From: Polytrichum commune
Lineage: Eukaryota > Streptophyta > Polytrichopsida > Polytrichales > Polytrichaceae
Reading direction: 5' to 3'
DNA: 64,000 bases
NCBI GenBank assembly: GCA_950295325.1
Contig: OX485806.1
Location: 29,762,001-29,826,000 of the forward strand
The number at the start of each line of letters is the position of its first letter. The stretch's first letter is position 1. Both the position numbers and the translations under genes were made by a program. The notes under the pieces are model-generated. The model was not told where the DNA came from and ran no database searches. It saw only the letters and a list, made by a program, of their open reading frames with translations. Positions 1-64,000 of the stretch are shown piece after piece.

Positions 1-2609
1 AAATGTAATTAACTATAATTGTTCTAAAATCCAATTAATTATAGTTTTTATTCACACACAAACACGCATATCTATATCTATATATAGATATAGATATATA
101 TCTAGTTAACTATAGTTGTTTCCTAAAATGAATTGAAAATAATCTAATTAACTATAGTTGGTTATAGGCATAGTAAATAGCCATGGACTGGCATGAGCAA
201 AGTGTACAACTATAATTATAGTTTTTCATAAGAAAGGACAAAGCCTCACGGTTCTACTGTTTTCTTGTTTAGTTCCTCTATTATAGTAAAGGTGTCTATT
301 CCCGATTAGGACCCCATCCATAATTTAGGGTACCAAAATTTCAATCAGGTTTGGTCTACATTTTGATCAAGCTAGAAACTGATAGTGTCATGACACGTGT
401 CTTGGTTTTAAATGCTAAAGTGAGGGGGAAAGAGTGATTATGGCAGGATGTAGACATTGGTAATATGATCGAGCCAAATTTTGGCTTCAGAAATTCACAA
501 TAATTTCAATTTAAGGAATAAAATTACCTAAGAATTTGCAGTCATCCTTCTTTCTATCTTCCTACACATGATAATTTTGCACGCCTTATAGTTCTCCAAA
601 TCGTCCACATAATCTCTTAAGTGATCAATTATGGGCGTTTCTTCTCTACATTGGACAATAATGAATGCACATGTGACACAAGGATTGTGAAACTTTCAAA
701 CTTTGTGCATTAAAACTAATGTCATGGCTTGACACCAATTTTTATTGTGGTTGGAGTTCAAACCACCTAAGACCAAAGATCCTCAAACAACCTAACAAAT
801 ACTTATTGTATTCTTACATTGATTAGCCGAGAGAGACCACATATCCTTTTACATCTTCCACGCCTCTTCTTATAGCAAAGGCACTACTTATAGTTTCGAA
901 ATTAATTATAGTAAAGTCCTCTTTTCATAATTCTCTATTTTCCCATCTTTTGGCTCAATTACATTCCAAAAAGATTGCCATGTTAGATTTTATTTTTTTG
1001 GGTATGTTGTTTGGCATCTACTTGCTAGTAGGAAACAATCAATGATATCAAGAGTCTAAAACCCGACTCTCAATTTTGAATGACCAGATCTTGCTCATAA
1101 ATAAGCATTCCATAACAATTTGTTTTCCCTAGACACATATATTGAGATTGTCTACCACCTCTAAAGTTGCAACATCATGTAATCTATGCTTCATGAATTG
1201 GTCACATCCCAAAGGACAATTTGAAATTTTGACTCCTCCAATAAGGCTTTAAGACCATACTGAGCTTGTAAATATTTACCAATCTCAAGATTTGTAATTT
1301 CAAGGACTAATTATATCAAGTTTCTCATCTAAACAATAAGATATTGTTTGCAAGGGTTTCTCAAAGTTCTTCTCCCTAAATTAATTATAAAAACAAATAT
1401 AGATTTGCCAAACATGAATGTCAAGAAAAACGAGTGGTTTGGGACCAAAAGTCATAGGTCTAGCACACATGAAGGTTAGTCCTTGTATTTTGGTGGCACC
1501 ACTTGAGAACACATGGTATTTTAATAGGGTAATTTTTTAAAAATAGAGCATTTTTTTGGCACTTCTTAATTTTATAATTCACTAAACCAACCGAAGGCTA
1601 AAACTAGGTTATGATTCATTATAATGTTTATGGCGTCTCCATTTACAACACCCTTACTTGGAAAGGAATGGATGAAACCAAAGTGTGTTGGCGTTACGCC
1701 CTTGTCTTCAACAATGTAGAGGTTTGATCTTCATCATCATTTTGTTTATTGGCACAATAGCAACCATTTGAGACTTCACAAATTTGAAATCCTAAATGCA
1801 TAACCCTCCAACTCTTGGTCACACATTAGTCACAACGCTTGCAACAAGAACCCTAAGCCACAAAAGAACCTTAACCGGAAGAATACTTTGAACCAACAGC
1901 CAAATCCTCAATGACAACAAAACCTCCAAGCCATTTCAACACTCTAAACCAAAATTAGAACCCTTTCTCATAACAAAACTTGCAACCGCACCAACAATCC
2001 CAAGGCAAAACAACGTTCTCAGCCGCAATGTGAAGAGAACTTAGAAACCCTAGGAAACAATGAGAGGGGAAAGACTAAACCCTTGTCATCCATCCTATGT
2101 GGATCCAAAATGGACATGACTTCAATGGTTTCATCCATTCCTTTCAACGTAGTCCATTCATATTTTCACTTTGTCTTTTAAAAAATATGTTTGAAAACCT
2201 ATGTTAGTTCTAATGAACCTATAATTGCCCCATATACTCACACCCCTATCTTAATTATAATTCATTTTGCCTCTTTAGAGTAAGATTTTTTTTTCTAGAT
2301 AGTTTTCAAAAATTTCTCATATGTAATATGTGTGACCCTATATTTGTTTCCACGTTGTTTGCTAAATTTTCTAAGTAAACTTTGAGCCCGGGGCAATGCA
2401 ACACAATCTTCTTGATGTTGCCCAACTTTTTTTTTCCAGCTACTAGTTGCCACTTTGCTACGGTGAAGTAAATTGATTTACACATAAATGTCAAAATTTG
2501 GTTTTTTTTTCCTTGAAAGGTGCCACCTCTACTCTTAGTGGGTACGAGGTGGCAACAACTAGCTACACATGGGTGGAGTGGACCTGCAACTAAGCTCCAT
2601 TATTGGGAG
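1..2609. other. AT-rich spacer without a recognisable gene
   Basis: No reading frame here looks coding. A perfect 30-bp palindrome of TATC/GATA repeats lies at 68-97. The motif AACTATAGTT, itself a palindrome, recurs around 1-170 and again near 6730-7360, which suggests remnants of one dispersed repeat. The rest shows only low-complexity A/T tracts. Confidence 0.6.
68..97. repeat. 30-bp perfect palindrome
   Basis: TATC/TATA steps on the left are mirrored as GATA/TATA steps on the right, so the 30 bp equals its own reverse complement. It is probably a microsatellite that can fold into a cruciform. No function is implied. Confidence 0.7.
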
Positions 2610-3556
2610 TACCGTAGTTTACTAGCAGGTTAGGCAACTTGCTGACTAATATTTAATTAAAGTTCAAAAAGTAGGTTCGGCACCTAAAAATAGTATATTC
2701 ATATTTTCGGCAATTTTCTCTTTTAATTTTTAAAAATTCGGCTTACATTCATTTTTAATTTTCTATTTCAACTTATATCTTGTACATCTCTCTTGCATTG
2801 AATGACAAGTAAGATGTGAGTGAAGAGTTGAGAATGCTCTGTGCTTTATGCAAGTAGAGTGGAGTTGTGTTCAACAATGCATATGGGATATGTAAACTTT
2901 GAGGTGAAGCACCTAGTTAGACGTCATTTTTATAACACGCATAACTTTTGCATAGAGTCTTCAAATGACATAAAATTTGTTGGAGGTGAAATATTACTTG
3001 ATTTCTAAACTTTTCTTAGACCAACAAAATTCCAAAAAAGTTGATCTTCTATGCACAAATGAGCTCCAAAAAACTGTTATGAACGCATTTTAATTTTTTG
3101 ATCTTTACACGGCTGCAATGTTTTGTCCATATCTTTTGCATAAAGACTTATTTTGACACAAAACTTGTTGGAGGTGGAAGAAGGATTGATTTCTCAACTT
3201 TTGTTAGGAGACAAAATTCTATAAAAACTTCATCTTCTATGCTCAATTGGACTCCAAAAATTTGTGTACAACACATTTGAAAAGCCTCGCCTAGAGTCTT
3301 GCTACTTCTTAACCCATATTCTTTGTGGACTAATGTACGTGAGCTTGATTACAAAAGGAGCACCTTCTCTCCTTCAAAATTCACATATGCTTCCATTGTA
3401 AGTAAAACTCTAGTGAGAAGTAAAAATTTCTTACTTTTAGGCAATTTTGAAAAATAATTAATTTTATATTCGGCAAAAAATGCCAATAATATTCCAAAAT
3501 TTTAGGCATCTATTTTTAGAATTATTTTGTGCCGAACCTGCTATTAAACTACGGTA
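2610..3556. mobile_element. 947-bp TA-flanked TIR transposon, copy 1 (non-autonomous)
   Basis: The element starts TACCGTAGTTTACTAGCAGG and ends with the near-inverse, CCTGCTATTAAACTACGGTA. A second copy of identical length lies at 58397-59343, direct, roughly 96% identical by eye. In both copies the outermost bases are TA on each side and the flanks beyond differ. This fits a TA target duplication, as in the Tc1/mariner superfamily, but TA could also be part of the TIR. Subterminal copies of AGGTTCGGC sit near both ends. The short reading frames inside are not convincing transposase, so I infer a non-autonomous element. The superfamily is uncertain. Confidence 0.75.
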
Positions 3557-6051
3557 GTCAATGTGATCCATTGTAAGCCATGGATGGAGCCCATCCTCCC
3601 ATTGCCTAGGGTTTTGTTGGGGTGAGTGGTGTCGCCATTGTTTCCTCCATTCTCCAGCCCTTTGGTTGTCACCTTTTTGCTCATGCAGCTTGTACCTTGA
3701 AGCCTCATTTCTCTTGTAGTGGTGATTAATGACGCGTTCTTGTGATTTTAGTGGATTTTAGTGTTTTGGGTACAATACTTGAAGTTTGGGAGTGGAGTGG
3801 AGTTGATGGGGTTTGAAGGTGGATGTGGAGGACAAGGAGGTTGAGGCTTGTTCATCTTGCACCAAGGTCTCATGCGTGGTTGAGTCAAGCTTGCTGCACC
3901 TTCTTAAGCTCATATTTGAGTTATCTTGCAATCAAATTTTGAATTTAAATTTGCTTTTATGAGTATGCTCTCAACAATATTGTTTCTGTGATGTTTTCTT
4001 GTGAGTGGGAAGGAAGAAATGTAAACTAGTAGAAAACTATGCCCAAAAAAACCGTAGCCGAAATTGGTTGCAGTTCTTTTGACCAGTGTGATCGGCAAAC
4101 GTTGAACGACTACAAATTTCTTTTTCGTTTTGTGACTAAAATTTTAATTTTTTTGAGGATATGTAATATACTATTGGAAATAGATTTTCCATACCTTTCC
4201 AACAATATATCACATGCCCCCAAATTCCTAAAATTTTAGTTGCTAAACCAACAAAAAACAAAAAAAAAACAAGAAACTGCAGTCGTTTAGCAACTGTAGA
4301 TTAGGTTGGTCAAAGAACCGTAGCCGATTTCAATTGTGGTTATTTTTGGCATAGTTTTCTACTAGTGCTAGTTAGATTTGAAAATTTGATGTAGGATTTG
4401 GAGGTCTCAACAAAAATTAGATCTAGGATATCCCACTGCTTGTATATCAAAGAAATGGCTCATAGAACCTCTGGTTGTAAGTGTCTTTCTTTTTATAAGT
4501 TTTGCAGATATGCTCACTTGTTCATAAGCATATATCCTCTGGTGGTAGGTTTTTCTTGTTGTATGTATGACCTTGAGAACATGCTATTGCATGTTTGACA
4601 AACATCTTTGGATGAAGAATAAAGTGGTAGCGTTTGGTGAAGTTTGTTGGTTTTGGTGCATAGATCTTCAAATATTTTACACTACACTTTTGTGAATACC
4701 TAGTGCAACAATGCAAGCTTTGTACTTGGTGACATTTGTTGAAGTATCTCACTTGGCCTTGAATGTCCATTGATCTATGATAGGAGATTCTCCTTTTAGA
4801 ATGTATGTTAGTGTTTGTAGATAAGTTTTTTGGTTTGCGTTCTTTTCAACAAAAATACACAGGAAAGACTAAATAAGTGTCAAATTGAACTTTAAGTGTC
4901 ACTATTAGGTTAATTGATAGATCACAATGACGTTGGAATGAGATTAGGGTACCGATCCTAGGTAAGAGTTTGTGTCATGTGGGTTTTAAAGGAATGATGA
5001 GATTGAGGAGTGGATTATGAAGGTCACTCAGTGTAGTACATGCAATTATGCGGTCTCTCCCTTAGCACAAACCATAATCCAATAGTCATGACTCACTATA
5101 CCTTGGATTTCCAATGTAGGGAGTCATGGCTCATCAATAGTATTTTTGAGTAAACAATAACCACATGTAATCAGGGCCAAGAACACCTTGATTTGAACAA
5201 CAATCTCTCCTTAATTATTTGATAATTTTGGTGGATCAAAAAATAACGTAGTAATAACCCCACAAGTTACGGCATTCATTGATTTATTTTAGATTTATGA
5301 ATATGTGGGACAATCATGCTTACCTGGATTGACTGAAGGACATCTTCCTGTAAGTTTCTAGTACCATAGGCCATAACAAGTTAGTGTTTGTGCCTATGCC
5401 ATTATAAAGTTCATTGATTCAAAAAAAATTATTCAAAAAAAAATACTAAAGACAATGGCCAATTTATTTGACCACTATTACGCGTGACACTAAATACCAT
5501 ATACATTGTACTACACTGATTATCCCGATTAATGTGTGTTACTATTTGAAGTTATACAATGCATTAACATCTTACTCATGAATCTAATTTTTACTAACAA
5601 AAGTTCAATAGGTTGTATGGACATTATAGAACATAAATGACTTTGCTTGGTAAAATATTACATTCTCTTTAAATAATTAGAGCATTTCATAACTCCGAAT
5701 AGTGCCATACACTAATTAGAATAATCAATGTAGTGCTCTATATTTTCGTTGCAACCAAATTTGCATTAAAATACATTAAATAGTCTTATTAGTGTGGTTC
5801 ACATTAATTTTCTAGTCAAGGTGGAATTAACGTGGGTCCATGATCTTAGGCCTCTTCCTAAGTCTTCATAAAGACTTCCAACCAAGAAATTGAATATTAC
5901 TTGTAGGAGAAAAGTAGCACCCAAAAAAAAATCATCCACAAACACGATATTCAATATTTTGAGAGAGTGGGATCCTCTCAAAATAATATTGGCCATTTGG
6001 ACACCTAAAAGTCATGTTACGTTGATAAATACTAAATTATACTTTAGACGT
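3557..6051. other. Spacer without a recognisable gene
   Basis: The only open frames are short (up to 82 codons) and of mixed strand, with no motif or splice-linked structure. A/T tracts and dispersed short repeats dominate. I see nothing I can name. Confidence 0.55.
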
Positions 6052-6248
6052 GTAGTTTCCATTAAAATGAGAGTATGTTAAGCTGGGAAATCGACTCATT
6101 TAGGTTGAGTCGACCTAAATGAGGACAATATTTTGTCAATTTAGGTTGAGTCGACCTAAATGAGGACATTATGTTGTCAATTTAGGTTGAGTCGACCTAA
6201 ATGAGTCGATTTCCCAGCTTAACATACTCTCATTTTAATGGAAACTAC
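6052..6248. repeat. Long perfect inverted repeat with internal 22-bp hairpin triplet
   Basis: Bases 6052-6105 (54 bp) are perfectly inverted at 6195-6248. The 89-bp spacer carries repeats of about 50 bp. Each contains TTTAGGTTGAGTCGACCTAA, itself a small stem built around GTCGAC, and the motif appears three times in the arms and spacer. The transcript would fold into a long perfect stem capped by smaller stems. It could be a recent foldback transposon or a small-RNA-producing hairpin. No coding potential is visible. Confidence 0.85.
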
Positions 6249-6831
6249 GGCGGAAAATCAAATGTTATTTTTTTACTTGTACTCTACAACTTTCCAGTGG
6301 TTTTCATTTCATTCTTGGATTAATAGTTTGCTTTATGTACTCTCAATTCACTGGAAAACTCTCATTTAATGAATATTGTGTTCACATAAGTTTTCCAAGA
6401 AAATAAAATTGTGGCCACGTTAATTTTCTACTGAAAAATTAGCAGGAATTGAAAATTAATGTGGCCCACACCAATTCTCATTATGAGAATGAGCAGAGGC
6501 TCTAGGAAATTACTATGACCCACAGTCTTATGACTATTTAGTGTAGTGGGCATCATTTGATGGTGACTTTTGTATGGAGCAACACTTTATACTTGGGTTT
6601 AGGTTGCTTCTTGATTTTTGTCCAAAATAACCCATTTGTCTCCACAATTTTTACTCACATTGCAATTACGTTGAACTTATTGAATGTTGTGCATTATCGA
6701 ATAGCTTCAGACCTTGGACAAATGCCAAAATAACTATAGTTAGCTAGATTTTTTCAATACATTTTAGGTAATAACTATAGTTAATTAGAAAAATTCAAGT
6801 ATTATTATACATTCAAAGAAGTTTGCTTCTC

Positions 6832-6976
6832 ATAACATTATTCAAATTCATAATAATGTTCTATAGGATTGACAATGTTCCATAAAATATTTCTCACATT
6901 GAGACTAGATGTGGGGAATATTCCATGGAACACTGTCATTCCCATTGAACATTGTTATGAATCTGAATAATGTTAT
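6832..6976. mobile_element. 145-bp foldback (hairpin) element
   Basis: The sequence from ATAACATTATTC to GAATAATGTTAT is an imperfect inverted repeat along almost its whole length. Arms of about 65-70 bp meet around CACATTGAGACTAGATGTG. A degenerate half copy is at about 12985-13045. Such structures are typical of miniature foldback elements. No target duplication is obvious. Confidence 0.7.
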
Positions 6977-7176
6977 CCTTGATTTGCTTCAATTGAAGGT
7001 CTTGAATATGCTCAGGCCATTGAGGATCATCAAGAAACGCCTTTATACCATCACTCAAAGTGTTGGGCTCTGGAACAACCTCCATGTACACCACCAACAC
7101 AAATAACACACTAGTGACACTACAATACTACAACGTACTTCCGTGGATAAGCTACGCTCAACTTTAGTTGACTAGA

Positions 7177-7360
7177 TATAACTATAGTTAACTAGATTTT
7201 TTAGCAGAACGATTTTAAAACAACTATAGTTAACTACATTTTTTGGCAGAACAAATTTAAAACAACTATAGTTAACTATGTTTTTTGGCAGAACAAATTT
7301 AAAACAACTATAATTAATTACATTTTTTGGCATGTCAAATCGCAAACAACTATAGTGTCG
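7177..7360. repeat. 42-bp tandem repeat, about 4.3 copies
   Basis: Units begin AACAACTATAGTTAAC and recur with exact 42-bp spacing at 7219, 7261, 7303 and 7345, with a degenerate first unit from about 7177. Each has the palindrome AACTATAGTT followed by TTTTTTGGCA. There is no spacer-repeat alternation, so this is not a CRISPR. The same palindrome occurs upstream at 6730-6790 and at 1-170. Confidence 0.85.
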
Positions 7361-8228
7361 ATAGGCAATTAGTGAACTAATAGTTGAATTAGTTGGTTAG
7401 TTGTCCAAGTTCTGAATAGCTTCTTCTGCCCCTTTAGGTTTCACATGAATCCCTCACTACCATATGTTGCGGACATCCCCAAAAGTCCACATGTTCGCTT
7501 TTTACCAATTGTTTGATGCTTTATTTTATTGCACATTACCTAAATTTATCTTTTATTTATGCTTTTCGCCACTAAAGTGCTTCCTCCGGCCTCTTGATTA
7601 AAGCAAAGTGTTGGGACCCGAAAGTAAGAGCATAAAGCTTAAAATTCGAACTTCAAGAGATATCATCGAGCTTCTTCACCTCCTAAGTAAATGTGAAAAT
7701 AATAAAAATCACTGGTGATACTACTGTAGTGACGTGCTTGAGAATAGTAGTATTAAAATGCTGCCTTTTCTAGTACATATGAATAAGTCGACCCTGATAA
7801 ATGGCCGGGCATGTAGGGAACACTATTGCCAGTAAGATATGGTATATACAAATAACAAATTTCATCTACTAAGGCAAATGAGGTTAATGTGTACACCTCC
7901 AGCTCCGTTCAATTTATGTTCAATCGATGGATTCGAGTATTAGAAGCTTGAGCATGATAGCAATTGCGAATTGTGACCAAAGAATTTGAAATCAATGAAA
8001 TTGGAGTTGAGGAAGATACCGGTCTAGGTTCTAGAATCAAAGGTTTTTTTGCTTCTCGATCTAGTGTTATATGAGGCAACTCGTTCATCATTCAATGTTG
8101 TGTGAGTGGACGACATCACCAACTAATTCTACACAGGTCATTTGCCAATGAAAACCAAGTTTATTGTCAATATTGACTATATCATGTCTCTAAAGTGCTC
8201 ACGGGTAAGATAAAACTTTGCCAAACTA
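7361..8228. other. Spacer without a recognisable gene
   Basis: A minus-strand open frame of 60 codons (8091-7909) has no motif and no support. Nothing else is identifiable here. Confidence 0.5.
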
Positions 8229-9372
8229 CACTAAATATGATATTTAGTGTGATATGGTACTTTATGTCACTGTGGTAACTTTTCTGGTGACAACTATTAT
8301 GAATAATTATACAAATACTGCCATGAATGATGGAGGACAACTTTAAGTTCAGCCATTGCCCAAAACCCTACTTGTTCTTGTTTGCCCACTCTTCTCTAGG
8401 TTGTGCCATCTCCTCCTTTCACAGTTTGCTTGAGAGTTTGCTTGTAAGGTCCACTGTCATTGTTGGATTGACCTAATCAGATACTTCAAACTTTGAGCAG
8501 GGCTTTTCCTTCTGTTAGTCAGTCCCTGCATTGCACTGGTCAATTTACGAGTTCGCAAAATCTGGTTGTTGTTAAATGTACGGATTGCAATGGCAGTTGT
8601 AGCACTTATGTAGCTTCTTCCCAGAACATCACAAGCAGTCTGCACATTTGCACCCAAAATGATCGATTATGGAGCTAGCATTGCAAGATGGGTGTCAGTC
8701 CTTTGATGTTTGTGGCCCTCTCACAACAATTACTTTGATCATCACCATCTTCAACTACGACGAGGCCCCCAAGAGTGCACGCATCTCTTGGGACTTGCAC
8801 GATGGGCTTTAACTCCACCTCTTCAATGTGTTTGTGATGTGTATGAGTGTATAGATAGGTAGATAGAGTTCTTGTGCAAATCTAAGTTTACTTTCAAGTC
8901 ATATAACATCCTCTTTTTAGAGGCCTTTGCATTGTCCTCCATAGCCATGCATCCTTCAAACACCGGGAGGGTGGACGGGACCATCCTTCACGGAAGAACT
9001 ATGTTGAGCAGCATCAAACTATCTTGGAGCGTATTCATATTCATTTGTCTTCCTCAAAGCAAGTAGTTACAGCCACAAGTTTAGGCGTATTAGGGTTTAC
9101 CTTCTCTATTTCTAAAGAAAGTATTCGTACTAAGTAACCGGTGACCGTCCTTTATATTAAGTTCAAAATGTAAGAGACGGTATCGACAATGTTTTAAGTA
9201 TATGCGACACACCTATTTGCCTTGTATTTTAATCAACTTTGTAGAATACCTAAGCATAGCACAAACATATGAAGGAAGATGAGATACATAATTTACTTGC
9301 ACTGCCAAGTTTGTGAAGGGTTTGTCTCGCATGCGCCTATGCCACCAACCAAATCCACATAGAGGGAAAGTA
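8229..9372 (-). mobile_element. Truncated, inverted copy of the CACTAAATATG TIR element
   Basis: It begins right after TA with CACTAAATATG and matches the reverse complement of about 17490-18639 over roughly 1.14 kb. The match includes the block with peptide-like frames near 8457-8678 and the SSR-flanked part near 8850. Homology stops around 9372 and no second terminus is found downstream, so this copy lacks one end. Confidence 0.75.
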
Positions 9373-11936
9373 ACGTACATGAGTTAAGTAGATTGGTTTA
9401 TGTTGGTCTCGAAAAGGAACCAAGAATACGATCTTATGATCTTACAGATCATTTGATAGTAGATTTAGATTAAATTATTGCATGAGCTTTTATGACATAT
9501 ATTATAGACTTAGATGCTTATGAGTTACAACTAGGGGATGATCAGTCTTCATGACTTCATTAATGAATGCTAGGAATTTACATTATACATATGATAGGAC
9601 TTCATTATTATTCAAAAGTATAATTGTATACGTGTCTTAATGACTATATATGAATGTAAATTTTTCAACGTCTACATATTGTCACTTGTATTTTTAATCA
9701 TTGAAATTGTACGTGTATTCTTGATTTTACAAAAACAAACTTGTGTATAGGGGTTTTTGTTAAGAGTATGTTGCAAACGCAGGTGGTACTTGGTTTTAAA
9801 TGAAAGGTGCACCCCCCGGGTTTATTTTTGCGAAGGTGACTAACCCAAATATCATCAAGGTGGCGGCTAAATGAACAAATATTACTCACCCACCAAATTA
9901 GAGTGATTGTAATGCTAATTAGGAGCCAAAAATAGGTCTCTGATTAAGGAAGCCAACCAAGTTGGCCTCATCTATCTTATGTTATACATTAGCCACACAA
10001 ATGTTGTTGATTGTTTGGGTCCCCTGGGGGTGGACTCCTCATTGGATACCTAGATGACATGCATGGGTCACTATGAAATTCAATTCCCTTTATATGGGAA
10101 TTTTATGTAGACAAACAAATGTATACATACTAATGGTAGGCTAAACAATGGATTTCTGATAAATGCCTCCACTACACATACAAATTATAAATTATGAATT
10201 AAATAAGCCCTTATTACATATAAAATATATGCATTTTTCATTGAGAAAGTCATTGAACAAGTTTTCATCCATAGCATGTAACTCGACAATTGCACCAAAC
10301 ACACAAAGACTAGAGCACAATAAATTAGCCATAATATGAGGTAAAATATCAAAGGAGCCTATCCGACATTGACGAAACCCCAAGCATTTGATGAAGCATT
10401 TTATTGTTTGCTAAGAAGTTATTTACAAAATTGAAAACCGGTGCACGAAAACGAACCTTTAAGTCACCACTGCCGTCCGATGCATGGAAATTTCTTCTAT
10501 ATCTTCATCAACAATTGATGGAAGTGTCTTGCAACAATACCAATTGCATGGTGCTCAATCTCATATTCAAAACAACTCAGCTTCTAACGACATGTAGAAA
10601 GCATAATCAATAGGGCTTGCATTTGAGATTAGTAAATACTGGTCCTCACAATGAGTTTTGCACACACTTGTATGTGTTCAACTCCTTAAAGAGCTTCCCA
10701 CATTGGTGGACTGAGTTGCCAAGAGATGTGTAGCACAAGTGAGAGGGAGAAGACTAGGGTTTAGGATTAGGGTTTAAGGCTTAGAACAAATCCTCACATG
10801 GGAAATCTACGATATCATAACACATGATCCATGTGACCTCCCACTTGACCTTCCCGGACAATGTGGCAGACCCTTGCACCAACGATTCAACAAGTGGTAG
10901 GAGAAGAAGAAGACCCATTCCCTAGGGTTTCGGGATATTAGAGAGTGAGTGACATTATGGAGGTTGATAGTAGAAAATTCAGGGTGTAGTATAGGGAATG
11001 TTGATAATGTAGCACAATTTGAGTTGTCAAATGTTTACATGGAAATGCAGCCCGATTGAGGGAATTCTCTTGTTGCACAGTTGACAAAGGTGATGAGAGT
11101 CAACTCAGACAAAACTTAAACCTACCTTCAAAAAATTGGAATGCTGACTCACAGTTCTTTGTCAAAGCTTGGTCGCTACTCAAACTTTGTGAAGTACTGG
11201 TTCAAATTAACACAACTTCACTTTGAGTGCGCAATGCACATCCGGAATTGGTGTCTCACAACGTAACTTTGAGTGCGCAACACACATCCTGAATGAATTG
11301 GTCTCTCTTCGTTTCATCAGGATTCAGGTCACTGTAGTACACATGATGCCAAAGTACAGATTCATACAACAAAAAGAACTTGCAACTCATTGGCTACGAT
11401 CGAGGAACAAATAAGTCAACTCTCAACAAACTCTTGCAGCTTTGGAAGGACCTTGCTAGATGACCACTTTATTAGATTGCAGATACACCTTGACTTTCAT
11501 TAATCGAGTCCAAAGCACACAATGTCAAATAAGTTAAGTTTCATGAACTTGGTCACACTATATAACCTCCTCATAGATTTGCTATTTTATTTATTTATTT
11601 ATAAATATTTCCCGTTTACATACACGGGTGTTATTACAGTACGTGTTCAAAGTGTCCGCCCAGTGTAGGCGCCTCTACTTAACTTAGTTAGTGCCTATAT
11701 TTGCCACCTTGTGGGTGGTACCACGGAGTAGGAGTCAGTTAGGGGGATCTCCATGCACGTGCTGCCCTAAATATAGAAGCGAGCGCAATTGTCAATGCAC
11801 CTAGATCCTATAAGTTAGCCATTTGAACTGACCTATTTCGGGGAGGAACACACGAACACAACCCAAAATGGAAAGCGATGCAACGACTCAAAGCTGGAAA
11901 TGGGACAAATCGAGAGACGAGTCATCGGCTATGATC
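9373..11936. other. Spacer with fragments of dispersed repeats
   Basis: About 9690-9830 resembles the right end of the MITE at 13065-13565 (terminal GTGCAC motif, then A/T-rich sequence). About 10916-10990 resembles 58248-58310. The short open frames have no recognisable domains, and no host gene is supported. Confidence 0.5.
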
Positions 11937-12159
11937 GGGGAGAAACCGGCGGTTAGTTACAGATGAAACGGTTGAGTTGGAGAAACAACCAGTTGAAGTT
12001 CAAGACTGCAGGACAATTACCAATCACTTTAGAGGAATTTATAGTATATACCTCGATTCAATAAAGGGAAACCGGAGGATGTGAACATGTAACCAACTGG
12101 TTGGACTTGCAAACACTAGGATCTCAACTGCTTATGCCCAAAAATCTCCCCGATCACTG
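11937..12159 (+). repeat. Right-end long TIR of the CAGTGTC family (isolated)
   Basis: This block ends TATGCCCAAAAATCTCC followed by CACTG. It is homologous to the right TIR of the complete element at 28094-29241 and carries the same series of ACTGGTT/AACCGGT-like motifs. Its outer end faces the isolated left-end TIR starting at 12565, so the two do not bound one element in the usual way. Confidence 0.65.
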
Positions 12160-12564
12160 GTCATATGTGGCGAACGATTCATTTGCAATGTCTTATAGAT
12201 TCTAGGAACCTCCCATTCATAGACATCGACAAAACAAGGTAGAGAATCTCCCATTCCTAGACATCGACAAACAAGGTGGAGACGCTGTTTGCAGAGTTAT
12301 AGTGAATGTTGACATTTTGAGGAAAAACATGAGTCAAGGACAACCCCCAAATCACTACCAAGGTTAACCACCACTAACAGCATTCCTAACAATTCACAAG
12401 AACAAAGTTCAACAAACTGTGCAACACGGATTCTCACAAGACAGCCGCAAATTGATGAAGAAGGAAAAAGAAAAAGAAAAAAGGTTTGTAGTTGTGGTTG
12501 ATTGTGGTGGTTGACCACAACCCATGTCAATTGTTTTGCCGTGAATGATGCATCGGTCTGAAAT

Positions 12565-12790
12565 CAGTGACCAGGGGTTTTTGTTGGATATAATCGGTGA
12601 GAATCCTAGTGTTTCCAAGTCCTACCAGTCACATGTTGCGATCTTTCGGGTTTTCTTGAATCAGTTTGAGGTATATTCCAAAGATTCATCTAAAATGGTC
12701 GGTAATTTTCCTGAAGTCTTGAACTTCAACTGATTATTTCTCAATCTCGCCATTCGTTGGTCTCAATCAACGTGGCGAGATTAGCTTTGG
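12565..12790 (+). repeat. Left-end long TIR of the CAGTGTC family (isolated)
   Basis: Begins CAGTGACC and continues with the TIR sequence shared with 28094-28316 and 37317-37545. Its outer end faces 11937-12159 across a 405-bp gap. Either two neighbouring elements each lost a half, or a rearrangement turned one element inside out. A run of about ten G follows near 12807-12817. Confidence 0.6.
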
Positions 12791-13064
12791 TGGTGGCCAT
12801 GAAAGGGGGGGGGGGTGACTAGGCGATGGATAGTGGGTTGATGGGAACTTGACTTTGATGGTTGAATGTTGGTGGGTTTGGCGAATTGTGTGTTCAGTGG
12901 TGACATGGCATGGTAATTCTTACTTCATTTATTAGTGTCTATCTCAAAATGGAAAAGAAATTAGAGATGAAGTTTACATAACATATTGTGGAATGTTGTT
13001 AGTCCCACAGAACATTGTTATGGATCTAAATAATGTTAAGTGTTGCATAAGTATTAAGGTGATT

Positions 13065-13565
13065 ACCCAGGGAGTGCACTGTTCAAGTACTGTATTTATA
13101 CACGTGGGTGCACAAAAGGGGTATTATTTTAAAAAAGCATGTACAAAATGTACGTACAAGAGACATATTGCTATTAAGCAAGAAGTAGATATACATGAGG
13201 CTATAGAAAAATATATGTAAAGTACGCATTTACGCGTTTACGCGTTCAAGTCAGACCTGGACCAAGAATCATGTGTTTTTTCATCCACTAAGTAACGACT
13301 TTATAACTAAAAAATCCATGATTTGATATTATACATATAATAGGGCCATATTTTTGCATTTCCAAACATTTGTACACATGTTATATACAATTTATGTATT
13401 TGTTTTTGGACCCTTGTGTACGTATGGAAATGTATTTTGAAGCAGTGAGATTTGTAAGTATATTGCTTGATTTTAGCAAAAATAAAATGTATACAAGGGT
13501 ATTTTAATAAGGGGCATGCACGCACGTGATGCTTGGTTTTAATGAATAGTGCACTCCTTGAGGGT
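13065..13565. mobile_element. 501-bp MITE with GTGCAC-containing TIRs
   Basis: The left end ACCCAGGGAGTGCACTGTTCA and the right end (reverse complement ACCCTCAAGGAGTGCACTATT) are imperfect inverted repeats. Both are flanked by GATT (13061-13064 and 13566-13569), a possible target duplication, although 4 bp is short and could be chance. The interior has no real gene. A related right end occurs at about 9690-9830. Confidence 0.55.
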
Positions 13566-13569
13566 GATT

Positions 13570-15571
13570 ATCATATATCATGAACCATGACCTATTTAAA
13601 TGGATTTTAACATAGAAGTACATATTTGAAAGAAAACCATTATAGGTTTTCTATGATTTTTGGGTGATTTTAACATCAAGAAATCAAAGGATATTCATTG
13701 ACTTCAAAAATGGCAAACTCAACTCTCGTGTCCTTCATTTAGATTTGCTAATAAGGTAGACAATTCTATTACAACTACTTCCATGAGGTATGACCTCTCT
13801 TGATGTGCAATAAATAAATGAATAGATACTTAGTTGGTTAGTAAATTTTGTATGAATATAATGCCATTAGAATAAGATTAAAATAGATTCACTCTCTATT
13901 TATGACCCATTTTCAACAAGTGTATGTTTGATCTTCTTAAGTGGTTATAATAAGGTGTGGGTCCATGAGTGTGCCACAAATGGTTAGTTTTGATTGTTGA
14001 GGATTGAATTTTTGGATATTCCAACAACAAACCGTTGCATTCATCCTCATGATAATACTAGCGATTTTGGTTTAGACAAATATTGAACCATTTTGCACCC
14101 ACAAGTAGATGTTTGAAAAATATTGGTGTTTGATTAAGACATGTCTACTTTAATTTGTGAATGTATGTTTAGGTGAATGTTGTATGGGGTTGATTACTGA
14201 CTATAATGCAGGGTTGGTACCTTGCTGAGTTGTGTAGTGGCAAAGCATGAAATTGGTCACACATCATAGCTGGTAACCGGGTCCCAAACACTGATCACCA
14301 AGCATAGTTGGTTTTTTGAAGCCTTGTTGCTCCCATGACGTATGGTCTTGGGGTTACCTACAACAAGTGAATAAATGGGGAATAAATATGATGTCATGAT
14401 CCATGTCTAGAGAGACCACTAGGAAACTAACACCTCAACAATAAGGCTCCAAAACCAACTACGTACACATATCATGTTGGAATTTGAAATTATCCAAAAT
14501 AAGGTAGATGAGCCTTAAATGGTTCCTTCTCATGATTTAGAGCCACTTCCCCTAGGATCTAAAACATGCGATCACTACAATATGGTTAGCAATTCTACAA
14601 ACCAAGGCCATAGCCTATTTTCTCATAATTATTGGAGCCTCATATGAATATCTTATTCATTATCAAAATGGGAAACTAACATTAAAGTACATTTGGACAA
14701 ACTACTTGTCCAAATATAATAAGGGATGTGCACTTGTGGGGACAAAAACAACAAGCAACAATAACAAAAGCAACAACACAACAACAACCATAACTTTGAA
14801 TGTATGTATTCCATGTTTGCCAATCAGCATCATTGTGTAGTTTTGCGATCTAGTGTACATCATATTGGCGGTTGGAATTGTCCAAAAGTCATGATCATTG
14901 CATCTATTCAAATATACATACTTAAATTCTAGTTTGGAGATTCTCATGCTCATTAAATAATACTAAGTCCTCCCAACTGCATTGACCATTGAATCTAGTC
15001 TAATGGTTAACATATTTTGTTGAGCATACATGTAGTCCAATTTCTTTTGAACACATGTCATCTTTGTAGTGGTTGTTCTCGGAGCCACTTCTAATCACTT
15101 ACCCCTCAAGTACAAGTGTTCACTTAAGATAAGTAACCGAATTCAACACGTCTATCATAGATGCAACTCATCACTAACGTACCTTTACAATCCCTACCGA
15201 TGTGTATGAATTAAGAGATGATCACCATGATCATGGTTGAGTTTTGCACCCCTCACAAACCCCAAATGTCCGAATTACAACCCCAAATGTATACATGGTG
15301 CACATTTGATGGGTATCTTATGGGTGGAAAAGTCAACAATGACCCAGGATGACCTACCTATTTGGAAGTTGGAATTTAGTTCTCATCATCAGACTCCTTT
15401 GTTTATTTAGGAGTTGCCGACAATTGGATCCATCCGTTGTGGCAGAAATGCAAGCACAGTGGAGCCAAATTTGGTCTAAAAAAAAGGGTAAAGTAGATCA
15501 TAAAGTGCCGTCTATTCCGTTCCTCAATTGCACTACGTACTACACTGCGAGCCAAAACTCATGAAAATGTG
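13570..15571. other. Spacer without a recognisable gene
   Basis: It contains an ACA/CAA-rich low-complexity tract around 14742-14790, which creates an artificial Val/Leu-rich antisense frame. I see no motif or splice-linked exon set. Confidence 0.5.
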
Positions 15572-16043
15572 GTTAGGAAGGGCCACTTCACACATGAGAC
15601 TGAGAGCCCGTGACCATTACACTTCAAGCACTCTCATTGGTGGAAAAGCCGGAGCCGGTCCAAGTTGGCTACTTCACACTACGCTTGAGGGACCAACGGA
15701 GTATGTGAATGTAAGATGGATGTGAAGTCTACATGGATTCCTACATGGCATCGAATGGATCATATTTCATGGTCATTTGGACTAGGCCTAACACAAAACC
15801 AGGAGACCATGGTACTTTGAATGTTCATAACCATTGATTTATTCTATTTTATCATGTGAATGGAAATTCGTTGAAACATCATTTGGTCGAGGGCCCGATC
15901 ACATATGGCTTCACACTACACTTGAGGATTTGTGACCACACTACATGATTTTGAGGTGTCTTGGGACAACATTTGGACAGTTTCTTTTGGGCTCTCACAA
16001 TTTCATGGTCACGGCTCTTGGCTTGTGTGTGAAGTAGCCCTAA
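15572..16043. mobile_element. TIR-like inverted repeat, about 470 bp
   Basis: 15572-15627 (TTAGGAAGGGCCACTTCACA onward) is inverted imperfectly at 15999-16043 (ending GTGTGTGAAGTAGCCCTAA), and both arms contain the AGAGCCCGTGACCAT-like block. It is probably a small non-autonomous element. A clean target duplication is not visible. Confidence 0.45.
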
Positions 16044-16110
16044 CTCATCAACCTTATTCGGATGAGCTTCCAAGTAGATGGGCCTGTATTTGAGAAGATG
16101 GGAGTAGCTA

Positions 16111-18639
16111 CACTAAATATGATATTTAGTGTCACCAATTCTAATTGTCTTTTTCAATACGACTTGTAAACCGTGGTGTATTGTCAACAACAGTAAATGT
16201 TAACCTGACATTATTTGTCATTCCTTGTACATTTTTTTGGGTGGATTAAATTTACAATGGTGCAATTGTTGTCACTTATTAAGTGACTTTTCATCCAAAT
16301 GCCAATCATCCATGACAATATTTCATCACATAAATGTTAGGGTGCATAATACATCCACTATGTTTCAATGATTGGCTTGGATTCCACAATTTCTAACTCT
16401 CACAATTTCATGTACTAACCTATTTGGTTTTGAGTTCACAGAGCTGAGTTGTGAATAGAAGAATATAGTTGGGATATAAGTTGTTGCATACTTTGGACAA
16501 AGTTTGTATCCCCCACCCATTTCACATATGAATCGCCATATCCTTAGAGCAGGGATCCTAAAAACCCCTTTGAACCTCCAAGTCTCCTGGGAGAGGGAGA
16601 GAAAAATCCAAGGATATGGAACCTCTTACCAAATCCTCAAAACACATCACAACCACATCGCAGACTGAAGCACTTAAACCCATGAAGGCAGGTGAAAAAG
16701 TTCACCTCAACACCAGTGTGTATTTTTGACAAAGTTTTTGCAAGTTTTTAACATTTGACATGCAATAACTTGTACAAAAATAATATGCAAGTCAATTGAC
16801 ACGCACGATTTAGAATTTGACATGTAGTGTGACTCGTGAAGAAAAAAACCACACATCAATTGACACTTTAGAAATTGAAATGACATGTACTACTAGGCAT
16901 ATGCCATTGAGATGGCATTTTAGAAGAAAATGTAGATGTAAATTGACAATTGTTTTTGTTTTTGAAAACATCACGTGACACTTTGGATTTGAAGTTAATT
17001 GTCAAACGAAATTTGTCAAACATACACATTGCCCCACACGAGTGGCCATTATTATCCTTGGAGAAGGAATCTCAAAATCCTCCAACCATATGACGGAAAA
17101 GTAACTTCAAAGGAGTATAGTTACTTTAGAGTTTGGTAAAAACTAATTAACTAATATCCACCGTAGATTTGAATCATTCATCTACGACCAAGGGTACTTA
17201 CCTGATACTTTAACATGTGAGGGTTAACCATGAGAGCCTCCTTTCAATGTTTAAGCATAATATCCTTGCCCTATATAAATCATGAGATTAGATTAAGTAG
17301 TGCGAAAGGAGAGTGTAACTTGCCACAAAACTCAGTCTCACGTAGTTCGAATCGCTAAAGATTAGGTAGAATACTCAATCATATGTACATTCAGTGATAC
17401 AAGTATTTGTTTATGTTGGACATGATTGTGTGACATAGATAACAATTCAGTAGTGTTGCTACTTACCTTGTATGTGTTACTATCCCTCTATGTGGATTTG
17501 GTTGGTGGCATAGGCACATGTGAGGCAAACCCTTCACAAATTCAGCAGTGCAAGTAAATTTTGTATCTCATCTTCCTTCATGTGTTTGGCTATGTTTAGG
17601 TATTCTACAAATTTGATTAGAATACAAGGCCTTGTATTCTTGGTAAATGTGTGTTACATATACTTGAAGCATTGTTGATATTGTCTCTTAAATTTTGAAG
17701 TTAATATATAGGATGATTACCAGTTACTTAGTACAAATACTTTCTTTTGAAATAAAGGAGGTAAGCCCTAATACGCCTAAACTTGTGGTTGTAACTACTT
17801 ACCTCGAGAAAGTCAAATGAATATGAGTACGCTCCTGGGTTGTTTGATGTTGCTCGACATAGTTCTTCCGTGAAGGATGGTCCCATCCACCATCCTGGTG
17901 TCTGAAGGATGCATATTTATAAAAGACAATGAAAAGGCCTCTAAAAAGAGGATGTTATATGACTTGAAAGTAAACTTAGATTTGTACGAGAACTCTATCT
18001 ATCTATCTATCTATACACTCAAACACATCACAAACACATTGAAGAGGTGGAGGTAAAGCCCATCGTGCAAGTCCCACTAGATGGGTGCACTCTTGGGGGC
18101 CTCGTGGTAGTTGAAGATGGTGATGATGATCAAAGTAATTGTTGTGAGAGGGCCACAAGCATCAAAGGACTGACACTCATCTTGCAATGCTAGCTCCGTA
18201 ATTGATCATTTTGGGTGCAAATGTGCAGACTGCTTGTGATGTTCTGGGAAGAAGCAACATAACTGCTACAACTGCCATTGCAATCCGTACATTTAACAAC
18301 AACCAGATTTTGCGAACTCGTAAATTGACCAGTGCAATGCAGGGACTGACTAACAGAAGGAAAAACCCTGCTCAAAGTTTGAAGCATCTGATTAGGGCAA
18401 TCCAACAATGGTAGTGGACCTTACAAGCAAAATCTCAAGCAAACTGTGAAAGGAGGAGATGGCACAACCTAGAGAAGAGTGGGTAAACAAGAGCAAGTAG
18501 GGTTTTGGGCAATGGATGAACTAAGAGTTGTCATCCATCATTCATGATAGTATACGTACACTTATTCATAATAGTTGTCACCATAAAAGTTATCACAATG
18601 ACATAAAGTACCATATCACACTAAATGTCATATTTGGTG
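16111..18639 (+). mobile_element. 2.5-kb TIR element bounded by CACTAAATATG, non-autonomous
   Basis: The left terminus is CACTAAATATGATATTTAGT and the right terminus is the near-inverse, CTAAATGTCATATTTGGTG. Both are flanked by TA. Its left 200 bp match 30125-30340, and its right 1.15 kb match 8229-9372 in reverse. The CACTA...TAGTG ends recall the CACTA superfamily, but that family makes 3-bp duplications whereas TA is seen here, so I leave it unclassified. No transposase is visible. A 310-bp MITE (16719-17028) sits inside. The copia element is inserted 16 bp beyond its right TA. Confidence 0.75.
16719..17028. mobile_element. 310-bp MITE, copy 1
   Basis: The terminal stretch TGTATTTTTGACAAAGTTTT is inverted at the other end (TTTGTCAAACATACACA). 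A related copy is at 57919-58232. The interior is rich in TTGACA/TGTCAA steps. It is nested within the larger TIR element. Confidence 0.65.
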
Positions 18640-18652
18640 TAGTTGGCACATA

Positions 18653-18657
18653 CAAAC
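18653..18657. repeat. Copia target-site duplication, left (CAAAC)
   Basis: CAAAC immediately precedes the 5' LTR and recurs right after the 3' LTR at 25167-25171. Five base pairs is the normal copia duplication length. Confidence 0.95.
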
Positions 18658-19095
18658 TGTTGTAGAACTAGAATTAGCTTCTAGTAAGACAATCTGATGA
18701 TATAGCCAAATAGCCATATGAGGCTTAGGGGGAGAACCAGATGAGCTTAGGGTAAATACCCGGGTCCAGGGTATTGAATTAATTACCTTACCTGGACACC
18801 AACCCAGGTAGTAAAGACTTAGAGTTAAACAACATTAGGATTAAGCCCCAGGGTATCCCGAGGGTATCTAGGACCCTTAAGGGTTAATCAGGATATCCCG
18901 AGGGTATCAGCAGAAGTATCAGCCTGTCAGATACGGCCAGTATACAAAACCTATCAGACATGGACACGTATCAGAGTTAATATTTTATTAATATATCATT
19001 TGTATATATCCTATCTCCTAAGACCAGGGAGGATATGGAATTTACACAAAAACTCTGTCCATTTCTCTATTGTCTGATTATCCATTTGTATATCA
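18658..19095 (+). repeat. Copia 5' LTR
   Basis: 438 bp, starting TG and ending CA, matching 24729-25166 except at 18832. It contains two copies of the GGTATCCCGAGGGTATC-like block and an AT-rich TATTTTATTAATATATC stretch that could serve as a TATA region for element transcription. Confidence 0.96.
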
Positions 19096-19097
19096 CG

Positions 19098-19107
19098 TTA
19101 TCAGCAC
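19098..19107 (+). other. Probable primer-binding site
   Basis: TTATCAGCAC lies two bases after the 5' LTR. It resembles the TGGTATCAGAGC primer-binding site of plant copia elements that use initiator tRNA-Met, but only partly. The position supports the call. The exact tRNA is uncertain. Confidence 0.6.
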
Positions 19108-20206
19108 TGCTCCTGGCCTATTCTGTTCACAATTTTATACTTCTCAAACGCCTTCACACTTCATCTACACTATGCCACTTATTTAGTACATAGATAGCAC
19201 AATCCTGGTGAGGAGCTTGAACGAAACCCAAGAGAGATCTTTAGAACACCTCTGTTTACACATACACACATCACAATCTGTTGCACTTCTCACTGTTCAT
19301 TGTTCATATTCACTTACACTTTTCTGTCTGTCGGCATTCTTCCAATTTTGTGTTACTTTGCCGACTCTCCCTGGTGTCGAAATTTCTTCACACTTTCATG
19401 TCGTTCATTCTTCACTTACAAGGTTATGTTATCTAACTAACATCTTCAATTTTTTCTTCTTCTTCTATTTGTTCAATTATATTCTGTATTTGTCCCCTGT
19501 TATTACTAACATACTCTGTCTATACTGTATATATATATACACTGATATATACTAACATATATATACATTCTTACATACTGTTTGTGTATAAATCTTGACT
19601 AACCTACATTCTCTTTCCCCTCTGTTTATACACTAACCCTTATTATATATATATATATATTCCATAATATATATATATATCTATATAACTTCTCTTTCCT
19701 GGATTAATCCGTTATTCCAGCACTAACATTTCCTTTCTTTACAAATATATATTTCTTAAAATATATTTATATACACACATCCTATTTGTATTTCTGTCAT
19801 CTACTATATTGTTTTCTGTTTGTCTTCTTGAAAATTCGGTTTTCGTACCGAATTGCTGCCGAAATTTTGTAAGATCTCCACTAACCCTTACCCTCTATTT
19901 TTTACTTTCTGATTACCTTTATCTCTGTGATTTCTATATATTTGCTATTTGGCTTTTGTATACTTACTAACTGAATCCTCTGTTTTTGCATATACCCTGT
20001 TATCAACCATTATATACTGTCTCACTAATACTATATTTGGTTTATACATTTTTTTTTTGTATGTTCAAATAGTATATAAACTTTTATATTGGCGAACTTT
20101 ATATTTGTATTTCAACAGTTATCACCCTACCTTGTCATTGTAAATGCTACTGTAAGAACAATTTACAGTCCCGAACTGCTATCCAAATTATTATTAAATC
20201 AGAACA
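19108..20206 (+). other. Long AT-rich leader of the copia element
   Basis: About 1.1 kb separates the primer site from the gag start, with TA-rich microsatellite-like runs near 19640-19690. Open frames of 115 codons (19208-19555) and 64 codons (19949-20143) occur but have low-complexity, hydrophobic translations and no motif. I treat the stretch as an untranslated leader. Confidence 0.6.
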
Positions 20207-23200
20207 ATGTATAGGTTTACTAGAGAGTCTCATGCCACTTTAGGACCTGCAGTAGTAGAATCTAGGCTCCAAGCACTAATGTTCACACCCTTGAGCTCAG
20301 ATGGCAACAATTTTCTAGAATGGATTAACGATGCAAAAACCGTGTTGAGTGCCGAGGACCTGGCCAAGACTTTAATCACCCCTGTTGCATCGACCTCTGA
20401 CGCTCCGGATCCTGCCACCAACATACCTGCTGTATGCAAGTGGCAAGCACTTTTGCTCCTCCGGCGACACCTCGACCAATCCCTCCGACTGCAGTACTTG
20501 GAGATTGACGATCCAGCCGAGCTGTGGGCGCAACTGCACGCGAGATTTCATCACCAACAAACCCTGTTCCTTCCCCAGGCGCGTACTGATTGGATTAACC
20601 TGCGCGTCCTCGACTTTCCTGATTTCGTAAGCTTCAACTCAGAGCTTCATCGAATTGTCGCACAACTTCGACTTTGCGGCCAAGATGTCACTGATGCGGA
20701 GCTGATTGAGAAGACTCTCTCAACGTTTCCACCCGCGACTGCTATCCTATCACAGCAATACAGAAACATGAAATTCAAGAAGCATTCGACGCTCATGTCT
20801 CATCTTCTACTCGCGGAGAAGCATCAACAACTCCTGCTCCGAAACGCTGAATCCCGACCTGCGAGGGAAGTCCACACAACTACTACACAACCTGCAGCTG
20901 ACATCAAAGTTGAGGCGCATGCTGCCGAAGCCTCCAGAAGACCCCCACGAGGTTCTTTTCGAAAATCTTACCCTTCTCACCCCGCAAGAGAGATGCGAGC
21001 CTATGGGAAAAACGATGTGCCTAGGGGTCAGTATCATCAATCAACCAGAAGAGACTCTCCTAGACCCAAACCCCCTCAGTTCAAACCTAGGACCCAACAG
21101 TCCCGCAGTTTTCAAGGCAACTGCCACAGGTGTGGCCGAAAGGGCCACTATGCCAAAGACTGCCGAGCTCCTCCTTACATAGTCAGCATGTATAAGGAGC
21201 TCCAGCAACTTAGAACTCAAACCAGGCAAGCCTATAACTTCGAAAATCCGAACCCAGCTCCCAATCCCTCTCCCTATACTGAAGACATCGAGAACTATAT
21301 GACTCTCTACGAGGGCACCTCATCAAATCCCAATGAGGCCCTCCTAGACAGTGCATCCACTCACACAATACTCACAAACCCTCAATTTTTCCAATTTCAT
21401 GACAATGAGGGACCTTGGCAAAACTGTACCATTATTACAATGGCTGGAAGTCGAAACATTAGGTTTCGAGAGGGCCGGGCAACCATGATATTGCCCGGAG
21501 GATTCCCCCTCAATTGCGAAAAGGCAATGTACGCTCCAGATGCGCCTCGTAGCCTGATCAGCTACAGGGATCTGAGAGCGAGGAATATCCACGTTTCTAC
21601 TGCGGTAGAAAATGATGAAGAGGTCCTGGAACTCAGGCAAGGGCCGACGATCCTTGCCACCGCGAGAGCGGGAGACGATGGCCTATACAAGATTGTCATA
21701 AACCCCCTTGACAATATGAGCCCCATCTCACTGATAGATGAGGAAGAGGTGTGCATGGCTGCTTGGGCGGGAGGCCCTGAAGCAAAACGCCGCAACCTGG
21801 CGCAGGGAGTGTCTATAGACACTAAAGCCAAGCCTGATCTATGGCATGAGAGGTTAGGACATCCGGGCACTACTGTTTTTCGGCGGATGCTTCCCTTATT
21901 AACTGGTCATAACCTCGTTACAGCTGACGCAGGGAAGACTCATGATTGTGTCGCCTGTATTCAAGGTAAATACGCGAAGAAACCATCTCGCTGGACTTTA
22001 CCAACAGAGCTACCCCCTCCCCTGTATAGACTCCATGGGGATGTTTGCGGACCTATTAACCCACCATCAGGAGCTTTTCGGTACTATTTTGTTATAGTTG
22101 ATGCATCGGGCTCCCATTTTGAGGTTGCACTACTACCCACCCGCAACATGGTTTTCCCCAGATTACTAGCAATCCTCCTCCGTTACAGAAATCATTTCCC
22201 CGATTATCCAATTAAGTACCTTCGCATGGATAATGCTCGGGAATTTCGATCTCATGTATTCGAGGATTACTGCACAGCTACAGGCATTATTCTTACCTAT
22301 TCAGTACCCTATGAACACTCACAGAATGGCCTAGCTGAGGCATTCATTAAAAAGATACAACTCATAGCTAGACCCCTACTCCTCCATGCTAACCTTCCAT
22401 CTAACCTGTGGGGACATGCAGTGTTGCATGCAGCCTCTCTACTCAAACTGAGACCTACACTTTTGAATACCCAAACCCCACAAGAGTTATCCTCTGGCAG
22501 AACACCGGATGTTTCACACATCCGAGTATTCGGCTGCCAGGTATGGGTTCCTATCCCAGACCCCCACAGGCACACAATTGGAGCCCACCGTCAATCTGGC
22601 ATTTATGTTGGATTTGATTCCCCTTCAATTATCAGATACCTTGATCCTTCCACAGGGAACCTCTATAAGGCACGCTTCGCCAACTGCCGATTTCTTGAAA
22701 CCATCTTCCCAGCCTTATCCATCAAACCTCACCCTATACCTTTGAACTTTGGTGCACCAGAGACTTTGACAATCATGAACCCTGATCCACCTACCTCATT
22801 ACCTAATACCGAGGTTACTAAACTACTCCATCTCAGAAACCTTGCTGAGAACACACCTGACGGTTTCTCTACCCAGCCTCGAATCATTCGAAATCCTATT
22901 CCTGGTACAGGCAATAATTTACCCCGAAAGAGACCAGGACCAACTTCCCCAACAGTTTTAATACCTAAAATTCCCCGAATCCATTACACAACCGAGTCTA
23001 TTGACTCGATCCCTGAAACTGATCCAATTAACCTAGACCAAGCAATGCAGCGGGCAGACTGGCCTCACTGGAAGGCTGCCATTGAGACAGAATACTCGTC
23101 TTTACGAAAACACGGCGTATTCGCGGAAGTAGCCACAGACCTTGATAAACAGCCTATAGGGCATAAGTTAATTTTTACCCGTAAATTAGACTCCCAAGGT

Positions 23201-24637
23201 AGAGTCTTACGCTATAAGGTCAGATTAGTGGCTCAGGGGTTCACACAGCGACCCGGTATTGATTATGATCAGACCTACTCACCTGTAATGGATACAGTTT
23301 CCTTTCGCTACCTCTTAGCTTTATCTCTTCAATTTCAGCTCAAAATCTATCTTCTAGATGTAGTTACTGCATATCTGCATGGTAATTTGGATACAAAGCT
23401 TCACTTAACCCCACCCCCTGGATTTTTGAAATCTATCCCGAATCCAAAACCAGGTAAATTTACCGGTCTCCGAATCTGTAAGGCCTTGTATGGCCTGAAA
23501 CAGTCCGGGAGAGCATGGTACCACCATTTATGCCATTTTCTAATTTCCCAAGGATTTACTCACAATACAACCTTACCCTGTATATTTACCTACACCTCAT
23601 CATCTGGTTTTGTGATTCTAGCTGTATACGTTGATGACCTAAATATCTTAGGCACACCAGAACTTTGTACATATGCCCAAGAAATACTCACAAAACACTT
23701 TGACATGAAATATCTTGGTCAAACCTCATACTGCCTAGGGTTACAGATTCATTATGTGACTAATGGTGGCATCTTACTACATCAACAAGCTTATGTGCAG
23801 AAAATCCTTAAACTCTTCAACATGGATCAGGCCAAGCCCTTGGCAGCCCCAATGATCGGGAGAAGTAAGACCAATGATGACCCCTACCAACCTCGTGAGG
23901 AGGAGGAGGAGGTAGTGGACAAGCCTAGATACCTCACTGCAATTGGTGCACTCACTTACCTTACAACTCATACTAGGCCTGATATTGCATTTGCCACAAG
24001 TATATTAGCAAGACATAGTCAAAACCCCACCTTGAGACATTGGAATGGCGTTAAACATTTGCTAAGATATTTAAGGGGAACATCAGATCTTGGACTATAT
24101 TACCACAAAACTGACCAGCCTAATATCCAAGGTTTTGCAGACTCTGGGTTTAGGACTGATGTGAATGCAGGGAAATCACAAACTGGGTACATTTCCATGA
24201 AATGTGGCGCACCGATTTCCTGGAAATCTACCAAACAAACAGTTACAGCTACATCGACGAACCATGCGGAGTTGCTGGCGTTCCATGAGGCTGCACGTGA
24301 AATCGTATGGTTGCGAACAATGGAGAAGATTCTGGACCAGCAGTGTAATCTCAAGATCTTGGACCAGCCAACTATCATCTACGAGGACAACTCCGCGTGC
24401 GTACGACAAATGGCTACAGGCTTCATCAAGGCTGATAGAACCAAGCATGTTAGCCCACATATTTTTGGATTTACACAAGATTTGATAGAGCAAAGACAAT
24501 TAGCTATTGTTAAGATAGAATCAGAGAATAATGTTGCGGACATGTTAACCAAGGCATTGCCAGCATATAAGCATAAGAAACTTATGTATGCAGCTGGGCT
24601 TAGAACACTCCAAGAATTAACCTCAGTTGAAGTTTAG
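20207..24637 (+). CDS. Copia gag-pol polyprotein (1476 aa, intact)
   Basis: Single open frame encoding the capsid and enzymes for retrotransposition. Gag occupies about residues 1-330 and ends in a zinc knuckle, CHRCGRKGHYAKDC (306-319). The protease active site is DSAST around D381, where many copia proteins have DSG or DSGA. A GAG-pre-integrase segment (WHERLGHPG, about 545) and a CxxC pair (about 581-584) give the integrase zinc site. The integrase triad is D612, D675 and E711, with the canonical 35 residues between the last two. Reverse transcriptase has YVDD at 1141-1144. RNase H shows D1312 (GFADSG) and D1394 (YEDNS). Length and order are typical of plant copia. No stop or frameshift is seen, so it may be active. 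The ATG is the first in the frame and lies in an AT-rich context. Confidence 0.96.
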   Translation: MYRFTRESHATLGPAVVESRLQALMFTPLSSDGNNFLEWINDAKTVLSAEDLAKTLITPVASTSDAPDPATNIPAVCKWQALLLLRRHLDQSLRLQYLEIDDPAELWAQLHARFHHQQTLFLPQARTDWINLRVLDFPDFVSFNSELHRIVAQLRLCGQDVTDAELIEKTLSTFPPATAILSQQYRNMKFKKHSTLMSHLLLAEKHQQLLLRNAESRPAREVHTTTTQPAADIKVEAHAAEASRRPPRGSFRKSYPSHPAREMRAYGKNDVPRGQYHQSTRRDSPRPKPPQFKPRTQQSRSFQGNCHRCGRKGHYAKDCRAPPYIVSMYKELQQLRTQTRQAYNFENPNPAPNPSPYTEDIENYMTLYEGTSSNPNEALLDSASTHTILTNPQFFQFHDNEGPWQNCTIITMAGSRNIRFREGRATMILPGGFPLNCEKAMYAPDAPRSLISYRDLRARNIHVSTAVENDEEVLELRQGPTILATARAGDDGLYKIVINPLDNMSPISLIDEEEVCMAAWAGGPEAKRRNLAQGVSIDTKAKPDLWHERLGHPGTTVFRRMLPLLTGHNLVTADAGKTHDCVACIQGKYAKKPSRWTLPTELPPPLYRLHGDVCGPINPPSGAFRYYFVIVDASGSHFEVALLPTRNMVFPRLLAILLRYRNHFPDYPIKYLRMDNAREFRSHVFEDYCTATGIILTYSVPYEHSQNGLAEAFIKKIQLIARPLLLHANLPSNLWGHAVLHAASLLKLRPTLLNTQTPQELSSGRTPDVSHIRVFGCQVWVPIPDPHRHTIGAHRQSGIYVGFDSPSIIRYLDPSTGNLYKARFANCRFLETIFPALSIKPHPIPLNFGAPETLTIMNPDPPTSLPNTEVTKLLHLRNLAENTPDGFSTQPRIIRNPIPGTGNNLPRKRPGPTSPTVLIPKIPRIHYTTESIDSIPETDPINLDQAMQRADWPHWKAAIETEYSSLRKHGVFAEVATDLDKQPIGHKLIFTRKLDSQGRVLRYKVRLVAQGFTQRPGIDYDQTYSPVMDTVSFRYLLALSLQFQLKIYLLDVVTAYLHGNLDTKLHLTPPPGFLKSIPNPKPGKFTGLRICKALYGLKQSGRAWYHHLCHFLISQGFTHNTTLPCIFTYTSSSGFVILAVYVDDLNILGTPELCTYAQEILTKHFDMKYLGQTSYCLGLQIHYVTNGGILLHQQAYVQKILKLFNMDQAKPLAAPMIGRSKTNDDPYQPREEEEEVVDKPRYLTAIGALTYLTTHTRPDIAFATSILARHSQNPTLRHWNGVKHLLRYLRGTSDLGLYYHKTDQPNIQGFADSGFRTDVNAGKSQTGYISMKCGAPISWKSTKQTVTATSTNHAELLAFHEAAREIVWLRTMEKILDQQCNLKILDQPTIIYEDNSACVRQMATGFIKADRTKHVSPHIFGFTQDLIEQRQLAIVKIESENNVADMLTKALPAYKHKKLMYAAGLRTLQELTSVEV

Positions 24638-24717
24638 CACTCTTTTCTCTAGTCAGGGTTTTTATCCCACATTGGGTTTTACCTGACAGAGTTTTTAACG
24701 AGGCTAAATCCATCAGC

Positions 24718-24728
24718 TTGAGGAGGAG
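24718..24728 (+). other. Polypurine tract
   Basis: TTGAGGAGGAG abuts the 3' LTR and would prime plus-strand synthesis. Confidence 0.8.
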
Positions 24729-25166
24729 TGTTGTAGAACTAGAATTAGCTTCTAGTAAGACAATCTGATGATATAGCCAAATAGCCATATGAGGCTTAGG
24801 GGGAGAACCAGATGAGCTTAGGGTAAATACCCGGGTCCAGGGTATTGAATTAATTACCTTACCTGGACACCAACCCAGGTAGTAAAGACTTAGAGTTAAA
24901 CAGCATTAGGATTAAGCCCCAGGGTATCCCGAGGGTATCTAGGACCCTTAAGGGTTAATCAGGATATCCCGAGGGTATCAGCAGAAGTATCAGCCTGTCA
25001 GATACGGCCAGTATACAAAACCTATCAGACATGGACACGTATCAGAGTTAATATTTTATTAATATATCATTTGTATATATCCTATCTCCTAAGACCAGGG
25101 AGGATATGGAATTTACACAAAAACTCTGTCCATTTCTCTATTGTCTGATTATCCATTTGTATATCA
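24729..25166 (+). repeat. Copia 3' LTR
   Basis: 438 bp, offset exactly 6071 bp from the 5' LTR, with one difference (24903 G for 18832 A). Confidence 0.96.
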
Positions 25167-25171
25167 CAAAC
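25167..25171. repeat. Copia target-site duplication, right (CAAAC)
   Basis: Same five bases as 18653-18657. Confidence 0.95.
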
Positions 25172-26805
25172 TCTAGCCCCTCATATTCCCTCCACATTTG
25201 GATGAATTCACACTAGAATATGATGGGCAAGTGACCTACATGAAAACTCACCCTTAGTTATTGATTTTTATCCTATTTAGTGAGGGTGGACCAATAGTGC
25301 GCGTGGAAATTAGTGAAGGTGATACTCAATCTCTTTTCCACTAAAATTCGTGCCATCAGAAGATCTAGGATTTCGGGAGTCCAAAGTGTCAAAGTACTAG
25401 GAATTCTTCATGCAAGCTCTCCCCAGTTTCTTAGTGCTAGGAGATGTTGGAGGAGTGAGTGGCGATGATTGATAAAGAACAAAAAAGAAGCCTCTTCGAG
25501 ATCATCGTAACAAAATTATGCACTCTAGCAACGCATTAGAGCACACACTAATTATCTTGAAATGTGTGGTACATGAGGGCAGATTCATAAATTTAGTATC
25601 ACTCGTAAGAATTTCACTCCTCCCTAATTTTGAGAGTTGGCAAATAATAGTGCGCGTTTCGGGAATCAGACTAAGTACACCACACGCACTAAATGAGATA
25701 ATCAGCGCACTGATAACTAACTTGTACTCTTGAAGCTCCTGGAGTCCTGGTGGATCAGGAATTCTAAGTTACCGCCTGCCGCCGGAAGATGAAGAGAAGG
25801 CGCGTGGCGGGATGGGTACGTAGTTGAGGCGGAAGATGTGGACCGACAACCCCGAAAAGCTCATCACCATCATCAACTAGAACTAATCAGACTCAAGGAG
25901 CTGCTTCTGATTTGCAGTAGTTACTTAAGTTAGTACTGCAAACTTAATCAGATCTATGTTGCTGGTTCAAGGGAGCTGGGGGTTGGGGGTTGGGGGTTGG
26001 GAGTACAACAGGGTTGGGTAACTAATGCTGCGGAGGGATAGGTAACGACCAGTCGGCAAGTGATCAGAGAGGAGGTCATGTGCATGCAACTTCATTTGGA
26101 AAGTGGAAAGAAAAGTTCAGGTCTGAGCAATTCAATCGATCGGGACGCCAATGACTCTGATCAATCTCCGACAGATGAGTTGGAGGTTTTAGAGCTATAA
26201 TGTTACTGTGTCGGGAGGATTAAATATTCATTTCTGCAGTGAATTGTTGAAGCTGGGGTGACAAGGCTGTAGCTGGCGGTATTGCTGCTCAGCCTGACCG
26301 ACACTTGGTGGTGAGTAGAGTATAAGTAGGGTCATCAGTGCAAGTGGTTGATCAAGCCGATTACTTCTTGAAGCCTCAGGCCTTTCTGAAGACTGATCTC
26401 CCACCAGCTTCGTCCGACACATGAGAAGTGCATATTATTTGATGTAATTTGGCTGCCGAAGATTCATCAACTTTGATAGTAAGCAGCATCATTCGATCTG
26501 TAGGTCTACATTGATGTCGAGGTAGTTGGAATTATTAGATCATTGAAAGTCTGAATTAGGGGTCTGGTCGCCTGCTCACCACTAATTTGCATGTGACGGG
26601 CATTTGACAGGCTAGTGAGTACCCAGCTCCAGCTCCAGCTCCAGCTCCGAAGTGCCGAATTAATCCTGCGTCACGGAAGATCTCATATTCAAGTTCGTGT
26701 AACATTCATTTGCTGTCACTAGACTTGATCAGTTGATTGTCTGCAAGACTCAACTTGTAACGCCTTCCTGAATTCATCAACGTGGCAGTCATCCTCGAAA
26801 CTCAG
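25172..26805. other. Spacer leading to the Cys-rich gene; G-rich tract and CAGCTC repeat
   Basis: No coding exon is recognised, although base composition rises in G+C from about 25750, which may mark the promoter and leader of the next gene. 25978-26001 is GGG(GG)TT repeated four times, a candidate G-quadruplex. AGCTCC repeats lie around 26624-26647. Confidence 0.5.
25978..26001 (+). repeat. G-quadruplex-like GGGGGTT repeat
   Basis: Four runs of three to five G separated by TT, about 800 bp upstream of the Cys-rich gene. This matches the G3+N1-7 quadruplex pattern. Confidence 0.7.
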
Positions 26806-27837
26806 ATGATGGCAGCTGCAAGCAGCATCAGATTTATCACCAAACTCGGAGGTTCGAATTTCATCAGCTTCCACTGTTGTGATGATGCAGATGAAGAAGA
26901 TTCGACCATGCAAAGTGATTTTGCTATCGTGCACATGAAGCTGCTACACCTCTTCGAGTTGACATTAACATCAACTTTGCTTCATCAACTTCTGCTCATT
27001 ACAGATCAACTGGCATGTCACCCAGGGCGAGGTGCTCGTGATGATGATCATTTCAATGCAGTTGATCAATCTGGGTCAAGCTTTTCATGCGAAGATGATG
27101 ACCAGTGTTGTCGTCATCAATGCGCAAAAATGACGGTGTCATCCGGAATGAAGAAAGTTCAGCTTCCACCAATAATTACCCGCCCAGATGGTGGACATCG
27201 GTGCCCATACATTCCTTGCCCGATTTGCCACCGGGACCGAAATTCTTGTGCAGGAATGTTTGAAGACCATGATTCCTCAGCTGACAGCATCTTCGACAAC
27301 ACCGACATCATTAAATGTGCAGTCATAGCTCCTGTGGCGTGTCCGGACCTGCACGTGTGTAAATTAGAGTTTCCCTGTGAAGATTACTGTGAATTTTACA
27401 CAAAAAAGGTTATAACCGGTTCAAGTACGAAAAATAATCGGCTTCCAGCAATTACTACCTGCCCAGATGGTGGCCGATGTCGGTGCCCGTACACTCCTTG
27501 CCCAGTTTGCCATCCTGGGCAATATTCTTCTCATGTGGGAAATTTTCCTGAAGGCATTGATTCCAGCTCAGCTGACAACGTCCTCAACAATGCCAACATT
27601 AAATGTGAAGTTAAAGCTCCTGTGGTGTGTCTGGATCCCCACGTGTGCAAGGAATTTTCCTGCAAAGAGTGTCATCACATGCATCCCAACCCTACCATGC
27701 AATGGAGTAGTGATCTACAAGTGATCACGAGAAAGGTAAGTAGTTTAATTAGCAGTCAGGCGCCAATAACTTGCCCAGATGGTGGCCGGCACCGTTGCAC
27801 GTATTTTCCTTGCCCAATTTGCCATCCTGGTCGGTAA
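26806..27837 (+). CDS. Cysteine-rich modular protein, unknown family (343 aa)
   Basis: I do not recognise this family. The frame is open without a start back to 26782 (GTG). The first ATG, ATGATG at 26806, is chosen. After a Ser/Asp-rich N-terminal part come five Cys modules alternating between two types. Type A is C-PDGG-x2-3-CPYxPCPxCH: R126-H142 (first Cys replaced by Arg), C219-H236 and C323-H340. Type B is C-x-D-x-H-V-C-x4-5-C-x2-3-C: C179-C195 and C275-H290. A-to-A spacing of 93 and 104 residues, with repeated linkers (SSAD...NN..IKC..APV.C), shows a tandem duplication of a segment of about 100 residues. The arrangement of Cys/His pairs suggests metal binding, but that is inference. There is no signal peptide and no clear membrane span. 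AATAAA copies near 28009 lie about 170 nt after the stop. A related single-module gene is at 34894. Confidence 0.65.
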   Translation: MMAAASSIRFITKLGGSNFISFHCCDDADEEDSTMQSDFAIVHMKLLHLFELTLTSTLLHQLLLITDQLACHPGRGARDDDHFNAVDQSGSSFSCEDDDQCCRHQCAKMTVSSGMKKVQLPPIITRPDGGHRCPYIPCPICHRDRNSCAGMFEDHDSSADSIFDNTDIIKCAVIAPVACPDLHVCKLEFPCEDYCEFYTKKVITGSSTKNNRLPAITTCPDGGRCRCPYTPCPVCHPGQYSSHVGNFPEGIDSSSADNVLNNANIKCEVKAPVVCLDPHVCKEFSCKECHHMHPNPTMQWSSDLQVITRKVSSLISSQAPITCPDGGRHRCTYFPCPICHPGR

Positions 27838-28093
27838 CTAGTTGATAGCTTGGAGCGAATCTTGTGAGTTCATATGTGCGGGTTCAGATTCATGTAGAAT
27901 CGAGATAGGTAGCCAAACAAATTCAAGACATTCATTTATTGGTTTATTCACACATTCATTCATCAGGAAGGTTATTCCTGTGCCATATGTATTACGTCCT
28001 CATTCATCAATAAATAAATAAATGGCACACAGTTTGTATGTCAGATAATACACACATTTGCAAATCTTAGACCCACATTCGAAGACTTTGAAT

Positions 28094-29241
28094 CAGTGTC
28101 TGGGAGATTTTTGAGCATAATCGGTCAAGATCCTAATGTTTCCAAATGCAACTGGTTACATGTGGTGATCTCTTGGTTTTTCTTTATTAATTTGAGGTAT
28201 ATTCCAAAGATTCTTCTAAAAGAATCAATATTTTTCCTGAAGTCTTGAACTTCCACTGGTTATTTCTCAACTGAATTGGTTCATCTGTAACTAACGGTTG
28301 GCTTTCCCTATTCATTTAAGATTATTTAACTATGAAAACAAATTTTGTGCAGAATATAACAGTACTTAACAGTAGACTTGTGTTCGTTTGTCTTGCCTTT
28401 TCCGACATCTGGAGCCTTTATTCTTGGATCTAATGTTGGGCCTATGAACACAACTTATCAACTGAGTCATGTTATGTGGACTTATTATATGGTCACTTAA
28501 AGAGGAAAGAACTAAATTCACTTTGACCACTTATAACTTTTGCAATTCAATTTCAATTCTGAGACTTAAATTGACAATTTGCGTGATACCCAATTTCTAA
28601 CTGGTCGAGAAAAATCTCAGTACAATATAGCGGTCAGACTTATCTGTGGAATTGGAAGGCCCACAAATAGGATCACATACCTCGGTTGCTACGATAATCA
28701 ACTACAAAAACAGGAATTAAACGTTTTAACCTCTGCACCTCGTTGCAAACCGTGCGACTGCTGCATATAGGTATAGCTATATAGAGACCGACAGATATAT
28801 ATATATATATATCGGCCTAATCCTCAACTGAATACTTGGGGAATAATTGATGAGAATGCTCCAAAAGTTTGATTGGCTTGTTACATAATATCCAGACTTC
28901 ACGCAAAATTTCTGGTTTTTGTTCTGAGATGTCCGAATTAACCTGGCCTCAACCTCAAGGTTTGTGCCACTCCCCAGTCTAATCATTCTGATAGACCTTC
29001 TTTGTATGAGCCAGACCAATGAGTGGGGAGAACCAACCGCTAATTACAGCTGAACCGGTTGAGTTTGTGAAATAACTGGTTGAAGTTCAAGACTTCATGA
29101 ATTTACCGGACATTTTAGAGGAATTTATGAAGTAAACCTGACAATAATATAGGAAAACTGAAAGATCACAACATGTAACTGGTTGGACTTGGAAGCACTA
29201 GGGTCTTGACTAATTATGCCCAAAAATCTCCATGGACACTG
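28094..29241. mobile_element. 1.15-kb transposon with about 220-bp TIRs (CAGTGTC...GACACTG)
   Basis: The left arm 28094-28316 and right arm 29022-29241 are long imperfect inverted repeats. Termini are CAGTGTCTGGGAGATTTTTG and, inverted, CAGTGTCCATGGAGATTTTT. The TIRs are filled with ACTGGTT/AACCGGTT motifs, which could be subterminal protein-binding repeats. The interior has an AT microsatellite (about 28796-28812) and a 63-codon frame with no support. No target duplication is visible. Long TIRs recall Mutator-like elements, while the CAGTG ends recall hAT, so I do not classify it. Isolated arms of the same family occur at 11937-12159, 12565-12790 and 37317-37545. Confidence 0.7.
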
Positions 29242-30124
29242 AGCCAGACTGTATAAAATGTGTGGCTCTTTGAATGCAGGGCAATTGTAGACATCCCTAC
29301 TGTTCGTTGAGCAGCATTGGCACGTGGCAGCAGAGAAAAGGAAATTGGGAAGAATCTTCTATATACAGATGAATTTCATAGGTATCCACTTATAAGATTG
29401 TAATATGAGGTCACCGTCAACTTTTGATTGTTGAGTAGAAGTAGAGAGAGATGACACCAACCTTTCATTGACGTGAATGAGAGGCCCTTCATCCTTGGGA
29501 GTAGATTGAGCTCATTTATATGAAGAATTGACTTCTTATTATTATACCATTTGTTTGGTTAGTGTCAACACTTTAGTGGGGGAATGATCTAATTTTGGAA
29601 TCAATACAGTTGGATTGTAAATCATAGATCATTCGAATTTTGAATAATCTACAAGCGACTAATTTTGGAATTTTTTTCATGATTCACGAAAAACTAAAAG
29701 CATAAAGATAATATTTCTTTAGTTGTCTTGGACATTAATCTCCAAATTTATTGAAATTTGATTAGAAAAGGTTTTGAGTTTTGATTAAATAGTTACAAAA
29801 TTATCCGGAAGAAGGGTAAACCATGATTAATTATAGTCAAAATTTACAATTTCATATTATCATGTATTACCTTTATTTCCAGTTTGTGTAAATAAATCCA
29901 CAAAAAAACCTAATTCTTTGACCTTGATATTGACCTTATGAAAAGATCTTTTTATTTCTTGTGTTTTTTGATTGATTTGTGAATCATCTTTGTTCCAACC
30001 CAAGTTCACAACGATCACCAATGCATCTAGTTTTTGGAGTTTTGAGCTCTCAATTGATGATTGATTATATAATTTAATACATGGTAAAAAAGAAGAGTAG
30101 GTTGCCTCATCAACGAGGAAGCTA
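29242..30124. other. Spacer without a recognisable gene
   Basis: AT-rich sequence with no convincing open frame or repeat that I can name. Confidence 0.5.
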
Positions 30125-31017
30125 CACTAAATATGATATTTACTGTCACCAATTCTAATTGCCTTGCTCGATACTAATTGTAAACCACAGTACAGTGTCA
30201 CCAACACTAAATGTTAACCCAACATTATTTATCATTCCTTGTAATTTTTGGGGGGGATTATAGATTTACAGTGTTGCAATTACTGTCACTTCCCAAGTGA
30301 TTTTTCATCCAAATTTCCATCATCCATGACAATATTTCATCACAAGTTGCTGACAAGAGAAGGTAGGGTTTTGGACAATAAATGAACTCATCCATCATCC
30401 ATGACAATATTTGTTCACTTATTCATAAGAAGTGACTTCTGAAAAGTTACCATAGTGACATTAAATACCGTATGATATTAAATACCATATTTAGGGCCTG
30501 TTTAGACTTGGGGCCAAGGCCATTGGTGAACGAAGGCCAATATGTCCCATGTGGCATGTAAATGGGCCCCCAAGGCCGTTAATAAGAAAGTAACCTAACT
30601 CCATTCATTGCTTTCATGTGTAAATCTATTTAGGTGGGGTTGGGGCCATTTGGAGGCTGCAATTATGAGAGGGCTCCAATGTATTCATGAACTATTCTAT
30701 GGATAATGATTAAAGTATAATAAATTTAGAATTTCTCCCTCCTATTCAATGCTCAAAGAATAAACTACTACAAGCAAATAAAAGCTCTGACAATGGCCTC
30801 AACTAGAGGGAAATAGTCCACATGGTTGGGAGCTCTCTTTTCCAAGGCTTGAGGCCATTGTCATGATGAATAAAATAAATTATTTGTTAATTGGCCCCAA
30901 CTCATGGTGTAAACTTGAAGAGGTGAGTCCCAACCTCTCTACCAATGAGAGGAGTGGATTTCTTGCACCCCAGCCCATTTTTGAGCCCTGACTCCAAGTC
31001 TAAACCCGCCCTTAGTG
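30125..31017 (+). mobile_element. Short member of the CACTAAATATG TIR family, split by a MITE
   Basis: The left end, CACTAAATATG after TA, matches 16111 onward for about 200 bp. The right end, read across the inserted MITE, is CATATTTA joined to GTG, followed by TA, which restores the family terminus. Without the 517-bp insert and one TTA the element is about 373 bp, a deleted relative of 16111-18639. Confidence 0.75.
30495..31011. mobile_element. 517-bp Tourist/Harbinger-like MITE with TTA duplication
   Basis: The left end is GGGCCTGTTTAGACTTGG and the right end inverted is GGGCGGGTTTAGACTTGG. Both are flanked by TTA (30492-30494 and 31012-31014), the hallmark of PIF/Harbinger elements, and the GGGCCTGTTT start is the classic Tourist TIR. 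It is inserted in the right terminus of the element 30125-31017, so it is the younger of the two. Confidence 0.88.
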
Positions 31018-34000
31018 TAGTATTTCAAGTCATCAAGAGCATTGAGTATACCAAGCCATCAGTAGTTGAATCACTCTGCAGTCTAATAGAATTATTGAAA
31101 CTAGTTCAATATAAACTAATTTATGGACATTCTATGGTCATTTTTTTAAAGCAGGCACTTATAATTGATTGGTATGGCAATGTTTGGGGATAAGAACAAA
31201 CATAATTTTATGAAGAAAAAACAAAAAAAGCATGTTTTACAATGAAGTGAATGGGGACTAAAAAATAGACATTAGGTTTATAACTTGTACATTTCAATTC
31301 CAACTTTTGAACCTAGAAATGACAATGTTTGTAATTTATGATTGCTAATTGGATGAAGAAATTTTAAATCCAATCCAAAGGCAAGAACAGTTGGAAGGCC
31401 CTGCAACTACAATATACATGAAGTGTGCATGAATATTGTATGACCTTCACGTCACTATAATGTGAACAAGATTGTTAATCGAACAGTATCAAAATTGAAA
31501 AATTGTATTTCATAAGATGGTTTGGAGATTGACAAGATTGTCATATACCAATAGTATGGTGCTAGACTTACTCAATTAGTCTCACATATTTACAAAGAGC
31601 TCATTCTATGGCCAAGGATGTGTGACTTGTTAGTTCTATGACTTGGTCTACGCATTGCTCTTGAGAACTTGGTATCCTAACATCCTCAATGGTGCAGCCA
31701 AAGATACACTTGCAATTGATTGGTGTATTGACTTCTGGTTGTCAAGACTCTCAAATTCTAGTTCTGGAGATTTTAGTACTTGAGTTTCAAAACATCTGAA
31801 AACATCCCCAAAGTGTTTTAAAGCACTAACCAAACTGTTCCAAGCAAGCTGCCTATCCCTATTAGTAGCGTTCAAACCTGCAACCACAAGGGAATGTTCT
31901 TCTCTCGAACCTCCACACCGACTCCAACCATGCACTGAACGAAAACTTACAGAACATGGAAAGTTTTATCATATGCAAAGAACCACCACTCGACCATATC
32001 TGCTGTTGAATTAAAGGGTATGCAAGTTAATGTGCAAAACATTGGACTCATGATTTCTGGGTCAATCTGATCTGTTCATAGCTAGAATTTATCCTGCTAG
32101 CTCGATCGTAGATTAGACGCTCAGATCATCGACGCACAAGACACCCATAACATACAAACAATCGATCACAAGAGGTAGAGTTGGTTGTATCCATCTTACA
32201 TATATTTCTTGCATCTCGACATGAACGTATAATTAAGAATGAGTACCAGAACATTGATGAGAGCTATAAGTGGTTATGGTTTGTCCTTCATCGATCCTTG
32301 TGTTGCGGAGATCCACAGAAGAGTTAGTTTAATTAAAAGGCCAGCAGTCCCAAGGGCCTCCGGAGGGGCATATATAATGCATGGCTACAGTTAGTTGCAG
32401 GATCAGGGAAATTGGAATGAAGAATGTGACAATTGTTGCTCATGTGTTGGAGCAGTCGAAGAGGTACCGATTAATGGCAGCTAAGTAATAAGTTTGGTCA
32501 GCATTATTAGGTCCATTCATCTTGCCACCATTTTCTCCCAACCGCTGGATCGATGTTTTGTCTCAAAAGAAAGAAAGAAAATTTAAAAATTAGAAGGATG
32601 GTACGAATTCCTGCAGGTGCACAGGTGGACTGATCACAGTAGTGGGCGGTGAGACGTGACCACGTGTGAATCGATGGATGGTCCACCTACTCTTAAGGAG
32701 GAATTTAAATTTAAGGAACTGTTTACTTAGTCGGTACGAGATTTGAGGGGACGAGCTCCGCAAAAGTTGACGTTCAGACTTCTTGAGTCCGAGTCAGCTA
32801 CCTTTTAAATCTGCGGTTTCAATTTTCAACGATTTGCTCCTTGGAAAATGTGCGGAGGCCACTAATAAACTAAATTGTCGGGTTGGTTAAGGTTTCTAAA
32901 ATTGCATTGGACACTCCATGTGATGCCACGCGCATCGGAGACTACTATGATCAACTCTTCAACTTCACAACTTCGTGCTCTCACTTGTCATGGTTGAACA
33001 TGAGCATTACTGATCTGCTAATTTTTATAACTTAGGGTTACTCCATCGACTCCACCCTCGCTTAATTCATCTTAATCTATCTGAACATTCTTCATGAATA
33101 GCTACGTCTGTCTATGCAGCATAAGTGTCATTCGATCCGCAGTCAGATACTTGCTCTTGATAGAATTATCCTTTCATTGAACGAGAGTCAGTTTTAATAC
33201 AAAATTAAAACTGTCTTTCTACTTGTGGTGCATCCTCGGAGGTAGTGTTTGAATTTAAATGAAGAGCAACGTGTGTATTTCGTGCTTTGTGAGATTCATT
33301 GAGGATCAAACTCATTTTAGCACCTCTTGACATGTCACCATGCCAAATGCCAAAATGAGTTTGACCGCCAATGATCCCATATAGAGATGTTCTTTGTTCA
33401 AACCTCCACACTACTACCAATCATGCACCCGCAAAAAACCAAACATCAAACGTGGAAGGTGTTGTTTGCAACCCAAAAAACAAACAACGAAAAAAAAACA
33501 AAAACAACTCCCCACCAAAAAGTTTGTTGAGCTAAAGGATGTTAACCCTATTAAGCACATCATTAAGCAGTTAAAGCTCAATACATCACGCTCACATATT
33601 GGTCTATTAAGTTACCTAATTTCTGCATTTCCAGTGGCAGTCCACCTCACCCTGCAAATATATAAGTAGTCGTGGTGAAAGTGGGATATCTTCCATTAAT
33701 CTAGGTATTGGGATAGAGGTGAAGAACTTCATGAGGAGAAATCTGATTGATCGCAGATGAGAAAACTAATCTGAAGTTTAGAGTAATTCTAAGCATTTGG
33801 TGGCTAGCTTACCCATATACACTAAGGTAGATTGCATGGAAATATGTATATAGCATGATCTTGACCAGTCTCGGTTACATGGTTTCCACTTGATCCCTGA
33901 GAATGCAACAATTCTTGTCGTGGTTCAATCCATCCTTAACTAATTATAAATTAGCTGGTTGGTCAAATTATTCCTAGAAGCTTCAGTGCCGCATATGGAT

Positions 34001-34893
34001 CAGCAAGATTAAGTAAACACATATCAAGTCATCATGACTCCTGACTTTAGTTCCTTCTGAATATAGCAATTAAAATGTTTTAGCTTTGACTTTAATTTTC
34101 ATTGCCCATAGCAGTACGCACTGTGATTTGGAAGCCACCATCATTTCCTAGTCGTTACTGCATGTTGGTAGGAAATCTGTATTTAAAATAAGGATGAAAA
34201 ATGAGCAACTTGAGGTGCGCCGGTCTGATCCTCATGAACAACCACTGGTCGAACGGTGATGATATTACCATTAACTTGCTTTCAACTGTAGGGCTCGTGG
34301 CATCAGAAGGGCTACTAAATTTAGTAGAAGCATCTTATGGTGCCCCGTCACCATGAAGAAGAAGAGGAAGAAAATCAAGCTTCACATGGACTCTGCACGT
34401 ACAAGCTTAAGAGCGGTGAGCAATTCACACTGGGTTATACATGCTTCAAACATCACTAATTTTGATTTCTTGCCAGTCTACCGATTTCTTGCCTAGTTGT
34501 TCAGCTTCGGTGATCATCACCAGCATTCATAACGAGTTGTTACTTCCGGGTTCGAATTCAGTGTGCGTGTGGATCGCTACTTTTACAGGTACAATTGATA
34601 AAGCCGTTGCAACAAAACCCTATAATTTTAGCTTTTGATGTGTAAGGTGATACCTAGTAGTACGACGAGTACTTCGACTTAATATGCAATTAATAAACTT
34701 GTCTGTGATTCTTGCTTCTTAAGTCCTTCTTGGAATATTCATCTTTGATTTATTACCGTATTAGTGCTAGTACTATTTGAGCGCCTAATTAGTCTTTCTG
34801 GTGATTCCCGAAGAGAATGAAATCATAATTAGCTGGGTGCCTACCAACTTCAGGGTTTAGGTATCATCACTCATCAACAAAATTCAAGCAATC
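31018..34893. other. Spacer with dispersed short repeats and hairpins
   Basis: 31898-31990 and 33393-33540 share a block (upstream of GTGCATGGTTGG on the minus strand), and 36660-36800 carries a third version. 33456-33520, with an AAAACAACTCCCCACC-type tract, recurs at 39032-39102. Small hairpins: CAGTTTTAAT/ATTAAAACTG near 33191-33215 and AAACTCATTTT/AAAATGAGTTT near 33308-33364. A minus-strand 95-codon frame (31935-31648) reads protein-like but has no recognised domain. I cannot call it a gene. Confidence 0.45.
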
Positions 34894-35259
34894 ATGGCCG
34901 TATCACGGAAGAATGGCTCATTCAACCTGGTGGCCGACGATCACCAGCTCTGCCAGGCATCTGCTTTGAAGTCTTCATCGCAAACTCCGGAGAATATTCG
35001 CAAAGGGAGGTGGTTCAAACTATCAACATCATTCAACTCCGAGCCTGATCCCCACACCTGTAAGGAGTTTCCTTGCCCTGTGTGTGATAGAGCTCGTAAG
35101 AAATCATCACAAGCAAATTATGGCTGCGGCAACCTCGACATCATGTTGACCGCGGGCATCAACAAACCCTTACAGGCCTACAACAATACCTGGCGGGTCG
35201 ACGACAACTTTACCGCTGGGCCTGCATCTGCAAGCGCCTCAAACATCTTCAAGACATGA
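34894..35259 (+). CDS. Short Cys-rich protein related to the 26.8-kb gene (121 aa)
   Basis: ATG in a good context (ATCATGGCC). The protein has one type-B module, EPDPHTCKEFPCPVCD (E50-D65, Cys at 56, 61 and 64), matching the DPHVCKEFSCKEC module of the 343-aa protein. The position of the first module Cys is Glu50. The remainder is Ser/Asn-rich and polar. The TGA at 35257-35259 is followed in the same frame by 64 more open codons with protein-like composition, up to TAA at 35452-35454. The stop may therefore be a recent nonsense change, or it may be genuine. Same strand as its relative, about 7 kb away, which suggests an old local duplication. Function unknown. Confidence 0.5.
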   Translation: MAVSRKNGSFNLVADDHQLCQASALKSSSQTPENIRKGRWFKLSTSFNSEPDPHTCKEFPCPVCDRARKKSSQANYGCGNLDIMLTAGINKPLQAYNNTWRVDDNFTAGPASASASNIFKT

Positions 35260-35454
35260 ATTGTAACACCTCCGATCCACGTCACTACTCTAATACGTGA
35301 TGAGCAGAGTGACGACGATCATCGATCTCATCGCTTCGGTCGGCTAACCCTCGACCATGCAACGCGCTGGAAGTTGCGAAATCTCGCCAGAAATTGTCAT
35401 GATTCCGACTCTAGCCTGCATGCTGCTTCGGCCAGCTACAACGTTACTACGTAA
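35260..35454 (+). other. In-frame open extension after the TGA of the short Cys-rich gene
   Basis: 64 sense codons in the same frame as 34894-35259, rich in Asp, His, Arg and Ser, ending at TAA. A good splice-donor match, GTAAGTAT, overlaps its end at 35451. It could be the lost C-terminus of a longer protein, or 3' UTR open by chance. Confidence 0.35.
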
Positions 35455-37316
35455 GTATATTATACATGTTACAAGCCTAGTAGAAATGTACTCTGTTTTT
35501 GTGTAGACCGTGAAACATCAGATCTCATCAAGAGTTATCTAAATTATACCTAAACACCTTGAAGAATGAAGATCAAGGTCAAGTTTAACTAATTATTGGT
35601 GACTGCTATATAACTGTATGACATTATTTGGTGTTGCTGCATCCTGTACTATTGTTCTTGGCTTAAACAAAGAATTATGCATCAAACTCTTTTTTTCTTT
35701 GTTCTTAATTTGTAGACAAAATGAAACAAGTGAATCATGGATACTCTAGTTGTGGTGTCTGCGGTGCAACAGCTTCCATTCTCTTGGTGTTTGAGCGTGT
35801 ATTTAAATTGTTCTTATGAATGTTGTGTTCATGCATGCATGTTCTGCTCCTAAATTATCAAGACTCACTAGCCCATTACCAAAGCCTCGACAGTATAGAT
35901 TTCAACAGGTTCCCCCTGTGACCATGATTTCTTCATGAATTCAACCATCCATTGGCATTTGGAATTTTAGTACTGTAAGCCTAAAACAGCAATATTCAGG
36001 GGCGCCACAAAGCATGCAGCAGGCTCGACTGATACGATGTGAATCATAATACCTGTGTTTCGTGTGTTCTGAGAATGACTAGGAGCTGCTTTTCGTGGTT
36101 TACTCTTCAGTTTATCATGGTGAGTTAATTAACATGTATGCTCCTCCTCAGTTCAATGTTCCATGCTTAACTCCTTAATAATTAGTTGACTGGTCAATTT
36201 CTACGTTAACCATGGAACAGTTATTCTATATACATATATGTAGTTGCATGCGATTTATTTGTTGTATATTGTGGGTCAGCTTCTTCATTGCCCGCACCAG
36301 TCACCAGTCACTAGTGTATCGCTAGCAGTCTGCCAAAGGATTCAGAAGTCATGTGGATTAATTTCATTCCGACTTGAAATGGCCATCCTTGGGATTGAAT
36401 GATGAGCAGAATTGTGTTACTATGACGTTCTTCCAATCATTAGTGTTAAATTAGTTCTTAGTTAGATATTCATCCAGGAACTTTCAAGAGGAAGTAGGCT
36501 GACATTAAGATACATGAGGCACAAGCATCTCTCTAAGTATCTTGTGCATGTAGTATGCCAGGCGTAAGAAGTTGTAAGAGCCAACTTCTGTGAGGCATGG
36601 CGATGCATAGCATAGTGATCTGAGTATCGGGCGTAGGAATATAGCACTTAGTATATTTTGTAGGAGAGCAATTCTATTCACTCCAATTCAAGCAAAGCTA
36701 TTCTATCCCACGGATACCTCCACATGGCTGACTCCAAGCATGCACCAAATATGTACAGAACACGAGAGATATTGCATGCAAAACAACCAACTCCCAACCA
36801 ACTCCGATTGAATTTATGTAAGCATTATTCTATTGCGGGTCTATTGCATTGAAACTTTGTGTGATCTCTGCACTAACTTTTTCCCGGAACAATTTGCTGA
36901 TCGTAAGTTTTGAAGCTACTAGATGATGTACTTTTGAGTCTTAAGAGCCAGTTAAATCTGATCAGCTAGTAATATTATTCATCAATGGTGATGATGATGA
37001 TGCAGCCTGCCTGCCGTAATACATAGGCTTGACAAAGTTTAGGAACTGAGCAGATCAGTAAACCACATGTTATTCCACAAGATTCCACGAATCAAAATTG
37101 AAAATTCAAGCTAGGCTCAAGCAGCTGTGATCCAAGGAAACAGAAATTGTAACAAGTTTCACACTTGTTTTGCATACATGTGGTACCCAAATTGCAAGAA
37201 TTCTATTTGTAGGCACTCTGTCCCTAGCAAGATTTGCATGCATCTGGTAATGTACTGTTAGGTTCAGTCGGTAGCATTTCCAATTAGGGCCGCATATAAA
37301 GTTAGTGAGTGCATTA
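35455..37316. other. Spacer without a recognisable gene
   Basis: Short open frames only, none with a motif. 36660-36800 is a diverged copy of the block at 31898 and 33393. Confidence 0.5.
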
Positions 37317-37545
37317 CAGTGTCCGGGGAGGATTTTGGGCAGAATCGGTCAAGATCCTAGTGTTTCCAAGTGCAACCAGTTACAGGTTGACATCTTTCGG
37401 TTTTTCCTAATGAATTTGAGGCGTGTTCTTTAAATTCCTCTAAAATGATGGGTGATTTCCTTGAAGTCTTGAACTTCAACCTGTTATTTCTCAAACTCAA
37501 CCGGTTGATCTGTAACTAGCGGTCGGTTCTCCCCATTCATTGGTG
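37317..37545 (+). repeat. Solo left TIR of the CAGTGTC family
   Basis: Begins CAGTGTCCGGGGAGGATTTT and follows the 28094-28316 arm to CCCCATTCATTG. No matching right arm was found downstream. Confidence 0.7.
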
Positions 37546-40500
37546 CATTATCACTGCCATATTTTGAGAAATCAATCAGTCGAGGAGGTTGGACCTGTAA
37601 CAGTGAGTCAAACAGTTGAAATTTCTCAGTTATTCCAGATTTAGAAATTAGGCAGTGAATTTCAAGTATTCTCATGCACATGTGATTCTGTGGTTGCTAC
37701 TGGCTCAAAAGAATAGTTGCAGCAATTCAAATTTCATACTTGAAGGAGGTAACCTTCAACCCATCACCAGAGTCAGATATTAGATTCGCCCATGGAGCAT
37801 CTTTCCCTGTAATGGCTATCATGATTCTGTGCTTATCATACATTCTGGTGTGTATCGTGATTCACAATTGCGAGGCATTTGATATGCAGATGAGACAATT
37901 CCCAAGCTGATCCAGTGGTCAAATTGTTGGGGAGTTGGAAGGGTCCACAATAGGGCCACACATTTTTTAAGCCTGTCCACCGAATGTTTTCTAGCACCTA
38001 GTACAGCCTGCAGTGATATATGCAATTAGGTTGACCTTGCGAAACGGTTGACTTTTTGTCCATACAAAATATCATGGGTCAAGACCATAACATAAGAACT
38101 TAAAATTTTGTTTATTCATCCGTATAACAAACACAACAATCATATATTTCTTGTGTTTTGCTATTGTAGTAATGTATTCAAAATAGTGTAGAATGTCTAT
38201 ATATTACTGTTTGGCAATTCAATTGCACATATTTGTAGATCAGTTGAGGATCACTATACATTAGGGTCTCGGTCCCATGAGTTTTGGGTACAAAATGCCC
38301 CTAAATGGACCCAAAATCATAGTCAAAACCCAATATTGAAGATTGATTTTTCAAACTAAGAGAAATATATATATTCATGTTAGGTTTATGGGCGGGCATC
38401 TTGTAAGTGTGATCAATCCTAGAGCTCATGTGTAAGCACAATTTGTCGTATTCCTTTGTCCACTCACCCTACGACCTTGATTCGCTCCTCCTGCCACCCA
38501 GTTTCCCTACTTGCAAAGATGTCCAACACAAGCATCATTGGTCACTCTCTTCCTTCCCTGCCCATCCAATCCTAGTCGTTCTAGCTGTTGTTGCAAGGTC
38601 CTCCTTCCACAACCACACATTCATGCTCACCATACCCATTGCTAGGTGCCTACAATCATATTAGTATGCTATGTTTGGTGACCCTCCTAGCATACCAAAT
38701 TTGTTGCACTTGTACGTGGTCCATTATGGTGGCGATCTATTCGGATTTGGTGGCGGCATAACAACTCCATTTTTTTAAACTCAAAGGCAATTTCTTCATC
38801 ATTGATTCTTGATTTCATCTATATATCCATGGCTTAAGGGAGCAAGCACAGTCAAGATTACGGGGAAAAAAATTTAATTTTAAAATTTTAAAATTTTAAA
38901 AAAAATCCAATATACTAAAATCATAAAGTTTTTGGTCAAACGCTTAAAAGTAGTAGCAAAATGTTGTTTAGAAAGGATTTTTTTTCATGGCGACCTTTAC
39001 TGTTGTGTTAGATACTTTACTGTTGTGTCATAGGAAGGTGTTGTTTGCAACCCAAAAAAAAAAACAATGAAAACAAAACAAAAACAACTCCCCACCAAAA
39101 AGGGTGGACTAGGGTGTACCAAAATGGCCATGTTATGTCATGGGTCCATCAATGCGGACCGCCCATGCAAAAGCACAGGTCACCTACATTTGACATCAGG
39201 TTACCCATGGTCAAGCCTGGGGTACTTGTGGTCCAAGGTAAAGTTGTTAAAATACAAATTTTTGACCTACCCACTTGGATTTATCATCTATTCATTTTTT
39301 TTTGCATTCAACTGAGAAGCCATTTGAAACGCGTGGGCCACGGCACTTTGCGTCCTCTCTCATACTGAATTGTTTTTTCCGCATTCTCACTCCGCTTGTT
39401 GTTTGGTTCACTGTGTTGTTTTTTGGAATCAATCTAGGGTTTTGATTTTAGATCTAAAACTAGTTTTAGATCTTTGTGCAATAGATGATGCATCCTTGTG
39501 TCTTAGTGGTTCCGACAATTTTAATTTGCAACAATAATTGTATAGAGCTGAAGCAAAAGCTAAGAAGGTATGTGACGATCTTCAAAGTCTAAATTTGAGC
39601 TATTGAAGATTTCTATGTTGGAGTTTGTAAAAAAAAAGACGATCGATTCCATTTCCGAGTAAACCTAACTTGGTCCTGCTAGGAGCAGAGGGTGTGAATG
39701 GTTGTCACTTGTGCAACGTTTTGTCCTTGTCAAAGGCCTCTTACCTGAATTGTCAGTTTCGTGTCAGTAAAATTTTGCTGACCCTAGTGAGTTTACTCAA
39801 TAGTTATTACTAGCTATCCTTGGAAGCTTTGTTGAATTGTTTGTAGAGTATATGTGATGCATAAGCTAAGTTTTGTATTGCAAAATGTTTTTGTTGAGTT
39901 TTGAATTGCTAAGCATTTGAAATAGGACATTGTGATGTTGCAAGTTTTGTTTTGCAGGATGTAAGTCTGTTGATTACTTTAGCCAATCAAAATTAATAAT
40001 TATGTTTAGAAGTGATGGACTATTCAATTTGAGACTTTAGATGGATTTTGAATTGGTTATACATCATGATTCATGCTATTTTGCTTGGATAAAAGAAGCT
40101 TGCCACCACATATACCCTCAACTACATCAACTTGGGTAGCTGACCATTTTTGGCTTTTGATGACAAACAAAAGATTATATGAATGCACAAGGTAAAATAA
40201 CAGACAAAATTGAATTGGCATAATACTAAATTGTAAATTGTTGTTTATTGAGATGCAAGAGAAGCATCTTATTGGAGTGAGAACAATCCAACATCAAATT
40301 GTCTCAAAAGAAGGTCTGTCGCTTGACATGATTTATTGAAAGGAAGTTGGAGCTATGGTCTTTCATAACTAGTATTCATGATAAAGTACTTAATCATCTT
40401 TATCATGGACTCATAAAAACCATATGGCGGTAGATATGTGTTGAATTGGATGCGTGGGTCATCAACCATGTTCAGTAAATCAATTAAAATTTAGGATCCC

Positions 40501-42009
40501 CCAAAAAAATCCAACCCTATAATAAAAACAAAGAGGCTCATTCATTCTAAGGGAGTCATGTCATCAACAGTTATGATCAACCAGATTTGGTGAACCTTGC
40601 AACAAGATCCTGAAAAAATGATCTTCAAATAATCTGGATTAAGTTACATAACATCACTCCTTAGCCCTTCTTTGCAAGTGTCTGAAATGGATGTTGTCTC
40701 TATTGCTAGAAAAAATCCTTCTTAAGGCCTTGCCAACTAATTGTTTGCCTTCAAATTGATCACACCAAATGATACTTCTCAAAAAATAAAAATAAAATTT
40801 TCGTCCAATTTTTTCTACTCGGATTGGAAATTTATAAAAGACCACCCCAAATCCTCATTAATTTCATCTTCAGCTAGTTAAGAATCCAACATTATAGTAT
40901 GTAAAAATTATTATCAGAGTTGATGCAAGATGCTCTATTTTGATTGAAATCAAAGTAAAAAAATCCCTCTTTAGATTTGGCTGAAGATGGAGATCAACCT
41001 CTCGAGTGAGAGCCCTTGATTAAGGAACATAGTCGTATATCATCAACAACGTTGAATATGTGAATGGTTTGTTCATTTCTAGATATTTGAAAGCGATCTT
41101 CCATATTAAGTGACCAATCATATGCCCGTCGAGAATGTCAAATGTCGGGAAGCAGGTAAGCTTTGAAGTACATAACCTAAATTCAAAATTTTAAGAATTA
41201 AAAAAAAACGTTTTAGTGAATGAATTGGAAAATTACAAGTTGTCATACACATACCGTATCAAGTCGACATGCCTAAGCGAATAATATTCATGTCTTTCAT
41301 TGGATGTAGAATTAAGTCATCTCTGTTGTTTCTATATTCAAAAATATAATTATAAATTTGATAAAAAAAACAACTAATTAATCAGGATATGAATAAATCA
41401 CCAATTTGTAATATATGTAACATAAATTTGAATTAATATTATTGCATGATAATACATAGACTTACAAATGACATGGATACGAATTGTTTCCAAAAATTTG
41501 TAAACCAGAAGTTTTGTGGGTTGTTTGCATCTTAATGTAAATTAATTAAAAAATAAACCATAATTTATTTCAATCATATAAAATTCATTTGTATACTTAT
41601 GTTTTATTTTGATATTATTATTTGAAGTGTTTAGATGGGTTCATATACTCCTGCCAATCTAGTAAAGAAATCCAACAACCCTCTACTTGCAACCAATAAC
41701 AAATATTCGAAGCTTTCATCAAGATAAGATAATTTCTTGTACATAATTGATATGTACATATAAAAGGTTTGTTGCAAAAAAATTGTTTTGTAAATACATG
41801 TTTTGATACAACTTACATGGACCTTGAGATATACTTGGATGTCCTAAAAATATGATTGGAAAATCACATATTCAATAGTTTTTTGAAGTACAATGCTTTA
41901 TCTTAAGCATTAAAATGACAAAAATTTTAAAAAACAACTTAACCAACAAGAAAAAAAATAATTAAAAGATGCAACCAAGGCTTGAAAGACCTTGAATTCC
42001 TTGAACCGA
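37546..42009. other. AT-rich spacer without a recognisable gene
   Basis: It includes homopolymer-rich tracts (for example 38870-38905 and 39050-39090) and the repeat of 33456-33520 at 39032-39102. No exon structure or domain is seen. Confidence 0.5.
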
Positions 42010-42057
42010 CCCTAACCCTAACCCTACCCTCTGAGGCGATGTGGCCGCCTCAGAGGG
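42010..42057. repeat. Short CCCTAA repeat followed by a perfect 12-bp stem hairpin
   Basis: CCCTAACCCTAACCCTA (42010-42026) is two and a half telomere-like hexamers. It runs directly into CCCTCTGAGGCG (42027-42038), a 7-nt loop, and the exact inverse CGCCTCAGAGGG (42046-42057). The patch is much GC-richer than the AT-rich sequence around it. Confidence 0.8.
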
Positions 42058-42351
42058 CAGCATTTCGGCAGGAGGCTCTAGGCCTCCTCCTTGAAAAATT
42101 TCATAAAGATAAGGACAAGCTCACTTTGGCATTTGCATTGGATCTGGTCTTGGAAAAAAAATTAAAAATTAAATAATGGACACATTATATTTCTCCACAT
42201 TGCTTTAGAAAGCTTCACTAAAACTGATTTTGTCAATTACGTAAGATCTACCAAAGATATTTTTGATATGCGACCTATAAAACAAGCATGGAAAAATTAA
42301 CATGAATAGAACATAAAATATTTCGCAAAGAGAATTTGAACCGTCTTCTTC

Positions 42352-43160
42352 GAAAATCTATACGGTCTTAAACAGAGTGCAAGACATTGGAACAAAAATT
42401 TTGACAAATTTGCACAATAGTTCGATGTACTGCCCAGTATTGCCAATCCCTGTGTATACTACAGTAAGGATGTCACACATCCTGACAAAGTGGAAACCAT
42501 CATCGGGATATTTGTTGATGATGGTATTATTTAATCCACAAATGCAGAGAAGCTTGAAGATATTCTACAATATCTTGACAAAGTTTTCAAGATTACAAGA
42601 GACGACATGGGATACTATATAGGCCTGGAAGTTTATCAATCTCAACACACATGAATTATTTTTCTACATCAGCACTGGTACATACAACATACCCTTGAGC
42701 GTTTTGGTATGGTAGATTCATACAGTGTGAGTACTTCGGAAGATCCAAATGTTACTCTCTCACTTGTCGCTGATGACTCAAAGATAACAGAGATGTTGAA
42801 TGTTTCTTATAAGGAGGCCATTGACTGCCTAATGTTCATTTCGCTACTCACTCGACCAGATATTACCTATGCGGTAACCCATGCTGCTAAATTTTGTGAG
42901 AAACCCTGACAAATTCATTGGACAACAATTAAGAGGATTCTACGCTATCTACATGGTACATCAGATTTCAGCATTGTCTATCAACGACAATCCTCACCCC
43001 ACAACTCAAAGGTTTTTGTAATGCTGACTATGAAGGGGATATTGACACTCGTAGATAAAGATCTGGCTACATTTTCAAACTTAGTTCTGGACTCATCACC
43101 TGGAACTCTCAGGGACAAAAATGCATGGCTCAATCGACCACTGAGGCAAAATACGTATAC
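42352..43160 (+). pseudogene. Decayed copia reverse transcriptase/RNase H fragment
   Basis: The frame from 42352 reads ENLYGLKQSARHWN, then a GIFVDDG box (the YVDD catalytic motif), a RYLHGTSD-like stretch and TEAKYV near the end. All are conserved copia pol landmarks. It contains in-frame TAG, TAA and TGA stops and a frameshift near 43015, and the gag, integrase and LTRs are not recognisable. It is an old fragment from a different lineage than the intact element at 18658. Confidence 0.85.
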
Positions 43161-45371
43161 GCGAATATATGTATTTAAAATATATATCCCATAATCTCCG
43201 TGCATATGAACAATATATATCCCGTAATCTCCTTGTACATGAACAATATACAAATTTTGAATATAGTTGATGAAATTCATACCAATAGTCTGATTCAACA
43301 TATTTGATTATCCAACTTTTGCTAGATTATGTTGATATTATAGTGTTAATTGATAAAATATCTTTAGCCTTAACAATATTTTTCTGAAATATAATTTCAA
43401 TGATTTTATTCCTAACAAAGTCGTTGAACTTTTTTCTATCAAATATACATAATAAATGGCAACCGGATTCGATAAACTACACACCAACCAATCTACATTC
43501 CGACCTTGTAGTCCCCTCAAATTTTTAATTAAAGATAAATTTGAATTTCATACGTATAACTATTATATAGATTTAAAATTAAAGATTAAGTTTAAAATAA
43601 GACCTACTTGATAGCATTGTATCCATGAACCACATTATCTACAATAAAACAATTAAGTCGTCATCAAATAAAGTATTGATAGTCGTCAATTATAAAGCCA
43701 TCAATCAGTATACTATTTTATTTTATTTTTACTTTGATGTTATTATGCAAGTTATTAACACTCTATAATAAAAACTATCAAAGACAAGTAATGTGAATAA
43801 ACAATATTTAACATAGTCGGTCCAAAGATAGCATTCATTGATATAGTTCCAACATCACTCTCACCTCAGCATGACATCAAATTGCCATTTCGTTTAATTA
43901 ACCAATGTAAATGGATATTCAATTACATCATTTTTGTAAGAATAAAAAATATTTATTTTTTAATGTCCACATTTGAACATTTAATGTATCGTTCTTGTTT
44001 CAATATCAAACACCCATTTTGTTGTATTTATTCATAATATCCAATATCTTATTAATAAAAAAATATTATTTATTATTTATTATCTACGTATCATTTTTCC
44101 ATTCAGATTTTTTATGAATTTCATAAATATATTTTAAAATATATTTATATCTAATTTATTTTTAACCCAAACAATTAGTTGTTTGCTAATACAAGGTTAA
44201 ACAAATTTGGACGTAAAATCCAGATCTTTAGACTTGTGTGTTATTAATCAATATCTTATCTTATGGTTTACAATATAATAGTCTATCTATGCTATATTTG
44301 AATATTTATACAATTATTTTACTAGAAATTGAGTAAATGGATTTTTTTAATAGAACGTGTATGTAAAGGATCAATTCTATAATCTTCACGTTTATATGCA
44401 TAGTCATAATACATATGAATAATGAAAGAAAAAATCTAGGTTTATACTCTTCTACAAAATAAAAATAAAAAATAACTAAACAAGAATTGACAATTTTTTA
44501 ATTTTTTTCTATCCATAGAAAAGCTTCAAAATTAATAAGAGTTGATATTGGATATTTACATATTTATAATTTTCTTCCTCCCCATAATTACAAAATTAAA
44601 AAATATCCAATATTAAATGATTTTAATTTAAAAAAAGACAAACTGTATATAATTCATATGTTATTTTTAAAAAAAAATTGACATTCAATCATATTTTTTA
44701 TACTACATGCTATACATGACAACAAACTATCATAAACTTGATGATCTCTTACATTAATTTTGATTTCATGTGCTATACATGTTAAAGAAGCAATAATATA
44801 TCAAAACACAAAATAAAAATATATTATGAATTTCATTTTCTTTGAAAATATCATCAAATCCTCACAAAATATATATAAGAAAACATAATATTAGAAGAAA
44901 AAACTTCGTCTCATACCTCTTTTGAAACTCAGAGTGGACGAATATAAGAATGTGAGGTTGGCTCTTATATATGCTTGAAATCTGAAATGCTAATCGAGAA
45001 AGATATATAAATAGTGAACATTTGTATTATCATTTATGGCCATTGGATGTACGATGAGGATGTAAGGATTATATGTCGTTTTTGGAAAATATGTAGGGTT
45101 GTCAAACCTTTGCTACCTAAAAGTATTATGAAATTAGAGTAAGATATCATAGAATGCTATATTTTTATCTAAATTAAAGGGCACAATATTAATTGTTGAT
45201 TTATGCATTACTTGTAGATAATCTAATATGGGTTTGGATGCCAACTCGTAGAGGTCCTATATATCCCATGCCATGAAGATAGGTTTGTTGGGCGGGGCCC
45301 TTTTCTATAAAGTAGGATGAAAATTTGAGAGTCATCCATAAGGCCTTCATCAACCGGGGTAACGAGTGTAG
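43161..45371. other. Very AT-rich spacer
   Basis: Dominated by A/T runs. No gene, tRNA or recognisable repeat is seen. Confidence 0.55.
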
Positions 45372-45913
45372 TACATTAATTTCCCGATTAAGTAAGCATC
45401 CCAGTTAAGTGCGCAATTTTTTTGACAAAAACTAGGGTTCAAAATTTATTGTTTGAACATGTCATGCATAGGCATTTGTCACGAATGCATGAATTTTTTT
45501 ACGCTTGACATTCAATGTCAGTTTGTTAACGTTTCGCTAAAACGTCTCAAATGATCATCACAGTTCATCATACATATGTCCAGCTTTTGCTTGAACATCG
45601 GAGCAAATCGATTGGTCGAGGACAATGTTCTATAGAGCTTCAAAGCTTTTGAAGCCGGTAACACTTTCAGATTCAGCAAATGTCTCGACATGCTGGATTT
45701 CGTCATCGATAGGTGACTCTTCTTCAATTCGCATCGTTTCCAAAACTTCATCAACATCCTCCAACATAACAACACAATCTTCTTCATTATTTGCATCATC
45801 AATATTTAAAAAACCGTTCGTACCAAATATGCAATGTAAAGTACGCACCTATCAACTAAGTGTGCACCAACGGCTCCGGTTCAAAGTGTGTACTTAAGCG
45901 GGAGATTATTGTA
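45372..45913 (-). mobile_element. Remnant of a TA-flanked TIR transposon, possibly Tigger-like
   Basis: The left end TACATTAATTTCCCGATTAA and right end inverted TACAATAATCTCCCGCTTAA are imperfect inverted repeats bounded by TA. Inside, on the minus strand, 45848-45630 encodes an acidic segment (EEDCVVMLEDVDEVLE and following), with a second frame (45802-45518) continuing it after a stop or frameshift. Acidic C-terminal tails are usual in pogo/Tigger transposases, which also duplicate TA. No DDE motif is present, so the assignment is tentative. Confidence 0.5.
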
Positions 45914-46637
45914 GTTGGTTCACCCTAGTCCGATATATGGGCAGGTATGTACATAGAATAGGTAGATAAATAGAGGAGTGGCTGAGTAGGTGATTAGATA
46001 ATCCGCCACGTGTCATTTCTAGCCACGTGTCGTTCACTTAGGCAAGCCCTTCGCTCATTCTCCAAGAGAGTCGGATCTGTATGCAGGGTTGTTGTCGGTG
46101 GAGGATTGGTGCAACCGTGGAGTAGGAAGCTTAGTTGGGGGAATCTGAGTGATCGGGAAATTATTTCTGAGACTGTGGATGGTCAGAAGAAACGGTGGGT
46201 GTATTAGTTTAAACTCATTAGACACTCATCTGCCCATATGTCCAGAATTTTTGACCCACCCGCGAAGTTGTCGTTGCATTCAAGCTGGCCATCGGATCAT
46301 CGGAATATGGTTTAAGTAGACAAGTTGTCTTCAGATCAAAATTTTCGTGGACATACATGTTGAGCAGTATCTTCGGCGATCGAGCATCCTGATGGACATG
46401 TCTGCAGTTTTGGATATGTGAGTCGACCGAAGACAAAGTGTGAACTAGCTTACTTACTTATGGCCACATCTGACCTACTGTAGAGAGAATCTGAGAATTT
46501 GGAAAGTACTTATAGTAGTTATGTGAAGATTATTCGAAGAAGGTTATGTCTGTTTTTGTAGGGTTTAGGGTTTACCGGAAGATGTGGTAAGTAGGAGCTT
46601 CAGGTGACAAAATTGGAGAAGCAGATGCTACAGTTGA
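45914..46637. other. Spacer, possible upstream region of the EI24-type gene
   Basis: Contains two G-box sites (46005-46031). The short frames have no motifs. Confidence 0.45.
46005..46031. promoter_or_regulatory. Pair of identical G-box/ABRE-like sites
   Basis: GCCACGTGTC occurs at 46005-46014 and 46022-46031, 17 bp apart. CACGTG with a flanking GTC is the core bound by plant bZIP and bHLH factors. The nearest downstream gene is 1.2 kb away at 47214, so the link is uncertain. Confidence 0.5.
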
Positions 46638-47213
46638 ATTTGTTTTACCTCTCCGACATTTTGGTGGAGTTATCTGACATTCTTTTACTTTCCTTCAGAT
46701 TCTGTTCTCCGAACTCCGAAACTTGGAGCAGCATGATAGTTTGAACCTTTGAAGCAACAAGTCGGTTATGTTAGAGAAGATTCAACGATTTTATTCGAAA
46801 CCTCAAGAACACACAATCTTCTGATACAGACAAGGCTCAAACCAAAATCTTCTGAGAGGGTTTGCAGCAGGCAGGCAGGTAGGCAGCCGAACTGCAAAGC
46901 ATTTCAAAATGATGCTCCAGTGATTATGTTTTTACCCCTCCAACAAGTTGGTGAAGGAATGTGACATTTTCTTACCTGTGTTTCATTTGCTGTTGTCCGA
47001 CCTCCCCGAACTCCGAAATTCACAGCAACAGTTCGAGACCTTAAAGCCACACCAAAGAAGGAAGAGGGTTATGTTAGGGGAGATCCAAATAATGTTATAT
47101 TAAACCTCGAGGGCACACGATCTTTTGAACCAGACAAGGCCTTTACATTAAAGCGAGAGGATTCCCAGCAGGCGGGCAGGGGAGGCAATCCAACAACTCC
47201 AAAACATTCCAAA
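46638..47213 (+). repeat. Tandem duplication of the leader of the EI24-type gene
   Basis: 46638-46925 and 46926-47213 are diverged copies of one segment. Shared landmarks are TTTTACC(T/C)CTCC, GACATTYTYTTAC, CGAACTCCGAAA, GTTATGTTAG, ACAAGGC and GCAGGCAGG, each ending at AAAATGATG. The second copy leads straight into the real start codon (47214). In the first, ATGATG at 46909 is followed at once by CTCCAG and TGA. The first copy therefore looks like the 5' stub of a second gene copy or a duplicated promoter/leader. Confidence 0.75.
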
Positions 47214-48029
47214 ATGATGGTCCCGGCATGGATGTACCCTGTACAGGGATTCTACTTCTTCTTCCGCAACGGCCACAGGCTATGGCAGCGAGTGGCAAGG
47301 TTTGTTGTGGAGGTCGTCGCAGCCATCGCAGCCATCCTCATCATTCTCTTCTCAGCTACATTCCCAACGCAGCGAGCCTTGCTGATCCGGTTCTTACCTC
47401 GATGGACAGGAACACCAGGGGCCATAGCCCTAATTCTTCTAGAAACAGCCATAGCCATTGTGATATTGTTCCAGTACAGGCTGGAGAGTGCACAGAGGAA
47501 GCTGTTCCTTGATGTGTTAGCCATTCGCAATGTGAAGGTGGACATGGCCACAGGGGAGGAGCATGTGTGGTTGGAGGAGACACTTATCCCTCAGATGGCA
47601 GGATCCCCACCCGAGGCCCCCATGAAGAAGGCCAAGGTCAGGGTTTCCAAGAAACCCAACCCTGCAGGGTATCTGAGCCAAGTGTTGACAGAGGATGAGC
47701 ACCCCATTATGCACTTCCTTCTTACTTTGCCTCTGAATTTTGTTCCTGTGGTTGGAAATGTGTTGTTCTGTTTCTTGAACTCGTTCCCCACGGCGGTCGG
47801 GTTGCACCATTACTACTATACGGAGATGAAGGGGTTGAGCTCTGTGGAGTTTTCTGCTGTGGTGCATGCGAAGAAGGCGCAGTACCAGTCTTTTGGCTTT
47901 GTGGCTTCAGCTTTCAGCCTTGTCCCTGGCTTGGATGTCATCCTTGTACTTACGAATGCAGTGGGGGCTGCGCTCTGGGCTGCTGATATGGAGAAGACGC
48001 AGGGGAGCATCAAGACCAAGTACTCTTGA
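47214..48029 (+). CDS. EI24/CysZ-type multi-spanning membrane protein (271 aa)
   Basis: Intronless. Hydrophobic segments lie at about residues 28-50, 69-88, 163-195 and 225-256, with a Lys-rich loop near 135-150. Two conserved stretches, FLLTLPLNFVPVVGNVLF (about 168-185) and TNAVGAALWAADMEK near the C-terminus, closely recall the EI24-domain proteins common in fungi (spore-wall/RRT8-like group). This is recognition from memory, not a search. Family members are ER or lipid-droplet-associated membrane proteins of poorly defined function. MetMet start: the first ATG is taken. The coding region is clearly richer in G+C than its surroundings. Its leader is duplicated upstream, and its 3' end (AATAAA at 48060) merges with a repeat array. 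Horizontal origin from a fungus is possible but unproven. Confidence 0.6.
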   Translation: MMVPAWMYPVQGFYFFFRNGHRLWQRVARFVVEVVAAIAAILIILFSATFPTQRALLIRFLPRWTGTPGAIALILLETAIAIVILFQYRLESAQRKLFLDVLAIRNVKVDMATGEEHVWLEETLIPQMAGSPPEAPMKKAKVRVSKKPNPAGYLSQVLTEDEHPIMHFLLTLPLNFVPVVGNVLFCFLNSFPTAVGLHHYYYTEMKGLSSVEFSAVVHAKKAQYQSFGFVASAFSLVPGLDVILVLTNAVGAALWAADMEKTQGSIKTKYS

Positions 48030-48056
48030 CAAACGCTTGAACGCTCTTCCTCCCGC

Positions 48057-49185
48057 AATGAATAAAAAATCTCTGTGAATACCTAAGTCAAAGTAAATAT
48101 ATGGTGTACTTAGTGGCATAGAGCTTAAAATCGTCACAGAATTTCTGAATGTGTACAGTTAGAAAGTGTTGTTTTGGAGCTCAATTTTACCAGAGAACGC
48201 CCCAGAAATCTCTGTTGATGCCTAATATCAAGTATTGCATGGTGAAGTTAGTGCTAGAATGGAGGTCAGAATCACTCGAAAATGTTCAGAATTGTCACAT
48301 AATTTCTGAATGTGTATAGTTAAGAGAGGTGTTGTTACAGAGTTCAGTTTCATTGTCACGCAGGTGACTAGGGTTTAGGGTTTCGGTTTGCTTTGAAACC
48401 ACACATCAGAAAATACCACAAAAATCTCTGTGACAACCTCATTCCATGCATTGCTTGGCATGGAGCTCGGAATTGCTCAGAATTGTTTAGAATTGTTACA
48501 AAATGACATGGATGATTACAGTTAGAAGTGTTGTTTAGAAGTTCAGTCAAATCGTCCCGCAGGTGTCTAGGGTTTAGGTTTCCATTTGCTCTGATACTCC
48601 ACATCAGAGAACGCCACAAAAGTCTCTGAATACCTAATTCCAAGTAGCCTATGGAGTAGTTAGTGCCATAGAGGTGAGTATTGTTCGGAAATATTCAGAA
48701 TTGTCATAGAATATCTGAATGTACAGTTAGAAGTATTGTCTTGGAGCTTTATTTGGTTGTCCTGCAGGTGTCTAGGGTTTAGGTTTTCTATTTGTTCTGA
48801 AACTCCACATCAGAGAAACCACCAAAACTGTGTATGACCTGATTTGAATCAATACATGATGTGGTTAGTGGTATGGGGGTCAGAATTTCTTGGAATTTCT
48901 CGTAATTTCAGAGAATGATCTGAATGTTTACACTAGAAATGTTGTTTCGAAGCTCAATTTCATTATCCCGGAGGCATTTAGGGTTTAGGGCTTCCATTTA
49001 CTCTGAAACTCCACCTGAGATTGCCACAAAATCTGTGTGAACACTGAGTTCCAAGTGATCTGCACAGTTTACTTAGTAGCAGGGAGTTCAGCATTGCTTG
49101 AAATTGTTCAGAATTGTTGCAGAATGTTCTGAATGTGTACCGTTATTAGAAGTGTTGTTTTGGAGCTTAATTTCATGGTGTGAAG
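48057..49185 (+). repeat. Degenerate tandem array, about 5-6 units of roughly 200 bp
   Basis: Units restart near 48063, 48190, 48405, 48600, 48806 and 49011 with a (CACATCAGAGA)ACGCCACAAAAATCTCTGT-type phrase. They share TTCAGAATTGT, GAATGTGTACAGTTAGAAGTG, TTGTTTTGGAGCTCA and, in most, CTAGGGTTTAGG. The first unit overlaps the 3' UTR of the EI24-type gene including its AATAAA, so the array probably expanded from that 3' end. Unit-to-unit identity is modest. Confidence 0.75.
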
Positions 49186-50391
49186 TTAATGGCATGGAAG
49201 GTTGGTCACTCTGAAGGGTGATGCCATCATAGCGTTTCCAAGATCAATGATGAAATGATTTATCCCTGTACATCTTCTGCAGATGGTCTTTGGATTGGTT
49301 TGACAAGCATGGGATGACGTATGGGACATTCGGTGCTTCCTCGTCCAACAGCTAACCAAGCTTGAGGGTGATTTGGGGCTTCAAATCAATCAGCTCCAGG
49401 GAATTAAAGCTTTTCTTCCGAGAATTCACTCACTGTTCCAATCCTTGCAGTCAGATGTCTTACCTATGAAGGTGCAAGTGTCAACATGCTTCATTGGCTT
49501 TCCGAGAGATTTCGTAAGTGTCTAGTTGTAGTTGAAGGGGTTGTTGTGTGAACTGGTGAGACATGATGTTAGGAAATATAGCTCCAAGAATATTGATCGA
49601 TAGTTCTGGGAGTATGATATGCTTTGCTTTAAATTGCTGGGCGGTAGGAGCGCCTCAAATACTCCCAGGTAGAAAAAGAGTTTTGATTTCTTTTCCTATG
49701 TTAGTTTACATTGAAACAAAATTTTAAAACAGAAACTGTTCCGACACCCAAAACCGTCAGGGGTCTTTATATTCACATTGTAAACATTCTCAAATCAACC
49801 TCCACTTCTTATGCGATTATTATGAAAGATCTCGAGGATGTTCGTTTAGGGTACTGTCTTTATTTTAAGTGCTCCTACCTTTAATTCACGCTGGGCTGCT
49901 CTGCAACAACTTAAAAAGTGGCGGACAGTCTGCAGTCTAGAACACCCGTGCACCAAATGCTTTTTAAAACCGATAGTAATCCGGACGGAGAATTTTCTGA
50001 TGGTGTATTGTTTGATTTATGAATGCAAATGACACTTCTTTCACAAGAGAAAAATGAATTTTGCGAGTCATTAAAACATAAGAGATGCTGTTTCTCAAAG
50101 GACGTACTGCAGTTATAGACAAATCCCGTCACTCACGTAAATCTAATCTTCCATTAGCATGCAGAGTGGATATTCATGCATTATCGGCTCCTATAAGCAC
50201 ACACAAGATTCTCAACTTATCCACATACCAGAAAGCCACTTTTCTCACCGCATTTCGATTGAGATAATCACGTATACTACAAGACACAGAACACAATTCC
50301 AAGAATCACATGCTGGAGAAAAATCCAAGGCAAATTGCAAAGAATCTGCTTTTTGAAGTTATATGGCCAAAAATTAAACATGACACACTCA
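49186..50391. other. Intergenic region between the EI24-type gene and RPL5
   Basis: No confident exon. Its right part is the 3' UTR and downstream region of RPL5 on the minus strand. Both genes end towards this stretch, so they are convergent. Confidence 0.5.
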
Positions 50392-52658
50392 TCACTCATC
50401 GCCTGCATCATTGACGGCATTAAGACGAGTGACCAAAGCAGCTTGGCGCTCCTCATAGGTCAACTTTTGAATCTTCCACTTCCTCTTCTCAGCTGGTTTC
50501 TTCTTCTCAGTCTTTTGGGCAGCTGGGTCTGCACGGATAGCAGCATGCACCTTGGTGTACATATCCGCAAGACCATCGGCCTCAATCCCTTCCTTCAAGA
50601 GGCCGCTGAAGTGTGACTGGTACTTCTCTGGCTCGTCATCCTTCAAAAGCTGCATATAAAACACAAAACGAAAATCACTTCTCATACCATAGATCCAAGG
50701 CGAAGAAAATTTATAATCTCCAAAAACAAACCTACCCTGAAAAATATCCCTTCATTAGGTACTACTAGTCTACTGCTGATGTGAAGCGATTCTGAGTCCA
50801 GGGCATGCACTTTATCTATGTCTACATGTAAGACAATTCTATTGAAGAGGACAAAGATCTTAATCAAAGTATCTAACCTTCATGTAGTCTGCAATGTGAC
50901 CACCCAGAATGTACTTGCGGTGAGTGTCAGCATTCAAAGTCTTGTCCTCCTTGTTGAAGCCTGGGAACCTCTTCTCACTGTGAGGGATATCCAATCCTCC
51001 ATCCAAAGCTCCCTGTTTCACACAGAACGTTTAGAATATCTCTTGTTTCCCATACCTAAGTCAACAAGGAAACTACGCCAAATGAGGGCTAGGGCTATTC
51101 CTAAAAAGATACTGTTCCAACTGCACCCTGGCATGTAGAAATACCGTCAAACACGAAACCCATCACTCTAGCCAGCATCATTGACGGCATTTCTGAATGA
51201 CATCTTGACATCGAAAATCAGGCAGTATCAAACAGTACAGTAACACTACAAATCCCCATGCAAACAAAAGATTCTTCCTGTATGCCACTGGTGCAAGTAG
51301 GAATACCTTCAAAGCACCGAACACCCGGTTTCCGGTGGTAGTCCTGACAAGACCAACATCCAAAAGAGCCCTGAATGGCCTCTTTCCTTCTCCTTCTTCA
51401 ACATTGTAGTCCTCACCGGTGGCCTGTCCAAACCAGGTAGAAAACCCACTATTAAATTTCTACCAGATTTACACCTACCAATCAAGGATGACATACAATA
51501 TCAAACAGGACACTAATGTGAGACACGAGGAAAAATACACCAAAAAAACCCTCAATTTAAGAATCGTCTGAAAACCCTAATACAACAGCAAAGCAGTCAG
51601 ACAGTCATCCAGATGAGTAGGATGTGTAACGAATGAGCAGTACTGCCAGTGACAACTTACAGTTTCGTTACCGACGTAGTCTTCATCTAGCTCGAAATTC
51701 TTCAAATGACGACGAGCCAACAGAAGACCCGTGCAGTAAGCTGCATGGAGTTTTCATGGAAGTCAGCACCAGCACATAAAAGGCCCCAAATCCCCTTGCA
51801 GAACAACATCAGCATCCAAGAAGGACACAGAGGGATAAAGTCGTACCAGCGGCGTAGTTGGTGAGGCCACCCTTCAACCCGTACCGTGGCAGCTCATGAG
51901 CATAGGCGGAAGTAAGAACAATGTCACCAGCGAGAGTGGCATAGGTGATTTGTGCCACGATATCCTTGTTGGTCTGATAACACAGTCAAGGTGCAACGAC
52001 CAAGCTCCACGAATACGCATCTCACATAAAGACCCCAAAATTCAAGCACGCAAACTCTTCTAACCTAATGCAGACCACTTCCTACACGGAAACCTAAACA
52101 CTACAAATGGAATCTTGCCGCTCGAATTCTTGGAAGCAATAGCGCATAAACATAAAACCCCTAAGACCATAAAACCCTAAAAACTGATAAGCTCGACTTT
52201 ACAATCGACAGTCGTCTCCGGACCTGGTTAACTTCTTAAGAGGATACGAATCTCACGACATACCGATACTTCGGTGTGTTGTACTTGTTCTTATCCTGAG
52301 TGGTCAGGCGGATCCTAGCACGGTAGTCGGTCTTACCGGCTGCAGAAAAATTAGGTCAAATGAGTAACCAGACGGACCAAATGCACATAAACCTTCTCAC
52401 AACCAAATGATCAGCCTCAGGAAAGAGAAAAAACATCCAGTCTGAAGATGATGATGATGATGATTTAACTCACCTCTCCTTCTTTTGTACTTGACCTGAA
52501 ACCTCTTGAAGTAGGCCTTCGTCTTGTTGGGCTTCACAAAAGCCTGAGACAAAACACGTACAGCAAGTTTTTCAACAATGAGCTATGATGATGGAGAGGT
52601 GTTTACGAAGCAAATGTGAAAGAAACAACATGCAAAAGTAAGGGACGGCACTCACCAT
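50392..52658 (-). CDS. RPL5: 60S ribosomal protein L5 (uL18), 8 coding exons, 293 aa
   Basis: Cytosolic large-subunit protein that binds 5S rRNA. Coding exons on the minus strand: 52658-52656 (only ATG), 52543-52474, 52339-52248, 51973-51847, 51740-51661, 51423-51307, 51012-50878 and 50649-50392. All junctions are GT-AG and the phases join into 293 codons. Family landmarks in order: [20 protein letters not shown], then [22 protein letters not shown], a TNKDI segment, [62 protein letters not shown] and [16 protein letters not shown]. Length and basic composition fit plant L5 (about 300 aa). The first intron interrupts directly after ATG, and a telo-box lies upstream. No damage is seen, so it should be functional. 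Confidence 0.97.
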
Positions 52659-52784
52659 GGCTGGCGACAACGCAAGAGACCAGCGCTAGGGCACCTGGAG
52701 CGAGGCGCTTCAAAGAGAGAGGCAGAGAGAGGTGGAGCAAACCCTTACAGGAAACCCAATGCCCATCCTCGCCGTCCGATTGCA

Positions 52785-52792
52785 AAACCCTA
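52785..52792 (-). promoter_or_regulatory. Telo-box upstream of RPL5
   Basis: AAACCCTA (plus strand; minus TAGGGTTT) lies about 127 bp upstream of the RPL5 ATG. Telo-boxes are frequent in promoters and leaders of plant ribosomal protein genes. Confidence 0.7.
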
Positions 52793-52999
52793 CTCCCTTG
52801 GATCTGCCCTAAACTGCTCGTCGTTCCCCTCTACGTTCCCCTGAGGTTCCCTACGGTTCTCTCTCAAGTCCCCATGGCCATAATCCACACTTGCTTCTTC
52901 TTCTTCTTCCGATGTTTCTTTATTTCTTTCTTTGACTTTTATTTGGTAAGGTATGAGGTGGGCCTTCTGTGGTTCCTCAGGCTTTTGAAGCCTAACACT

Positions 53000-54516
53000 T
53001 TGACATGATTTCCGTCGCATTCAACTAGTGAAAAATGTTTATTGATTGCACAATGATTTTCGCATTGGTGATTTACACATGTATTTATACAAATCTACAT
53101 ACGGAAGTTAGATTCGTTTTTCTTGTTACAAGTGGATGCATATGTCGTCTACTATCACAAAATAAAACGAGCAAAAAAACATCTCATTAGCATCCCTATC
53201 CACCCTTCCAAAACTTATCATTTGGAGTAAAACATCCTCATGGGACATTGTGAGGTAAATAGCGTGACAAAATATGTCATCACATTGTAGGCAAGGCAAA
53301 GCAATGCTCTGTAATTTGGGCTTCCTAAAAAGTCTTCGGCCCCGACCTTGGGCCACCTTGGGCTAGGGCCCTTGCTTCTTTAGAAAGCCCTCCCCAAAGG
53401 GCATCACCCTTACACCTACAGATTATGGGGTTGATCTCATGTCAAAGGTGCTCCGTGAAGAATTATATGTAATTTTAAGTTGGATTTTAAACAATCAAGT
53501 TATGAAGGATGAATTTCAAGTTATATCCTTTGCGGTTGGAACATGCAATGATGTCATTGATCATCACCCATGCTTGGTAGACCCTTTTTGAGTCTACATA
53601 TGAGCTTGCAACTATGATCAAGGTGAAGCATCTCTCAATTACACCCACCCAATCCATGGGGAGGTCACTCAGTAGGATTTTTGTGTACCACGTGCGGCGG
53701 AGGGGTATTTGTTTAGGGGCTATTTACCTCCAAGGCGTGAATTAAAAGCTCCCTATAATTACATAATATTCTAAAATGGCCTATTTTTTGGTACCCTACC
53801 ATTACTTATAATGCCCATGTCATTGAAATTTTTTGTAGTCTATATTCCTTTTATTTAAAAAAATTGAATTTAAGAATGTATGCAATGCAAAAGTGATGGG
53901 AAAAGCATGGCAACAAAAAAATATAAAAATTACGTATCATTGCAAAAACCAAGTACAAAACCTTAAAGTGAAAAACTTAAAGTGGATCGTTTCAGACCTG
54001 CTCTTCAAGGTTTCCGCATCAGATCACGCAGCCTGGCTAAAAAACTCTACACAAGATTGGAGAAGAGGATGACGACAAGCAATCCTAAACCCTAAACACA
54101 ACGGTGAGGCTCAAATGTTGTGCACAAACGGGCGCCCTACAATCGGGTTGAAGAGTTTCAAAAGAGAAGGGGAGAAAAACCACCAAGAGAAGTCGGGCAT
54201 AGAGTTAGGCTTCCAATTTCATCCATTTTTGGGTGAATGATGAGTAATTTTTCATCCATCCCTCGTGAGGCATGCGTACAAAATTGATTCTACTAAACAT
54301 ACATCCTAAGATCCTTATTTTGAACCCCTATATCATTTTTACTAAAAGGGAATGGCCCATATTTTATACCTGTCTATTTTACTTGTAATGGGCTTATGTA
54401 CTTTTAATGGACCCTTCATTATTTGGAATTATTTTATAATTTTTATGTCAAATGATTTTAATCCTCCCTATATTATGCCGCACGTCGTTTTTAAAATGCA
54501 CTAAGTGACCTCCCCG

Positions 54517-54554
<38 letters not shown>

Positions 54555-57500
54555 CGAGAACATTGTGTTCTAAAAATAGATTGTTTGCTTGATTTTGATT
54601 TCGACATAGAGTGGGCCTAAGCATTATGTCGTCATAAGACACTCACAGTTGTAATTGGCCAACTATATATGTTGCAACAACTTATCATGCTAGTTATCAC
54701 ACTATTAAGGGTTACGTGTATTAGTGAGTTTCAAGCAATCCAAACCATCCATATTAATAACCTCCACACATCAAATTCAAAACAAAACATCATTTTTGAT
54801 AACCTTGAGTCATGATGATAGAAATGACAACAATAGATCCGTCTAATCTCAAAGGTGTGTCATGTTGTGCCCCTTGTGTGTCCCCTCCACTTCCCTTAAG
54901 CCATGGTCCCCGAGTCTAGAGTATTGAGGGACTGAAACCCAACCATTGTTTTCTTGGAAGAGTTCAAGAGTTTAACAAGCGTATGCACCACTTAAGGATT
55001 GACATTATGGTCAAGAAGTAAAACACTTTGGACTTTGATTATGGACTTGGACTTAATATTGAACCCAATCTTGAAGTTCGGTTTCCTAAACTAGCTCATC
55101 ACGTGAAAACTTGTTTACTACAATAACTCATTGCCACTTGTTCATTGCATCCCATGGTGAGAAAATATAAAAACTTAACTCATTTTAATTGTCAACCAAA
55201 GGCCATGTTTTCTTGTGTTTGGCAACCCAAAATCTCCAAGTTGAACTACCAAGTTTACTTGTTCCATATCATCGGAGGTTTATGATGCCAACCACAACCA
55301 AAAACCTATGATTGACAACCAAATAAAAGGATCTATATATTTTTTTGCCATGAGATGCATTAAACAAGTTGCAACATATGGTTGTAGTGGACAAGTTTTC
55401 CTCTTAGTGTAAGAGGAGCTTCTTCTTAAGTTGATACCAATACAAAGTCTTTGGTATAATTTTTATTTGATTATCATATACAACCATCTTAGTGCTCAAA
55501 GCTAACGATTTCAAACTTTTTAAATCATGCGATATGCTACTATCTATACAACACCCCTCATTCATTACAAATTTTGACATCCGACTTCTATAGTACCCAT
55601 CCAGTTTATCTTCGTTAGTTTGCCATTTAGGGTTGTTTAAGAAGGTCATGCCTAATATTGTAGACACAAAAAACCCCACCTTAATTGCACCATGTTCTTC
55701 TTTCTATTAGATGAATAACACATTTACTCAAATCCAACCAAATCTCTTGCCCAAATCATGTGTCTATCATGATATTTATCTCAATCAACTCCACATGTCC
55801 AAATGACTTGTTGGTTGATGTATATTTGTGTTTGTGTTTTTATTGTATCTTTTATAAAACTCTTGAGAGCATTTAATCAAATCATGTCATTTGGAAGATT
55901 GACTTGCAAAGTTAGTGCATCAAATACCACCTTTGTGATGTAAATAGAGATATTTGATGGATGAATAAATCTTCTAACCACATGCGTCAGTGTGTAAGCA
56001 GAGGATGATGGGAGCAAGACAACTCTCAGTTGAAGATGAATGGATTGGAGTTAGACAACTCAAAGTTGGCAACATGTGCATTGGAGTTAGACCACTCTCC
56101 ATAGAGGACTTAAAAATCTATCGAGTAGATCTAATTATGAAATAGATAGTATAATATTACTAAAGACAAACTACTAGTTCCTATGGTGTGGGAACCTAGG
56201 AGAATAAGGCTTGGGGGAGAGAAGGTGGAAGCCCTCTTTTGTTGAAATCTCTTCCCTATGGTTGGGTGGCTGAGCTTAGACCAAGATATAATTGATCTAT
56301 GATTTTACTTTGATGTTATTAAGAAAAAAACCGAGTTTCTTCAACTCACCATTGGATCGATAGTTGATTATTATGAAAGTTGGTGGCAAACCTGTGGGAG
56401 GTTTGTTACACCTTCCCTGTCCAAAAATACAATCCATGCACAATTTTATTATGTGTTATAACACTAATTACTGGAGCTATGAAGCTCCCTATTCTATTTG
56501 GAGTTCCTACCTTCATTAGGATTGTGGTGATATAGTTCTATAAGTGATAAGTACATTGTGTTGTTGAATGCTATTTTTATTTATTGATACATGTTGTAGA
56601 GGTTGTGACTTATAGAAAACGAGTCAATTTGTGTTCAATATGCTCATTCCCTAGTACGTATTTAATCAAAAGTGTTGATTTTATCAAGTTTCATCATGAT
56701 TCACTACACCTTTTCCAACATGTACTCGATCGTGACGTACTTAATTATAGCTTGACATATTTCCAAAATCTAGACTTTTTGGTGGTTTCAATTCAATTGG
56801 CAGACTTATTGATACACTTCTAATACTTTCAAATTTTTAGGGGAGATATGTGAATCCTTGATGCTTACTTGAATGTTATGCTATTAAGATATGATGCGAA
56901 AATCATATTATTCTATATTTTTTAGTGTTAACTACATAAATGTTGATTAATGAAAATATAATCAAAACAAATGTTGTAATATTATTAAAATCAACCTTGC
57001 ATATTCTATTGCAATATCTTACCATACAATCCTATCGTAGGATCCTCTAATAGAACTCAATATGTTATAGTTTTGGACGAGGACTTAGTTTGATATGACT
57101 TGAATATCAATCAACTCCGCTATGTGAATGTAAGTTGATTGTGATGTGAAGGTTCTTGCATGGTATATAGACTCGAATGGTTCTTCAATACCATCAAATA
57201 CCCATACCATAATAAAGTTATTTGTACAATGTCTCAAAGAGGAACAAAGTTGTGGGTTCGATCCTTCTTTGAGACAACTTTCTACCAAATGCTCCTTAGG
57301 TTGTCATGTATTGGAGCCTTTTTTTGAAAGTTGGGTGAAACTTCTAGGAACTCCTCATTCCACCTCTCAAACTTTGAGAAAATTTTAGGATCTAAAATAG
57401 GGTATGTTCATGGTACTTGCTATTCTAACTCCTAGCTAGATTGGGCTATGCAAGGCTAGCTTGGCCCACCCATCCTAGTAGGACAAGCTAGAAAGTTGGT

Positions 57501-57918
57501 TATAAATAGCCTTACCACCACTCTTTGTGTCTAGCAATTCAAGCATCAAGAAAAACTTGGGTGACTTTGTGTTAATTGTCATAAACTTAGGGTTTGGGAC
57601 TAAACCCATGGTTTCATTTGCTTTTACTTTACGAATACACTCTAAACTATGTAATATCACACTTGTGGCAACCAAAATGCACATGATGTTAAGAATTTTT
57701 TGTAGTGCTAACATGGATGCCTAATAGAAGAGAATGAGTGCAGCATGTGACATTATGGAAAAATACAAAGTCAACATTGCAATAATGACAATGTGATGCG
57801 TACGAGTTTGTGGTTTAATTGTATTCTTTGGTGCAATTTAGTGTCAAAACTCATGATATATGGAGGGAAACGTGACAATAAGGAGTGAGATTTAAGTTGA
57901 GAACATTTGTAACTATTT
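53000..57918. other. Gene desert
   Basis: No exon set or domain recognised. The CT microsatellite at 54520-54552 generates an artificial Arg-Glu repeat frame on the minus strand. Other open frames are under 95 codons and lack motifs. Confidence 0.55.
54520..54552. repeat. (CT)n microsatellite
   Basis: About 16 uninterrupted CT dinucleotides. Confidence 0.95.
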
Positions 57919-58232
57919 TGTATTTTTGATCAAGTTTTTGCAAGTTTTTAACATTTGACACACAAAAACTTGCACACAAATAAAAATGCACGTCAATTGA
58001 CACGCATTATTTAGAATTTGACATGTCGTGTGACTTGTGACGAAAAAACCCACACGTCAATCAACATGTTAGAAATTGAAATAACACGTAGTACGTACTA
58101 GGCATGTGACATCAAGGTGACATTTTGAAGAAAATGTAGATGTCAATTGACATTCATTTTTTTTTTTGGAAAACGTCACGTCACACTTTGGATTTGAAGT
58201 TGCATGTCAAATGAAATTTGTCAAACACACAC
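57919..58232. mobile_element. About 314-bp MITE, copy 2
   Basis: Diverged direct relative of 16719-17028, with the same TGTATTTTTGA...TTTGTCAAACACACA ends and TTGACA-rich interior. It lies 165 bp left of the 947-bp element. Confidence 0.65.
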
Positions 58233-58396
58233 ACCACATCCGTTCCCTAGGGTTTCGGGGATATAAGAGAAGGAGTGACATTAAGAAGGTTGATATTACG
58301 GAGTTTATAGTGCAGCGTAACTCTAATGACATCAATAAATCCTTAACATAGATATCTGAATAGTATAACAAAAAGACCATACCAGTCCAACTCTAA

Positions 58397-59343
58397 TACC
58401 GTAGTTTACTAGCAGGTTCGGCAACTTGCTGCCTAACATTTAATTAAAGTTCAAAAAGTAGGTTCGGCACCTAAAAATAATATATTCACATTTTCAGCAA
58501 TTTTCTCTTTTAAATTTTAAAAATTCGGCTTAAATTCATTTTTAATTTTCTATTTAAGCTTATATCTTGTACATCTCTCTTGCATTGAATGACAACTAAG
58601 ATGTAAGTGAAGAGATGAGAATGCTCTGTGCTTTATGCAAGTAGAGTGGAGTTGTGTTCAACAATGCATATGGGATATGTAAACTTTGAGGTGAAGCACC
58701 TAGTTAGACTTCATTTTTATAACACGCATAACTTTTGCATAGAGTCTTCAAATGACATAAAATTTGTTGAAGGTGAAAGATTACTTGATTTCTAAACTTT
58801 TCTTAGACCAACAAAATTCCAAAAAAGTTGATCTTCTATGCACAAATGAGCTCCGAAAAACTGTTATGGACGCATTTTAATTTTTTGATCTTTACACGGC
58901 TGCAATGTTTTGTCCATATCTTTTGCATAAAGACTTATTTTGACACAAAACTTGTTGGAGGTGGAAGAAGGATTGATTTCTCAACTTTTGTTAGTTGGAC
59001 AAAATTCTGTAAAACTTCATCTTCTATGCTCAATTGGACTCCAAAAATTTGTGTACAACACATTTGAAAAGCCTCACCTAGAATCTTGCTACATCTTAAC
59101 CCATATTCTTTGTGGACTAATGTAAGTGAGCTTGATTACAAAAGGAGCACCTTCTCTCCTTCAAAATTCACATATGCTTTTATTGTAAGTAAAACTCTAG
59201 TGAGAAGTAAAAATTTCTTACTTTTCGGCAATTTTGAAAAATAAATAATTTTATTTTGGGCAAAAAATGCCAATAATATTTCAAAATTTTAGGCATCTAT
59301 TTTTAGAATTATTTTGTGCCGAACCTGCTATTTAACTACGGTA
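58397..59343. mobile_element. 947-bp TA-flanked TIR transposon, copy 2
   Basis: Same termini, orientation and length as 2610-3556. Internal differences are scattered substitutions and small compensating indels, roughly 30-40 in all by eye. TA lies on both sides. Confidence 0.75.
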
Positions 59344-59662
59344 CATATCTTTAAGAGGATGCATAGGAGTTTATCATCCATCCTAGTACTGAGGATGGAT
59401 GAGAGAGGCCAAACCTCATCCTTCAAGGAATGCAACGGTCAACCTCCGCTCGTCCCATCGCCAGGACATGCCGCTCGCCCTTTCACCCACACAAATTTCA
59501 CAGGAATCCGGTGGCCAAGGTCATCCGAACAAACAAGCAGATGGACTCAATTCGAACTTCCAAGTAAAGAAATATTTAACAATTCATAGAAATCCTCATC
59601 ACATATTAACGATTCGGCGAACAAAAGATACACAAAGGATTGCATCATTAGCATCTACTTAC
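59344..59662. other. Short spacer, possibly part of a broken divergent gene
   Basis: It follows the transposon end. A 135-codon plus-strand frame (59399-59806) has no motif. On the minus strand this would be the intron downstream of the candidate exon 59737-59663. Confidence 0.35.
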
Positions 59663-59737
59663 CATTACATTACATTTTCGATACAAGTTTCTTTTGCAGC
59701 TTATGAAATCGGTGGAGGATTGAAGGAAGGAAGCCAT
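59663..59737 (-). CDS. Candidate first exon of a divergent minus-strand gene (25 codons)
   Basis: An ATG at 59737 opens a 25-codon frame starting MASFLQSST and ending exactly at a strong donor (ATG, then GTAAGTAG). The Ser/Arg-containing start recalls organelle transit peptides. No following exon could be linked before the transposon at 59343, so this may be a truncated gene or chance. The ATG lies 193 bp from the start codon of the plus-strand gene at 59931. Confidence 0.2.
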
Positions 59738-59930
59738 TTCTCTTGCTCCTCGCCACATCGAAACACGTCCAATGTAGTGCGCGAAGAATCTGGAATAAGA
59801 AAATAGTGTACCATATATACGTGTTTGTTGGCAGACGAGGATTTAACATTCTGGTGGACCTCTCGCTAAGATTTCTTAAGGTGAAGTAGTGTTCTTGTTT
59901 TTGGTGTGAGGGCAAAGGTGATCCTACGAA

Positions 59931-62900
59931 ATGGTGGCCACGGTGAAGGAGGAGGAGGAGGAGGATGGGGGGAAGATGGAACTGGATTTAGGAATTGAGA
60001 AGAGCATCCGGCGGTGCGAAGCATTGCTGGCGATGGCCCCTCTTTCTGCGAAGGAGAAAGAGAGGGCGGCCGAGGGTTAGTCTAAAATTTCTTTCCGCAT
60101 TTCTAACATGGATGGAAAATCTTCTCATATGGCATTCTCAAGTGGTGTAGAGATTGTTCTCTCTAAACAAGCATCTCAGAGAGTGTATACTCGGCGAGAT
60201 TCTTTTTGGCAAGGTCTTTAAGTTGAGTTTTGGTAGATGGGAGGAGAGGCTGTGTCCGAATAGAAATGGGTAACAATGAACCTTCCAACTTAATGAGAGC
60301 TTTAATGCCACTTATCTATGCTTGGCAATCATGCAAGTAATCATGGAATTTGATTCTTGGAAATACTTCAAGCTAGAAATAAAAAGAGAACGTCCTCACA
60401 TGATGCTTAAGAATGCTATCCTGTTCTTTCCACTACCTATCCAGCACTAGGGTTTCTTCTTCCAGCATGTCGATCGTTTCGTTTCCTCCTTTAGTAGGTA
60501 GAGATTTGATGCAGAAACCAGTTTTGACATCGGTTGGTCATTGATAGTGGCTACGTGTGGATCGAGTGAGACGAAACTGGCTCGAACATACGTCGACCTC
60601 GACCTTGAGGAAAAATTGAAAGCGATGGAGCCGGAGTGGATCAAGAATATGGGACTGCTGAGCAGTATGAGCAATTCCAAAGACGGCAAGTCATCTTCGT
60701 CATCGGTGAGAAAGAAAGCCTAACAAAACTTGCAATGCCCGTTTCGGGATTACATATAGACTGGAACCAACTCGAAAATGAAGCAACACCATAATTCACG
60801 CCGGTGGCAACATCGGAATCGTCTTTCTTTCTTTCTTAACAGAATGTTTACGATGAAAAATCGAACACTCAGCATCACGAAGAAACTTGTATCTGCGATG
60901 GTGCAGGCAATTACCCCCCAGAAGCCAGATGCCTTCGATAGTGGGACACCAACACAAGAATATGCAACAGAGCACTCGATTCCAAGAACCTTACCGCAGG
61001 CAATTGATCTCGTCACGCATGTTTCAAAATCCAGATTCCTAGTGGCTCACCGAAGAAGAGAAACCAGGACGAGAGAGTGTGCAGAAGGGAGCAGGCCGTC
61101 CTGTGCTGTTACCAAAGACTGGATGGCTTTTTACTCTCCAGTTAATTCAAGTCGAAGCTCTGTGTGTGAAGATGATCAGCGTGAATTCAAGGTGAATAGA
61201 AGCTTCAAAGCCTCAAAGCCTCAAAGCCTTAAAACCTCCAATTCTGTTTCTTTCTGGAAATTGGAGAATCAGGTGGAGAATCCCCTTTCCCTTATCCGCA
61301 TATCCGCATATCCTCATTCATCAATTTCAGGTTCTTGTGTGTCCTCCAGGAGTAGGGTTTCTTACATACCTCGGACATGTGGGAAAAATTTCAAGAGCTT
61401 TTACTAGAATCCTGGTCTCCTATAGAAACTGGAAATAACTTAACATAATAGCGGTGCTGATTTCGAAGGATGTCAGCAATAGGACAAGTGCAGACAGTGT
61501 AGGCAGTGGAGACAGTGGAGACAGTGTAGGCAGTGGAGACAGTGGAGGCAGTGGAGACAGTGGAGGCAGCAGCAATCCGTCGCCCCGCCGCGGGACACCT
61601 GCATCGCACACGAAGCACATTGAAGAGCAAAAGCATCATCAGATCAATCCAGAGAACCTCACAACACAATATGCTTCAGCTCCGCCCGAATGTGATGCTT
61701 TGGTGCGTACTATACCACATCTGTCAAGTCATACCTCTGCTCCCTTGAGCCATTTTCCTTCCTGCCGTAGTGGATGGTTTTGATCAGTATCTAACATGAT
61801 ATGATGCCCTGCGGAAGCTGGGAAGCCTTGATGTGCATATGTTTCAAATTAGTGATTTCTGCTTACAATCGAGTAGTCGATGTTGGCAAAATCGATTTCA
61901 AATTCTTTGCATGTCCTCCAAGGATTAGGGTTCCTTACGAACCAGAAACATTCGGGGAAACTTTTGAGCTTCTTCTACAAATTAGGATCTCTTGTGCTGA
62001 TTTTGGAAGCAACATAATCGTGGTGCTGAGTTTTATGATTACTCTGGCCAGTCGCAAGATGATGAAGCTGGAGCGAGCCTGGAAGGAACTCGATACAGCA
62101 GCAGGCGTAATGAATCTGAGAACCTCTCAGATGCTGACAGTCAAATCTCACAACTCTATTTCAATCTCTCAAATTCGCGGTACTGCGAGGAGACATGGGA
62201 GTGCTTTAACAATTGCTCCTCGCACTGTGCAACACCTCCAACGAAATACGAAGGTGCCTGTAACAATCTTCCTGTAACTCCTCCCTGCCTAACCTTCGGC
62301 ATATGCACCATTTTGGTCTCACTTGCACTCAAGAATACAGAGTATTGATTAATAACCTATTTTAGTAAGATCTTATGGCTGCGTTCACGGACCATAGCAT
62401 TCTTAAGTGGTGTAGTGAGTGTTCAACCTTGATAAGCATCTTGGAGAGTATAGAATCATGGAGATTCATTTTGGCAAGTTCTTTAAGTGGAATCTTGGTA
62501 GATGGGAGAAGGCTTTGTCCGAAGATAATTAACAATGAGGTGTCGGCTAAGGAGAGGTTGCCACTTGACTATGCTTGGCATTTGTGCATGTATTCAAGGA
62601 CCTTACTTGGATTTATTCTCGAAGTTATAATAGAAAGAAATCGTCCTACACATGCTTAAGAATGCTATGACATATTGCTCCAGTACACACATCTGCCGGT
62701 GTTCCTGACGGAGCTTTCCCACAACGGCCAAAGCCATCGGTCATGAAATCCGTTCACTCTGCGCGGAGGCCGCAGGAGACTGTCAGGGTTGAAGAATCCG
62801 AACATGACATTTCGGAGGCGAACAGTACTAGAGCTGCAGCTGAACTGAAGCCTGTAAGGTCATTGCTTTTGATATCGATCTTGATTTCTTAGTGTAAGGT

Positions 62901-63916
62901 TGCTTTAGTAAATGATTTGTGAAATGGAGGGATTTCTATCAGAGAATTCTGTGTGTCAAAACAAATCCTTGCAGGTTGTAGGGTTGCACTGAAGTGACAT
63001 CATAATTTTGTCGATGGCAGAAAGGTTTTACTACAAATTTCAAGAGGACGGAAATCTTTCCCACGCAGGAGACAACGGTGTGTATTCTCTCCGACATATT
63101 CCAAATCGGTTTGACTTGCATCATGTTTGCAAGTGCCCCTGAAAGTGAGACAGTATTTATATTTGGGCTCAGGAATCTTGGAATAAGAGGCACTCCGATC
63201 CGCCAAAGAAGCTCAAGACTCGCACCATGGTACCTATGTCGACAGATGTGTTCCTTTTCTTCTAGTCTCATGCAATGTGAAGAGATTGTGACAAAGTGCA
63301 AGAATGAATGATGTCATTTCTTTTGTCGAATATGCATTCCTCAGTTTGGCACTTGATCTCCTTCTCAAGTGTGACACATTAACAGGCGAGTATGATGCGT
63401 CTGTCTGGACCCAGAACTGCAATGTATAATCGTTTAGCACGATTCAAGAATATGCAAGAGGAGAAGCGGCTCGCAGAATACTCCTTCAGGGTATTTTTTG
63501 GTACATTTGTGTACGTTTTCAGGAATCAGTGATTTCCCATAAATGATTTCTTTATTAGTGAAACCAACCAACTACACCAGTATCACATATTAATGTGGTT
63601 TACTAATTGGAGTTGTGCGATGCTTTAACTTTTTACATACTAGCTATTTATGTTATCTCGGTAAAAATGACATTGTCATAATAAAGCTATAGCAACGTGT
63701 AACTCCACATGGTAACCCACACACTATTGCTTCATCCGAATAAATCTGTATTTCTTGTTAGTTGCAATTCTGCTTGACTGGCACCTGCAGTAATGTTTTG
63801 GGTTCTCAAATTTGCAGCCAATTGTAGGGAGGAGGCCAACCCCCAGTTCGAAGTTCTCTACACCGATTGTCAAGCGCCTTGGATGCAAACAAGAGCAGAT
63901 TGCTTATCGTAAACGA
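59931..63916 (+). CDS. Ten-exon gene, 3' end outside the window (504 codons seen), unrecognised
   Basis: Exons assembled by GT-AG sites and matching phase: 59931-60075, 60548-60705, 60907-61191, 61469-61702, 62052-62253, 62684-62853, 63021-63077, 63173-63229, 63386-63490 and 63818-63916. The frame stays open through all ten, including the two phase-1 junctions, which is unlikely by chance. Start context is GAAATGG. The protein begins with an acidic run (KEEEEEEDGG). It has WIKNMGLLSSMSN (about residues 84-96), an Asp/Gly-Ser repeat near 205-231 (from a 9-bp minisatellite), many SP/TP sites, a bipartite basic stretch KR-x5-KKLK (422-432, nuclear-localisation-like) and RRPTPSSKFSTPIVKR (476-491). 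I do not know the family. A nuclear, kinase-regulated protein is a guess. Individual junctions of exons 4 and 8 are the least certain. Confidence 0.65.
60124..60444 (+). repeat. Intron-1 block homologous to intron 5 (62370-62683)
   Basis: Shared phrases in the same order: TTCTCAAGTGGTGTAG / TTCTTAAGTGGTGTAG, AGCATCT, GAGATTC, TTTTGGCAAG, TTGGTAGATGGGAG, TATGCTTGGCA, CGTCCT and GCTTAAGAATGCTAT. In intron 5 the block ends at the 3' splice site. In intron 1 it ends at a cryptic CCAG 103 nt before the real one. Confidence 0.75.
61310..61468 (+). repeat. Intron-3 block homologous to intron 4 (about 61895-62010)
   Basis: Both contain TGTCCTCCA, AGGGTTYCTTAC, GGGAAA, GAGCTT, a TCTCYT stretch and GGTGCTGA in the same order. 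The adjacent introns therefore carry diverged copies of one sequence. Confidence 0.65.
61494..61570 (+). repeat. Coding 9-bp minisatellite (GGAGRCAGT)n
   Basis: Eight to nine units of GGAGACAGT, GGAGGCAGT or GTAGGCAGT within exon 4. In the chosen frame they encode alternating Asp/Gly-Ser-Gly/Val tripeptides. Nine-base units keep the frame when copy number changes. Confidence 0.9.
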
Positions 63917-64000
63917 GTAGGTGCTAGACTACCTATTTCTCTCTGTCTATTCCTCTCAAGACATTTGAACACAACATGACTTTTTGTCGGGAGTTGGTTG
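63917..64000 (+). other. Start of intron 10 of the ten-exon gene
   Basis: Follows the donor GTAGGT. The next exon lies beyond the window. Confidence 0.5.

What the first reader, a model, noticed from the sequence alone, without database searches (positions are those of the whole stretch)
26806..35259. A small family of alternating cysteine modules that I cannot match to any known domain
Seen directly: the 343-aa frame has five modules in A-B-A-B-A order, three with PDGG...CPYxPCPxCH and two with DPHVCKEFxCxxC. The 121-aa frame 7 kb downstream has one B module. The spacing C-x5-7-C-x4-5-C-x2-3-C(H) is shared by both types, so they probably arose from one ancestor by a tandem duplication of about 100 residues. 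Inference: small metal-binding units, possibly a lineage-specific family.
Basis: partly seen in the sequence, partly recalled or inferred. Interest (0 to 1): 0.75.

Follow-up and report, generated by a model that had tools for sequence, protein, structure and literature searches.

The report
Repeated zinc-finger-like motif family, plant
The two genes belong to a fast-changing family, scattered and clustered in this plant genome, whose proteins repeat a tiny histidine-cysteine motif that looks built to hold a metal ion and that no domain library searched here describes.

Summary
The frames and modules are there; the motif needs correcting. The 343-aa frame (26806-27837) carries five modules, the 121-aa frame (34894-35259) one. 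Single-protein searches of the window's own 408-Mb genome led to 40 modules of at least 24 bits in 18 reading frames, mainly on C4 and C1. Aligning 29 of them gives H-x-C-x4-C-x2-C-(G/H): H in 28 of 29, the Cys in 29, 28 and 29 of 29. Translation is supported within the genome: in four paralogue pairs 18 of 18 indels inside frames are multiples of three, against 22 of 66 in flanks; 0 of 28 presumed ligands changed where 7.0 were expected. Yet dN/dS is mostly 0.6 to 1.2. No Pfam, NCBIfam or PDB sequence match explains the module. One divergent AP2-like protein starts with it. Best reading: a minimal metal (zinc) site, CPxC(G) knuckle plus HxC, repeated in poorly structured intracellular proteins as a multivalent binding unit. 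Metal binding, expression and presence in other plants are untested.

The parts
26806..27837 (+). 343-aa frame (W343), five modules A-B-A-B-A; true start uncertain
   Evidence: stop-free run 26761-27834 (358 codons) longer than any in 60 simulated windows
27184..27231 (+). module A1 PDGGHRCPYIPCPICH
   Evidence: 27.0 bits with a profile built without window modules
27343..27390 (+). module B1 PDLHVCKLEFPCEDYC, divergent spacing
   Evidence: sequence; aligns with B2 in the internal repeat; 5.4 bits with the profile and under 10 bits; not in the 29-module alignment
27463..27513 (+). module A2 PDGGRCRCPYTPCPVCH (leading His replaced)
   Evidence: 27.6 bits with the profile that includes it, 5.2 bits with the one that does not
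27634..27675 (+). module B2 DPHVCKEFSCKECH
   Evidence: 24.2 bits with the profile that includes it, 5.6 bits without
27775..27825 (+). module A3 PDGGRHRCTYFPCPICH, at the C-terminus
   Evidence: 27.5 bits with a profile built without window modules
34894..35259 (+). 121-aa frame (W121), one module
   Evidence: length alone not significant, module significant
35044..35088 (+). module PDPHTCKEFPCPVCD of W121
   Evidence: 23.0 bits with a profile built without window modules; best of 25.6 Mb simulated 17.5

Best explanation
The two frames are members of a translated, rapidly evolving multigene family. Shown here: loci carry one to twelve copies of a short motif H-x-C-x4-C-x2-C-(G/H), usually preceded by P-(D/E)-(P/G); copies arise by tandem duplication inside genes and by gene duplication, with clusters on C4 and C1; none of 14 N-termini scanned shows a strong hydrophobic segment. 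Inferred: each motif holds one metal ion, most likely zinc, with the CPxC(G) part acting as a rubredoxin-type knuckle and HxC supplying the other two ligands, which pins a small loop in an otherwise poorly structured chain. The pinned loop is a binding unit for a partner (protein or nucleic acid) inside the cell, and copy number tunes avidity. One copy at the start of a divergent AP2-like protein suggests a role in gene regulation. My estimates: translated family about 0.9; metal (zinc) site about 0.6; intracellular multivalent binding unit about 0.4.
For: Relatives in the own genome; 40 modules of at least 24 bits in 18 frames. Ligand columns 28, 29, 28 and 29 of 29 aligned modules. Indel phase 18 of 18 in frames against 22 of 66 in flanks, four paralogue pairs. 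Ligands 0 of 28 changed in four pairs, expected 7.0, P about 2e-4. The weak PDB matches of the 29-module profile lie on the CPxCG knuckle of rubredoxins and other metal proteins (E 0.23 to 7.8). AP2-like protein L022 starting with the module; 11 of its 19 non-self genome matches (E of these 11 from 2.3e-6 to 7.85) overlap AP2 loci above the Pfam cut-off.
Against: dN/dS about 1 for most whole frames. Cysteines outside the motif also rarely changed (1 of 14), so ligand conservation is not cleanly specific; the W343 internal repeat, where one leading His is replaced, was not in that count, and the C1 pairs share a member. Some modules have lost a ligand: L016 (Cys to Tyr, next module truncated), the first module of L021 4327-4647, the first unit of L011 (by eye). 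AlphaFold models gave no confidence (mean pLDDT 31.8 and 58.3). No transcripts and no other plant were available. The AP2-linked module alone (24.4 bits leave-one-out) would be matched about 0.5 times by chance in 408 Mb, by a hand extrapolation of the simulated score counts; PF00847 itself does not reach E 1 on that protein.
Confidence: 0.45

Rival explanations
1. Metal store or buffer, like a metallothionein: the motifs simply bind zinc, copper or cadmium to keep them harmless, and copy number sets capacity.
For: Cys plus His ligands in repeats, up to 11 modules in one frame; no strong hydrophobic N-terminus.
Against: Cys content is only 3.5 to 8.7% in 14 proteins, spacers are long, several members have one module, and residues other than ligands (P, D/E, the P before the second Cys) are conserved, which a plain metal store would not need.
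Confidence: 0.2
2. Decaying family: open frames that were once constrained and now drift nearly neutrally, with little present function.
For: Omega 0.94 to 1.20 in the C1 and M pairs; degenerate modules at L016, L021 and L011; W121 is no longer than chance frames.
Against: 18 of 18 indels in phase against 22 of 66 in flanks; no ligand change in 28; chance of no stop under random substitution 0.04 to 0.18 per pair and 0.08 for the W343 repeat, each modest on its own.
Confidence: 0.15
3. Precursors of secreted disulphide-bonded peptides released from the repeats.
For: Short conserved motif repeated between variable spacers, as in peptide precursors (sequence).
Against: Three Cys per motif is an odd number, a near-invariant His is not explained, no clear signal segment among 14 proteins (highest 12-residue mean hydropathy near the start 1.64; a simple scan only), and one motif sits at the start of an AP2-like protein.
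Confidence: 0.08
4. The CPxCH of the A modules is a covalent haem c site (CxxCH).
For: A modules in the window and modules of L011 read CPxCH.
Against: The trailing H is G, D or N in many modules while the leading H is kept in 28 of 29; no export signal seen.
Confidence: 0.01

Closest known systems
Rubredoxin-type CPxCG knuckle (rubredoxins, zinc ribbons)
   Same: The C-P-x-C-G half of the module; the 17 distinct PDB sequences at E up to 10 match the 29-module profile on this part (E 0.23 to 7.8).
   Different: The second knuckle is replaced by an H-x-C just before it; the match is five to eight residues long, with no full-length match.
Lar restriction-alleviation family (PF14354, TIGR03655)
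   Same: M2 (L015) scores 30.3 bits, above the Pfam cut-off of 28.6.
   Different: Best stretch covers 11 of 58 positions and no stretch passes on its own; the close copy M1 scores 25.4, under the cut-off; the NCBIfam score of M2 is 22.3 against a cut-off of 39.6. Taken as spurious.
C2H2-type fingers, Di19 and FPG/IleRS fingers (PF00096, PF05605, PF06827)
   Same: Weak matches: M1 to zf-Di19 E 7.7e-5, M2 to zf-C2H2 E 5.7e-4, the L022 module to zf-FPG_IleRS E 0.014.
   Different: All under the curated cut-offs, over short Cys-containing stretches.
AP2/ERF domain proteins (PF00847)
   Same: L022 has a divergent AP2-like region; 11 of 19 non-self matches overlap AP2 loci.
   Different: PF00847 does not reach E 1 on L022; the other 15 family proteins scanned show no AP2 match.
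NF-X1 and retroviral-type zinc knuckles (recalled, not aligned)
   Same: Short Cys/His motifs that bind one zinc each, found in repeats.
   Different: Ligand order and spacing differ; neither appears among the Pfam matches of the 16 family proteins scanned.
Metallothioneins (recalled)
   Same: Cys-based metal ligands in repeats.
   Different: Lower Cys content here (3.5 to 8.7%), near-invariant His, long spacers.

Membership tests
Any Pfam-A or NCBIfam family | Score over the curated cut-off with coverage of the profile | tested here: not met
   16 of the 18 family frames were scanned in Pfam (E limits 5, 5, 1 and 0.1); only M2 passes a cut-off (PF14354), by 11 of 58 positions. NCBIfam: 5 proteins, none over a cut-off. 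L017 and the 57-codon frame of L011 were not scanned.
Rubredoxin / zinc ribbon | Two CxxC(G) knuckles | tested here: not met
   One knuckle per module, partner is HxC.
AP2/ERF (for L022 only) | AP2 domain over the PF00847 cut-off | tested here: not met
   No PF00847 match at E up to 1; related to AP2 proteins by pairwise matches.
Metallothionein | Metal binding at high stoichiometry | not testable with these tools
   Only Cys content was measured: 3.5 to 8.7%.
Secreted peptide precursors | N-terminal signal peptide | tested here: inconclusive
   Simple hydropathy scan only, 14 of 18 frames, maximum 1.64; true starts are not known.
c-type cytochrome | CxxCH in every site | tested here: not met
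   Trailing position G, D or N in many modules.
This H-x-C-x4-C-x2-C family | Four ligands at that spacing and similarity of the surrounding residues | tested here: met
   Two modules of W343 and the one of W121 found by a profile that left them out.
This H-x-C-x4-C-x2-C family | Metal binding | not testable with these tools
   Structure models without confidence.

The most novel reading that the evidence does not exclude
An undescribed minimal zinc module, four ligands within about eleven residues (H-x-C-x4-C-x2-C), that has spread in one plant lineage as single and tandem copies in intracellular proteins, has been joined to an AP2-like DNA-binding protein, and evolves fast except at the ligands.
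Probability: 0.35. Interest if true: 0.65.

Novelty: new variant of a known kind. Interest (0 to 1): 0.5.

Why it matters
If the module binds a metal it would be a very short single-site zinc unit, and a family in which duplication of such units can be watched inside genes (units of the L011 array are nearly identical). It would give plant biologists a defined family to test for expression and metal binding. If it binds nothing, it still shows a fast-evolving translated family that the domain libraries searched here miss.

Tried and rejected
Tried without result: Pfam on W343 and W121; PDB by sequence with W343 (3 matches, E 0.3 to 1: a neurotoxin and two nucleoplasmins, taken as unrelated), with a 14-module profile (2 matches, E 0.72 and 1.1) and a 29-module profile; NCBIfam; one scan of bacterial and archaeal genomes with M2 (24 pattern hits, none confirmed) and one of IMG/VR with W343 (no pattern hit). 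AlphaFold on W343 alone (pLDDT 31.8) and on a 38-residue piece with A1 (58.3); no fold search was run because the models carry no information. Fetched but without a module: L018, L019, L026, L027, L028. Weak genome matches with stops inside (such as C2:36.69, C1:12.80 and C1:22.81 Mb, C2:53.75 Mb) were not fetched.

Rejected: a transposon-borne domain (no copy of either gene elsewhere in the window at DNA level, and few matching loci in the protein searches, whose counts are lower bounds); haem c; Lar family membership; a conserved long-gene plus short-gene pair at 1.94, 2.03 and 29.79 Mb. The 6 to 8 kb spacing recurs, but apart from dispersed repeats the window gene regions share only a 45-base stretch of module with the 2.03-Mb segment and none with the 1.94-Mb one.

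Literature: spacing strings (19 papers listed), module strings (no paper in the held library), lineage, moss or AP2 terms: nothing on this family seen in titles and starts of abstracts. I opened none of those papers; of PMC5890265 I saw passages only.
Full report
What is there. The 343-aa frame (26806-27837, +) and the 121-aa frame (34894-35259, +) exist as described. The window lies at C4:29762001-29826000 of an assembly of 408 Mb in 64 contigs. I take it for a land plant: 121 AP2-domain matches at E up to 10, spread over C1 to C7 and one small contig. Seven large contigs would fit a moss with n = 7, such as Polytrichaceae, but that is recalled and untested.

Family in the own genome. W343 found distant relatives on the same contig (best non-self E 6e-4): an open frame of 856 codons at C4:33.94 Mb with eleven modules, mostly of two alternating types, plus a 57-codon frame with one more, and the S genes. 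Following new members with single-protein searches (one search added nothing new) gave two M genes with three and four modules (C4:1.937 and 2.023 Mb), two S genes (C4:1.944 and 2.030 Mb), a two-module gene (C4:3.797 Mb), six frames on C1 at 76.05-76.07 Mb with another at 76.43 Mb, a two-module frame on C5 (31.455 Mb) and a protein on C1 (11.12 Mb). Scanning the window and the 18 loci L011-L028 with the 29-module profile lists 41 stretches of at least 10 bits. One, at 10.1 bits (window 53627-53713), I drop; the other 40 score 24 bits or more and lie in 18 frames. That profile contains many of them, so scores with the module left out matter more: W343 27.5 and 27.0, W121 23.0; L022 24.4, L023 26.0 and 14.3, L025 25.1 and 21.9, L021 first frame 27.0, L024 24.1, L017 with its two paralogues left out 19.2, L016 24.0, L021 second frame 9.3. 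The best in 25.6 Mb of simulated window is 17.5. Extrapolating those counts by hand to 408 Mb leaves about 0.5 chance matches at 24 bits, so single-module frames outside clusters, L022 included, are likely but not certain members, and the second L021 frame rests mainly on its place in the cluster.

The motif. The alignment holds 29 modules; repeated near-identical units of L011, the M2 copies and the divergent B1 were left out. Modules that have lost a ligand exist: L016 (second motif Cys to Tyr; the next module is truncated), the first module of L021 4327-4647, and the first unit of L011. They were seen by eye; of them only the L016 one is among the 29, so the column figures lean towards conservation.

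Is it translated? For four paralogue pairs aligned without regard to codons, all 18 gaps inside the frames are multiples of three, against 22 of 66 in the flanks (C1a-C1b 2/2, C1a-C1c 5/5, C1b-C1c 3/3, S1-S2 8/8). The three C1 pairs are not independent; without C1a-C1c it is 13 of 13 against 15 of 49. The M pair was not put through this test. Frame identity exceeds upstream identity in all four pairs (0.774, 0.822, 0.825, 0.815 against 0.655, 0.767, 0.724, 0.731), and downstream identity too, narrowly for C1b-C1c (0.804). Ligand residues: 0 of 28 changed in four pairs (C1a-C1b, C1c-C1b, M, S) where 7.0 were expected from the other residues, P about 2e-4. Other cysteines changed in 1 of 14, so part of this is general Cys conservation, and the W343 internal repeat, with one His replaced, was not in the count. 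Against: dN/dS is 0.61 (S), 1.20 (M), 1.07, 1.00 and 0.94 (C1), 0.65 and 0.36 (W343 internal repeats; only the last has Fisher P below 0.05, 0.024), and 0.64 to 1.62 among the L011 units, where changes are very few. Within C1 pairs the module codons are not more conserved than the rest in amino acids (6 to 8 of 15 changed against 31 to 40 of 102); in the M and S pairs they tend to be (2 of 45 against 29 of 196; 1 of 15 against 37 of 118; Fisher P 0.08 and 0.07). The M pair is 94.6% identical over 709 bases that include the start of the gene, while upstream DNA is near 77%. With omega near 1 this looks more like recent gene conversion than constraint.

What it may do. The CPxCG half is the knuckle used by rubredoxins and zinc ribbons. 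The 17 distinct PDB sequences that the 29-module profile reaches at E up to 10 match on it (E 0.23 to 7.8), a resemblance of five to eight residues and no more. Two further ligands from HxC would complete a one-metal site in about eleven residues. Fourteen N-termini scanned show no strong hydrophobic segment. L022 on C1:11.12 Mb begins MPEPRH and continues after the module into a region whose genome matches coincide with AP2 loci in 11 of 19 cases, all 11 above the PF00847 cut-off, though several of these matches are weak. PF00847 does not reach E 1 on L022 itself, AtERF1 matches at E 0.26 only, behind ribosomal protein S9, and the intact relative L027 has an AP2 match under the cut-off (19.1 bits). 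From this I infer an intracellular binding unit, possibly regulatory. Metal identity, partner and location are not shown.

Comparison with the known. No Pfam or NCBIfam family describes the module. The one cut-off pass, PF14354 on M2, rests on repeated 11-residue stretches; matches of M1 and M2 to zf-Di19 and zf-C2H2 and of L022 to zf-FPG_IleRS stay under their cut-offs. Paper searches for spacing strings and module strings showed nothing on it, though spacings can be written in other ways. I could not search plant proteomes, so I claim no more than absence from these libraries.

Noticed in passing
L019:1-6807 (C4:33928500-33935306): A Ty3-type retroelement beside the 856-codon gene carries a C-5 cytosine DNA methylase match (PF00145, E 3.1e-12) and a PHD finger (PF00628, E 2.1e-11). 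Methylase-bearing retroelements were reported in Symbiodinium and the alga Klebsormidium nitens (PMC5890265, passages seen); the words moss and Physcomitrella do not occur in that text.
   Followed up: partly
18658-25167: Young Copia-type element with 99.8% identical LTRs (18658-19096 and 24729-25167) and an intact frame of 1476 codons, 1.6 kb upstream of W343.
   Followed up: partly
46965-48026: Open frame of 354 codons with a match just under the cut-off to EI24/CysZ membrane proteins (PF07264, 31.5 bits, cut-off 32).
   Followed up: no
L026:1448-1708 (C3:22.23 Mb): Broken relative of the AP2-like part of L022 (52% identity, two stops inside); no module found in that locus.
   Followed up: no
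L014:1664-2371 against L015:1649-2355: M genes are 94.6% identical in a block while DNA upstream is near 77%: possible gene conversion.
   Followed up: partly
L011:2882-5449: Units of about 139-140 codons in the 856-codon frame; two of them differ by one base over 139 codons, so the array has grown or been homogenised recently.
   Followed up: partly
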